Below, one piece after another: positions 1 to 64,000 of a stretch of DNA of 64,000 nucleotides. Each line of letters begins with the position of its first letter. Positions within the stretch are counted from its first letter, which is position 1. A program made the translations under genes and the position numbers. This stretch comes from Haliclystus octoradiatus (Eukaryota; Cnidaria; Staurozoa; Stauromedusae; Haliclystidae): contig OU744453.1 in assembly GCA_916610825.1 (NCBI GenBank), positions 9,629,826 to 9,693,825 of the forward strand, given 5' to 3'. The notes under the pieces were generated by a model. That model saw nothing but the letters and a program-made list of their open reading frames with translations, was not told the origin of the DNA and made no database searches.

Positions 1-3000
1 TATATATCACTATATTTCTGTGTCTGTCCGCGACTTATGTACGTCTTACTGGCGAAATAATACGGATAATCCGTTGTCGGGAAATTATGCAAACATTTGT
101 GTCGAGATAACCGTGTACAGTAACAAAGTTGTTGTATGAAAAGTATGGGTCTATGACGTTGTTGTAAAATAATATACTTCATCTGATATTTTATTTGATA
201 TCATTGTATTAAAAAATTCAGAGATATTGAAAAATTTCATAGGTCGATAATCTAGCGGGCAGCCAAATCGAATTCAAATTGAAATCTCCAGAACAAAAAT
301 ATTTTGCTCTCAATTTAAAAGCTGCGTGTAAATTGTTTGAACAAGTGAAACTTGAAACTGTATCAGTTTTATAATAATTAAAACAATACGAAATACTGAA
401 TTACATTGAATTACCAGTATAAATAGGCCAAACAAAATATGTTTTGAAATCAAAGAACGTAGACCTATTTCATGTAGTGTTGATATCAGCAATACATATA
501 GCGCGGCACAAACGCTATGAAATTAAAGAGACTTTAGGTCTTAATTTAATTTATTAATGAAACAAAATGCCGTTCATTACTTTTCTCAAAATCGAGATAT
601 AAAACATTTCACTTTTAAAAAGGCTATTTTGATATATAATTTGTGAGAACACTGAGCAAACAATCTGTTTTGAAATGAACAATCTATCGCGGGGCATAAA
701 AACAAATTAACTTGCAAGAATTTTCAAAATGACGTTGGCGTTCGACTAATTCGAAAAATATTCAAAGTTCGAATAGATTATCTGTCTACAGTATAAAATT
801 ACAGAGTTTAGAATCAATCAAGGCATTGCACAAAAGTATTTCTATAATTTATTATTTAATATAAAAACATGAATCATTTGGTTTTGAGCAGGCAGGCTTT
901 TATTTTCAGATTTTGCTTCCATAATTAACGAAGGAATTGTAAGCATTGATTAAAATTAAAAATTCATTTTGTTGACTTGCTATAAGAATAAGATACAATA
1001 TGTTACTACAGTTTCGAGAATAAAAATAGCGGTGTCTTGTTATTATCGTTGATCAACATTTAATAAAGTTAATTTCAGGTATATCAAATTTAACAAAGTT
1101 AAATTGAATTGAGCGTATGATTTGTGATAAATAATAATGATTATAATATTTTCAGCGTTCAAAAATTTTGCTTTGAATTTAAAAGCACAAAAACATAATT
1201 CAAAAACATTTTTAAATAGTTAATACAGTTTGGATGAGTGTAACAAACCTTGTGTTACAAAAATAAAAAGTGAAAAGGTTGCATGAAATAATCGATCATA
1301 GCAAACAATATTTATTAAAATACTACTTACCATTTTCCAAATGAGATCCAAATAAAAACTATACGAGCGGCATAATCTCCGAACAACATTTAAATACATA
1401 ATAGCGGGTTCTCTGAGTTAATACACCAATCAATAATAAGTTTACAACCATATTTTATCGAAGGAGAATGTACGCCCGATAAGAATAAAATAAAGATTGA
1501 CGTCTTTTATTCGAAATAATTCTGACAAAAATGATGATTTCATATCGTGATCAAATGCACGGTAAAGTAGATTCATTTTCTACATAGTAAATTATCCTTT
1601 TCGTCAGACATCATAACATGAGCATTTAAATACTACCATTGGCTGTGGTATTTTATATCTTTGAAGCTGCACTAAACACTTCAACTCTATAAACCATCGC
1701 GTCCATTTCAAAAAATTCTGAATAAATATGCATATCACGAATCTGGCAAAATGAGTTGTTTTCGTTTTTCTATCAAAATAATTAATTTATTCATAATCGT
1801 CTTTCCTTTCATTCGACATCTGTAATGTATTATAAATAGCGCGTAGAAATATTGACAACAAGATGTAACATAATATCAATATCGAATTAGTATAGCGATT
1901 TATTATAGAATTTTATTTCCTTTTAAAAGAATGTTGATGCTATTATTCTGGAAAATTTGATAGCAAGAACCACTATCAGACCAATTTTTCAGACCTTTTT
2001 TTTACTTATAAAATTTTATTTTCAACGAACTCTTAGTATTTTGATAGACTGCCATGAAAATCACAGGTGTACTTGCTGAGATTGCAAAGATCAAAAATAT
2101 ATAGGCTCATATAGTATAATATCATAATATTTTCTGATTATATATATAATTTGAAATTCAATACACGCGCGTGGGTCGGCCTTGTTCAATAATACGTTGT
2201 CGAAGCTGTAGGTTTGTTGATAATGTCAGTCAAAGCACTGGTATCAGTAAGTAACGCAATGGCTAATTGGTTAATGCTCTGGTATAATAATTTCAGGGTC
2301 GTCAGTTCAAAACCGCCATTCGGCAACCTTTTATCAACGATTTTTCTTATTTTTTTTTAATATGAAGCAGTAAATCATTTTTAATTAACAAAAGATATCG
2401 TTTGATCATGTTAATAACAGAAATCAGTGGACCATGTGTCTTGTTGAAGCTAAATTAATTTAATATTGAATGTATCGCATGCAATGCCACGAGTTTCACT
2501 GGCCACACTTTGACGGCGTTATTTTGTGAACACCACATTAGTGTTGTATATATTGCATAAAGATCTATGAATCCGAACCGAACGCAATCCGATCGTATCG
2601 GGTCAGATTCGGGTTAATATTTTAGGTCTTCGGATCGGATCGGATTTGAAGTGATTTTTTATAGATAGTTTCAGATGTCGAAATTTGACTGAGTATTTGT
2701 AATTTATAATAATTAATGTGTTCTGGCCTCCTTTCAGCACATAAAATAAAGTTTTTCTATGCAGATATAGCTACGTTAAATTATACATTTCAATCGACTA
2801 AATTGATGTGAAATAAATTAAATTTTTATTAAAGGAATGATTAAGTTGTATCGATTAATGCTACATCGTTTCAATGCGTATTGTGTCTCATGTTCTACTC
2901 CAGAGTTCAGACTCCGTATTATACAGCGATAGTCAGCTTAGTCAATTATTTAATTATAAGTCATCTGAAAGTTTTATCATAGAAGGTCCATAATAGACCA

Positions 3001-3061
3001 CACTCATAGCTAGTATACATAATACTGTCTGTTTATCACTTATATACATAATACTGTCTGT
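1..3061. repeat. 3 kb tandem repeat, unit 1
   Basis: First of three head-to-tail copies of a ~3.03 kb unit. The opening motif CCGCGACTTATGTACGTC recurs near 3090 and 6094, and the rest aligns in order with scattered substitutions and small indels. The unit is AT-rich with no credible long ORF. Near its end (about 3020-3060) a short phrase containing ATAATACTGTCTGTTTAT is itself duplicated, probably by slippage at the unit boundary. The array may continue left of the window. Confidence 0.93.
2252..2330 (+). other. tRNA-like box A/B segment in unit 1
   Basis: A tRNA-like stretch with a box A-like TGGCTAATTGGTTAATGC followed about 40 bases later by a box B-like AGTTCAAAACC. Equivalent segments occur in units 2 and 3. 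No convincing cloverleaf forms, so this is read as a relic of a tRNA-derived promoter and not as a tRNA gene. Confidence 0.45.
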
Positions 3062-6000
3062 TTATATATCACTATATTTCTGTGTCTGTCCGCGACTTAT
3101 GTACGTCTTACTGGCGATATAATACGGATAATCCGTTGCCGGGAAATTATGCAAACATTTGTGTCGAGATAACCGTGTACAGTAACAAATTTGTTGTATG
3201 AAAAGTATGGGTCTATGACGTTGTTTTAAAATAATATACTTCATCTGATATTTTATTTGATATCCTTGCATTAAAAAATTCAGAGATTTTGAAAAATTTC
3301 ATAGGTCGATAATCTAACGGGCAGCCAAATCGAATTCAAATTGAAATCCCCAGAACAAAAATATTTTGCTTTGAATTTAAAAGCTGCGTGTAAATTGTTT
3401 GAACAAGTGAAACTTAAAACTGAATCAGATTTATGATAATTAAAACAATACGAAATACTGAATTACATTGAATTACCAGTATAACTAGGCCAAACAAAGT
3501 ATTTTTTTGAAATCAAAGAAACGTAGACCTATTTCATGTAGTGTTGATATCAGCAATACATATAGCGCGGCACAAACGCTATGAAAATTAAAGAGACTTT
3601 AGGTCTTAATTTAATTTATTAATGAAACAAAATGCCGTTCATTACTTTTATCAAAATCGAGATATAAAACATTTCACTTTTAAAAAGGCTATTTTGATAT
3701 ATAATTTGTGAGAACACTGAGCAAACAATCTGTTTTGAAATGAACAATCTATCGCGGGGCATAAAAACAAATTAACTTGCAAGAATTTTCAAAATGACGT
3801 TGGCGTTCGACTAATTCGAAAAATATTCAAAGTTCGAATAGATTATCTGTCTACAGTATAAAATTATAGAGTTTAGAATTAATCAAGGCATTGCAAAAAA
3901 GTATTTCTATAATTTATTATTTAATATAAAAACATCATTTGGTTTTGAGCAGGCAGGCTTTTATTTTCAGATTTTGCTTCCATAATTAACGAAGGAATTA
4001 TAGTCATCGATTAAAATTAAAATTTCATTTTGTTGACTTGCTATACGAATAAGACACAGTATGTTACTACAGTTTCGAGAATAAAAATAGCGGTGTCTTG
4101 TTATTATCGTTGATCAACATTTAATAAAGAAAAATTTAAGGTATATCAAATTTAACAAAGTTAAATTGAATTGAGCGTATGATTTGTGATAAATAATAAT
4201 AATTATAATATTTTCAGCGTTCAAAAATTTTGCTTTGAATTTAAAAGCACAAAAACATAATTTAAAAACATTTTTAAATAGTTAATACAGTTTGGATGAA
4301 GGTAACAAACCTTGTGTTACAAAAATAAAAAGCGAAAAGGTTGCATAAAATAATCGATCATAGCAAACAATATTTATTAAAATACAACTTATCATTTTCT
4401 AAATGAGATCCAAATAAAAACTATACGAGCGGCATAATCTCCGAACAGCATTTAAATACATAATAGCGGGTTCTCTGAGTTAATACACCAATCAATAATA
4501 AGTTAACAACCATATTTTATCGAAGGAGAATGTACGCCCGATAAGAATAAAATAAAGATTGTCTTTTATTCGAAATAATTCTGACAAAAATGATCATTTC
4601 ATATCGTGATCAAATGCATGGTAAAGTAGATTCATTTTCTACATAGTAAATTATCCTTTTCGTCAGACATCATAACATGAGCATTTAATTATTACCATCG
4701 GCTGTGGTATTTTATATCTTTGAAGCTGCACTAAACATTTCAACTCTTTAAACCATCGTGTCCGTTTCAATAAATTCTGAATAAATATGCATATCACGAG
4801 TCTGGCAAAATGAGTTGTTTTCGTTTTTCTATCAAAATAATTAATTTATTCATAATCATCTTTCCTATCATTTGACATCTGTAATGTATTATAAATAGCG
4901 CGTAGAAATATTGACAACAAGATGTAACATAATATCAATATCGAATTAGTATAGCGATTTATTATAGAATTTTATTTCCTTTTAAAAGAATGTTGATGCT
5001 ATTATTTTGGAAAATTTGATAACAAGAACCACTATCAGACCAATTTTTCAGATCTTTTTTTTACTTATAAAATTTTATTTTCAACGAACTCTTAGTATTT
5101 TGATAGACTGCCATGAAACTCACAGGCATACTTGCAGAGATTGCAAAGATCAAAAATAAATAGGCTCATATACTATCATATCATAATATTTTCAGATTAT
5201 ATATATAATTTGAAATCAATACACGCGCTGTCGCCTTGTTCAGTAATACGTTGTCGAAGCAGTAGGTTTGTTGATTAGTACAGTCAAAGCGCGTACAACA
5301 GTATGTAAGGGGTTGGCTTATTGGTTAATGCTCTGGTATTACAATGTCAGGGTCGTCATTTCAAATCCGCCAATCGGCAATTTTTATCAACGATTTTTCT
5401 GATTTTTTTTAATATGAAGCAGTAAATCATTGTTAATTAACAAAAGATATCGTTTGATCATGTTAATAACAGAAATTAGTGGACCATGTGTCTTGTCGAA
5501 GCTAAATTAATTTAATACTGAATATATTGCATGCAATGCCACGAGTTTGACCAGCCACACCTTGACGGCGTTATTTTGTGAACACCACATTAGTGTTGTA
5601 TATATTGCAATAAAGATTTATGAATTCGAACCGAACGCGATCCGATCGTATCAGGTCAGATTCGGGTTAATATTTTAGGTCTTCGGATCGGATCGGATTT
5701 GAAGTGATTTTTTATGGATAGTTTCAGATTTCGAAATTTGACTGAGTATTTGTAATTTATAATAATTAATGTGTTCTGGCTTCCTTTCAACACATAAAAT
5801 AAAGTTTTTCTATGTAGACAAAGCTACGTTAAATTATACATTTCAATCGACTCAATTGATGTGAAATAAATTAAATTTTTATTAAAGGAATGATTAAGAT
5901 GTATTGATTAATGCTACATCGTTTCAATGCGTATTGTGTGTCATGTTCTCCTCCAGAGATCAGACTCCGTATTATACAGCGATAGTCAGCTTAGTCAATT

Positions 6001-6089
6001 GTTTAATTATAAGTGATCTGAAAGTTTTATCATAGAAGGTCCATAATGGACCAAACTCATTGCTAGTATACATAATACTGTCTGTTTAT
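3062..6089. repeat. 3 kb tandem repeat, unit 2
   Basis: Second copy of the tandem unit, starting again at TATATATCACTATATTTC. It matches unit 1 along its whole length with scattered single-base changes and small indels. Short ORFs on the minus strand near its start recur in unit 3 and are by-products of the repeat. Confidence 0.93.
5309..5382 (+). other. tRNA-like box A/B segment in unit 2
   Basis: Equivalent of the segment at 2252, with a box A-like TGGCTTATTGGTTAATGC and a weaker box B region (ATTTCAAATCC). It is diverged from the copies in units 1 and 3. Confidence 0.4.
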
Positions 6090-6883
6090 ATATCCGCGAC
6101 TTATGTACGTCTTACTGGCGATATAATACGGATAATCCGTTGCCGGGAAATTATGCAAACATTTGTGTCGAGATAACCGTGTACAGTAACAAATTTGTTG
6201 TATGAAAAGTATGGGTCTATGACGTTGTTTTAAAATAATATACTTCATCTGATATTTTATTTGATATCATTGCATTAAAAAATTCAGAGATTTTGAAAAA
6301 TTTCATAGGTCGATAATCTAGCGGGCAGCCAAATCGAATTCAAATTGAAATCTCCAGAACAAAAATATTTTGCTTTGAATTTAAAAGCTGCGTGTAAATT
6401 GTTTGAACAAGTGAAACATGAAATTGAATCAGTTTTATGATAATTAAAACAATACGAAATACTGAATTACATTGAATTACCAGTATAACTAAGCCAAACT
6501 AAATATTTTTTTGAAATCAAAGAAACGTAGACCTATTTCATGTAGTGTTGATATCAGCAATACATATAGCGCGGCACAAACGCTATGAAAATTAAAGAGA
6601 CTTTAGGTCTTAATTCAATTTATTAAATGAAACAAAATGCCGTTCATTACTTTTCTCAAAATCGAGATATAAAACATTTCACTTTTAAAAAGGCTATTTT
6701 GATATATAATTTGTGAGAACACTGAGCAAACAATCTGTTTTGAAATGAACAATCTATCGCGGGGCATAAAAACAAATTAACTTGCAAGAATTTTCAAAAT
6801 GACGTTGGCGTTCGACTTATTCGAAAAATATTCAAAGTTCGAATAGATTATCTGTCTACAGTCTAAAATAACAGAGTTTAGAA

Positions 6884-7808
6884 CATAGACATAATAGATA
6901 TAGACTGCTGATGACGTTCGAAAACGGGCTTAAAACGTAGCACCTATGGGGATCCATAATGGCTGACACATGCTCCCAAAGTGGCGGGAAAAGCAGTGTT
7001 TTGACCCGATATTGTTGCTAGAAAATAAAAGAATAGATGAGCCGGTTTATTTCGAGCTACTTTTAAAGAAACTAAATATGATTGTATTTAACAGGTTTGT
7101 TGTGCATCACTCAATTTCGAATCAAATCCGCTTAATTATTTTATCAAATTTTCACTGAAATATCCCAATTTTGTAAGTAGGAATATCGCTGCTTTTGTAA
7201 CAATAAGACATCAAAATTTCAGAGTTTGCTCAGATTTAACATGTATTAATCATCCAAGCTGTATTTACCGGACAAGGTTCATGTTTACTGCTGGTTACAG
7301 CAAAGCACAGGACGCAGAATGACCGTAGAAAAGTTGATATTGAAACAATAACAAACAAATTCCAATAATGCTACGAAAAATATTCAAATTTAATTCATCA
7401 AATATCTAAATATTTTACACTCCATAGTGATAATAGTTATAAAGTCTAAGATTGATGAAGATATCCACAAATTAAGCCTCATAACCAGTAGTACCATCGC
7501 AAAACAAGCGTAGCGGATACCAATCTATATACAAATATGCAAATTTTTATTATAATCAATGTTTCCGTAGCATTAAAACCATATTAAAAATGTTCAAAAG
7601 CAAGAGAAATAGATATATGCAGCGATTTAAATCAATCCAAACACTTTGTGTTCACTTCAAATACCAAATTGTATTGGAATTTTGACTTTTGCGGTCAGTT
7701 TACAACATACAACTGTAACTTTTGGGCGCATGTGTCTACCATTTTGGCTGCCCATGAGTGCCACGCGTCACGTGACCCCATCAGCGGTCTTTATCTATTA
7801 TGTCTATG
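6884..7808. mobile_element. Non-autonomous DNA transposon, hAT-like, 925 bp
   Basis: The insertion has terminal inverted repeats beginning CATAGACATAATAGAT at both ends; similarity continues about 30 bases inward. It is flanked by an exact 8 bp duplication, GTTTAGAA, at 6876-6883 and 7809-7816. Units 1 and 2 keep the single uninterrupted GTTTAGAA(T) site, which defines the insertion exactly. An 8 bp duplication fits the hAT superfamily but also Merlin or P elements. No transposase is encoded; the small ORFs inside (for example 6970-7158) are unrecognised. Confidence 0.88.
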
Positions 7809-9218
7809 GTTTAGAATCAATCAAGGCATTGCACAAAAGTATTTCCATAATTTATTATTTAATATAAAAATATGAATCATTTGGTTTTGAGCCGGCAGGC
7901 TTTTAATTTCAGATTTTGCTTCCATAAGTAACGAAGAAATTGTAGGCATCAATTAAAATTAAAATTTCATTTTGTTGACTTGCTATACGAATAAGACACA
8001 GTATGTTACTACAGTTTCGAGAATAAAAATAGCGGTGTCTTGTTATTATCGTTGATCAACATTTAATAAAGTTAAATTGAATTGAGCGTATGATTTGTGA
8101 TAAATAATAATAATTATAATATTTTCAGCGTTCAAAAATTTTGCTTTGAATTTAAAAGCACAAAAACATAATTTAAAAACATTTTTAAATAGTTAATACA
8201 GTTTGGATGAGTGTAACAAACCTTGTGTTACAAAAATAAAAGGCGAAAAGGTTGCATGAAATAATCGATCATAGCAAACAATATTTATTAAAATACAACT
8301 TACCATTTTCCAAATGAGTTCCAAATAAAAACTATACGAGCGGCATAATCTCCGAACAACATTTAAATACATAATAGCGGGTTCTCTGAGTTAATACACC
8401 AATCAACAATAAGTTAACAACCATATTTTATCGAAGGAGAATGTACGCCCGATAAGAATAAAATAAAGATTGTCTTTTATTCGAAATAATTCTGACAAAA
8501 ATGATCATTTCATATCGTGATCAAATGCATGGTAAAGTAGATTCATTTTCTACATAGTAAATTATCCTTTTCGTCAGACATCATAACATGAGCATTTAAA
8601 TATTACCATCGGCTGTGGTATTTATATCTTTGAAGCTGCACTAAACTTTTCCACTCTATAAACCATCGCGTCCGTTTCAATAAATTCTGAATAAATATGC
8701 ATATCACGAATCTGGCAAAATGAGTTGTTTTCGTTTTTCTATCAAAATAATTAATTTATTCATAATCATCTTTTCTTTCATTCGACATCTGTAATGTATT
8801 ATAAATAGCGCGTAGAAATATTGACAACAAGATGTAACATAATATCAATATCGAATTAGTATAGCGATTTATTATAGAATTTTATTTCCTGTTAAAAGAA
8901 TGTTGATGCTATTAGTCTGGAAAATTTGATAACAAGAAGCACTATGAGGTCAACTTTTCACATCTTTTGTTTACTTTTAAAATTTTATTTTCAACGAACT
9001 CTTAGTATTTTGATAGACTGCCATGAAAATCACAGGCCTACTTGCTGAGATTGCAAAGATCAAAAATATATAGGCTCATATACTATCATATCATAATATT
9101 TTCAGATTATATATATAGTTTGAAATCAATACACGCGCTGTCGCCTTGTTCAGTAATACGTTGTCGAAGCAGCAGGTTTGTTGATCAGTACAGTCAAAGC
9201 GTGTACAACAGTAAGTAA

Positions 9219-9290
9219 GGGGTTGGCTCATTGGTTAATGCTCTGGTATTACAATATCAAGGTCGTAAGTTCAAATCCGCCATTCGGCGG
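9219..9290 (+). other. tRNA-like box A/B segment in unit 3
   Basis: Best preserved of the three tRNA-like segments. It has box A-like TGGCTCATTGGTTAATGC and box B-like AGTTCAAATCC, spaced as in a tRNA-type Pol III promoter. The acceptor ends do not pair well, so a functional tRNA is unlikely. Confidence 0.5.
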
Positions 9291-9976
9291 TTTTTATCAA
9301 CGATTTTTCTGATTTTTTTTTAATATGAAGCAGTAAATCATTTTTAATTAACAAAAGATATCGTTTGATCATGTTAATAACAGAAATTAGTGGACCATGT
9401 GTCTTGTCGAAGCTAAATTAATTTAATACTGAATATATTGCATGCAATGCCACGAGTTTGACCGGCCACACCTTGACGGCGTTATTTTGTGAACACCACA
9501 TTAATGTTGTATATATTGCAATAAAGATTTATGAATTCGAACCGAACGCGATCCGATCGTGTCGGGTCAGATTCGGGTTAATATTTTAGGTCTTCGGATA
9601 GGATCGGATTTGAAGTGATTTTTTATGGAAAGTTTCCGATTTCGAAATTTGACTGAGTATTTGTAATTTATAATAATTAATGTGTTCTGGCTTCCTTTCA
9701 ACACATAAAATAAAGTTTTTCTATGTAGACAAAGCTACGTTAAATTATACATTTCAATCGACTCAATTGATGTGAAATAAATTAAATTTTTATTAAAGGA
9801 ATGATTAAGATGTATTGATTAATGCTACATCGTTTCAATGCGTATTGTGTCTAATGTTCTCCTCCAAAGTTCATACTCCGTATTATACTGCGATAGAAAG
9901 CTTAGTCAATTGTTTAATTATAAGTGATCTGAAAGTTTTATCATAGAAGGTCCATTATGGACTACACTCATTGCTA

Positions 9977-10352
<376 letters not shown>

Positions 10353-10633
10353 GAGAAAACTCTGAGAATTGCGACGTTTCGATATATCATATATCATTTT
10401 CAAGCAAAAGAGAATAAATTTAAAGTTTGACATGGTATATATAGTATAAAAAATAATCTAATTTACATAATCTATTGTATAATAATAACAATGAAATTTT
10501 ACGTACGGATACAAGACAAACAATGACTATTATAATTATACGGAAATACATTATGTGAATAATTTTGACTTCACTGAGTCAGTTTGCACGTTTAATGTAG
10601 GGTGCAACTCCCTGATGGCCAGCATCACGTGTA

Positions 10634-11020
10634 TTAGGCAATCAAATTTGAGGCACACTTCCTGACAACAGTAAACAGGCTTTTCTCGTTTAAAACGCTA
10701 CGTCCGTGACTTCTTAGATGTGCACCGACAGCCGACCCACTATGTCCAGCAACACGTTGATAAAGATGTTGACGAGTATAGCCAACATAACTCGCAGTAC
10801 ACGAGTCACATTTAAACAAATATACAACGCATTGCTCAGACAATAAGGCCGGCCTCGGCTCACGTACCCTTAAATTATCTATTAACTTTCTACTTGTGTA
10901 GACTGGTCTAAAATGCTGCCCAATGCCTGCACTTAAAGAATTCAACTGTCTCCTAAGCGAATTCGCAGAGGTCCTGGTCCTTAAACGGCAGTACGATGTT
11001 AATAATCTTACTGTTGTCAA
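10634..11020 (-). pseudogene. Penelope-like GIY-YIG endonuclease domain
   Basis: A 128-codon open segment in the position of the C-terminal endonuclease. It contains VVYLFKCDSC (the GIY position reads VVY), YVGYTRQHL (YIG reads YVG, with the following Arg) and a downstream HSGSAVGAHLRSHG region. In Penelope-like elements this domain nicks target DNA. It is in a different frame from the upstream RT blocks, so it could not be translated as a fusion in this copy. Confidence 0.88.
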
Positions 11021-11038
11021 GAAGTGGCCTATATACTT

Positions 11039-12470
11039 CTACATTATTATTAATGTTAGATAAAAAATTTTCAGATATATTATTATTAATGCTACAGGAT
11101 AAGCTAACTTTAAAAATGTGTCCTTTATTCTTGAGCATTCAATATCAAAATGCTCTTTGTTAGAAGACAATCGGTGCGCTCGATTGAGCATTGTCCATAG
11201 CAGTCCTTTCTTGTACCTGTCATCTACGTGACTTTGATAGTGCAGTAGTAGCCCGTTATCCGTTGATTTATGATAAACAGAGGTACTAAATTGATTAATA
11301 TTATTATGTAACGTAATTCCGACAAATGATAAATCATTCCCTTCCTGCATTTCCATTGTGAATTCAAGATCTGATATACTATTTAATGTTATCAAAAAAT
11401 CTTTTAGCTTCTTTTTCATCTGACATACCCGCTAATGTGTCATCTACATATCTACGATAGTATTGCAGCAATAGTTTGTCTTTATCTAAGGCATTTTCTA
11501 GATGACACATATATACATTTGCCATAAGGGGACCTAGCGGCGAACCCATAGCAACGCCATCAATTTGCTCAAAGAGCTCGCCGTTAAATTGGAATAATTG
11601 ATCCTTCGTAGCTAAATATAATAATTCCGACAATTCGTCAGGCGTCATTGCTAATTTGTAAGTTTTATTAAACCAATTTTCTTTGAATGCCTGATCAATC
11701 AATATTTTTATTGTATCATCGACTGGAATGTTCGTAAACAATGACCGCTACGTCATAGGAAACTATTAAGTCATTGCTGTTTAACGACAAAGACTTTAAT
11801 TCTTCACATAATTCGTAAACATCAGTAACCGTGAAGGAGTTACAAGAAAGTGGTTTTAGCTTATCTTCCAACCATTTTGCTAATTTAAAATTATATGTAT
11901 TGGTGGCTGATAATATAGGCCTCATAGAAAGTTCTTGTTTGTGGGTTTTTGGTAACCCGTATAAGTGAGCTAATCGCGATCCCCGTGGTTTAATTACATC
12001 ACCAATGTCTTTTGGTATAATATGTTCTGGATTGCTTCAGTTACAAGTCTTTCTTTTGATAACAACGGATGATCTACTTTTCTAGGTCGTCCCCTCTTTC
12101 TTCGTTCCTTCTGTGTACGCCCTGAACTTAGTCGTGATATCTATTGAGGCTTTCTTTAAAAGATTATTATAATTTACCTTATCCATGACGACCACGCCAT
12201 TTCCTTTATCGGGCTTAGTTATGACAATATCGTCACGCTTCTTGAGTCGTTTTACCGCTAATAGTATAATATATATAATGCTTTGGAGGAGATTGCCTTT
12301 TTCGTTTTGCGTAATTCAAAGCAATAGACCTTAAAGTAGAGGTAGCCAGCTCTTTAGATCCTTCATCCAAATTTTTGTCTAGTTGCCAGCAAGCTTTTTC
12401 AAAACTAGCCAGGATTGTGTTTGAATCATGACTATTACCTCTCGTTGGTAATGAAAATTATAAACCTCGT
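11039..12470 (-). pseudogene. Penelope-like reverse transcriptase, frameshifted
   Basis: From the 5' side I read the motif ITKPDKGNGVVVMD (around 12200), then a YGLPKTHK block with RPILS (around 11930), the SYDV box (around 11750), FTNIPVDD after a frameshift near 11735, GVAMGSPLGPLMAN (around 11540) and the catalytic YVDD (around 11440). A further block, LSFVGITLH to HRLSSN, lies at 11160-11330. These are signature Penelope-like RT motifs. At least three frame changes and stops near 12060 and 12110 separate the pieces. The intact polymerase would copy the element's RNA at nicked chromosomal DNA. Confidence 0.88.
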
Positions 12471-12545
12471 GATAATTTTCATAATTAAAGTAATTTGAGT
12501 AAAGTAAATAAGCTTTCGACATTGCTTATGTCATCTTGAGAAATT

Positions 12546-12838
12546 TATTTAAAATAACAAATTATTTAAATTGCATGAGTTAAATGTGTTAAAGTTTTAC
12601 AAAGTGCTAGAAACGGGATGCGTTAATAACAATAGCTTATTTTACCCAGAGGCAAGAACAATAGCTTAATGTGATCAAATCAAATCAGATCAAATCTCGG
12701 CTTTTCCATGCAGCATATTGAAAGCTATTGTTCCTGCCTTTGTGAAAAATAAGCTAGTGTTATTAACGCATCCCGTTTCTAGAACTTTGTAAAACTTTAA
12801 CACTTTTAACTCATGTATTTTAAATAATAATTTTTAAT
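12546..12838. mobile_element. Inverted-repeat (foldback/MITE) element, ~290 bp
   Basis: Two arms of roughly 100 bp are inverted copies: the phrase GAAACGGGATGCGTTAATAA (around 12612) recurs as its complement near 12760, with matching flanks GAGTTAAA...GTTAAAGTTTTAC. A short unpaired centre lies between (about 12670-12715). There is no coding capacity and no clear target duplication. Confidence 0.75.
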
Positions 12839-13004
12839 AATAATAATAATAAAACGAATATTTTGTATAGAATAAATATATTATAAACTGTAGGTAATTA
12901 TAATTAAAACGTACTTCTTAACATAGAAAGTAATTAAGAAGTTATTAATGTTTACATACAGCACAAGCAGGAATAACCTTACATGTGATAATAACCAGAG
13001 CCAT

Positions 13005-13256
13005 CTATTTATAAGGGTTGGGACACACAACTTTCGAGGCTCGAAAATCACCTTTTTGTTCCATTGAAAACAAGGTTTTGCTTTCGAACAAAACAACTGT
13101 CGAATTCATGTTATTATTTTCTCACGCTTTGTTCCAATTTCGCGACCTGGGTTTGATTGAACGAATTTAGCGAGGTCCATAAAATCATGTGACCAGTATT
13201 TGTCCAACTACCGTTGAGAGCTTTACATGAATGAGTGTCCCAACTCTTGTAAATAG
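13005..13256. mobile_element. MITE, 252 bp, two-copy family
   Basis: Imperfect terminal inverted repeats: CTATTTATAAGGGTTGGGAC on the left and the complement of CTATTTACAAGAGTTGGGAC on the right. The body resembles a second copy at 27026-27245 (shared phrases around GGCTCGAA, CAAGGT/CGAGGTCTTGCTTT, TCCATAAAA). Target duplication is not clear. Confidence 0.65.
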
Positions 13257-13525
13257 TTGGTTCTGATTATAACAGCATAATTTCAACAATTAAAAAAATG
13301 AATCTCAGAAACAGGGATATGTGTAAAAGCTATCTCATAGGAGTTGGCAATCTCATAATTCATATCAGTGCAAGAATTTTACTCACTTTGGTCTATCATC
13401 CGTAAAATAAGGTGATTGCAATATACCCGCTGGAAAGGCTGAAATCAAAAGCAAACTTAAAGTGTATTTCAAATTATTAAAAAAAATACACATGTAACGG
13501 TTTTCAGATCAACAATTTCGGATAT

Positions 13526-13801
13526 ATGATATCAGCTCTGAAGAGTTATTCCAAGGAAGTAGACACTGGCACTCTTTTTAACATTCTTACAAACAGTACA
13601 AATGCAATTTATTTTCAAAGGAATGGAGATAAAGCAATTTCAATGATCAGTGCTAGTTTACAAAGTAGTTTGATTTCAAGCTTAATCTTACAAGAAAAGT
13701 TACATATACGACCCAGCCGCTATACTTCATTATTAGACTACTATAATAAGGTCTGCTTGAAGATGGCTCGCTATCTAGCTGCCATCAACGTCTTGCACTG
13801 A
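13526..13801 (+). CDS. Unassigned 91-codon ORF, possible exon
   Basis: An open frame of 91 codons preceded directly by a splice-acceptor-like TTTTCAG, so it could be a terminal exon. The composition is protein-like (for example SRYTSLLDYYNKVCLKMARY), but I recognise no family. It lies among inverted-repeat elements and has no linked exon that I can identify. It may be a remnant of a mobile element or chance. Confidence 0.2.
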   Translation: MISALKSYSKEVDTGTLFNILTNSTNAIYFQRNGDKAISMISASLQSSLISSLILQEKLHIRPSRYTSLLDYYNKVCLKMARYLAAINVLH

Positions 13802-14223
13802 ATGAGATGCAACCACGACATGTTTAGCTGATGGTCAGTGCAGTATTGTGTATGATGGTCTAGTCCAGGGGGAAAGACCTCCATATCCGTTTCACGCGTA
13901 AGTGCCAATTTTAAGGGGCGATTTTGCCAAATTCTTGTGATATTTAACGGTGTAAGCTTAAAGATTTTCAAACATCTTAGAACATTACCTTGATTTCGCT
14001 CATAAAAACAAAGTTTTAGGGTCTCCACCCCTTCACCAGCTGTGAAATTTGACCGTTTTCCTCGGTTTATGAAACTGACACACCACCGTCAAAAAGTATA
14101 GAAGTCTGGATACACAGAACTGGCAGTTATGGCAGTTTGTTGCTATAAGATGATTCATCCTAAACATTTGATTCAATGACGTTTTTCCACTCCTTTAAAA
14201 TCAAGCTAAGATTTCGATTTGGG

Positions 14224-14560
14224 ACAGTTTGGGGTTCTTTTGATGTAAATTGTTCTTAGTTAGTGTCAATTAATGTTGTAAATTTTCAATATTCATGAGA
14301 GGTCAACTGCGTAGCCTCCAAATATCGTTACATTGATGTATTCTAGATTATTATGTAGCTATGTGTGTCATTACTTTGGTCTGTTCTAAATTAGTTTATG
14401 ATATAATACTATTGATTTTATAATATTTACTGGTTATATTTGATCATTATTAATTGTCGTGTGTAAAGATTCAAATTCATCACTTGCTACAAACTATCAG
14501 TCGATTAACATATATTGTGTTCATATTTACATGTATCTGGAATGATAATTATCTATTTCC
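14224..14560 (+). repeat. Dispersed repeat, copy A
   Basis: About 340 bp with an ordered match to 62967-63290. Shared phrases include GGGTTCTTTTGATGTA, the GTCAATTAA...GTTG block, GTCAACTGCG, ACTGGTTA.ATTTGATCAT and CTACAAACTA / ATACAAACTA. Same orientation in both places. No coding capacity and no terminal structure seen. Confidence 0.75.
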
Positions 14561-14632
14561 ATATTTATAATTCACGCCTTTCAAGACGATTGCAATATTC
14601 ATCAATTCTTAATTTTTTTAAATTAAAGGAAA

Positions 14633-14928
14633 CTATAAATTTCTTGATAAGTGGAATGTTAAGTGGCAAACAGGATTGTCTAATATTGTTTGACCATTGA
14701 TAAATTTAAAAGATATTGAAAATTCTGTTGCATAGCATTGAGCCTTTGATATCAACTTTCCTCTCGTCTTGACGATATACATTTGTTTTTGAAAATTCAG
14801 GGGAACAACAGTTTTTACTCCGCATTCTTTCAGCGGATCATTATTATTTACGCCTTGTGCCTTGTTGTTTCTCCTTGATTCCTCCCTTGGTGATTTGACA
14901 GCACTCACAGAATGATATGCTATAATAT
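14633..14928 (-). CDS. Candidate alternative terminal exon of the M13 gene
   Basis: An acceptor-like CATCCGCAG precedes 14928. The phase fits exon 12 (split Asp codon), and the frame stays open for about 98 codons to a stop at 14633. The encoded tail is polar (AVKSPREESRRNNKAQGVNN) with no M13 catalytic motif. This may be a genuine truncated C-terminus, a retained or chance open intron, or part of a different gene. Internal donor-like GTAAAT and GTAAAA sites are present, so the exon could be shorter. Confidence 0.3.
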
Positions 14929-15059
14929 CTGCGGATGAATTCTTTATGTGCAATATTGATAATTTGTGTATGTGTAAAGAAGAATAACTTCAAATTTATT
15001 TAGAGCAGTATTAGGCTAATTTTTATTTTTAATAGTTATCACAAAATACTTTAACTCAC

Positions 15060-15118
15060 CAATTTTGTTTGCTTTTGGATCATGATAGGCATTCACCATT
15101 GCAGGCGAGAGGAACCAT
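15060..15118 (-). CDS. M13 gene exon 12 (last recognisable)
   Basis: Acceptor CATCAG, donor GTGAGT. It encodes EWFLSPAMVNAYHDPKANKI, the family's W......VNAYY.P....I block at the junction between the N-terminal and catalytic domains. The usual second Tyr of NAYY is His here. Ends in phase 1; the expected FPAGIL / HExxH exons do not follow. Confidence 0.92.
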
Positions 15119-18100
15119 CTGATGCAGAAATTAAATTAAGAAAGTTGAGAATAAATTGATAAAATGAAACAATATGTTTTATGCACTCTTATATGTACGG
15201 GTCCTGATTGGTGGATTTGTACTGCACTGGAACACTGAATCAACTTACTCGCTTTTGTCCACGGGTTTCTTAAATTTCTTTAGATTTAGGCTACGCTCAA
15301 ATTTATCCATCTCCAATGTATTTTCAAAGAAATTGTCTTTATCGAGTTTTACCTTGAAAGGGGAGAAATAGAGGAGAATAGATTGGATAAAAAACAGATA
15401 TCTTCTTTGTTGAAAGTTACATCCCATTTTTCCTTTCAAGTGGAATTCGGTAACGGTTTTTGCGTTCCATATGCTTCGTTATATGCATATGTTCCATAGG
15501 CTCAAAAATCAATTCACGGAGTAACAATAATTCTTGACACAATTGAATAATTCAAAGACATCAATTAATGGAGAATTAATGATTATTAGAGCAATATAAT
15601 AATTTAGAAACATCAGTTCACGGATTAATAATGATTCGCGACACTAGAATAATTCAAAGACATCATCGCGGAGTAACAATAATTCGTGACGCAATTGAAT
15701 AAGTCAAATAGCCTTGACAATGCTTTAAACTGGAACAATTTTACTAGATTCTTAATATGTGCGTGAGCAATATGTGCGAGTAATATGCGTGACTAATATG
15801 TGCCCTATATCAGTATAGGGGCCGATCTCCATGATTGTAGTATTGCAGAACATGTCGTGTTGAGCATTATCGCATTCATACTTTTTAAGCACTTTTTTAT
15901 TCAAAATCACCATCAAAACTAGCATGTCTAAGGAATTTGCAATTGAAGAAAATATATTTGAATATTGACAATGTCAATAGCTATTGCATCATCGATTCAT
16001 TGTTAAGATTGATTGCTTGAAGCTGATCGATAATATAAAACATTATTTCGTTGCAAAGATTTTGTTGCAAATAAACAAAGAAATAGTATAACAGTGAGGT
16101 ATCGTACATTATGATTGAGCTAAAAGTTGTGTTCCTTTTTCAAAACACATATAGTTCATATTTCAACGCGAATGTTCATACTTTGATTTGCTGGAGTTAG
16201 AGGTAAACCCTTTGAGTTTAACTGTTTTATGATTAACAACAACAAGACTGAGTGCACACAATATACAGATAGATAAACATGATATTTTAAATAAATCAAT
16301 AGCCCACAACGCTAGGTTTACTCAACCCAATCTTTCTGCATTAATTCTCTAACAAAATTGAACTACTGCTGCGCATATTAGTCACGCATATTACTCGCGC
16401 ATATTGCCCACGCGCATATTAGGAGTCAATTATCAAGGTTATCGGGATTATTCAATTGCGACACGAATTATTAATACTCCGCAGACCTGATGTATTTTGA
16501 TTATTCTAATTTCACAAATTATTATTACTCAGTGAAATAATGTCTTTGAAATATTGAACTGTACTATGAATCATTACTAAAACCGTTAATCGATGTCTTT
16601 GAATTATTCAATTGCGTCGGGAATTATTATTATTACTCTATGAATTGAGTTTTGAGCCTGATGCCGCTTCGTAGATGATTACATCAACATTGGCTTCACC
16701 TGAATTATAGCCTGCGATGCCGACAGACTTTCCTTCTCATAGTCCGTCTTCACATTTATATCGCTGAATATCGCCTACTTATCGTTCTTTCCACTATCAA
16801 TTTCTTGGTAATCTCTTGTGATTGGATTAGAAAATACTTGAATAAACCAAGACAATTGATAAGTATTTCAAAACAATGAAATTTAGTATTTGTAGGAAAT
16901 CACACAACAAAAATGTTTACATGATTTGAATTCAGTGAAATCATTGAATTGAAGATATTTTGGTACTTCTTCGCAGGCTTCTCGCCTAAAGCTGTACTGG
17001 AATAGTACGATCGATACAGGTTTCCAATAATTATGCAATGGTAAACGCTTATGGTGATTTGAAAATGTTTCAATATGAACAGAACCATGTCTTACCTTCT
17101 TGTAGTAGCGATCCAATTTCTCTTTATTTTGGATAAAAGATGGATACGCAATATTCTGATTTACTGCTTCAGCCTGGAATAATGTAAATTTCGATAATTA
17201 CAATAGAAACAACAACTAAACTGCATAGCAACAAACTACACACAAACATCACGTATGGAAACTGCTAATGATTCCACGATATTCAAAGAAAGATACAATA
17301 TACAATATATCGAGAATATTGAGCAATCTACTTAAATCATCTCTTGCTGAGAAACAAAATATGTTCCTTGATGTAGGAGTATAACGTGTAATCGTTTAAT
17401 CAATATCAAAAGTATAAATAAAGAGAGAATACAGGCAAAGGAAATAGCCACTCCATTTTCATCAAACTCCGATGGATCATATCTAAATCTCCAATTGTAC
17501 TAAAATATTTCCATTCGTGTCTTTTTGCTGACAATCATTATACTTGACATATGTTTGCAAGAACTTGTAACTTTTTATCAGAGTGGTAAAGAGAAATTGT
17601 TGCTATCCTAAAGCTTCTTTTCAGCTAATAATTTTCTCTATTAATTTAAAGGTTTTTTCGATAATTCTTTTTTCCTTTAACCAGAGAAAAAACTTAAGCT
17701 TTGAACCAAATAAGTTTTGAACAAAAAATGTCATCAAAATAATGTTGACGACATATTATGGTATTATTGTCGATGAGCCATTTCATATCAGTTATCTTGC
17801 AATATAAATATCATGTAATTACAATACAATAACGACGCTATACAATCTTATTCTTACACAATACGATATACTTTGCAAAATGCTTACCTTCTCAATTCCT
17901 TTTAATTTAGTCGCTTCATCCATCCAAGTGACAGCGCTCATTCCTTCAATGAGACTTTCGCGAACCCCTTCAATCATTTCATCAATCTGAAGTGAAACAA
18001 TAAAAATCCTTTTATTAATATCAGGGTATAGTAAACATATATACTGATGACTTAAAACGGTCATTCTTTGACATATTTAAGATGGAATGTGGATCATGAA

Positions 18101-21100
18101 TGACATCACTTATTTACTTTTATTTATTTTTTTTTGATTATCATTTTTCCACAAACAGGGTAAGCTTGCAGCTTTTTTTCACCGGGGTAGTTGGTTAATT
18201 TGTTAGTATTTTGAAGCTTTGTGCGTTTAATAGCCGGATGCCCTTCCTGATGCCAACCAACCTATAGTGCTCCGGACAGGAATTGAACCTGAGACCCTGC
18301 GGGCCGTGGTCCAACGCCCTAGCCACTACACCAAGGCCGCTTTATATTTGTACTTTATTACTTTTATGGCTACATAGAATTTCTCATACGCTTTTCCATC
18401 TTTTATTTCATTTATTTTAGAAACTTAAACTATTTATGAGTTTATAGATGCATATATTTATTATCTGTCAGAATTCAGAAATAGCACGGAAAATCATAGG
18501 GAAAAGGAGAACAGGAAGCAGGTTTTAGTATAATATGGGTGGTCATTGTAGCCAGGGAAATAGACTGTCTGTTCAAACCTCCATTCGTTTCAAACTGCAA
18601 GATGCATCATTTTCAATGTTTTTCAAACGTTGGTTATATGTAATTTATCTATACGCTTCTAGAGACTAGAGTTTGGTGTGTTGGAAAATTGGAGCTGCAG
18701 CAGACTTTTCTCCCGTCCGAATTTGTCCAATGAATTTAATATAATAAATAAATAAATGAATAAATATATAAACATATATATTATTTGTCTTTACTGAATG
18801 TGAGAATGCTCAATACAATACAGCAGAGCGTGTAATACAATTGAAAATAGACTATTTTCAATTATAATATATAAATTATTTATCTATAAAGCTGTTTTAT
18901 TGTACAAGGAATCCAGTAAATAACAGCAAGCTATTAAATCGATCAATTGAAAACCATATGCAAGTGGCCTTTATATACAGGGTTCGTTCAACAACAAAAA
19001 ATACTATTTTAGTGGTGGGATACCGTAGATACGAATTTCATATTGATAACTTATGCTATCAACTATTAAGAGAATACATCACTCTGGTGAGTGGGTTATC
19101 AGAATATTAAGTTATCAGTCTAAATTTCAATGGCCCACGAAAAATGGGTGATGTTTTCATTTTAATAATGATGTAGCATATCTTTCGTCTGGAACATCAA
19201 TCATCTCTCATCAATTTCACCACAACAGTGATATGTTTTCTAATTTAATGGGTCATTGATTTTTCATTAAATACAATTTGAATGAAATTCCTACCAATAT
19301 CATTTCAAAATATAACGCGAAGAATGTAACATATTTGCAAAATATTGAAAATATAGTAAGAGCTACATCTGAATATAGCAAATCCCAGGTACAAATCCGC
19401 TAATCCTGACTCAAGTTTTTTTCAAGTGATTATTGAAAAAGTATATATACAATTCAACTAGATAAATAATGGAAATTTGTTCACACCTGTGCAGGAATAG
19501 TGCTCAATGATAGATATCAGAGCTTTGATAGATTAATGAATAAAATGAGTCAAAAAAGAGACATACTGTTCTCGCTACTTGCCTGATGATCGCCGCGTAT
19601 GGCGTGAAATTCGGAGTAGCGAGAACAGTATGTCTCTTTTTTGACTCATTTTATTCATAAATCTACAATTCAACTATAAAAGTATATACATTATACAGTA
19701 AAAGCCCAAACGTACTGCTGTCTTTGCATTTTCGTCAAATGCATTATCAACGAATAGTTTTCCGATTGCAAACATGAAGCTGCTCATGAGGTTGTTAATA
19801 CACGTTTCACCTCTTGGCTTCTCCTGTTTGATGCCGTAAACAGTTGCCCTCAATTCGTTCATTGTATTTCTGTATGGCATAGGAAGTAGGTTGGAGACTC
19901 GAATCAATATTGCCATTATGAATAAGGTTGCTTGAACCCTAAAAAATAATGATTAAATAGAAATTAATTATCAGAACTTATTTTTAATTAATTAAGTATA
20001 TTAGCTGACTTATCTGATTAATATTTCAATCTAAAACCTATAGCGCAACCCCAAGGATGTATAAGCCTGCCCTATATGTGTATTATATAATTATATTGAA
20101 AGACAAAGTATTGCTGTATTTGTATATTGTGTTGATTCTAAATTGCAAAGTTCAAAGGCCAGAGAGAGGTGTGAGAGGATGATGAAGGAAAGAATTAATA
20201 AAGTTTTTTATAGTAAAAATAACAGTAAAGTTAGATGTTATGTATGTAAAGGAAATAGTATTATATTCATTGAAAGAAAAGGTGTTTATTATTGGTATAT
20301 AATCTTACACTACAATAAGTAACCGACAATAATTATGTGTAACCATCTATCATGCAGTGCATCGATATGTCTTTCTGCAAATAAAAAAGTCGATACTCGC
20401 CTGATGATCGCCGTATGGCGTGAAACTCGAAGTAGCGACAACTGTATGTCTCTCTTTTTGTATTCGTTTTATTTATTTAATAATCTTACACTATGCATAG
20501 CCGTTAAATTGTAATTGATATTCTTCATCTAGCAAATCACGTAAGTGATGTATATTTCAAGCTATGGTAATATAGTTATGTCATCCGGTGTAAATCATTT
20601 AGCATAAGTAACTTTCAAACGGCATAATTAAAAAATGATATAGAACATTTCTACTGCATGCATCACAGATTTTAACGACCAGATACGGCACTGAAAGTAC
20701 GAAAATTGTGATTGGTCAAATAACGGCTATTATGTTTGTTGCCTATTTTCGACGCATTTCATCGTTGTCCATTACGATTTTAGGGATTTATCTACAAAAT
20801 GATACTTAAAATAATTCACTTTTGAAGCTGAATTCAGCCTTTCTCAAGCTACTCAATGCAAGTGGATGGATGATACGCTATATATAAAATTCAAAATCAT
20901 AATTTGATATTAGCAAATCTATTTTAAATGCCATAAATTCAAAAACCTAGAAAGTCTACGGTTGAAATGAAGAAAGGACGACAATATTTATAGTTTATCA
21001 CATAAATTTCATTGTAAACTGTAAAATAATATGCACTGATGCTTGATGATATGGAATAACGCAATCACATTCAAAGAATAGGCTATTTGGAGTGGATTTA

Positions 21101-24100
21101 TATGGAAATTACTGCTTACTTTTTTGCCATTATTTTCGATCGAATATGATCACACGCACTCCAAAACCACGGTATTTCAAACTCGGAAAATTCGTGTAAA
21201 GAGCTATATACATTCGATAAGTTAATGAAACCATATTATGAAATATTATTTGCAATTTAACTGTGAATTTTATTTACCAAAAACTGCTTGTATTCATAAT
21301 TTATATTCAATTCTTCTCTTCAATAAAATCAATGACTTTGTTCAACTTTTATAAGTCAATAAAATCTTATCTTCCAGTACACAATATACCATAATCAAAC
21401 GATCATCTCAAAATAGAAGACATGCTTTCCTGTTATTTTCCTTTAGCATGAAATTGGGCGCAAAAGAAACGCGTAATTTTCCTATAAAATAAGTGTAAAT
21501 TTATTGTGTTTTTAGCGCGTAACTGCAGCCAGGTCAACGAGGGGCAACAAACATAATGGCGGCCGAGAACCATTGAATTCGAAAATACAATGAATTCGAC
21601 TTTCAGTGCCGTATCTGGTCGTTATAATCTGTGGCATGCATGCAGGAAGGCAATATAACAAAATTTTATCATATGCATCATGCAATATGCATCAAGAATA
21701 GTTGACTCACTCCTTAGGTTGACTTGTAACAATTTTGTAAGCTTTTCCCACATATTCAGGTGACATACTTCCCATTTTTGTTTCACCTGTCACACCACCT
21801 CCAGATGGCTTCATCTGAAGTTCCAAAACGCGTTCGAGCCAACGGTTCTATATTAGTGAATTATTGAAAACGAAATATCACAGTAAATTGTGGTATATTG
21901 AAGTGCACTAAATTTCCTCCAAAAATGTCCATGCAGGTTTGGGTATAGCTGTGGTGTTACCTCCTGAAATCCCGAAATTCCAACCAGGCTGACCGAGCCA
22001 CATATATAAAAAGTAGGTTTCTCGGGGAAACTTGAAATTCACATAAAAAGCTCATAAATATACAGTAAATACTTTCACGCTTCTTGTTTTAGTCAATTTT
22101 TTTAATTGTGGAGTTCACCAGCGATTAATTTTTAAATCATTTCACTGTCAGAGCCCTCTTAATTCATATAAATTATGGGTTGTCGTCATGTTTCTATGGA
22201 TTCGCAAAATCACGTGAAAACAAATAAATCAAAGACCATGAATAAGCTCACGTGCAGCATTTTCTCAAAATTATAAAAAGGCAATGACCGTGAGTCATGA
22301 AATATGAATTGGATTTTTGAATAGTTTACAACAAAATTTAATTAAAACAAGAACTCAGAAACAAGAAGCATATTTTTATGAACACTTTTATGTGATTTTC
22401 AAGTTGACTGAAGAAGCATGTCGTTTTAGTTTTGTGGCGCTCGATCTAATTGTTATATTTTTTGATGAAATTTATTATCTTTTGTAAGACTTTCTAAAAT
22501 TAATTAATAGATACATAGCTGTCAAAAATGAATAAATGAAACCATTCTTTATCTGATGCTTTATCTAAATATTGAAGTTTGACGCCTATTCATGTTATAG
22601 GGGGAGGATACTCGGGACCTCGTTGGAAAATGAAATGAAACAGAAGATTTCATAAATTTCACGTTTGAATTGCAATAAGAGATATGTCTACAAGAGTAAA
22701 TATAGGTGTTGTTTTTCTTCACTTCCGAGCTTCACGACCATGAGATTTTGAATTTCTCTTTTCGATAAAGTGAAAACCCTGCATCATCAAGATCGAGGGA
22801 GTTTTTCCTAAGCTACTCAATGTTAATATAAATTTTGTACACTTACTGGTATCCCTGAAAATTCTTCAAACTCTGCAATGGTCATTGTCTTGTAATTCTC
22901 TTCGTAGTTTTGATATTCAACCTTAGTTAAACTGGCCTGCGTCGTAGAAACAATTGAATTGTAAACAAACTATATGTCTCATTTCGTCCTATGCCGTACA
23001 AGGATATTCCAAAAACTCCTTTCTTTTGTCCAACATGAAAGGCGTTTTGATACAAATTAATGTATGTATGTATGTATGTATGTATTTTATTTGCCAAAAC
23101 TGACACCTTCATTAAGGAAAGCATGCTTCCATTTATAAACGACGCAATTTAAATTATAAATGCAAGGTACCTCTCATAAACAATGGTCTTTATCAATTTA
23201 GTTTAATAGTAATTACAGTAATTAGATAAATCATCTTGCTTATTGAGCTCTATTTGAGAGTTATATATATTACTTATTCTGATAAGGGAGTCAGGTTATT
23301 AATTCCACAAGGGAATAATTCTTATTGCAAAATAATTCCTGACAACGTCTACGTGTGGCACTAGCCTGCATTGAAGCATCTTCGAGTGTCAACGGAGGCC
23401 GTATTTTGTTGATCTAATAGTGAACATATCTGTTGCTGGCATATCAACTGAACCGTTTAAAATGTTGAATACTAGGCAGAGATCTTGTTTTATCCTTTGA
23501 ATCTCTAGCGATTCCAAATTTTAAATCTTCAGTCTATCACTGTATGATGTAAAAAGAAGCCTGGCCACTGTGCAAATATATTTCGTGAATTTGCGTTGCA
23601 CTTTATAGATGGCGTCTATATCTTTCACCGACTGTGGATTCCATACAGGTGTCGCAGATTCAAGAATGGGTCTTATGTAAACTTTAAGAACCCGCAGCAG
23701 TAAATCTTCATGTCTTGATGTAAATATGCGTCTTACCAGGTAACACATGGAATACGCTTTGGCAGAAAGATGGGCAAAGTGCACAGTAAACTTAAAGAGC
23801 AATTAAAAGTAAACTTAGAATAAAGTAAAATTTAACATAAAGCAAAATTAAGGCGCATAACTCCTCACTCACCTCTGCTAGTTGTAGTACAACATCAAAT
23901 GCTTTGTCAACATAATGCAACTTATCTTCCGTAGCTCCAACTTGTTTAGCAAGATCGCGTTGGAATTTTAAAAAGGCAGCCCGTTGCTAAAACGAACAAA
24001 ATTGAATAAAATGAATGATTTAGAAGCATATGTGATCAGAATAGTCTGGGGTGGCGTTCTTTTCACATTTGCCTATCACAAATGAATTTCCTGAGCAGAA

Positions 24101-27100
24101 ACTGCTCAATGTGTCAACATTTAGACCTTCAATATTCCGTATTTTCTGGTACCAAATATAATAGATATCAAAACAAATATATAAATGTTTATTTGTACGT
24201 AAAAGGTTCTCTGCCATTTTAGCTAATCCAATTTGGATCGAAGGCTAGGCTTAATGTGGTCAATTTGAAAGACAGGAATCAATGCTGGATTTATTACTAC
24301 CACCATGTTATTAATTCAAAATATAAAAAGTTTTATCCAAACTGTAAAAACTTGATAATAATTCTATATTGCCATATAGCCATTCGTGATTAATCTGCAC
24401 CAACCTTAACATAATGCTCCTTATCAGATACCATGGCTTCTCTTGAGGGAAAGAAACTTCTTTGAGTCACCTAAAATGCAGATACATAGATGTACATTAG
24501 AGTAGAAAAAGCACTTTATAAGGATTTCAATGTACAAGTATCATTTGCAAGTCAGCAAATTTGAATAAGATTTGCATTGTAGCATAGTTTTATCCAAAAC
24601 ATTATGGACATCAAAAACATCAAGCTCTCTATGGTCTATACTAGCTTCAGTCCAGTAGGTAGAATTGTTATAGTAAGTAAGCTGAGATAGCATCGCCCTA
24701 ACGGAGAGACCCATACGACACTTCTATTTCTAGAAAAGTTGCTCGAGTACGTTTTCTCTAGGAGCAGTGATTATAAGTACTCTTTACTGTTTACAGCAGT
24801 GACAGTGCAGATAGTGTACATACATTCCGACAGAGCTCATGGCATGTTGGCGTTGATTGTCGATGCGCAGCGATACATTGTAGCTCTCTTCATAATGCAA
24901 TTCCCTCTGGATTATCTTGTCTGTCATCAGAACTCTGAAATACCCATTTTATGTTTATCAGATAAAGGACCCGGGGGAGTAACTCAAGAAATTTCAAGTA
25001 AGGGAGTAGTAAGTATAGTGAGAGTTCAAACACAAAGGAATGGCCAAAACGTGAAACCTTGAGAAGGGGGGTTAGCGGGAGTCAATGGGGTATGACTTTG
25101 CAAACTTATAAATGAGGCGGTAAAATGAAATGAACTGTATCTTCTAGTTTGATAAAATAAGAGTTAAAATGGCACAAGCAATGTTGAATAAGAAAACAAG
25201 AACCAGGCCATTGGCTATAAATCTTTGGAAAGAAAACCTCAAAACTATAAAGGATTTTTAAATCATTTGCTGCATACAGAGAAATATGCATGCACGGTTG
25301 GATTAACTAGTGAATTATGGTCGAATGGAAGATGCTGACTCATCGATTGTGTTACGTGATAAGGAGGCTTATACGGAAAAGTTTTCTACCTTTTGAATGC
25401 GTGGGGTAAATAATATTCAACATTTGTTTTATGGTTTGCTGCGAATGATGAACGAGAGTGACATGAAAAATTATTTTACTAAAACTAAAGACCTTGAAGA
25501 TTTGATTTTCAAATGTCCCAAGTTATTGGAGAGGGTGTACATCCCTAGTAAAGACGACGAGAAGAACCCCACCTGATGTAGAGAAGGATAAAGGATTTAG
25601 ATTCGGGAAAGGATTGAAATTCTTTCCTGATGAAGATGCAGCAAAGGTATTCATAATTACTATGACACAGGAAGGTAAATATGGAATGCTTGCGTTGGTT
25701 AATATTGAAAATGAAATCAATTATAATGGTGTCAATTCATTTTTGAACGAAACTATAAGCTTTTTAAGATATGCATAAATAACCGTTTTCACTTTGAAAC
25801 GGATTGTGAACTATTGTTACCTCCTATTGTAAAGAAGATTGATTTAACAACAGATGCATTTCTCCGAATGAATTTATCTTGATCATGAAATTTATTTTTA
25901 CAATATTTATTTTTATGTTGTAACTACATTGTACACTTTCTATAAATGACCCATTTGTTAAATCAACCACAAGGAACACAAATACGAAACTATAAAATTC
26001 AAATTCAGCATAATATATTGCGTGAGTTAAATGAATACATCTAAAAATGCATCCGCAGATAAATAATCTCAATTTCAAAAAGTGCAGCAATGTCTCACCA
26101 TGCCTTTCAAAATTAAATAATTATTTCTGTTTGTAACACTATTCTATATGTTCTATATTTATGTGTTTATAATCAATTCACTGTGATTTCTTTATTTCTC
26201 GTTCAATTCTCATTTATAAGTATTCAACAGAAAGCCGACAACATTAAATTTCTAGACATATATGTATTATGGTAACCTAATATACGGTACCGAGCCTCTA
26301 GAGGCGAAAATATCGGAGTAGTTGAATTTTTACGGCCATGTTGAAAAAAAACTTGGCCACAAGTAAAAATAAACTTCGGAGGGAATGAGTTAATTCTAAT
26401 TTATCAAACTGGAAGATGCGTTTCATTCTATTTTACATCTCATTTATAGGTTTTCAAAGTCATACTCCCATTGACTCACGCTAATCCCCTCTTCCTATTG
26501 TTTTCCTCTGACATTCCCCAGTCTGTGACATCCCCATTGTGTTAATCTGTCAATCCCCAGTCTAGGACATCCTCAATGTTTTACTCCTCACGTTCTGGCC
26601 TTTTCTTTGTGTTTGAACTATCACTATACTTACTACTGAAGGGGTGTGCCAATTTGAGATCAGAAATTTGCGCTCCTAATTTTATTTTTAAATTGATACT
26701 GTCAATATTTTATTCAAGCCCAAACGTTTACCTTTTTATCTACCCATATTTGAAAACTGATTACTGCTTCGTGGGTTTACGTTAACCTTTTTTGCTCAAC
26801 GAAAAACACTACCTGGAATATTTTCGAAAACATTGAAAAGGTACCCTTAACAATTGATACGTCCCGTATACCAGCAATTTCAAATTAGCCCCCCCCCCCT
26901 CGGATAAGGTTGAGTTGACCTTTTGGGATTTGAAGGTGAAAAATCAACAAGTAATGCAGCGCAGAAATTTTCAACATGAAATTAATTTCCTTAAGAATAC
27001 GTATCAGTAGTATATTAATCAGAGCAATCTATTTGTAAGAGTTGGAACACGCAACTTTTGGGGCTCGAATATCGCCATTTTCGTTTTTCATTTTCGTTTT

Positions 27101-29534
27101 GACAGTTTCATGGAAACGAGGTCTTGCTTTTGAACATAATGTATTTCGAATTCATGATATTATTTTTAAGCGCTTTGTTCAAATTTCGAGAGCCTGGGTA
27201 TGGCGGAGCAAAAATAAGATCCATAAAACCACGTGACTGGCATCTGTGTAGTTTGATATAGCTATGAAATTAATCAATTCATTGATATATTCTCTGATCC
27301 TTGATAAATCTTTTAAATATTTAACAAATTAATAACTGACAGAAATTGTTGATATAGATAAATTCTTACACTGATTATGTTCTTTGTTGTGTCTCTTAAA
27401 TTTGGGCTGATACTCATTTTCATAAATGGTGTAACTCCCAAATTTTTTGATATAGCAATCAACGTATCATCTAACTCCCATTGATTGGCATCAAAATCTT
27501 CATTGATTGGCCATGATCCATAATCACGTATTACTTCCTTAACTTTAGCAATGATGTCGCCTACTGGCTCGTCAATTTTCATACATGAGTCGTATAATTT
27601 CTTCATCTTCAACATGGCATCTCCCTAAGCAGATCAATTAATAAATCATGAGTGATCTAGAAAGTTCTCACCGTTCACTATAATCATAGGGTGATCTATC
27701 GCGTGGATATTTCTAAAACTCTATTAACAAATCTTAAAATAACATAAGGGGTGTAGGAGTTACAGCCATCTGTCATGGATATTCATCCCCCTCGTCGGGG
27801 AAAACAATTTTCGGATGTCTCAGGGAATTTTTTGGGTATTCCAAACACTTTTCATATATCATTTCTATAAATAGTCCTTTTTCTTCTGGGAGCTAGCTAG
27901 GGAGATGTCAGGGAAATCCAAATGCCACCCATCTTAAAGAACAAAGAAAGATCAAGTTGTAGTTGACAAGACCATTAGTTTGTTTAGATTTCTTATTAAG
28001 TACATGATTTTCCATGTCCTCATAAAAAGCATAGGCATAGGCTGTACGATTGATTTCCTGATTCGCGGCAACTTACTTATTCCTGGTAAAACTTACCTTG
28101 TCATGAAAAAAACTTACTTACTCATGGCTTAAAATTTAATAAGATTTAATAGAAATTATTTCAATATATTTTTATACGGATTCATTGGTGACCTTAAATA
28201 ATAAATGCTTCAATCGTTCATTATTTGGGAGTTTTCATATGCCTTACGCCATTTACTTGACCAATGAAAAGATGAATAGTGTAATTCTCAGAGGAACTCT
28301 CAAGCAGCTTTCAAGGACATGCTCAATCTCTAAATAGGTAAAAGCGATTTAATTTTTTCACTCATAGGTTCATTCACTAAATTGTGATTGATGGGCAAGG
28401 ATGAATTTAATATTGAATGGCATACTAACTGTTTCTCCCTCCATTGATGGAAGCTCAGACATTAATTTTATAAGAAGCTTTGAATTTTTTTTAATCAATT
28501 CAGTGAATCGACTATTTTTTGACTCTGATTTTTTTAATGGGTTCTTCTTGATCCAGTTTCCACATGAGTAGGTGAAAAAATCATCGCATGGGTTGATGTC
28601 TTGGTTCATATCACCGATTGCATCTTGAAACATAAATAATTTCAATTTCGTTATAAAGCAGACTTATAGTTTGATTTTATTGCATGGTTTTATTGATTTT
28701 ATTGTGAATATGTGTTATTTTGAATTCCTATTGACCAACAATTATTAACTACAAAATGATATTCGCATTAAAATTAACAGTATCATATATAAAGTAATCA
28801 TGAAAAATGACTGTCTTTGCCAGAAATCCATGTCTTTTGCCATAGATTGGCATTGACGCATACAATTCAATAAATTAAAATAAAATTAATTCATTAAATT
28901 CATAAAAGACCCTCCTGAAAACAATCAAAGATGAGTGAGAATTCCTCTCTAAATATCAAATATATTATATATTGGCACTAATTTGGTTTTCAAGGCAAAT
29001 AAGGCTCCACGATAAACGTCATAAGAGACTATAATACTCCTGGCAATTGACTTTGGCGCAACTTTTAGAGAAGCCATCGTTCCACAGGGAAGAACAACAC
29101 AGATATATTAAGCAACTAAAAATACATCTGTATCTTCGCTGTTCTCGAAATTCCGATCTATTGCGTATTTTGTTTTTCATGCTCTCTCATAGGCGGTCAA
29201 ATATTTATGAGTTTGAGTGACATTTTTCGAAAAGTCTTTATTCTCCTCGAGATCAATGCTCATAAATATAGATATACAATATAGATAAGTATTGACCATA
29301 TCATCGTAGTGATTAACGTGCATTCAGACAAGATTGATTGATCATTTTGCAGAATGATTTATATCGTTGAGCCATTACTTCGTAATAACAAATCTTACCA
29401 AGCAAATTCTTCATCTTCAGTTCTTCCTCATCCAGAACAGGATCATCAACGGTTACTTCATCTTCAACAATGCTAGGAAATCCATTCAAGGAATTTAACA
29501 AAAATGGAAATATGTATAAAATGAAAATAAACAT
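15060..29534 (-). CDS. M13-family (neprilysin-like) peptidase gene, N-terminal domain only
   Basis: Twelve exons on the minus strand join without a phase error into about 518 codons. They encode a signal peptide, then the M13 N-terminal (neprilysin-type) domain: NPCDDFFTYSCGNW near the start, LYDSCM and GSWPINEDF in exon 3, FLKFQRDLAKQVGA in exon 5, NRWLERVLEL in exon 7, TWMDEATKLKGIEK in exon 9, NIAYPSFI in exon 10, and FFENTLEM...FKKPVDK then MVNAYHDP (family NAYY-P) in exon 12. M13 enzymes are zinc ectopeptidases of about 700-780 residues that cut small peptides. The downstream exons carrying the zinc-binding HExxH and the ExxxD glutamate were not found down to coordinate 1. The gene is truncated, has a very long intron leading out of the window, or ends in the alternative exon at 14633-14928. 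A cleaved signal peptide suggests a secreted form, not the usual type II membrane form. Confidence 0.88.
15249..15352 (-). CDS. M13 gene exon 11
   Basis: Acceptor TTTCAAG, donor GTAAGT. It encodes DNFFENTLEMDKFERSLNL and KKFKKPVDKSE, matching the F.N......F.....L.K...PVDR..W block. Ends in phase 2, which joins exon 12 to give the conserved Trp. Confidence 0.92.
15499..16658. mobile_element. Foldback element with tandem-repeat termini, ~1.16 kb
   Basis: The left arm (15499-15805) consists of about four degenerate ~55 bp repeats with the pattern CGGAGTAACAATAATTC...GAATAATTCAAAGACATC, then a run of AATATGTGCG-type repeats. The right arm (about 16367-16658) carries the same modules inverted, ending in TTTGAGCC as the complement of the opening GGCTCAAA. 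The centre is unrelated AT-rich sequence. This architecture resembles foldback (FB/TU-type) elements. It lies in the intron between M13 exons 10 and 11. Confidence 0.72.
17096..17173 (-). CDS. M13 gene exon 10
   Basis: 26 codons with acceptor TTCCAG and donor GTAAGA. It encodes NQNIAYPSFIQNKEKLDRYY, matching the family's IGYP..I....LD.YY block. Confidence 0.92.
17888..17986 (-). CDS. M13 gene exon 9
   Basis: 33 codons with acceptor CTTCAG and donor GTAAGC. It encodes EMIEGVRESLIEGMSAVTWM followed by DEATKLKGIEK, the strongly conserved helix that ends in W.D..T...A..K in M13 proteins. Confidence 0.93.
18165..18345 (-). mobile_element. tRNA-derived SINE
   Basis: The tRNA-like head at 18269-18340 (minus) has a box A TGGTGTAGTGG (18323-18333) and a perfect box B GGTTCAATTCC (18279-18289). 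It is followed by a tail containing GGAAGGGCATCCGGC, a phrase I associate with tRNA-SINE and RTE-type tails in several invertebrates and fishes. Located in an M13 intron. Confidence 0.85.
19536..19658 (+). mobile_element. Palindromic element enclosing a hammerhead-like core
   Basis: Two perfect 43 bp inverted arms (19536-19578 and 19616-19658), starting ATGAATAAAATGAGTC, enclose a 37-base centre. The right arm begins exactly at the predicted hammerhead cleavage position region. A related single-arm copy lies at about 20380-20465. No coding capacity. Confidence 0.85.
19579..19622 (+). ncRNA. Hammerhead ribozyme-like sequence, copy 1
   Basis: CTGATGA (19583-19589) and GAAA (19606-19609) flank a CGCC/GGCG stem II. 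A minimal stem III with a 5-base loop leads to GTA (19616-19618) as the predicted cleavage triplet. Stem I is TTGC/GCGA with one wobble pair. Short-stem-III hammerheads are known from Penelope-like elements and retrozymes. Caveat: the base pair next to the core in stem II would be U-U, not the usual G-C. Confidence 0.6.
19716..19938 (-). CDS. M13 gene exon 8
   Basis: Acceptor TTTTTTAG, donor GTACGT; 223 bases joining phase 2 to phase 0. It encodes ATLFIMAILIRVSNLLPMPY and a CINNLMSSFMFAIGKLFVDN block. The latter matches the family's C....M..A.G..YV motif, including the conserved cysteine. Confidence 0.9.
20396..20440 (+). ncRNA. Hammerhead ribozyme-like sequence, copy 2
   Basis: CTGATGA (20401-20407), stem II CGCC-GTAT-GGCG, GAAA (20422-20425), C-loop-G minimal stem III and GTA (20432-20434) before stem I GCGA. 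The 5' strand TCGC directly precedes CTGATGA, so stem I pairs perfectly over four bases. Downstream CTGTATGTCTCTCTTTTTG matches the flank of copy 1, so both belong to one repeat family. It has the same U-U caveat in stem II. Confidence 0.62.
20664..21633. mobile_element. Non-autonomous hAT-like transposon, 970 bp
   Basis: Terminal inverted repeats of about 34 bp with one mismatch, beginning CACAGATT(T/A)TAACGACCAG. Exact 8 bp target duplication GCATGCAT at 20656-20663 and 21634-21641. No transposase ORF. Located in the intron between M13 exons 7 and 8. Confidence 0.92.
21711..21847 (-). CDS. M13 gene exon 7
   Basis: Acceptor AATATAG, donor GTGAGT. It encodes NRWLERVLEL and MSPEYVGKAYKIVTSQPK, corresponding to the family's W..F...L and the segment before the paired-strand/helix region. 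Ends in phase 2. Confidence 0.88.
22847..22936 (-). CDS. M13 gene exon 6
   Basis: 30 codons with acceptor CGCAG and donor GTAAGT. It encodes EENYKTMTIAEFEEFSGIP, matching the family's Y.KMTLAEL block. Phase 0 at both ends. Confidence 0.9.
23060..23810 (-). mobile_element. 5'-truncated non-LTR retrotransposon (LINE)
   Basis: The minus strand encodes the C-terminal part of a LINE polyprotein: RVLKVYIRPILESATPVWNP and KVQRKFTKYI (23521-23802). The same frame continues past an in-frame stop at about 23521 with an ESLEIQRIKQDL block. After one frame change the protein ends in RNYFAIRIIPLWN near 23300. A 3' untranslated part ends in AATAAAATACATACATAC, a microsatellite-like tail. 5' truncation with a 3' simple-repeat tail is typical of LINE insertion. 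Dead copy. Confidence 0.88.
23873..23986 (-). CDS. M13 gene exon 5
   Basis: 38 codons with acceptor TTTTAG and donor GTGAGT. It encodes AAFLKFQRDLAKQVGA and AFDVVLQLAE, the helical block with an alternating hydrophobic pattern typical of the M13 N-terminal domain. Phase 0 at both ends. Confidence 0.9.
24405..24470 (-). CDS. M13 gene exon 4
   Basis: 22 codons with acceptor TTTTAG and a non-consensus donor GTTGGT. It encodes FFPSREAMVSDKEHY, matching the family's LPSREYYL block. The join to exon 3 is in phase. Confidence 0.85.
25007..26636. mobile_element. Long-TIR DNA element, ~1.63 kb
   Basis: The left arm (25007-25166) and right arm (about 26390-26636) are inverted copies starting AGTAGTAAGTATAGTGA. 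Shared phrases include GTTCAAACACAAAG, GGTATGACTTTG / AGTATGACTTTG, AAATGAG and the CTTCnAGTTTGATAAA block. The right arm has about 85 extra bases, an internal GACATCCCCA/CAATCCCCAG-type repeat. Flanking hexamers TAAGGG and GAAGGG match at 5 of 6. AG termini, long TIRs and 6 bp duplications resemble Polinton/Maverick ends, but that assignment is tentative. Confidence 0.68.
25169..25890 (+). pseudogene. Unrecognised broken ORF inside the long-TIR element
   Basis: Coding-like sequence starts at ATG 25169, just inside the left terminal repeat, and continues in changing frames to about 25890. Readable segments are MAQAMLNKKTRTRPLAINLW (start), then after a frame change near 25260 a block ending ELWSNG. 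Next comes the frame around 25332-25573 with one stop near 25396 (DLEDLIFKCPKLLERVYIPS), the frame around 25575-25780 (AAKVFIITMTQEGKYGMLAL) and a last block to 25880. Four or more lesions mean it is dead. I do not recognise the family. Its position suggests a gene carried by the element. Confidence 0.5.
27026..27245. mobile_element. MITE copy related to 13005-13256
   Basis: Starts CTATTTGTAAGAGTTGGAAC and shares the body with the 13 kb copy (GGGGCTCGAA, GAGGTCTTGCTTTTGAACA, GATCCATAAAA). The right terminal repeat is not present, so this copy is truncated. It lies upstream of M13 exon 3 in transcriptional terms inside an intron. Confidence 0.6.
27370..27624 (-). CDS. M13 gene exon 3
   Basis: 85 codons between acceptor CTTAG and donor GTAAGA. 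It encodes MLKMKKLYDSCMKID (family K...Y.SCM block), the GSWPINEDFDANQWELDDTL region and LGVTPFMKMSISPNLRDTTK. Both ends are phase 0. Confidence 0.93.
28430..28623 (-). CDS. M13 gene exon 2
   Basis: Acceptor TTTCAAG before 28623, donor GTTAGT after 28430. It completes a split Asp codon from exon 1 and carries MNQDINPCDDFFTYSCGNW, the most recognisable block at the start of the M13 N-terminal domain, with two of the family's disulphide cysteines. Ends in phase 0. Confidence 0.93.
29399..29534 (-). CDS. M13 gene exon 1 (signal peptide)
   Basis: Starts at the ATG at 29534-29532. The first 18 residues are a hydrophobic signal sequence (MFIFILYIFPFLLNSLNG), followed by an acidic stretch (VEDEVTVDDPVLDEEELKMK). 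The donor GTAAGA follows 29399, leaving phase 1. The family's usual cytoplasmic tail and transmembrane anchor are not seen. Confidence 0.75.
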
Positions 29535-29832
29535 TGTAATTAGTTACAGGGGAATTTTCAATAATAAACCATTTGAAACTTATCTGTCTAAATTTGTCTA
29601 ACAAGTTTGTTTTTAAACATGCTCATTGAGCTACTGGCTGCCACAAGTAGAGGTCAAGTTTGTTGTTAAGCTGTCTATAATAGGGAGGTTTAGACTTAGT
29701 ACAGGTACAGCTAAGGGTACAACTTTCTCGTTGCGCATCACTTCTGCGCATTGGAGGAGCCCGCCCATTCTATGCTCTGAAATCTGTACTGACCTCCTCG
29801 TTTCGGAACGCCTTTAGGCGCGAAACACGAAC
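29535..29832. other. Interval between M13 start and gypsy element
   Basis: Holds the putative 5' untranslated/promoter region of the M13 gene (transcribed leftward). A small ORF at 29626-29817 has no recognisable features. I see no clear TATA box or CpG cluster. Confidence 0.4.
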
Positions 29833-29836
29833 CACG

Positions 29837-29990
29837 TGTCGTAATATGTAATTACGTAGTACTAATATATAATCTTATTCTACGCATGCGCTGCTGTATA
29901 TTACACAGTTGTTAACATTTATGATCATAATAGAGTTCACAGTTATTGAAGCTGGTTGTGCTCTTTGCGTGTTACTATTATCATAAGACA
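29837..29990 (+). repeat. 5' LTR of gypsy element
   Basis: Begins TGTCGTAATATG and ends ATAAGACA. At 154 bp it is very short for a gypsy LTR. Two mismatches to the 3' LTR. Confidence 0.96.
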
Positions 29991-30000
29991 TGGTGTCAGA
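29991..30000 (+). promoter_or_regulatory. Primer-binding site, tRNA-Leu type
   Basis: TGGTGTCAGA immediately follows the 5' LTR. It is complementary to a tRNA 3' end reading TCTGACA plus CCA, as found in several animal tRNA-Leu species. Confidence 0.75.
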
Positions 30001-30081
30001 TGTTTAAATTATTATAATTATAAGATTGACTAAGTTAGTTCGCTGATCAATAATTGATTACGCCAAATTGCCTACATAAGA

Positions 30082-32292
30082 ATGGCAAAATACACACAAC
30101 CAGAGAAGTTTGACTTCAAAGCCGAACATTGGGAGGATTGGCTTGAAGATTTTAGATGTTTTAGGAGAGCAACAGAGCTACACAAAGCCGAAGGAGAGAG
30201 TCAGAGAGATGCGCTCCTATACTGCATGGGTACAAAAGATGCCGTAAAAATCCTGAAAACATTTACATGGGATACCAAACGTATAGCAAAATCGGATGGT
30301 ACATTTGAAACACTGAGAGAAAGTGACAATAACTTTGAAACAGTGACAAGAAAATTTACAGAATACTTTCAACCTAAAAGAAATCTTATACACGAGAGAG
30401 CAATTTTTCAAACTCGTACTCAATTGGAAAACGAAACGGTTGAAGAATACGTGCGAGAATTACAAAAGTTAATACAGCATTGTAAATATCTTGACGCAGA
30501 TGAACAAGTTAGAGATAGAGTAGTGATTGGATTGCGTGATGCTCAAGTGAGAAAAAAGTTGCAATTGACTGCTGATTTAACATTGTCTAAAGCAATCACA
30601 ATCGCTCGTCAAACAGAAATGGTAAAACTTCAGATGAAAGAACAAAATAAAGCTAGTTCAAGTGAAAATGATCTACAAGAGGTTAAATATAAGAAAAACA
30701 AAGGAAAGAGATTTCAGAGCAATAGACAACAATGGAAAAAAACGGAAAACAATCGAAAACAATCGAAAAACTTAAAAGCGAATACTGGAGATTGTGGTCG
30801 CTGTGGTAGAAATCACGAAAAAGGGCGTTGTCCAGCATATGGTAAGACGTGTCATAAATGTAAAAATACAGGACATTTTGCCAGTAAATGTAGATCTACT
30901 AATATAAGAGAAGTAGCTACAGATAATGACAGTAGTGATAATGATAGTGGTACCCTATTTCTTGATGCATTATTTGCGAAAGCAGATATTGAGAGATGGA
31001 CAGTACAATTAGAAACTTCAAAGACAAATGTTAATTTCAAAATTGATACTGGAGCAGATGTAACTATCATGAGTAAAAGTTCATTTGATTTGTTAAAAGT
31101 GAAACCAACATTATCACAATCTAAGATGAAGTTAACGTCACCAGGGGGAGATGTATCTGTAAAAGGCTTTTTTACTACCACTTTACATAAAAATGGCAAG
31201 AGATCGCAAGTAAAAATTTACGTATGTGATGGTCCCAAGAATAATTTACTAAGCCGAGAAGCATGTATAAATTTGGGATTAATTGCACGATTAGACGAAA
31301 CAAAAATATTTGATAGCCACGGTTTAATGGATACTGCTCCTGTAAACATTGTATTAAAAGCAAATATAGAACCATATTGTTTGGCTACGCCAAGGAGAAT
31401 TGCATTTCCGTTAATGGAGATGGTTAAAGACGAAATCAATAGAATGGAAAACAATGGTATTATTGAAAAAGTTGATATTCCTACTGATTGGTGCGCTCCA
31501 ATGGTTCCTGTTAAGAAAAAGAATGGAATGGTAAGAATTTGTGTTGACTATAAACATCTAAATTCGAATGTTAAAAGAGAACATTTAATGCTACCTAATT
31601 TAGATGATATTACTCCTAAATTAGTTGATGCAAGACATTTTACATTCCTAGATGCATCAGGTGGATATTATCAAATTCCGCTAGATAATAAGAGTAAACT
31701 ATTAACTACTTTTATAACTCCATTTGGTCGTTATTGTTTTAAACGTATTCCAACGGGTATTACTAGCGCCCCTGAAATATTTCAAAAGAAAATGCAAGCG
31801 TTGCTAGAGGGGTTACCAGGATGTGATGTAATAATGGATGACATAATTGTATATGGCAAAACACAAAAAGAGCACGATGAACATTTAGAAGCTGTTTATG
31901 AGCGTGTCCGAATATCAGGTTTAAAATTAAATCGTGAAAAATGTCAAATAAATAAATCAGAAATCGTTTATTTTGGACATTTAATAAGTGGGGCAGGAAT
32001 TAAGCCGCACCCAAATAAATTACAAGCTTTAAGAGATCTACCAATACCAACATGTGTATCTGAATTAAGAACTGTGCTTGGTATGTTTAATTATTTAGCA
32101 AGATTTATATCAGAGTTGTCCAGTGTATTGTCGCCGTTAAGTGATTTACTGAAGAAAAATATTAGCTGGTACTGGGGACCAGTGCAAAATGAAGCGTTTG
32201 CTAAAGTAAAGGATTTAATATTAAAACTTCCATCATTACAATACTATGATGTTCACAAAGATATCATTGTTAGTGCAGATGCCAGTTCTTAA
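30082..32292 (+). CDS. gypsy Gag-Pol (gag, protease, RT, start of RNase H)
   Basis: A single 736-codon frame. The Gag part is followed by two zinc knuckles at about residues 238-270 (CGRCGRNHEKGRC and CHKCKNTGHFASKC). The aspartic protease motif FKIDTGADVTIMS lies at about residue 320. RT spans about 420-680, with FGRYCFKRIPTGITSAPEIF and the catalytic box IMDDIIVYG (residue ~585, Met in place of the usual Leu). The RNase H start SADASS is followed at once by an in-frame TAA at 32290-32292. Gag and Pol are in one frame, as in several gypsy lineages that do not use a gag-pol frameshift. Confidence 0.95.
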   Translation: MAKYTQPEKFDFKAEHWEDWLEDFRCFRRATELHKAEGESQRDALLYCMGTKDAVKILKTFTWDTKRIAKSDGTFETLRESDNNFETVTRKFTEYFQPKRNLIHERAIFQTRTQLENETVEEYVRELQKLIQHCKYLDADEQVRDRVVIGLRDAQVRKKLQLTADLTLSKAITIARQTEMVKLQMKEQNKASSSENDLQEVKYKKNKGKRFQSNRQQWKKTENNRKQSKNLKANTGDCGRCGRNHEKGRCPAYGKTCHKCKNTGHFASKCRSTNIREVATDNDSSDNDSGTLFLDALFAKADIERWTVQLETSKTNVNFKIDTGADVTIMSKSSFDLLKVKPTLSQSKMKLTSPGGDVSVKGFFTTTLHKNGKRSQVKIYVCDGPKNNLLSREACINLGLIARLDETKIFDSHGLMDTAPVNIVLKANIEPYCLATPRRIAFPLMEMVKDEINRMENNGIIEKVDIPTDWCAPMVPVKKKNGMVRICVDYKHLNSNVKREHLMLPNLDDITPKLVDARHFTFLDASGGYYQIPLDNKSKLLTTFITPFGRYCFKRIPTGITSAPEIFQKKMQALLEGLPGCDVIMDDIIVYGKTQKEHDEHLEAVYERVRISGLKLNREKCQINKSEIVYFGHLISGAGIKPHPNKLQALRDLPIPTCVSELRTVLGMFNYLARFISELSSVLSPLSDLLKKNISWYWGPVQNEAFAKVKDLILKLPSLQYYDVHKDIIVSADASS

Positions 32293-32703
32293 GGCCTTGG
32301 TGGAGTACTTCTACAAAGACACGACGATGGTCTAATGCCTGTTGCATTCTGTTCAAGAAGGTTAACAGATGCTGAGAAGAGATACTCACAAATTGAGAAG
32401 GAGTGTCTTGCTAGTGTTTGGGCATGTGAGAAATTTTCCAAGTATTTAATTGGTTTAAACGATTTCGAACTATTAACGGATCACAAACCTTTAGTACCCT
32501 TGATGACTACGAAAGATTTAGATAAATGCCCTATACGTTGCCAAAGATTATTAATGAGGTTAATGAGATTTAATCCTAGAGTACGTCATGTACCTGGAAA
32601 AGAATTAGTTATTGCCGATGCTTTATCGAGAAGTATAATTATACCATCAGATATTGAAAAATTACAAGCATTGGAGGTGGAAGCATATATGTTGATTATG
32701 TAA
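32293..32703 (+). pseudogene. gypsy RNase H segment after nonsense codon
   Basis: The same frame continues past the stop with RNase H motifs: [20 protein letters not shown], the LLTDHKPL block and [15 protein letters not shown]. It closes at the TAA at 32701-32703. A short AT-repeat slip just before 32700 displaces the downstream integrase into another frame. Confidence 0.9.
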
Positions 32704-33761
32704 TGTCTTCCTTACCCATTAGTTCTAAAAGATTATCAAGTTTAAGGGAGGAGACAGCGAAGGATCAAGTATTACAGAAAGTGATTTATTATATTAATAC
32801 TAACTGGCCTTTAACCGAAAATATTAATAATGATTTAAAACCGTATGCTTTAGCCAAAGGAGAGCTCAGTATATCAGACGGTTTGTTAATATACCAAAAT
32901 AGAGTAGTTATTCCACATGATAGTAAAAACTACATTTTAGAAAAATTGCATGAAAGTCATTTAGGGATTACTAAATGTAGAAATAATGCTAAAAACACGG
33001 TCTGGTGGCCAGGTATTTCAAAAGATATTAATGACACTGTTACCAGATGTAAGAAGTGCCAACAGAAACGACCGAGTCAGAAGAAAGAGCCACTAAATCC
33101 TACTCCTTTACCTTCCAGACCGTGGGAGAAAATCGGTACAGATTTAATTGAATGGAATAAAAAGACATATGTTGTTGTAGCTGATTATTACTCGCGATGG
33201 ATTGAACTTAAACAATTAACAGCCACTCGTACAGCCAATGTGGTTGCAGCATTAAAATCTATCTTCGCCATACATGGAATTCCTGATGAAGTTGTAAGTG
33301 ACAATGGACCTCAATTTTCATCGGATGAATTTGAAGAGTTTGAAACCAACTATGGATTTTGGCACAATCCTTCAGCACCATATAACCCACAAGCAAACGG
33401 GGAAGCTGAAAGATCAGTCCAAACAGCAAAGAAAATATTAGATAATGATGACGTAAATATTGCATTACTACTCTACCGTACAACTCCGCATTCAGCAACT
33501 GGAGTTAGCCCATCAATTGCGCTAATGGATCGGCAATTACAGAATAAGTTACCATCAATTAATAGAAATTTGATGCCTGTCAATCCAAATGACAAAGATA
33601 TTAGAAGAAAAGATAATGAGTCTAAAAGAAAGAATAAAACTTATTATGATAAACGCCATGGAACAAAAGATTTACCACAATTAAAAATTAATGACGATGT
33701 CAGAGTTAAATTGGATCATGAAAAAGGTTGGAAAAAAAATTGGAAAAATTATTCATTGTAA
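32703..33761 (+). CDS. gypsy integrase
   Basis: 352 codons. The N-terminal zinc-binding HHCC domain is visible as LHESHLGITKCRNN...RCKKCQ (residues ~80-122). The DDE core is visible as GTDLIEW (Asp ~146), VSDNGPQFSS (Asp ~200) and NGEAERS (Glu ~235). The ORF ends early at 33761, because an extra base in a run of eight A (about 33732-33739) shifts the C-terminal part out of frame. The ATG at 32703 may not be a real start, as the segment would normally be part of the polyprotein. Confidence 0.93.
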   Translation: MSSLPISSKRLSSLREETAKDQVLQKVIYYINTNWPLTENINNDLKPYALAKGELSISDGLLIYQNRVVIPHDSKNYILEKLHESHLGITKCRNNAKNTVWWPGISKDINDTVTRCKKCQQKRPSQKKEPLNPTPLPSRPWEKIGTDLIEWNKKTYVVVADYYSRWIELKQLTATRTANVVAALKSIFAIHGIPDEVVSDNGPQFSSDEFEEFETNYGFWHNPSAPYNPQANGEAERSVQTAKKILDNDDVNIALLLYRTTPHSATGVSPSIALMDRQLQNKLPSINRNLMPVNPNDKDIRRKDNESKRKNKTYYDKRHGTKDLPQLKINDDVRVKLDHEKGWKKNWKNYSL

Positions 33762-34008
33762 TTATGATAGAAGATCGTATACAGTTAAAACGACTGATGG
33801 TTCGGAATATATACGTAATAGACGTCATTTACAATTTATACCAATTTCTGATCACGATGATAATAATGTTATTAGTCTTGAATTAGATGACGAAGATGAA
33901 TCTGATAATCCGATCGTAGCAAATAATCCGATCGTAAATGAAAATCCTCCGGAAAGGAGAAGTGGACGTTCTACAAAGCGCCCAGATTATTATGGATATA
34001 ATAAGTAA
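33740..34008 (+). pseudogene. gypsy integrase C-terminal tail, out of frame
   Basis: Continues the integrase in another frame: HCNYDRRSYTVKTTDG, RNRRHLQFIP, then an acidic stretch (LELDDEDESDNP) and a basic end RRSGRSTKRPDYYGYNK. No chromodomain. Confidence 0.85.
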
Positions 34009-34122
34009 ATAAACCGATATGGTCTTGATTAATTTAATATTTATTATAATGTTTTCTTGTTGATTATTATTAATATCATAGATTATTTAGCTTGAAACAA
34101 TTTATACTTATCTTAACTTTAT

Positions 34123-34133
34123 AGAAAGGGAGG
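34123..34133 (+). other. Polypurine tract
   Basis: AGAAAGGGAGG lies immediately upstream of the 3' LTR, in the position of the plus-strand primer. Confidence 0.85.
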
Positions 34134-34287
34134 TGTCGTAATATGTAATTACGTAGTACTAATATATAATCTTATTCTACGCATGCGCTGCTGTATATTA
34201 CACAGTTGTTAACATTTATGATCATAATAGAGTTCACAGTTATTGAAGCTGGTTGTGTTCTTTGCGTGTTACTAATATCATAAGACA
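34134..34287 (+). repeat. 3' LTR of gypsy element
   Basis: 154 bp, TGTCGT...AAGACA, two differences from the 5' LTR. Followed by CACG, the target duplication. Confidence 0.96.
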
Positions 34288-34291
34288 CACG

Positions 34292-35427
34292 GAGTGCATG
34301 TTTTGATTTCGTTGTGTTGCTTGCTTTGGTTTTACTTCAGCTCTTATGAATAACATTTTATTGTCGCTATAAAATTTATATATAGAATCAAAATGAATCC
34401 TTAACAAATTGTCAGAATTTTGTTTTCACCTGGAAAACAGAAACTTAGGTTTAATGTTATTGAAGCTAAACCTCTTGTTTTGAAAGAACGAGTACAGGTA
34501 ATCCAGGTATAATCCAGTCTTCTGATCGTCTAAACATGAATTTGAACCAGTACCGGTACTAAATCTAGATCTCCATAATTGCCCACAGAGGCTCTTGAGT
34601 TACATTTAAAGGATTATATTCTTAGCAATAGCAGCATTTCTGTATCAAGAAAACATCCAGACACCACACCAACTAATACGTGAACAAAAGTAGGTGAGCA
34701 ATTGTGAGCTGATTAGTCAACAAAATCTATATCTACAATTATAAAATCATCGAATGTGATACTGATCGATGATTGGTTGTTATTGATGTTTGTGTCAGGC
34801 TGTGTAAAATCGTAAACTTACGGCTTTTGTTTTGAAGCCCCAAAATGAAACAAGTTAGCAACAGAAACAAAATGGTGTTCACATGAAAAAAATCTTTCAT
34901 TGAATAGAGCGCTTAAAAATACCCTTCAATTTAAAATTAATAACAGAAAACACAATAACTTTGAAACAAAATCATAAATTAAACATTAATCTATAAAATT
35001 CCTTAATTCAATGTTTCTGTTCGTAGTTCACACAGCAATTTTGTTTTGTTGATAAACGCCAAAGCGGCATATTACAATGCGATAAATTTCAGAGTGTAAC
35101 TGCGCTAAAAGCATAAACACATAGGATCCTGTATACGAGTAGCTGAATAATATTTTAAATCTTCTATATTAATAATGTATTCAGACTTAACCAATGCTCT
35201 TTGGGTTTATTTTCAATCTATTTTACATTTACTCCATTTTTACAATTTGTCGTAGCTTTTCTCAAATGGCATAGCGTGTTTCTATTGAAAATCCGCGCTT
35301 GTTCTAGTCTCTACAATGACGTCACTTTAGGAGAATTTAGATGTAATCATCATTTTGAGCTTTTCAATGTCAACATAAATAAGTCATTTATTTTATAAAA
35401 CAAATAGGAAACGGTTATCCGTGTTAA
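34292..35427. other. Intergenic, no feature seen
   Basis: AT-rich sequence with no ORF of convincing length, no tRNA-like sequence and no clear repeat. A 65-codon ORF at 35201-35398 has no recognisable motif. Confidence 0.5.
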
Positions 35428-35555
35428 GTACCCTGATATGAACACTTTTGGTGCTATGAGACACTCAAGGGGCCAAAATCACTCGCCTCTCGGCTCGTGA
35501 TTTTTAAGCCTCTTTCATGTCTCATTAAGCACCTAGCGTGTTCGTATCAGAGTAC
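35428..35555. mobile_element. Foldback MITE, 128 bp
   Basis: Imperfect inverted arms: GTACCCTGATATGAACAC on the left, complement of GTACTCTGATACGAACAC on the right. They enclose a centre AATCACTCGCCTCTCGGCTC-GTGATT. The centre resembles that of the palindrome at 56183-56371. A single-arm relative (ATATGAACACTCAAGGTG) lies at about 36060-36105. Confidence 0.72.
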
Positions 35556-35589
35556 ATAAAACTCAGCACAGTTTTCTATTCGTTAATCA

Positions 35590-36983
35590 TGAAATCATGG
35601 AATGTTTTTCTAAGCTGTGATTGGCTATGAGCTATTTCGAAAATAGATTATATATAGAACTATATAGATTAGTTTTGGGCTATACAGTTTAATCACGTGG
35701 GCTGACATGGCAGCATATATTCGAAAAAATAGAATACTCCATTGCAGAGTGACTCGAAAGAATCGAAAACATAACGTTCTCAGGTTTTGTAAATATAAAC
35801 GATTCAATTTCAAGGGTATTTTCTATTCAAAATTAAAAATGTATTTCATAAATGCAATGTGGAACTTAATAATACGGGCTGTTGTAATGTTCTTATGTTA
35901 TTTAGTACGAGGTGAGTAGAGACAGAGCCACGAGACACGTGTTGTCAGTCAGCCATCTTAGTGTGTCTAATGATTTAGTTGTAAGAGGTCTGGTAATGGA
36001 CTAATAGTGACAAGATAATTTATGTATAATTATATAAGAATACTACAGCTGTGTCGCGTTATATGAACACTCAAGGTGTTGTGAGAAACACGAAAAGCAA
36101 ATAATAACTAGCCTGCGTCCAGACTAAAACGTTTCTGAAGGAAAGTGTAAAGTCTGCGTAGCCGACAAAACAAAGCTGTTTTGCTGACGCTGCATTAGAC
36201 TTGCAAAAGCAGTGACTCAATCCTATTGGTTAGCTTTGCTCACGTGATTTTAATTCAATGCAAGCCAATCAGATTGTGGGTATCAGTCATGTGATTAACA
36301 AAAACTGGGCCACATTTAGGAAGACTTTCGGATTTGGAAGGCAATCTCATTTGAAAAATATACAACGTATTTTTGAGTGAGTTAAATTTGTGTGAGCTAG
36401 ATCCAGTAACAGTTATAGTTCAGTGAAGAAAAATTCAAAGAAACTATTGACAGCTAATGTTTTATTTTCACATAAATTCTGTATAAATCCTTTTCGAACG
36501 TACGGAGCACTTCGAACATTTAGTGAGCCAGTTGGAATGTCACTTTAGAAAGTCAACAAAAAATTTACAAATATAGGAATTATAACATTGGTATTTTATA
36601 ACATCGGGACACGAATGATCAATTCCTCCTTCGGTTAGACAATATACTATACAAACAACACATATTTCTACTCAATTTTTCTCTCGAATGAGTGTCATAA
36701 ACTTTGTCTGTTTTCAACGATTTATTCCCAAGCTTGACTGTTTTTTAATGTTTAACATGTAAACGTAATTTTCTCTCACACAACTGAGACAGTAAACAGA
36801 AAATTCAACAGGCTGCATGGAGTCATGCGCAGTAGCATCCTGTCCCGTCTGATATTTTGGCCACATCTGAATTAAATCTGAATCTCGCACGATTGACTGT
36901 ACTGCGGTTTGATTTGTATTTCAAACTCAACTTGACTTTGAGATTTCTGATGGCGGCCAGAAAAATGGCGGTCTTGTCCGAAA
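35590..36983. other. Intergenic with small repeat relics
   Basis: Contains a 70-codon ORF at 35707-35919 without recognisable motif, the half-foldback relic near 36060 and inverted CCAAT-like phrases at 36210-36280. Nothing here supports a host gene. Confidence 0.45.
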
Positions 36984-37458
36984 GTAATGAGATTAAAGTT
37001 TCAAATTAACAGCTTTTGACTATAGTCATCGTCATATAATATAATTTGTGTGGATACAAAGTTCTTATCCTGGTCATCGTAGAATTCCAGTACAGTTGAT
37101 GTAATATTTATCAATTATTTGCACGTCTACGTTGTTACTTATCAGTTATCAACGAACAGTCTAACAGAGACAGAGTACACGGTGTATTTTTAAATAGCTA
37201 ATATTGAATATTGGACAGGGTAAGGGAAGATATTTGAAAAATTAACATAAAGTATGGTGTAATCTAATTCAGCTTTGAATAGTAAGATACGATAATATCA
37301 ATATAACATCAAAACATGAATAGATTGTACACATAGAATAGGCTAGTCGATATTTTCTAAAGTCATTGATCATAGACTATCATAGACTAGCCTACCTTCA
37401 AATCATAGTCTATAACCTACATTAATCAGGAAAGTAAGGAAAGGAGCTCACTCAATCA
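36984..37458 (+). repeat. Left long inverted repeat
   Basis: About 475 bp, matching the complement of 41860-42576 apart from small changes and the 42134-42388 insertion. Confidence 0.82.
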
Positions 37459-40400
37459 ACTGCGGTAATAATTGATGATAGTGAGGCTTAATACATGTAT
37501 TTATCAGCTTTAATTTAATCAATTCATTGAATATGAAATTGATTTTTTAAATCTTAATAATTCTCAAACACTCAATATATTTCAAAATGTTAGTTATGAT
37601 ATGATATGTTAATATAGTACTTCTTATCGATAAAATCTCTACCAAGCCACAGAGTTTTGACTGAAACAAGTCAGTTGCAGTGTATTGCGCTGAAAGTCGT
37701 CATACCATAAACAATTATATTGAAGCTTCAAAACTAACAGCGTGCAGTATTAATCAATTCAGAAAATATCAATTATCTGAATTCCATAAAACAATGTAAA
37801 TATTTACAAATGCATGAATGAACGATAGGCTTTTAATCAATTTATTTCAATTTTAAAAACTACAAGTAGGCGTAACTGTAGTATAGTTCAATGATAGCAA
37901 GAACCAGTATATATTTTCATGTCATCTTGAAGCAAGACCATACGCATTGAAGTGTGCATCAAATCGAATTTACACAAAATTGATTACGGGTATGAATGTT
38001 GTAATGATCCGATTCCAATCCGATTTGAAGCAATATGCCAATTATAAATATAATCCGATTCGAAGCAAATAATTTGTAATTAATGTAAACTAATCCAAGT
38101 TTTTAATGTATAAATTTATGGGTGATTGCTTGATACAGTCTCAGGCGCTTTAATCAGATATCTTTTAACTTGATGCTGGATATTCTGCGTTAGACACTTA
38201 GTTACTACTACTGTGATAAAATACAAAACTACCACACAACAATAATAAATACCAGCATGAATAAATGTGACGTACTATCACTGTATGTCGTATAGCTGGC
38301 TTTGCTATAACAACAACTAATTGATATTCAAGACCCAATGGATAGTGAGCACAATGAAGGCTAAACTGTATCTAATTTATTATTCAATCTACACATAGAC
38401 AACATAGATAGATTACAGGAATTATATAGGGTGCTGACATGAGACAGTCACATACAGCACATCAAAATGATAATACAATACGTACAATGAATCAATAATC
38501 TTGATCATTTCCTTGAAGAAATTGTATAATTCATTTCACATCAAACGTGTAATTGATGTACTAGAGAGTGGAATACTAGGGAGTGGAACATGAATGTCGC
38601 TATATGTACAAGAAGCGGTCAGTTGAGAGGAAACTAGAACACATTGATTAATCGCTACAAAGTACAAGTACTCTTCCAAGTTTCAAAATCCAAAATCATC
38701 TGGAATCAATAAATACAAATTTTACCCAATCCAAAGACCTAAAATACCACTACCTGGATGCGATCCAATCTGATTGGATTCGCACATCTTTAATACGCAG
38801 GTGCAAAATAAATGAGGCTCAAAACGTTCAGAGGTTAAATTTGTTATTCACAACTAACATATATATGTACTTTTGGAATGGTCAAATTCTTTAATTATTA
38901 TATTTTCTTATTCGTAATTGACAATATTGTCAATTTAGTTTAACTTTCGTTGTGGGTTTGATTTTAAACACAGCCAAAAAGGTTGAAGGTTGTTCACTTA
39001 AATTATACCTGTCAGATATGACTCTGTGATAGTATGATTAATGTGGGTTCTATTACAAAGTTTATATTATAGAGGGTATGATTTCTTCATTACTCAGAAA
39101 TTTGGTCCTGATGCTTTTAAGAACGTTTCTTTTAAATTTTATTTCATTTTATTATTACAAAATATTTCATTAATTATTATCATATGATTTTCACATAGAT
39201 ATATCTTTGGTTGGTGCTACGCAAATAAGTAGGCCTATTTCCCTACGAAAAATTTGTTGAGTTCATAAACTATTAATGAACCTTAAATACAAGCCTGTTT
39301 TACATATTCTGGGCAGTAGTCACTTTTCTGAGAAGTTATTTTAAATGTAGTTTTTCAATTTGAATAGGCCTTTCAAGAAACATTAGCATAACTGTTGCGT
39401 TGAGTCGTTTCACTTTTCAAAGTGCAGTACTATACATACTGATCTTCATACTATACACTTATTTTTGTGCTGCTTTCAATTCTTCTTACTGACAATTTTT
39501 ACAGCCTTGATAGTTTGGGCTGAACGTAGCTATATCTGGTTAAATGGCCTGTTTTTCATGAACAATTCATGAATATTTGTTGGTCCATTTAAAGTTCAAG
39601 AACTGTTATCACAGCCTGCATTTTGCGTATACTTTTACGGATTAACCAAAGACCAGCAGACTAGGTGGCAGCCATGGGCCTTGTGAGAGGATCAAAACAG
39701 ACGGGAGAACTTGCACTAGCGCAAGTTAAATAAACACATTCTTTAAACATTCTTGAGCACGAGCTTTACTTAGCGTATACTTTATTTCTAATCATCGATA
39801 ATATAAATGACACCAATGCCATGTATCCTTGTTCAGTAGATTATGTAGGCAATCAAGGTGTTTTTGCATACTGTTGGTTCTCCCAAACGTCAGCACAGTT
39901 TCGAAATGATGGAAAACAAAGGCATCAAACAAAATCATTCATGTTTCTAGATGTAAACATCAAGTGAAACTTGCTACTGTTGTGCAGGAACGTTTTCTAA
40001 TTCATGATTGGTAAATTGATAGTTGTTAAATGAATTCAATTAATTTCGACAATACAGGCAAAGAGAAATTGCTCCATAATTATTGTTATCCTGTTTATGA
40101 ATATATTTGTGAATAGGGCTAATTTGACTACCTTGAACAACGCACACTGAAAATACCCACGTGACAAGAGAGAGATTCAAAACTCAGAGGGGGTGTAAGA
40201 GGAGAGATTCAGGCAAAATCGGTACAAAATTAGAAATGCATTTGATTGATTCTGAAGTGACTTAAAAGAAGGTAGTAGGGGAGACAGATTAGCTACAAGA
40301 CTCGAGTAACAATGGCTTCAAAGGTTTTGGTACAGCATTGTGCTGCCCAGGGTTGCACCCATGTAGCTTTTTCTGCTACAGTATTCCAGGACCACGCCAA

Positions 40401-40760
40401 ACGCCTAGTCTTATTAAAATTAATTTGAAAACAATGGCCACATGCTCCTTTGCCAGAATTCATAGTGGTCACCTCTATGCAACAGCCAACCGTCTACAGT
40501 GGTCACTCTTGGTATGCCTGAAATAGTATTTTCTATCTAATCAACCCTGCATATAAAGGCCACCTGCATATAATGGTGTGATGGGATAATTTTGTTTCAC
40601 TTCGCAGTTTACAATTTAAATTTAACCACATAAGCTTCAAGCTTGTTTGCATGGGAATGAATGTCTGAACAGCAGTCAAATTTATAATCAACTAATTGAA
40701 ATTACAATGAGCTCTATTACATGAAAGTTGCTGGTACGTATAGAAAAAAAATACATTTTG

Positions 40761-40832
40761 TGAGGCGATGGGGAATCAAACCCCAGTCTCCCACAGGGAC
40801 TGCATGCACTCTACTATTGAGCTACCAGTCTA
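40761..40832 (-). other. tRNA-like sequence (SINE head or tRNA relic)
   Basis: The minus strand has TGGTAGCTCAATAGTAGAG (box A region) and GGTTTGATTCC (box B, 40772-40782) at tRNA spacing. A T-arm-like GGGG...CCCC pairing is present. The anticodon arm is not clean, so a functional tRNA is doubtful; more likely a tRNA-derived SINE. Confidence 0.6.
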
Positions 40833-41859
40833 CATTTATCAATTTATCTACCTCTCATAGCTGGCTGCTATACACAGATTTCAACTGTATCTAGCCTATT
40901 TCTAAACTTCAACTCATTATTTTGATATTTGCTTGAAGAACATCAATTTTCATAAATGTATGATGATATTTTTAGTAAAAGAGTACACACTCAGAAGTAG
41001 GCCCTACACAAAATATAAACCATCCCTCTATTGTTTCATGATTTCTGCCAAGGCATGTTAGGGGCATATTTGCTATTGAAAAGTTAACATTTCTCTTTGC
41101 TGATTACTAGGCTTAATCTACAAAACATATGTCCGCGTACAGTCGAGCTCTCAGCCTCCCGTATGTCTAACATAATTTTCTAGGAGGTAGTTTAATATCA
41201 CGAGACATCCTGATGAAGATTACCGATGTTGCTTAAATTTTAATTATCTTGACTGATCACCTCAGAATGCTGTCTCTTTCAACTTTGTAGGGGCCTACCC
41301 TTTATAAATCAAAAATTAGCTTAGCCTATAATCTTGTAGATTGTCCATTAGTTATTTGTTGTGTAAGTATCTCATATTGATGCATATACACACATGTTGA
41401 TACATATTAATTAATAATTATTATAGGCAAGGTGTAAAGGATTATGACAAAGTAATCGTCCCAAATGCCACAATTGTCCTGTTTCTGCAAGTGGTTAAGA
41501 ATCCATTTATTAGCTGTGCTATATCCACGGTGGAACACTTTATCAGAGGATTTTGTTCTGCAAGTAGCCTACATTTCTATGATTTTAAACAATATTACAA
41601 ACATTTACTCTGGCTCAGTGTTGCAAAGTCTACAATACAAATAGATAAGTTTGTTTACTATTTCAGATAAGTTGTTTTTAAAAACAATAACTATTAGTTT
41701 TCAACTGAATTGAGATACTGTTGTAGTGGAGGCCAAAAGCTCTTCCATAATAGTCGCTAATTAATGTTAGCTTTTTTGTAATTTAATAAATACTATATCA
41801 GATCAAAGACAGTGGATCACTAAGCATATCTATCATCAGTTAGTACCTTGGCCCTTACT

Positions 41860-42576
41860 TGATTGAGTGAGCTCCTTCCCCTACTTTTCTGATTAATGTA
41901 GGTTATAGACTATGATTTGAAGGTAGGCTAGTCTACGAGCAATGACTTTAGAAAATATAGACTAGCCTATTCTATATGTACAATTTATTCATGTTTTGAT
42001 GTTATATTGATATTATCAAACCTTACTATTCAAAGCTGAGTTAGATTACACCATATTTCATGTTAATTTTTCAAATATCTTCCCTTACCCTGTCCAATAT
42101 TCAATATTAGCTATTTAAAAATACACCGTGTACTGTAACGACGGTGTTATTCGAGTGGTAAGAGACGAGACACAGATGACACAATTGGTGTATAACGTGT
42201 TCTATGTATATTTCTTACGGCGATAATGTAACGACTTGAGACTACGGCTCACGATAACGTACGACGACTCTCCTTATTATATACAACTACGAACGGACTA
42301 CGAATGAACTACGAATGAGCTACTTACAACGAGCACGAACGGATCTATATATAACACAACAACAACATCAATTAATCTCAATCTCACAGTACTCTGTCTC
42401 TGTTAGACTGTTCGTTGATAAGTAACAACGTAGACGTGCAAATAATTGATAAATGTTACATCAACTGTACTGGAATTTTACGATGACCAGGATAAGAACT
42501 TTGTATCCACACAAATTATATTATATGACGATGACTATTGTCGAAAGCTGTTATTTTGAAACTTTAATCTCATTAC
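41860..42576 (-). repeat. Right long inverted repeat (interrupted)
   Basis: Inverted copy of 36984-37458, interrupted by a 255 bp solo LTR plus a 4 bp duplication. Confidence 0.82.
42134..42388. mobile_element. Solo LTR, 255 bp
   Basis: Begins TGTAACGACGG and ends TCTCACA, with a 4 bp duplication GTAC at 42130-42133 and 42389-42392. The opposite inverted repeat at 37165-37200 keeps the uninterrupted site, proving insertion. It is not related in sequence to the 29.8 kb gypsy LTR, though it has the same target length. Confidence 0.88.
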
Positions 42577-42840
42577 ATTAAGAGCCGATGGGATGAGAAC
42601 CTATGCTGATAATGTGTGCTTCAAAGTGATGCATTTGAATGTGTGGCATCCATTGTGATTTTGACAGATTATGTAAGTGACAGATTATGCAGATGTTAGT
42701 AACAATACGTGACAAACCATAACACAGCGAATCGACGCATTTTTGACCCCTTTGCCGCTTCATATATGCAAGATTAATTAGCGAGTACTTGAAAAATAGC
42801 ACATGTTTGATGTGTATGAGGTCTCGACGCGTTATTATCT

Positions 42841-42908
42841 GCGTCACAGAACGCGATTCATTCACAAATTCTTTTCCTTTATGAATGAATGAATTGCGTT
42901 CTGTGACT
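42841..42908. repeat. Inverted repeat / hairpin
   Basis: GCGTCACAGAACGCGATTCA pairs with the complement TGAATTGCGTTCTGTGAC about 40 bases later. A short palindrome at the left edge of the minisatellite. Confidence 0.7.
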
Positions 42909-42929
42909 TTGGATATTTGTCCAAAGTTT

Positions 42930-43560
42930 TAGATCAAACCCGTGATAATTTGAATAAGCGTCTGTTTTTTTATTCCATACAAAACATTGTTAATTTGAAT
43001 ATTCGTCCAAAGTTTAGATCACACCTGTGATAATTTGAATATTCGTCCAACGTTATAGATGAAACCCGTGATAATTTGAATATTCGTCCAAAGTTTAGAT
43101 CACACCCGTGATAATTTGAATATTCGTCCAAAGTTTAGATCAAACCCGTGATAATTTGAATATGTGTCTGTTTTTCTATTCCATACGAAACATTGTTAAT
43201 TTGAATATTCGTCCAAAGTTTAGATCAAACACGTGATAATTTGAATATGCGTCTGTTTTTCTATTCCATACGAAACACTGTTAATTTGAATATTCGTCCA
43301 AAGTTTAGATCACATACGTGATAATTTGAATATTTGTCCAAAGTTTAGATCAAACCCGTGATAATTTGAACAAGCGTCTGTTTTTATATTCCATACAAAA
43401 CACTGTTAATTTGAATATTCGTCCAAAGTTTAGATCAAACCTGTGATAATTTGAATATGTGTCTGTTTTTCTATTCCATACGAAACACTGTTAATTTGAA
43501 TATTCGTCCAAAGTTTAGATCAAACCCGTGATAATTTGAATATTCGTCTGTTTGATTTCC
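42930..43560. repeat. Composite minisatellite
   Basis: Two modules alternate: a ~41 bp unit (GTGATAATTTGAATATTCGT plus CCAAAGTTTAGATCA) and a longer unit carrying GTCTGTTTTTCTATTCCATA plus CGAAACACTG. About a dozen ATATTCGTCC-type copies are present, with a diverged relic near 43850. Units vary and there are no unique spacers, so it is not a CRISPR-like array. Confidence 0.9.
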
Positions 43561-44169
43561 AATACTAAACAATGTTAATCCATGTCTTTATCTAAACATT
43601 CGTGATTAATTCGATGAGTTATGCGTTTATCTGCGTTCAAATGAATAATTCAATTTTTTGGTGCAATTTTGTATGTTTTGATAATTTATTTTCTTTAAAA
43701 TAATTCATATTGCCTTTATCGACTTTATTATATACTTTTTGTAGTTTATATGGTTCCTTAACTTCGTAAATCTTCCATTAATAAGTCTGTTGTGCTCACA
43801 TCATTTGTGCGAAGCGTTATTAAACGCGCTCCAATATAGGTCTATTTGAATATTCGTCCAGACGAATATGCGTCTAACTTCACAGACATGATAACAACGC
43901 GACGAGAGCTAATTGCCATTGTTTAATATTGTTCATTCACCGTAGCGAGAAACAACATTTCTCTGGTATTAAATCTAGTAGATTTATATGTTTAAGCTCA
44001 ATTTTGGAGTTGAAGGAGTATGAATATGTAAAAATCTAAGAACATCATCTACGGACAGAAAGTTTTTGTCTACCCAAAAGTCATCATATCAAAAGCAAAA
44101 ATAATATATTTCTACCACTTTTTCACATTTCTGATTAGCATTTAAGCTTTTTTGAAGTTATCTATCAAA

Positions 44170-44900
44170 TTTTCGACTGATCAGTAAAATACGGCGTGTT
44201 CTGCGCTGATCAAGCCGTGATCAAACTTGTGTTGTGAAAATTTTCAAAATTGATTGAGATTTGGTAAAAAGTGGGGGGGGCTAGGGTGACACGTAAAATG
44301 GAGTACGAAAAACGTGAATGTCTTCTGGGTCTTATGTTGATCAGTTTAGTCGATGCATGATCAGGACTTATCACATCGTGATCAAACTTTTGATATGGAA
44401 GTTTTCAAATTGGGCGTGGCTTTAGGGGTGTCAGGACTACGGTAATTTTGTACCATGGAACGTAAATATCTCTTACATTTTCAATTGATCAGTTTAGCTA
44501 TAGCCTGATCAGGACTGATCACATCGTGATCAAACTTTTGACACGAAAATTTTCGAAATTGGGCGTGGTGAAGTGGGGTGGGGGGCCAGGACTACGCTAT
44601 AAATTGAGCCTAAAACGCAAATATTTCGTTGATCGTAATTTGATCAACAATATAAATGCCTGATCAGTACTAATGACAGCGTGATCAAACTTTTGATATA
44701 TCAATTTTCGAATTTGGTGATATGGGGGGGGGCTGGGGTAGTCCTGCCCCCCACAAGAAAATCGTTAATAACTGTAACGCTTTTGTTTGATCAGTCTTAA
44801 AAACACCTGATCACAACTGATCAACTACTCATCAAAGTATTTATGATATTTTGGACAAAATTTGAAGAGGTGGGAGGGCCAGGACTATGCAGGTGCTATG
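44170..44900. repeat. Degenerate ~150 bp tandem array rich in TGATCA
   Basis: Five monomers, with the leading TGATCA at 44178, 44338, 44486, 44641 and 44788 (spacing 147-160). Each carries several TGATCA or TGATC sites, then GTGATCAAACTTTTGA, an A/T-rich AATTTTCGAAATT-like block, and a G-rich block near GGGGGGG followed by CAGGACTA. It ends about 350 bp upstream of the secreted-protein gene. Confidence 0.85.
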
Positions 44901-45256
44901 TTACGCTTGTGTGAGCTAATTTTGAGAATGAGAAAAGGGCAGTTGTACAGACGTCAATGTGTGCACGATGGATACAGTAATACGTTATCAGCAAATATTC
45001 ATATTTGAGATCTCCTTAACATTTCTGAGATTAGGATTATACACCCACTTCATTTTTGTATATGTATATTACCTACGCTGTAAACATATTACGTGTGAAT
45101 CAGTGACAAATTTCATAGAACATTCTCAGCTGATCAATTGGTATCCTCGTTGCTTATTTATACAGATTGTGATGATAAATCGTGTGAGTCTGTCCACAAT
45201 AGCAGAAACTGTCATTCCTTTTATATCATTAGCTTGCTTGAATCAAATCAGACAAC

Positions 45257-45448
45257 ATGAATTTCTACGTCATCATATTGCTCTTGGTTTTGGCCTATAC
45301 TCAGGTACTACAAGCTGATGATGCTGGGAATGCATACCAATCTAATGATATCGATGGTTGGATAAAAGCAAATATTCGTACAAAACAGCTAAAGCACAAG
45401 ATAACTACAACGCTTTGCCCATCAAGGACGGTTGTCCCAAAAATACTG
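45257..45448 (+). CDS. Secreted protein exon 1
   Basis: 64 codons from the ATG, ending at CTG before donor GTAGGA. Encodes the signal peptide and the first cysteine. Confidence 0.72.
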
Positions 45449-46067
45449 GTAGGATTCAATCTCTGATTTTTATGTATCTACACTTGAAACAATTAGAATA
45501 ATTTAGTGGCAATGATTGTGTGCAAATAATACAGGGGAGATGTAAGAGTGGTATTTAACCTCAAGTGTTAAGAGGATCCCTAATTAAGCAAGTCTCTAGC
45601 CAAATTATTTTACTGTAATCAGAGAAACTATTTCGACTTTGCATGTTACTTGAGAGATTCTTCATTGACTTCATTATATTCAGCTTCATGTAAATTAACT
45701 ATATTATAATCATTCATTTATTCGTTTCTTTTGTCAAAAGTGTAAAGCTTACGGATTAGGATAGATTCTGTTCAACTTTGTAAAATCGCTTTATAAGAGT
45801 ATCAAAGATGACGTGTAGAAACCAGTGAAAAATTACAGGTAGAAGGGCATCTACATGGTATTAATTCCAATGCAGCAAGACACACAGAGATGTTTAAATG
45901 AGTCAACAGCATATCTTGATTATTTCTTCTATGTTGTTATGTATCGATTCCAGGATTGTACAGCAGTGAAAAAGAGATGTATGGAGCTAATGAATAAAGG
46001 AAATGAAATTAAAGATTGCCTTTTCAAGATATTACAATGCGATAAACTGAATAAAACCAATAGATGA
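45257..46067 (+). CDS. Small secreted six-cysteine protein, two exons, unknown family
   Basis: Exon 1 (45257-45448) starts with a classical signal peptide, MNFYVIILLLVLAYTQVLQA, with likely cleavage before DDAG. Exon 2 (45843-46067) joins in phase 0 to give 138 residues in total. The mature part holds six cysteines, in the contexts TTLCPS, QRCLN, QDCTA, KRCME, KDCLF and LQCDK. The exon 2 region is probably helical, with an amphipathic pattern and one glycosylation sequon (NES). I recognise no family; the size, signal and even cysteine count suggest an extracellular peptide, perhaps a hormone-, cytokine- or defence-like protein, but that is only a guess. A polyadenylation signal lies at 46156. 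Confidence 0.72.
45843..46067 (+). CDS. Secreted protein exon 2
   Basis: The acceptor ...CAGGTAG is chosen so that the exon starts at AAG 45843. An upstream acceptor four bases earlier would bring a stop into frame. 74 codons plus TGA, with five cysteines. Confidence 0.7.
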   Translation, partial: KGIYMVLIPMQQDTQRCLNESTAYLDYFFYVVMYRFQDCTAVKKRCMELMNKGNEIKDCLFKILQCDKLNKTNR

Positions 46068-46155
46068 ACAATTGAGTGCATTATTTGAATATTTTAATTA
46101 TTAATTTATACCGAGCTATGGCCTGTGTTAGCATTAATAGATTTAGAAAAGTTGG

Positions 46156-46161
46156 AATAAA
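46156..46161 (+). terminator. Polyadenylation signal
   Basis: AATAAA about 90 bases after the stop codon of the secreted-protein gene. Confidence 0.6.
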
Positions 46162-47323
46162 TCCACCGTATAGACAGTATGCATTTTTTATTATCTTATA
46201 ATATATTTATAAAATTATTCGTTAAAGTTGGTGAATTGTGGACATATTTAATATAACATCGATATAACACTCAATCTTGAATATATTGTAAATCATGGAA
46301 TAACTTAGGATACGTTAAACAAGCATAAATTAGCTTTGATAAATTTATGACAGATCGATTTGTGTGTTAAGTAGAAGAACATGAGAAGACTCGCTGAGAA
46401 TTCTCGGAAATCATTCAAAGCTAAACAATTCCATTGTAGTTTTGCTGGTGAGTGGATGGAGAACTTTAAAAGAAAACATACATCGATCGATGTTTACTGA
46501 ATATATTATATTCTTTCAAAAGATGATCTCCGTTTTTGAACTATAAGTTCTGTGATTAATTTATATCTTCAATTAACTATGTAATTTTTAATGCTGTGCA
46601 ATACTATCCATGCCATGTTGCAATAGTTCATTCCACCACCCCCGGCCCGGGGGTAATATGTTACCTCAGCCTACCTCAGCTGTGGGGCCATTGCGTCGCC
46701 AAAGACAAGCACTTGGTGAAATGTGATAACAGTAAACGGAAATTTTATGCCATTGTCTGGTCAATTAAACTAGTATAGATGATTATGATTTCAATTTAAA
46801 TTCCTTATCTGCCAACTATATTCAAAAGTTTTGATGAACTATTCGTAACTCAAAGCATTCCAGATTCAGCCCTCAAATGTTGTGGTTTCCGTCATACAAT
46901 ATTGTCACTGATCATCTCTTCTTGAGGCTCGCACTTACTTCTCAAAGTAAAATTTTCGAGTCGAGTAGATTTTGGGCTGCATTTACCTAAATAATCTGTA
47001 CCAAAACACCCCTGTGCATCATTGTAACTTCTAAAAGTTCTTAAATCAACATTTGCGATATTTAGCTTAGCCATCTCTCATTCAATGAAGCGCCTCAACC
47101 TAAATCGCAGTACGACTAACTTGTCATAAAAAACAATAAGTCAAGAACGTAAATCTATGATTTCAATGTGACTTTTGAAAAACAAAATCGAAATAGAGGT
47201 TGAATAAATTATGATAAGATATTTGATTTAGAATAACATTTCTTTTTACACTATAAACCAATAAATCCAATCATTCATAAAACTATGTACAATCGTGGAA
47301 ATACATTGAAATAATATCTTTTT
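46162..47323. other. Intergenic between convergent genes
   Basis: Separates the secreted-protein gene (+) from the 3' end of SMG9 (-). A small C/G palindrome (CCCGGCCCGGG) lies at about 46628. Short ORFs at 46596 and 46892 have no recognisable content. Confidence 0.5.
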
Positions 47324-47405
47324 CTATGAAGCTAGAAGCCGTTGATACTCAGCTAAAATGTTCGACTTCTTTATAGAGTCCCAAGTTCGAAAGGCGTAAT
47401 GAAAC
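47324..47405 (-). CDS. SMG9: SMG9 last exon
   Basis: Acceptor CCTCTAG. Encodes FHYAFRTWDSIKKSNILAEY and QRLLAS before the stop TAG, matching the conserved SMG9 C-terminus. Confidence 0.95.
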
Positions 47406-50400
47406 CTAGAGGGAGACAAGAAAGCATTAAACATGACTCGTGACAGTTGTGAAATTGTAAGCAGAATAATCAAGATTTTGTTGAAAGGTAATGATGAAAT
47501 ATTTGTTGTTACTAGATGTTCCAATTACATTAAACCTGTAGAAATTTAATTTCTATGCCTATGTTGACTTGCTCAAGTCTCACTTCTGCGGTATGCCGAT
47601 CTTGATGGATTGGGAAGTCACGCATTCCAATCATGAAAATGAGGCAGCAAAAAGGAAGCGGGACTTGAGCCAGTCAAATGCTTAGTGAGTGTCTGCATAA
47701 TAGGAAAGTGTTAATAAAGTTTGGATACTGAAGTTACGATTTTATTAAGAAAGTTTCAATACTGGTGGATTTCTCATAAAACGGTGTACAGAATGAACCT
47801 TCATGATCATAATACGCATGTCATCCTCCCTGGTAGATTTTCAGACCCAAATTCAACAGAACAAAAACTTACCAGTTACGTTCTGTTAATGTATGATGTG
47901 TAAGCCTTTGACGTTGGACAGAGAATATAGTCGATCTAAGGAGTGGCACAAGTGCTTCAAATGATGCGTGACCTTTGAATGTCAATGGAGCCTTTTCAAT
48001 TTCATCTAAAACAATCAAAACATGTACAATGACAATCCAATCTGATATAGAAATGAAGATAAAGAGGAAGAACGCAGTTTATTAATGACAAAATAAACAT
48101 GCTGCATCATGATTAGTTTAGATTATATAAAGTTATATACACAGTTATGTCAGATTCCTGCATCTGGTTGGTTGGTTATAGGAACGCATTGTTCAACAAA
48201 TCCTGTTCCGAAAATTTGTTCCAAAATTTCGTTGTCCAAACTTTAATGAAAACCTTTAAGGGTTATAGAAGAATAAACGATATTAAACAGAACGCATTCA
48301 AAACAAACTTTTAAGAAAGACAAACACTTTGAAATTGTTTTTCATTTGCGTCGAGGATATTGAGTTGAAATTGCATATCCCGGTTGCATATAGTAAATCG
48401 TCAAATCGAAATAAAAACTCGTGCATTCAACACTTGCTGCCAGGGAAAATACGCTATAGTTTAATTGAGATTAAAGATAGTCAATAAATCCTATTTTGCA
48501 TCATATTTAAAGCGATATTTTGACAAGCTATACATGATAAACATTTTTGCAAAACTTTCATTCTCGGAAGATAAAACTCTCCTTGCCACGATCAGTTGTC
48601 ATTGGACGGTAGATGCTATTAAATTCCGTCTAACAAAGGCACAGATGAGAACCTCAGAGAGTCACAGGAAAACTTGTTCTAGTTTATTGTATCGAAAAAC
48701 TTTTTTCGAAAAAATGTACATATTATAATCGAATTTTTACAAATTTTCGACAATATCCTTATGAGATCATAACACAGAAAGTAAGCCATAAGCCTCACCG
48801 ATCAAAATTGGTGCTCAGGCTCCAACAAAGTAGTTATTCTACAGTCCTATTTTGACCAGAAAATTAATATACTTTCCCAATTTATATAAGTAACAAAAAA
48901 ACAAGAAAAAACCCGTTCTAGGATTCTATAATGGATTGTCAGGCTGATGTACAATCCATAGCAGATACAAACATTGATCAATTTGAGAAAAGTCTAAACA
49001 ACTGTGATATCAAGCCATCTGTTTGCGATCGTGGTCATGTGGTCAATAATTTAAACGATTAACTGTGAAGGTTATGGGAACCATTCCGTGGCAGACAAAT
49101 TATCAGAAGGATGCTCGAGTGTACAATTTCTATAGACATCGAACAAACTTCAAGACTGGTTTCTATTACTTATTCCAAACAATGTTGCTATTATATATCG
49201 ATCATATTCAATTTTAACTAACCAAATGATGAACAGCTACTTGAACCTAGTTAGTTCAGTTATTAAATGGAAACAATTCAACAGAATCAACCAGCATATC
49301 ATTTTCCTACTCAACCTTTGATCAAATCCATTGAGGCATGTGAAATTTAGTAGATTGCACACTGATTAGGATAATCCCAGTAATGCATTTCGTTTGCATT
49401 CATAGTAGATACAGCAGGTAGGATAGTTTGACAAACAAACAGAAATACGAAACAACAGCAACATTAGCTCTTACCAAAGTCGTTGGGGTTTGCAAAACGT
49501 GGCAGCATAAACAAATTCAAATCCTTATATTGCTGTAAAGTTTCTAGTTTTCCTGATGGAATGCATTCTTCATCTATACTTGAAATACCATCTGTAACAA
49601 AAAATCGTTCATTACGAAATGCCTCATCCTTGTCACCGTTAATCGGGTTCTTTAACAGTGGACGTTTGCTTATAGCAACATATCTATTGAGAAACACTAT
49701 CTATAAATGCTATAATGATCTGTTTTACCCAACATTGAGCACTTTCATATACATATGTGTACCTGAGTTTACAGTCACTATAATTATTATTTTTTCAATT
49801 TATTATATTATAGGCAATACTGGTATAATAACATTGAATGAATGATAGCAAGTTAATGTACACTCTGATAATTAAATGAACTGAAAAGGTTCATATAAAA
49901 AAAATAATGTAGAAGATTTATGCATAAAGAGAAGGATATCGATATGACATTGTAATTGTGATAGCAAAGAAAAATAATCCATAATTATTTTTTACCTGCA
50001 CCTTTTCCGTACATTAAATCATTAGAGTGTACATCAACTTGCAACCATTCATTAACAATAATTAATATTATTTTGACAATCCGCAGTCCGCAACGTTTGC
50101 TTTCAAAAATCATAGCAGAGGCATCATATAGAGCTATTTCACAGATTCCCAATGAATCCCTCAAGAATCATTTAAAGAAAAGATTGATAAACGGGGTGGA
50201 GTATTTTACAAAGACCGTGACCACGGGATCAGGGTTGCCAGAAATTTTTTCAGGCAAGAATCCAAAATGGGTTTAATAGTATCCAAATTGTATCCAAATT
50301 TTCACAAAAAATCCAAAATATATCCAAATCGTCGAAATCATCAACGCTGTTACAGACTATAATGGAAAATAAAGCTAATTTTGAAAGAGATGTGGGCTGA

Positions 50401-53400
50401 AAATCCCCCCCCCCCCATGTATAAATGACACCAACCCCGGATTTTCAATATTAAAACAATGGATTTGGTCTAATTCTCCTAAAAGCCAATAGAGCTTACA
50501 TGCTTATTTTTGTTTCCTATTTTATTTTAACCTCTTGGCGTCATAATATTGACTTCAAAGAATAATTTTTCATTGAAATTTTGAAGATTAGAAATTATAT
50601 TTGTTTTGAAGGTTTGGATATTTTGGATATTTTTGATCCAAATAAAATATTTTGGATCCAAACGCACTTAAAAGTATCCAAACTGGATACAAAATATCCA
50701 AACTGGCAACCCTGCCCGGGATGTATTGTTATAAAACACCAACATGTACGATGTGAAAAATCTCAATAAGAATTTCGAGAAATGATAAAAATATTGCAAA
50801 TTAAAGACTAGAATGAGAAAGTCACACATTGTGAACTCAACCTTACAAGATGATCCTTCGTTTGTGAATGTTATTTAATGTATTTCTTCATTACCGTTCA
50901 CTTTCAATCTTGATTGGTCCATGAGTTTTTCAGTCATCATACAGTATGCCTCAACATTTGATGGATCAAAACAACTATCACTAATATTGTTATAGATGAA
51001 GACTGTAATCAAAACCAATGACATAAAAAACATTATTATTAAAAAACAAACAAATTAATTCCAAAAATAAGCAATTCAATTGGAAAAGTACGGTCAATTA
51101 AATTGCGACATTGAATATATTCAAATTAACGTGACAGATATCTGCCTTTTTGGTTCAAAATGAAAACAATTTCTCAAATACTAACTGAACATAATAAGCC
51201 CAAACAGAGCCATGCGATTATAATTTTTGGGGATCTGAGAACTGATTATAATATATAGCATTTTTGAATTTTAAAAATCAATCTATATGCAGTCTATTAA
51301 TGTTAAATTATCTATAAGTTATCTACATTGAGGTAATTGAAAATTATAATGAATAGACACAAAAGGATATTTGGCTTTGATTTGTAACAAATAAATGTCT
51401 GCATGATAATCGAAAAGGAAATTCGCTGGGTACAGTAACACAATTAATGTTTACACAGCTGCAGTTGACCGGAAGTTATGATGAAGCACGAAACACTCCG
51501 TTCTCTAAAGCCTTCGTTTGCACATTCTATTTCCATTTTTGGCTTCGTTGAAAGTCCTTTTCATATTTTGAGAATAGAATAACATGGTTGATACCCGGGT
51601 GTTGGTATAATGTGTTTAGCAGATACAGCATGACATTTTGAGCAAATTTTCATTAACGCAATAAATAGCTTATCAGCAAAGAGACAAATAATTGATAATG
51701 TTATGTAATAAGAAGATTAATCTATAACTAGAGTCTGTTTAATCATTCCAATGTATTACACAGCAGAACATAGGCTGTACTTGTAAAACATTGCGTACTT
51801 ACCAACATGTGGGCTGTATTCATCTAATTCCTCAGATGTTGAACTGTGAAGAGACAACAGAACAAATCATGAACAAAATAACTATGACCATCGTTATCAT
51901 ATCTACACCAGACATCTACATTGAAGCATATTAAATTTTACCATTGGCTCTCTACTCGCATGCTCAATTGTAAAACATGGTAACAAAAACAAAACATGGT
52001 TAAGTAATAATACGTAGCACAACATTCCATGAATTATTCATTAGAATTTCATACAGACCCGGATTTTTTCTAACAATTTTCTTCTATTCTACTTTTAGTT
52101 TAACATCGGCACTTGTTGTGCTTTTACTAAATCTGTAATTTAGTTCATGAAAATGAAATGGAAATTAAAATGCACAGAGAAGACTCCCAGGAAAAAAAGT
52201 TGTCGAGTTCTATAATTGTTCATGAACACTTTATAAACACTTCATGAACTGCGTTCACAACTTCACAGGAGTATTTTTGAACAATTAATGAACTAGTATA
52301 TGTAGGAACTGTTAATAAATAGTGGTATAATAGTACTAGTAATAGTACCATACACACAAGGTTCATGTATATTTTCACAATATGGAGTTTGAGAACTGAT
52401 TGTTTGGAATGGTAATACAGTCGAACTCGGTTAATATCCCCTCTTTTAATGTCCCACCTTGCTTAATATCCCTAAGTAAAATTGATTTCTATTTTCCATT
52501 CTCCATACAAACTCTCATAATTCTACCTCGCTTAATATCCCACCTCGTTTAATGTTCCGCTTTTCATCTGTACCAGGGGGGGGGGGGATATTAAGCAAGT
52601 TCGACTGTATCCACAACAACACAACTGGTAATATTTCAGCAAAAACTAGGCTGTCAAGAGGAATATTATATATGAGTGCCAATAGCAAATAATATCTGTC
52701 CAAAATTCAGACATTTGCAGCAACTCTGTTCGCATGTTTTATGTATAGATCGATTGTCCGCATAGAGTGTCTGCACACAACGCAGCAGGCAGGGGTTTCA
52801 TTCCTCGTCTGTGTACACAAGTTCGTCGTTGTAATAATTTGCATATTTACCATTGCAATAAACAAGCACTAGTGCTTATGGGGTGACTCTCAGTCATTGT
52901 TGACTGTAAAATCATAAAATGCAATAGGTCGATTTAGTGATACATCTGTGTAAATAAGACTACCTCAAGCAGTATAGTGTTACTTTATGGAGAAAATAGA
53001 TCAAAAGACAGACACAAATTGACAAATTCTTCTCCTCCTATGATGAAAAGAAATGATGTACCTTGCACAGTCAGAATTTGATTGTGAGCCAGATGATGGC
53101 TTTAGCATGACAGCAGTGGAGAGAAGCCTGAAATAAAAAATAGTGACTGGTGAAATAAGAGTGCGCAACTAAACTACACAAAATACAACGCAATCAGTAA
53201 GTAAGAATTTGCAAACAATTTTCTGTGAGCGATAGCTTTATGGTCCAGAGGAGCCTTCAAGAGAGCTGTCAGGAGAAATCAAGAAGGCATTACAAAAACG
53301 AAAGCTGTCGCGGCCAGTGATTTTCTTGTTCAAATTTTCTCCTGAAGTGACTCGAATGTACCATGAATTCCAGATCAAATTGCAAATTCTCAATCACGAT

Positions 53401-56400
53401 ATCAAGTTCAAATTGCAAGATAGATTGATGGTTTGACATAATAACTCTAAACTAATCAGATTGATCGCAACATTTTCGTTGTTATACAAAATGAAATAGT
53501 CAGAATTGAGAGCTGGCAATACACATTAGAATAAAGGTCGCTTTGTATCAAAGACATTAACATCTCGATTCCTAATTTTAATTGATTGAGTATCAATTTG
53601 TATTAATCAATAACAACGAAAGATAGGTATTAGCAAATGTAAATATTGAAGACAAACAATGACTAGTAGGCGGCTACCCTTTATAGCGTCTGATCACATT
53701 GCAGATACACAACTTCTACTCACCTAAATAATGATGGATCAAAGAAATGATCTTGAACAACTAGAACCACATGACATACAGTGAATAAAAAAGTTAGAAT
53801 TTGTAGAGCCTGAAAAAAGAAAGAACAAACTTATTTGCAAAGAGAAAGATACATGGTTTTCTTGTTGATATAATTTGAAAAATATATGTAACATGACAGA
53901 CATTAAGTCAGAAGTACACAGACATTTTTGCTTGGAACAAACATATGAACACTTGTTACGCATATGGTTCAACCATATATAATTCTGATTGACAGTCACC
54001 TTGTAAGCACAAGTGTGTGCTTATTTGAGGGACATAATGAATAGAAAGACATAGAATGAACATATGTGACCAACGAGGAATCGAGATGCGATCTCCAGTA
54101 CGATGGGCGGTCACTCTGCCAATGAGGTTCCAGTGCACACATTGAGCTACCAGAAAGAAGACATTTCTTATTCTGAGTAAACAATTTTTTGAACACTTAT
54201 ATCTCAAATGAAGAAACTATATCTACCCTAGATCATGGGTTTTCTTGTGTATAATTCAGCAGCATAATGCTAATTTTCTATGGTTTGGATGTAGAAACCG
54301 GTTTCCAGGAGATAATCTTGCTGCTACAGAAGGTTGAGCATTAAAAAGTGATACCATTTAATAACCCATTGCATGTCACCTTCAACAGGTACAGGAACCG
54401 TGTTCAAAAATATAACCAGGTTCTTCTATAGTGAGTTTACATATGCCATTATATTCATTCACATGCAATATAATTATTTTTTGACTAGATGGGTTATCAA
54501 TAGCCAATACCCTCCTGGAAATCCAGATATCAAGACAATGAAGTCATAACTACAACAGTGATGACTTATACAAAGTAAATATGGTAGTTTGGACCTCACC
54601 TGCATATCAAGACATAATTCTGCCGTACTCAATTCAGACGGTATTTTTCGCTCGTGACGAAGTAATTGTTCGAGCACACTGGGACTGAGTATCGGCTGAA
54701 TAATAATAATAATAATAATAACAATAATATTAATAATGATAATCAATCAAATTAGCAACTTTCAGCATTTTAATGTCGGATCAACACTTTTTATCAAATT
54801 TGTTTGTTGTTGCTACCATTTGACTTTGCATCGAGATTTCTGGATCTGCTATAGCTATCAACCGCACTTCATGAATGTTAAATTAAGCATTCATAATCTG
54901 TACACAAAATGTTCTAACCCCTGCGAAAACAGTTCAGCAGTTCAGGAGTTCATGAACAGTTCATGAAAAGTTGATGAAAATTTGGTCATTTAATATTCAA
55001 GAAATAGTTCATGAACTCAACAAATGTTCACAGGGGAAATATACTGGTGATTTTTTGACAGACGCGGTATTATGATTTATTATATCATATTCTAATGCAT
55101 ATTCAGGATACTAAAAAGTTGATACAAAAGCATAAATGTTTAAGAAAAATAATGTTTTGATGTTGACGGAAAGAAAGGGAAATTAATGTACTTTTGAAGA
55201 AGCAAGGAATTCCCTCAGAGAGAGCTATTTCAATAACTTTTGTTGCCAATAAAATTTCTATCACATTGAGACGTGTTTTTCGCATTTCACTGTCAGTAAA
55301 TTCAGGCATAATGTGCGTTGCAAACGTTTTTCCCTTACATTCAATTATTTAACAGAAAACCATTGAACTTACAGATAAACTGAAATACTGTACTACTTAA
55401 TCAAGTAAATTATGATATAACTGAAAATAATTAGCGGATTTGTCCCTTTACAAATGGACATAACACGTTTCTGCTGTAAACAGCTGTTAATATGCAGCTT
55501 ACTTGTGTGTCGAGTAGTATTATGCGCTCTTCTGTTATTCCAAGTGAAACACCATTTGTTTGATGACTATTGAGATCCTATCAACATAGAAGCAACAGCG
55601 ATTAGATCCACATAGAAATTGTTAGACTGAAATGAACATTCTAAAATATCACGAAGGTTTTCTGCAATCACATTGGTCGAATGAGCGTGCATGAAATCCT
55701 AGGGTAAAACATGGCTCCGAAAACCGGGAAAAACCGCAAGCTTCAAAAAGTTTGATCTGTGATAAAGTACAGAATTTTTAACTTTTTGATAACAATCCAA
55801 TAAATATCTCAATAATTGCTACGATTTACAAAACGACATTTAGCTCAAGATGTTTATATTTATTGAAAAGCGTGGTGAATGAGTTATTGGTCGTGTAACA
55901 TGCAAAAATAAAAACACAGAATGAAAGACAATTATAGGCTACGTCGCTGTTTCAAGGTAAACCTAAAATTTAGATAACAATAGCTGCATTAATTTGCTAA
56001 AGAACTATTGTACCACTTATATTACAGATGTTCTTGTATATGTCTTTCTTTATTCGACAATATCTATGTTGTTGTGGGATTCTCTTTGCTTGGTTTATGA
56101 ATTGAAGTTGAATTTTAAATTGTGAACTCATGAATTGAAAATTCGCCGTCGAATGAGATTCCGACATTTGTTTTATTTTAGAAAAGGGTTACCACATGCT
56201 TGCAAATGTTTGTATTCATATTTACTAAACGAGAAAATGTTGGGAGACACTCGGGAAGCTAAAAATCACTCGCTCGGAGCTCGTGATTTTTTAGCGCTTC
56301 ACTCGTGTCTCCCAACATTTTCTCGTTTAGTAAATATGAATACAAACATGGCAAGTATGTGGTAACCCTTTAATGATACATATGTAAAGCACTTCAATGT

Positions 56401-58762
56401 TGACAATCATGCTCTATCCAGACACGAAAATTTGATTTTTGAAAATAGTCTGAAAATCTAGGATATCTAGATAACCTTCCACGGATATTAATGAGAAAAT
56501 GTAAGAATAGACGTTTTGGAGGGCTCATATATTCTGAAACCTGCGAAAAGACTGAAAACTCTTATGTCTGTCTATCAAAAACTCAGCCAATAAAAATCTA
56601 TTTTTAGCTGAGACGTTAAGAATATATAATATTGAACAGTAAATTAGTCAAATTCTGTGCCAGACCAAGATTTAGACAAAGCCGGATGTACTCTTTGTTT
56701 AAACAGGTATGACTGCTTTTGGTTCTGTCAGAGAATCATACACAGGGATTGTAATGAAAACAGTTCATTTGGTGAGGCATTGTAATCTTTAAAGTGATAT
56801 GGTACTTGTGTTGTGATAAATATATTCATCATATAGCTATTCCATGCTAGAGAATTAGAGTAGAGAAAATTTAGAGCCCTTTAACAGCCAAGTGAATGTA
56901 AGAAGTAATACTTTATAGAACATAAATATATGATTAGAAACATATAAATTATTGATACATTTTAAAGGCAGCGCATACGATATATACTAACATCAAAAGC
57001 ATTCTTCGAAAGAAAGTTGTCACGTAAATATATTTATGCCTTTGCTGCAGTGAGGATGGCCTCTAAGAAAAGTAATTTCGGAAAAGCAAGTTAACTATAT
57101 TGTGTCTACTGCAACGTTTACACCTTGCAACGGTCATAGACTAATTTTGATAGACTTACACAGTTTTCATGAGACTGCGGTGCAAACATGAAATCACTAG
57201 AAAGGAGATAATTAAAACCAACATTATAATTGATAACAGATAAATCATAAATGATCTAGTGCTAAAATTGCAGTGTGTCATTCATACCATTGTTATACAT
57301 AATTTGCTATCTTGATGTTCAACCCTCTGTTGTATTTTTAATTTCTCGCTTTGCAAATACTGATAAAGGAATTCAATGATATGGAGAGAATTTCACAATT
57401 AAGAATTGCAGGGTATTGTTATAGGTTGAAAATAAATACTACTTAATTTTCCCTGTTGAAACAGCAAATGAACATTAAATGACCCATTTTTTATTAACAG
57501 TTCATGAACAGTCCATGAAAAGCTTGTGAAAAATGTGCCATTTATCGTTAATGTAACAGTTCATGAAATATCAATGAACCATTCATCAACTGTTCATGAA
57601 CTGTCTATAAGGTGTCCATTGACAGGTGGTTATGAACTTTTGTGTTAATGTTCACTAGGTTCATGAACAGTTCCAGTGCTCATGTGCATTCCTGATGTTC
57701 ATAAGAAGGTCATAAACTCTATGAGAACTTTAGTAAAAAAAGCAAAGAAATATAGAGGAAGTTTAGTTAGTTGCAAAGAGAGAGCAGCTAGGAATTATTT
57801 ACCATAGTTTTATATTCGACTTTGGATGGTACACATAAAATATGAGAACTACACACACACACACATAGTGAAATATAAAAATTTTTCTGTGATGTGACAC
57901 AATAGCAAGAAACAAGGAATGTGGGTAAATAGTTACATTAATTTCAAAGTCTACTAGATATCTCATAACAGTCAATCAAAGAGTGGTCATACAAACAAAG
58001 GTCAGAGGATGTGTTCCCAAAATTAATCCAACTTAGTTTTCAGAATGAAAAGATGTGAATATAAATTTAAATAGAATGCTAACGTCTACTCCTGTAGACA
58101 ATTTATTTACAAGTCATTGTATTGTATTTATCTGAATGTTATTTAGCCACTTAAAAATCCAGTTTACATACATTTTGATAGAATTTCGATGTAGAAATTG
58201 TTTCAATGATCGAGGAACTTGGCAAAATAGGAACACATTGAAACAGACTATCAGTGTGACATCAATACCTTGGCCTTTGTAGGTTAAGTGTTCCATTGGC
58301 AAGAAGAGACATGATTGTTGATTTACCGGTGCCTTGTAAACCAACAGTACCAACTACAAGGAAATCTTGTCGATCAGATAGAAACTGAAACAGATAATCG
58401 ATAGAAATTTCACATCACAATTTCACAGTAGCAAATCACTATGGTTTGGCATACCAATAATTGTGGTTGAAATCCGTACAACGCGCATCCCATGAAGTGA
58501 TGCCAAATTAATTCCATGATGTTTTCCTTAAGGGGCCTTTCACGATGAAGTGCTGTAAGCCTTAGCACATCCAGCCCTGTTTACAGACAATGCAACTGCT
58601 GACATAGAAAGTGAGTAAACCATTTAGATTTGTATGTGTTCCTCACCTCTAATGCCTTATCACTCCATCCAAAGTTTTCATTTATAATTTCAATTGAGGA
58701 TGTTGGAATGACAGTGGTGTTGATAGTTTTTAAAAACAAATTGATGGATGTGTCATGAGGGT
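47324..58762 (-). CDS. SMG9: SMG9, nonsense-mediated mRNA decay factor (5' end missing)
   Basis: Twelve exons join in phase into about 356 residues ending at a TAG at 47324. The order matches SMG9: NENFGWSDKALE, the P-loop GLQGTGKSTIMSLLANG, EERIILLDTQPILSPSVLEQ, FTVCHVVLVVQDHFFDPSLF, EYSPHVVF, MDQSRLKV, LNLFMLPRF, the HHTLTERNWFHYA region and the C-terminus SNILAEYQRLLAS. SMG9 is a GTPase-fold protein that pairs with SMG8 and binds the SMG1 kinase, controlling UPF1 phosphorylation. Vertebrate SMG9 is about 520 residues; the missing part corresponds to the low-complexity N-terminus, and upstream exons were not found between 58763 and 64000. Introns are 0.1-3 kb and loaded with MITEs. Splice sites are GT-AG throughout. 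Confidence 0.94.
47564..47677. mobile_element. Small MITE in last SMG9 intron
   Basis: About 114 bp with imperfect ~22 bp inverted termini: TTGACTTGCTCAAGTCTCAC on the left, complement of TTGACTGGCTCAAGTCCCGC on the right. No clear target duplication. Confidence 0.65.
47873..48005 (-). CDS. SMG9: SMG9 exon
   Basis: Between GTTTTAG and GTAAGT. Encodes FKGHASFEALVPLLRSTIFS and QRLTHHTLTERNW. Confidence 0.94.
48006..49474. other. SMG9 intron, no feature seen
   Basis: AT-rich intron with no recognisable repeat or coding segment; an 87-codon ORF at 48465-48728 has no motif. Confidence 0.45.
49475..49591 (-). CDS. SMG9: SMG9 exon
   Basis: Between TGTTACAG and GTAAGA. Encodes LETLQQYKDLNLFMLPRFAN, aligning with the EVNLFLVPF block. 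Confidence 0.9.
50230..50714. mobile_element. hAT MITE, 485 bp
   Basis: Perfect 12 bp termini CAGGGTTGCCAG / CTGGCAACCCTG. The flanking 8-mers CACGGGAT (50222-50229) and CCCGGGAT (50715-50722) match at 7 of 8. Subterminal regions hold many ATCCAAA copies on one side and inverted copies on the other, as expected of transposase binding repeats. A run of C lies at about 50406. Intron of SMG9. Confidence 0.88.
50895..51002 (-). CDS. SMG9: SMG9 exon
   Basis: Between TTACAG and GTAATG. Encodes FIYNNISDSCFDPSNVEAYC and MMTEKLMDQSRLKV. Confidence 0.9.
51803..51843 (-). CDS. SMG9: SMG9 microexon
   Basis: 41 bases between CTTCACAG and GTAAGT. Encodes STSEELDEYSPHV. Phase 2 to phase 1. Confidence 0.87.
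52215..52330. repeat. TTCATGAA-rich repeat, copy 1
   Basis: Contains GTTCATGAACAC, ACTTCATGAACTG, TTCACAGGAG and TTAATGAACTAG. Related to 54935-55040 and 57465-57715; all three are in SMG9 introns. Confidence 0.6.
52418..52607. mobile_element. pogo/Tigger-like MITE, 190 bp
   Basis: Termini CAGTCGAACTCGGTTAATAT and the complement of CAGTCGAACTTGCTTAATAT, flanked by TA at 52416-52417 and 52608-52609. Internal TTAATATCCC-like repeats and a 12-base G run. The CAGTCGAAC-type end with TA duplication is characteristic of the Tc1-mariner/pogo group. Confidence 0.88.
53062..53127 (-). CDS. SMG9: SMG9 exon
   Basis: Between ATTTCAG and GTACAT. Encodes LLSTAVMLKPSSGSQSNSDC, aligning with RFLQTAEMVKPS and the following Ser-rich loop. 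Confidence 0.9.
53724..53809 (-). CDS. SMG9: SMG9 exon
   Basis: Between TTTTTTCAG and GTGAGT. Encodes ILTFLFTVCHVVLVVQDHFF then DPSLF, the most conserved SMG9 core strand/helix. Ends in phase 2. Confidence 0.95.
54067..54153 (-). other. tRNA-like segment (SINE relic)
   Basis: The minus strand has TGGTAGCTCAATG (box A-like) and ATCTCGATTCC (imperfect box B) with about 55 bases between. No clean cloverleaf. Confidence 0.45.
54600..54695 (-). CDS. SMG9: SMG9 exon
   Basis: 32 codons between ATTCAG and GTGAGG. Encodes PILSPSVLEQLLRHERKIPS and ELCLDMQ. A (TAA/ATT)n tract lies directly before the acceptor. Confidence 0.95.
54702..54735. repeat. Short (TAA)n-like tract
   Basis: About ten TAA-type repeats with interruptions, directly before the acceptor of the PILSPSVLEQ exon. 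Confidence 0.8.
54935..55040. repeat. TTCATGAA-rich repeat, copy 2
   Basis: Contains AGTTCATGAACAGTTCATGA, AGTTCATGAACTC and GTTCACAGGGGAAATA. Confidence 0.65.
55503..55577 (-). CDS. SMG9: SMG9 exon
   Basis: 25 codons between GATAG and GTAAGC. Encodes HQTNGVSLGITEERIILLDT, the SMG9 block NQTSGIDFFITQERIVFLDT. Confidence 0.93.
56183..56371. mobile_element. Near-perfect palindromic foldback element, 189 bp
   Basis: Outer ends AAAGGGTTACCACA and its complement. The arms continue with TTTGTATTCATATTTACTAA and CGAGAAAATGTTGGGAGACAC, inverted almost without change. The centre AAAATCACTCGCTCGGAGCT resembles that of 35428-35555. SMG9 intron. Confidence 0.88.
57160..57196 (-). CDS. SMG9: SMG9 microexon
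   Basis: A 37-base exon between TTTCTAG and GTAAGT. Encodes DFMFAPQSHENC after completing a split codon, aligning with the YVFRAQS region of SMG9. Phase fits both neighbours. Confidence 0.8.
57465..57715. repeat. TTCATGAA-rich repeat, copy 3
   Basis: Longest copy, with at least six GTTCATGAA or complementary sites, for example AACAGTTCATGAACAGTCCA and CAACTGTTCATGAACTGTC. Confidence 0.7.
57852..57865. repeat. (AC)n microsatellite
   Basis: Seven AC units in the intron next to the 37-base SMG9 exon. Confidence 0.8.
58269..58384 (-). CDS. SMG9: SMG9 P-loop exon
   Basis: Acceptor TGTTTCAG, donor GTATTG. Encodes FLVVGTVGLQGTGKSTIMSL, containing the Walker A-like G-x-x-G-T-G-K-S. Ends in phase 2. 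Confidence 0.95.
58647..58762 (-). CDS. SMG9: SMG9 exon (first found)
   Basis: Acceptor TTTTCAG, donor GTGAGG. Encodes PHDTSINLFLKTINTTVIP and IEIINENFGWSDKALE, the segment before the P-loop. Begins in phase 1, so at least one more exon lies upstream. Confidence 0.88.
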
Positions 58763-59140
58763 CTGAAAATAAAAATAGTAACATTAGGTATACGAAAATG
58801 TAAGTAACGACGGTCAAAATATTTAACGTTTGATGTGGATAACAATTACCAGTGCATAATAGAAAATTGAACAATTCAGTTATGTGGCTAGAAGCAGCTT
58901 TGCATATGTTTATTACTTTGAAGCTGCTGGCTCTCTAAACTGTTTTCAAAGTGTATATAGTAATTGGTGGGCTGTATAAATAAAGATTGTTCAATGTAAA
59001 TATCGCTTAGTTTTCATTTTATTTTTTCGTTATTCTATCAATTTTTAGCTTTTATTCATTGCACATATTTTGAGAGCGTAACAACAATTTATATTTTCCT
59101 TTGGTTTATATAGATTGTCTTATTATAGCTCTTACGAAAT
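58763..59140. other. Upstream of first recovered SMG9 exon
   Basis: Presumed SMG9 intron. I see no coding segment matching the SMG9 N-terminus. Confidence 0.4.
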
Positions 59141-59148
59141 GTAAATAA

Positions 59149-59230
59149 TTGTATAATTATGATTGTAAAGCGCCGTTGCGGAGTTTCACTCATGAAGGGC
59201 GCTATATGAGTACTCATTTTATAAGGAATC
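59149..59230 (+). repeat. Retroposon 3'-tail-like sequence
   Basis: GATTGTAAAGCGCCGTTGCG and GGGCGCTATATGAGTACTCA resemble the AAGCGCTATATAAAT-type tails of L2-like LINEs and their SINEs. No head was found. Confidence 0.35.
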
Positions 59231-59812
59231 AACGTTTCAACAACATAATTTTGCCATCTTTTGATTCAATGATTTTACGCATGCATATTAACTCTGAAGT
59301 TACTAAGTTTTTTTTTATTAAAAGTTTAACTATTGTTCCAAGTTAACTATTATTGTTCTATTTGCATTTACGTCATGTAGAACAAGTAAAAAAATGAAGA
59401 ATATTTACTGGTCCCGTAGTCCGATGACTCATTATGCTCATGATACTAATATAATGTAATGTTATTTCTTTTTGTGTTGACTATGCTGATCGACCGTGAG
59501 TCCGTAATCTTGTAGCATATCCACTGTATTTTACTACAAGAATGCAGTTTATAAGAACACCGAAGCTATATATCAAGCGAGCAAGACTTAACAACTCCAA
59601 AAACATGGAGATAATATCTTCTTAGACCATAATACTAAATCATGAATTTTATTTTCAATTAATTTACTTGGAAGCTGATCTGACAAATATAACAAGGCTA
59701 AATAATCCATGAATGAAGTAGTAGTTTTGATATTGGTCTATCTATTGATATATAAAATCTCGTTATATTTATAATTTAGTTCTGTACGGATTGCATTTAC
59801 TGTATTTAAGAA

Positions 59813-60310
59813 TGGATGACTCAAACGTATCAACGGTTTGGGCAGAATCCATGAAAAAAAAACTGTTTTTGAAGGAATTGATGAATTCAAAGGTACACCA
59901 GAGCATAATTATTTAAAGCTGCACAGCGATAACCCACCCCATTGAAATGTGCATCGTCATTCGGAAAAGATTGAGCTGTCATTACATAGATGAGTTTGGC
60001 ACAGAACATCTGTCATGTTCTTAAGAAGAAATGTTCTGTGTTGATGAATAGAAATGGCTCTGCAGAATGAGATTACTTCGGATTGATATCTGCAATGGAC
60101 TGAAAAAGTTGTAATTCAAGTAAAAGAATTGCAGGAAGAGTACAAGGAAACACTAAGTCTATAAGATACACAATTATCAGAAAGTCAGCTGGAGGAAGAT
60201 GAATTCCACAACTCGGAGCTGTATGCAGAATTTACTCCATCTCCTGTATCATCTGATGCATCTGAAACAATTGCCTCCATTGATTGGCAGCTGAGGGTGT
60301 GAGAGGAGGG
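59813..60310 (+). pseudogene. Decayed coding remnants, unidentified
   Basis: A short open frame starts at 59813 (MDDSNVSTVWAESMKKKLFL). A second coding-like stretch at about 60117-60301 reads KELQEEYKETLSL, a stop, then SQLEEDEFHNSELYAEFTPS to SIDWQLRV and a stop. Codon-like composition suggests an old retroelement or gene fragment; the family is not recognised. Confidence 0.3.
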
Positions 60311-60580
60311 AAACGTATGAGATACAGTATATGAATAAAACTTTTGGATAAAGTTCTGTTCAACCTCATAGTCGTTGTTCCCGTATAACCCTTATACTGA
60401 AGTTACGTCCTCCAGGAACGGGAGGTTAATTTCAAATTGTTGGTATGGGATGTGCCAATTATTGAGGGTACCTATTCATGGTCTTTGAAAACAGTTTAGG
60501 CATCTATTTCAGAATTTTTGAAGTCAAGAAAAATTTCTGGGGATACATTTTGACCTGAAAAAAATATTCAAGGTATTCAT

Positions 60581-60990
60581 TTGATGAAAAACAACTTTGA
60601 AGGACAAAATTTCAAAATTTCTCGAGTTACCCTCACGGGACACGTTAAGGATAAAATATCTGTAAACTTGAGCGCATTTGGTGTCAAAAACTCAAATTGC
60701 AACCTTATAGAAAGCAACCTGAGCAATATGTATCAATCTGTTCAAGTGGATGGGGAATTTTCTACCACGTTCAAATCTCTTCGAAAAATGCCTCAAGGGT
60801 CAATCATAGGGCCTCTTCTATTTAACATTTATATGACTGACATGTCAATGCTGGATCTTTGCTTTCTGTAGTCTGATATGCACAACTTTTACAAAATGAA
60901 CAATGATCTGGCAAACTTTTCTGACTGATTCGACGAAAACTATCTTATCCTTAATGAGGACATATCTAATAAACCAAAAGAAAATTAGTG
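60581..60990 (+). pseudogene. Non-LTR reverse transcriptase fragment
   Basis: Reads SNLSNMYQSVQVDGEF then KMPQGSIIGPLLFNIYMTDM, the classic PQGSxLGPLLF RT box of jockey/CR1/I-type LINEs. It continues through frame damage to NNDLANFSD and NYLILNED (DL..F..W...N.L.LN). The catalytic YADD region is destroyed. Confidence 0.82.
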
Positions 60991-61679
60991 GAAATAGTGG
61001 GCACATTACTCTTCCCATAAATAACCTTCAATTCTCCATTTAGAATTACAAAGCTCAACAAAGAAATAAATTGTACTTTATCCAATTAGCTTTTCTTTTG
61101 TCTCAATTTAAATTTGGTAACAACCGTTCCTATTGGTTTTGCTTTATAAAAGTCAGTACAATACAAACCCATCTCTGGTGTTTAAAGAAAATACCATCAA
61201 AAATTATGTCATTAATCAATTCCAACACTTGCCAACTGATGATAACTTCCGGGTGATTCCTATGGGGCAGTGATGTCCATTGACTGGTGAACAAATAGCC
61301 AGTAAATAGTAAACAGCATGATATCCATAATAGCAAGGGGAGAATATTGAATATTGGTCAAATAAATTTGAAAACAAATACAGCAGGTGTTTAAGTCCCT
61401 TTTTGAGGGGAGATGTATCCCAGTTCACTTTCGATGGGGCTCACAAAGTAATGGAATATATGCTGTATGTTGCTACCGCATTAACAGCAGTATCAAAGAA
61501 ACATCCAAAAACTAATCTAAATAAGAATCTTTAATGATGAAACTTTTAGAATTTCGTATCATTGTAAAACGTTAAGGACGAAATTTTGTAATAAAAATCA
61601 AAAGTACTTAGAATGTAAATCCTTCACTCACAGCATATTTGGTCCATATTATCTACAAGCATGAACATGGAGGACATAA

Positions 61680-61830
61680 TATAAGAATTCATCTGGCGCC
61701 AATGTGTCGAATGTAGTTGCGATGTGCAGAAAGGTACAGCTACAGAAAGTAATGCAAGACAAGGACAACGGCTGATTAGTGCAGATGATGGGAAATATTT
61801 AACTACCTTTTTACCTGTCTAGGTTGTTAC
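61680..61830 (+). pseudogene. Cys-containing coding-like segment
   Basis: One frame reads WRQCVECSCDVQKGTATESN and RQGQRLISADDGKYLTTFL before a stop. It leads straight into the 303 bp tandem repeat. Family not recognised; a cysteine-rich extracellular protein fragment is one possibility. Confidence 0.25.
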
Positions 61831-62400
61831 AAAATATGTAACGCACTGGGTCACATGAAACAGAAAGCAGATAGTCTATGAGAAGCTTTGAATAAAAATA
61901 TTTTGAAAGGGATTTGTAGAGAGAAAAGAGCATGTTGGCATACTCCATCAACAACTCCTACAATCAGCGAGAGGAGCACGACTTCCAGCCAATCTGGGAA
62001 AAGGTGTTGTTTATCATTTTCAACTAAGCAAACAACATCCAGTCCTCAAGTAATAGTATGCCTAATGTTGATCTCTTATTTTATATCTTTTACAGAAGGA
62101 TTCTTTACTTGTCAAGGTTGTTATGGTTGTTATAAAATCTGTAACGCACTGGGTCAAAAGAAACAGAAAGCAGATGATCTATGAGAAGCTTTGAATGGAA
62201 ATAGTTTGAAAGGGATTTGTAGAGAGGAAAGAGCACGGTGGCATACTCCATCAACAACTCCTACAAGCTGCGAAAGGAGCAGGCCCTCTAGCCAATCAGA
62301 GAAAAGGTGTTGTTTATCATTTTCAACTAAACAAACGACATCCAGTCCTCAAATAACAGTAAGTCTAATGTTGATCTCTTATTTTATATTTTATGTAGGG
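61820..62400 (+). repeat. Two tandem copies of a 303 bp unit
   Basis: The phrase TCTATGAGAAGCTTTGAAT occurs at 61875 and 62178, and the sequence between repeats with few changes. Each unit has two mini-frames: GCYKICNALG ending in a stop, and LKGICREKRACWHTPSTTPT to FSTKQTTSSPQ. The GTAATA/GTAAGT and TTTTACAG at the joints look like splice sites, so this may be duplicated exons of a decayed or unrecognised gene. Confidence 0.8.
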
Positions 62401-62749
62401 TACAAGAACGGTTTAGAGAGCTGTTACCCTATAGTCAGAAACGAGAATAACTAACACTAATAAATACTACATGCTTAAAGTACTGTATTATCAAAACAGA
62501 TAAGTAAATACAATAGAACATTGTTCTAATCTAACATACCAAGAACGTATCACATTAGGCATCTTTGCAAATCTGATTGTTAGTCGATCGTTATCCAAGT
62601 TTGTCTTTATGGAGAAAAGTTTAACGCCGAAAAATCCGCCGCGTTCGAAAAATGTTTTATAGAGAAAAGCGGAAAAATATCGTAAAAATGCGATTTTTTT
62701 TCAAAATGTGTGAAATAATATAAAGTCAATGCAGTTTATTATAACATCA

Positions 62750-63640
62750 ATTCAAAAACATAGTTAAAAGAGAATTTAAATTTATTCGTCGAATTAATAA
62801 ATATGAACTTTATGAACAAATTCTTATCTATTATATTGAATCTACGAAGTTTGTAACGAATATAATTAACGTGTGAAACGAATATAGTTAACGTCTGAAC
62901 ACGTTTAATTTACCCCAATTAAGTTCATGGTTTTTGCTACTTATCCTTATTGGGAAAATCTGTGGGTTCTTTTGATGTAGATTATCCTTGGTTACTGTCA
63001 ATTAACGTTGCAAATTTTTAATTTTAAGGAGATGTCAACTGCGCAACTTCCAGATGTCGCTATTGGTGTATTCTAAATTAAAAAATTGGTTAAGCGTGTC
63101 ATTACTTAGGTTTGTTTTCATTTATGTTACGGTATATAAATGTTAATTAATTATTAATTATACCATATTACTGGTTAAATTTGATCATCATCAGTTGAAA
63201 CATGTCACATTTCAAATGTATTACTCGATACAAACTAACAACTAAGAAATCTATATTTTGTTCATATTCATTTGTATTTGAAATCATAATAATATAATAG
63301 TGGAATTGAAAGTTATAAAATAATTGAACTGAAATTCCGTGTTTTTTGTTGTCGTTAGTTTTAATATATAAGATATTGCGTATTTCTTGTTAAAGGTCAT
63401 TGTAATTTGAAATTTTTTTTGACTGTAGATAGATTGAATTGGATAAGTATAGAAACAAAAATTCGAAAACATAGTTGATCGATAATTGAAATTGATTCAT
63501 CGAATTACTAAATATACTCACTTTCTGAACAGGTTGTTATCAATTATCTGAACCTATCAAGTTTGTAACAAATATGATTCAGATGTGAAAAAGTGAGGAT
63601 CGGAGAGTTTCACAATTCTAGAAATGAGTATATGTCACAA
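62750..63640. repeat. Diverged repeat cluster including dispersed repeat copy B
   Basis: 62967-63290 matches 14224-14560. In addition 62755-62885 and 63465-63600 resemble each other (AAAACATAGTT, TTTGTAAC.AATAT). AACACGTTTAATTTACCCC occurs at about 62897 and 63809, and TTGGTAGCTAATA.TTCACACAAA at 63660 and 63866. Non-coding. Confidence 0.65.
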
Positions 63641-64000
63641 GTGATTAACCATAACTATAATTGGTAGCTAATACTTCACACAAATGTGTATCAGTATCAT
63701 ACCTTGCTATAGTGCACCAAAGTTCGTTTCTAAACAAGCTTTTTCGCCAACTTATTCATTTTCCTCATTAAACTTATCGGTTGCCTATCAGGATTTTTTA
63801 CTACTGAACACGTTTAATTTACCCCGATTTTAATCAAAACAAGCCATTTTGGAATAACTCCAATTGGTAGCTAATATTTCACACAAAGGTGTATCAGCTC
63901 TGATTGGCTATATTCCAGCTTAATCCATGACGTGCATATCAATATCCTCTCCATTAACCCAAGTATCTTTTATCAGGATCGCAACTTTTATCGGACCCTG

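Follow-up and report, generated by a model that had tools for sequence, protein, structure and literature searches.

Minimal type I hammerhead ribozymes of Penelope-like elements (PLEs) were reportedly described by Cervera and de la Pena in 2014 and by Lunse, Weinberg and Breaker in 2017, the latter work being said, from its title, to claim that these ribozymes act as dimers. Minimal hammerheads have been reported within the pseudo-LTRs of PLEs (PMC7761336, PMC7229834, PMC11167929), and excerpts of a study of the rotifer Penelope describe pseudo-LTRs inverted head to head, one arm of the pair bearing a 'tail', and duplicated target sites (PMC3846280). Both minimal PLE hammerheads and inverted pseudo-LTRs are therefore known from the excerpted literature.

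Here, we analyzed a stretch of 64,000 nucleotides from the genome of Haliclystus octoradiatus (hereafter, the window), in which an initial annotation had noticed two hammerhead-like motifs. Both were recovered at their places by a descriptor and by a covariance model:

19575-19626, plus strand: hammerhead 1, core CTGATGA at 19583-19589, predicted cleavage after 19618 (covariance model 45.2 bits; descriptor)
20393-20442, plus strand: hammerhead 2, core CTGATGA at 20401-20407, predicted cleavage after 20434 (covariance model 58 bits)

Each retains CTGATGA, a CGCC/GGCG stem II, GAAA, a 3-bp stem III and a GTA, which ends at 19618 and 20434, respectively. A loose descriptor run on both strands of the window returned exactly these two sites. 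The covariance model, constructed from 14 other genomic copies picked for diversity by the analyst and excluding the window sequences, detected hammerhead 1 with an E-value of 3.3e-11 and hammerhead 2 with an E-value of 4e-15, the third-ranked site of the window scoring just 13.5 bits. The Rfam hammerhead models, suggested in the initial annotation as a check, gave no such result: at the gathering threshold the whole window yielded no match to any family, hammerheads included, and a search up to E 10 over 18500-21500 yielded three matches, none of them a hammerhead. A genome search with RF00008 was also without match, which says little since the same was true of all 14 control genomes.

We consider it very likely, from sequence comparison, that the two sites represent two independent insertions, each derived from the pseudo-LTR part of an endonuclease-bearing PLE with a minimal type I hammerhead closely following its ORF. 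The second insertion is the simpler one, and a host exon lies between the two:

20299-20312, no strand: left target-site duplication of insertion 2 (ATAATCTTACACTA), 14 bp, found on both sides
20313-20479, plus strand: insertion 2, a single 5'-truncated PLE 3' end starting from the last ORF codons, bounded by ATAATCTTACACTA
20480-20493, no strand: right target-site duplication of insertion 2 (ATAATCTTACACTA), 14 bp, found on both sides
19716-19938, minus strand: host exon, Peptidase_M13_N (Pfam PF05649, E 1.2e-9, profile positions 268-335)

Within insertion 2, all 19 bases of 20317-20335 are identical to those following the PLE C-terminus in the genomic copy L015, and the downstream part is 87% identical to the copy L017. 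The AG and GT borders of the host exon were read by eye, and a further exon matching Peptidase_M13_N is found at 27313-27624 (profile positions 59-134, nearer the family start). Since this minus-strand exon separates the two hammerheads, they are antisense to the gene and do not share one intron, as had been annotated. Both copies in the window are most probably passive remnants that lie antisense to the gene hosting them.

The same arrangement bears on a retrozyme-like reading, in which the two hammerheads, in direct orientation and separated by 816 nt, would bound one non-autonomous element excised as a circular RNA. Their shared strand and similar motifs, a spacing close to that of plant retrozymes (about 700 nt, according to excerpts of PMC7229834) and another same-strand core pair 870 nt apart in the genome (C1:34691749 and 34692619) would agree with it, whereas the host exon between them and the separate target duplication at each site speak against it, leaving this reading with almost no credibility; as an 816-nt retrozyme dimer, it is ruled out by the M13 exon and the two different duplications. 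As excerpted (PMC7229834), metazoan non-LTR retrozymes resemble our sites in having a type I hammerhead within a short AT-rich repeat, but they form tandem repeats of ~150-450 bp, whereas the window sites are single insertions with an exon between them.

The first insertion is composed of two opposed arms:

19448-19460, no strand: left target-site duplication of insertion 1 (TACAATTCAACTA), identical 13-mer flanking both sides
19461-19579, minus strand: pseudo-LTR arm of insertion 1 (BLAST, 90% identical to positions 101-224 of the L017 reference copy)
19576-19663, plus strand: second arm of insertion 1 (BLAST, 93% identical to positions 64-151 of the L017 reference copy)
19664-19676, no strand: right target-site duplication of insertion 1 (TACAATTCAACTA), identical 13-mer
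19529-19579, plus strand: left arm of the inverted repeat, 51 nt, 98% complementary to 19615-19665
19615-19665, plus strand: right arm of the inverted repeat, complementary to 19529-19579

With duplications of their own (13 bp and 14 bp), the two sites are, on this comparison, separate insertions. The minus arm of insertion 1 starts at about the cleavage site of the hammerhead, reaches as far as the distal 3' end and has no complete hammerhead core; the plus arm is a 5'-truncated pseudo-LTR that contains the complete hammerhead and stops at the proximal 3' end. Within the insertion (19461-19663), the arms overlap by a 4-nt TACT, so that the exact join is ambiguous: the minus arm reads to reference position 101, and with TACT common to both arms its true end is perhaps 105. 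The inverted repeat said to frame copy 1 was confirmed, at slightly greater length than the 43 bp first given, with 51-nt arms, one mismatch at 19535 and 44 perfect pairs. Predicted cleavage does fall inside the right arm, four bases into it and not three.

The suggestion that such framing is not known from PLEs was not borne out, as the mirror image around copy 1 is an arrangement already described for rotifer PLEs, with arms placed head to head. Excerpts of the rotifer study (PMC3846280) share with our locus the head-to-head arms, one of them longer at its 3' end, the target duplications and the 5' truncation. The two systems differ in that often only pseudo-LTR parts remain here, in the arm length difference (~70 nt against the 31-bp rotifer tail) and in the length of the target duplications, which is 13-14 bp in the window but 8-10 bp in rotifers. 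As RNA, the inverted stretch of insertion 1 reaches -86.1 kcal/mol, 16.5 sd below its shuffled versions, which average -26.0, whereas the hammerhead fold reaches -61.4. Because the hammerhead would thus cost ~25 kcal/mol relative to the hairpin, the palindrome probably silences hammerhead 1 in these folding predictions, its long hairpin concealing the cleavage strand, although the ribozyme may still fold during transcription.

By alignment to related copies, both sites are identified as 5'-truncated 3' ends, i.e. pseudo-LTRs, of a PLE. Sister copies carry the hammerhead after a conserved PLE ORF end, and a related PLE family, which has a C-terminal GIY-YIG endonuclease fold, carries it between tandem ORFs (seen at L091 and L116). 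The subfamily of the window is tied to PLEs through truncated copies, rather than a complete element, and through the related PLE-2. The covariance model matched five of the 37 PLE loci searched, one of them weakly, and three of the other four (L065, L089 and L116) were rows of the model itself. Six comparisons of the flank after the hammerhead with PLE-2 gave z values of 3.6 to 5.4, the best of 1000 shuffles attaining the score in three of the six. Pfam returned no domain match for the PLE-2 C-terminus and no relevant match for seven relatives, and a PDB sequence search with the alignment returned nothing relevant. The reverse transcriptase assignment of PLE-2 is tentative and is based on motifs read by eye in the relatives P0014 and P0045 and on a weak profile match (P0014: YRDD by eye, group II RT at E 0.0038); in another PLE of the same genome (L089), RVT_1 was matched at E 4.4e-12.

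Other retroelements were also observed. A remnant of another Penelope-like element, with broken frames, occupies 10634-12036 on the minus strand of the window (RVT_1 at 11379-11744, E 2.5e-8; GIY-YIG at 10634-11038, below the cutoff at E 0.0026), and neither the descriptor nor the covariance model found a hammerhead in it. Long (AAT)n microsatellites, which look like an insertion target or product, lie beside PLE copy ends in the window (~9950-10400) and at L061, L065, L083 and L089. Large plus-strand ORFs at 30058-34008 resemble, by eye, a Gypsy-type LTR retrotransposon. In a PLE group with ORFs of 815-829 aa (L113, L114, L068 and relatives), a hammerhead-like core was seen by eye with GAAACG, not GAAACT.

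Across the 262-Mb genome, the exact core pattern occurs 710 times (373 + 337), compared with 0 for the reversed control. Anchored extraction from sampled loci gave 85 distinct sites, of which 69 were left after a filter on stem III alone; two of the 16 discarded sites were hammerhead-like in appearance. Pairs 1 and 4 of stem I are standard in 65 of the 69 sites each, a level reached in none of 2000 shuffles, and among 19 clusters they are kept in 18 (0/2000 shuffles) and 17 (4/2000), respectively. Stem II pair 2 is kept in 66 of 69 sites (8/2000) and in all 19 clusters (28/2000), and pair 4 in 66 sites (4/2000) and 17 clusters, but for the latter 189 of 2000 shuffles do as well. The remaining pairs are almost invariant, weak or not maintained: nothing above composition was seen for pair 2 of stem I or for pair 3 of stem II, stem I pair 3 gave a weak signal, and stem I pair 5 was not conserved among the 19 clusters.

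For the 14 chosen representatives, 92.9% of cells are paired (83.4 when shuffled), 22 cells carry changes in both partners (7.8 when shuffled) and the covariation score is 0.437 (0.227 when shuffled), none of 500 shuffles reaching any of these values; sliding the structure by 1 to 3 columns lowers pairing to at most 58.0%. Two of the five measures were not clearly above the shuffles, namely two-side-changed pairs (62/500) and further pair types (216/500), and stem III is A-U, C-G, U-A in all 14. The argument that differing loops with kept pairing indicate a folded RNA is supported by related copies, whose stems I and II hold the compensatory changes that had been named as a test. Because the stems covary among copies, maintenance of hammerhead-type folds at both sites by selection is supported.

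The U-U opposition at the first stem II pair, flagged at the outset as a weak point, is real but is a rule of the family and no sign of decay: T-T is found in 63 of 69 sites, the others being G-C (3), A-T (1), T-A (1) and A-A (1), so that a standard pair occurs in five. The core, the very short stem III, the pseudo-LTR location and the hundreds of dispersed copies are shared with the minimal type I PLE hammerheads; the replacement of the first stem II pair by U-U in most copies here may be a difference. Further hammerhead lineages with other stems and loops, some of them with a standard first stem II pair, were observed at L010, L013, L039 and L060.

The layout of insertion 1 recurs in the genome. 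Exact-core patterns identified 76 head-to-head places and no tail-to-tail place; one tail-to-tail pair, with an 83-nt gap, was found at L020. We compared 27 head-to-head units against a junction reference (L017:1452-1675, cleavage after position 104). Excluded were L028 and L029, which coincide with L011 and L018; L020 as tail-to-tail; L006 and L017, whose head-to-head arms are separated by spacers of 98 and 142 nt, respectively; and L021, L042 and the other families. In all 27, one arm extends to 216-224 and the other to 149-156 (22 units) or 111-137 (5 units), a long/short layout partly selected, as 20 units had been chosen for their likeness to copy 1; L004, L005, L011, L018, L024 and L031 were chosen otherwise. 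Among the 19 units with two borders, 11 have target duplications scoring at least 9 (length minus two per mismatch) and eight score below, compared with 5 of 342 mismatched pairs, the flanks being AT-rich and no border being found at three of the 22 loci (L031, L100, L104).

The inner ends of these arms also inform on whether the join of copy 1 could record ribozyme cleavage in the animal, its minus arm ending where a cleaved RNA would begin. The end of this arm at 101-105, that of L031 at 105 and that of an L015 copy (857-960, minus strand) exactly at the cleavage base would agree with such a record. However, the 54 inner ends are spread over positions 49-126, with 45 at 100 or less, so that most templates were copied across the cleavage site, and only three within 103-107; L095 reaches its end at 105 across a mismatch. 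Given this scatter, the arm end of copy 1 at the cleavage point is not general, a cleavage footprint at the inverted junction is unsupported in the 27 units, and we regard this explanation as highly improbable. The L015 end may be due to chance, and a few other places are candidates for such an end. A GTA not followed by G was found at 79 places, mostly substitutions in a continuing element, with ~five to eight unrelated by eye, and a control pattern four bases further at 17 places, one or two of them unrelated by eye; the two patterns permit different numbers of letters, and their counts are not directly comparable.

How the two arms came to be joined could also be explained for the same elements by self-priming on an antisense transcript, instead of priming on both cut strands. 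This was proposed for rotifer PLEs from junction palindromes, in the excerpts of PMC3846280, and many junctions in other families of the same genome look near-palindromic. The arms start at different 3' positions in 27 of 27 units (216-224 against 111-156), and excerpts of an in-vitro study describe a purified PLE protein that can cut as well as extend both strands (PMC11167929); these points weigh only in part against self-priming, which we hold to be possible but doubtful. The internal initiation also described there would fit the two alternative 3' ends of the arms. Those excerpts further state that RNA-seq reads ending at the presumed cleavage site were not found and that cleavage is unnecessary in vitro, which disfavors a large role for cutting. 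As a separate observation, the CGCC(TT or TC)GGCG families have many head-to-head junctions that look near-symmetric, both arms starting shortly before the core, in contrast to the scattered joins of the window's family.

Under the preferred reading of two independent PLE insertions, the element RNA would have been copied by target-primed reverse transcription at a staggered cut. Insertion 2 would derive from a single cDNA truncated within the last ORF codons, and insertion 1 from two oppositely oriented cDNAs, one started at the distal 3' end of the RNA and the other at the proximal one, whose truncated 5' ends were joined through the short TACT overlap. In the living element, the ribozyme would cleave PLE transcripts arranged in tandem, and, given a stem III of just 3 bp, it would probably do so as a dimer.

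The stem III strand, usually nine bases (A-C-T-x-y-z-A-G-T), is informative in this respect. At 65 of 71 distinct sites, the bases at loop positions 4 and 6 make up a standard pair (C-G, T-A, A-T or T-G); shuffling gave a mean of 42.7, and none of 5000 shuffles was as high. Among distinct loop strings, the figure is 13 of 17 (78/5000). Pairing of positions 4-5 and 5-6 did not exceed that of the shuffles in the 71 distinct sites, and hammerhead 2 of the window is an exception at 4-6 (C-A). Since positions with one base between them can pair only across molecules, never within a single hairpin, this would indicate a two-molecule helix, and the covariation would lend indirect support to the published dimeric cleavage of PLE hammerheads. 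No statement of the 4-6 covariation was found in the literature searched, which excluded Cervera and de la Pena 2014 and Lunse et al. 2017; this covariation is possibly a new point, the rest being known, and no priority is claimed. More speculatively, and with little probability in our estimation, the ribozyme might double as a docking device, two PLE RNAs being paired via the self-complementary stem III. A docked pair would then offer two templates, copied oppositely at one target, which would explain the frequency of head-to-head pairs, and the loop covariation would be maintained by docking no less than by cleavage.

Odd as it may first seem, a ribozyme framed by an almost perfect palindrome is thus a normal PLE scar, and the 710 exact cores of one pattern, along with several other lineages, constitute a large natural series in one genome. 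While the role of PLE hammerheads is still called a mystery in excerpts of a review (PMC7761336), their dimer helix would be readable from sequence alone, providing a testable handle on that role.
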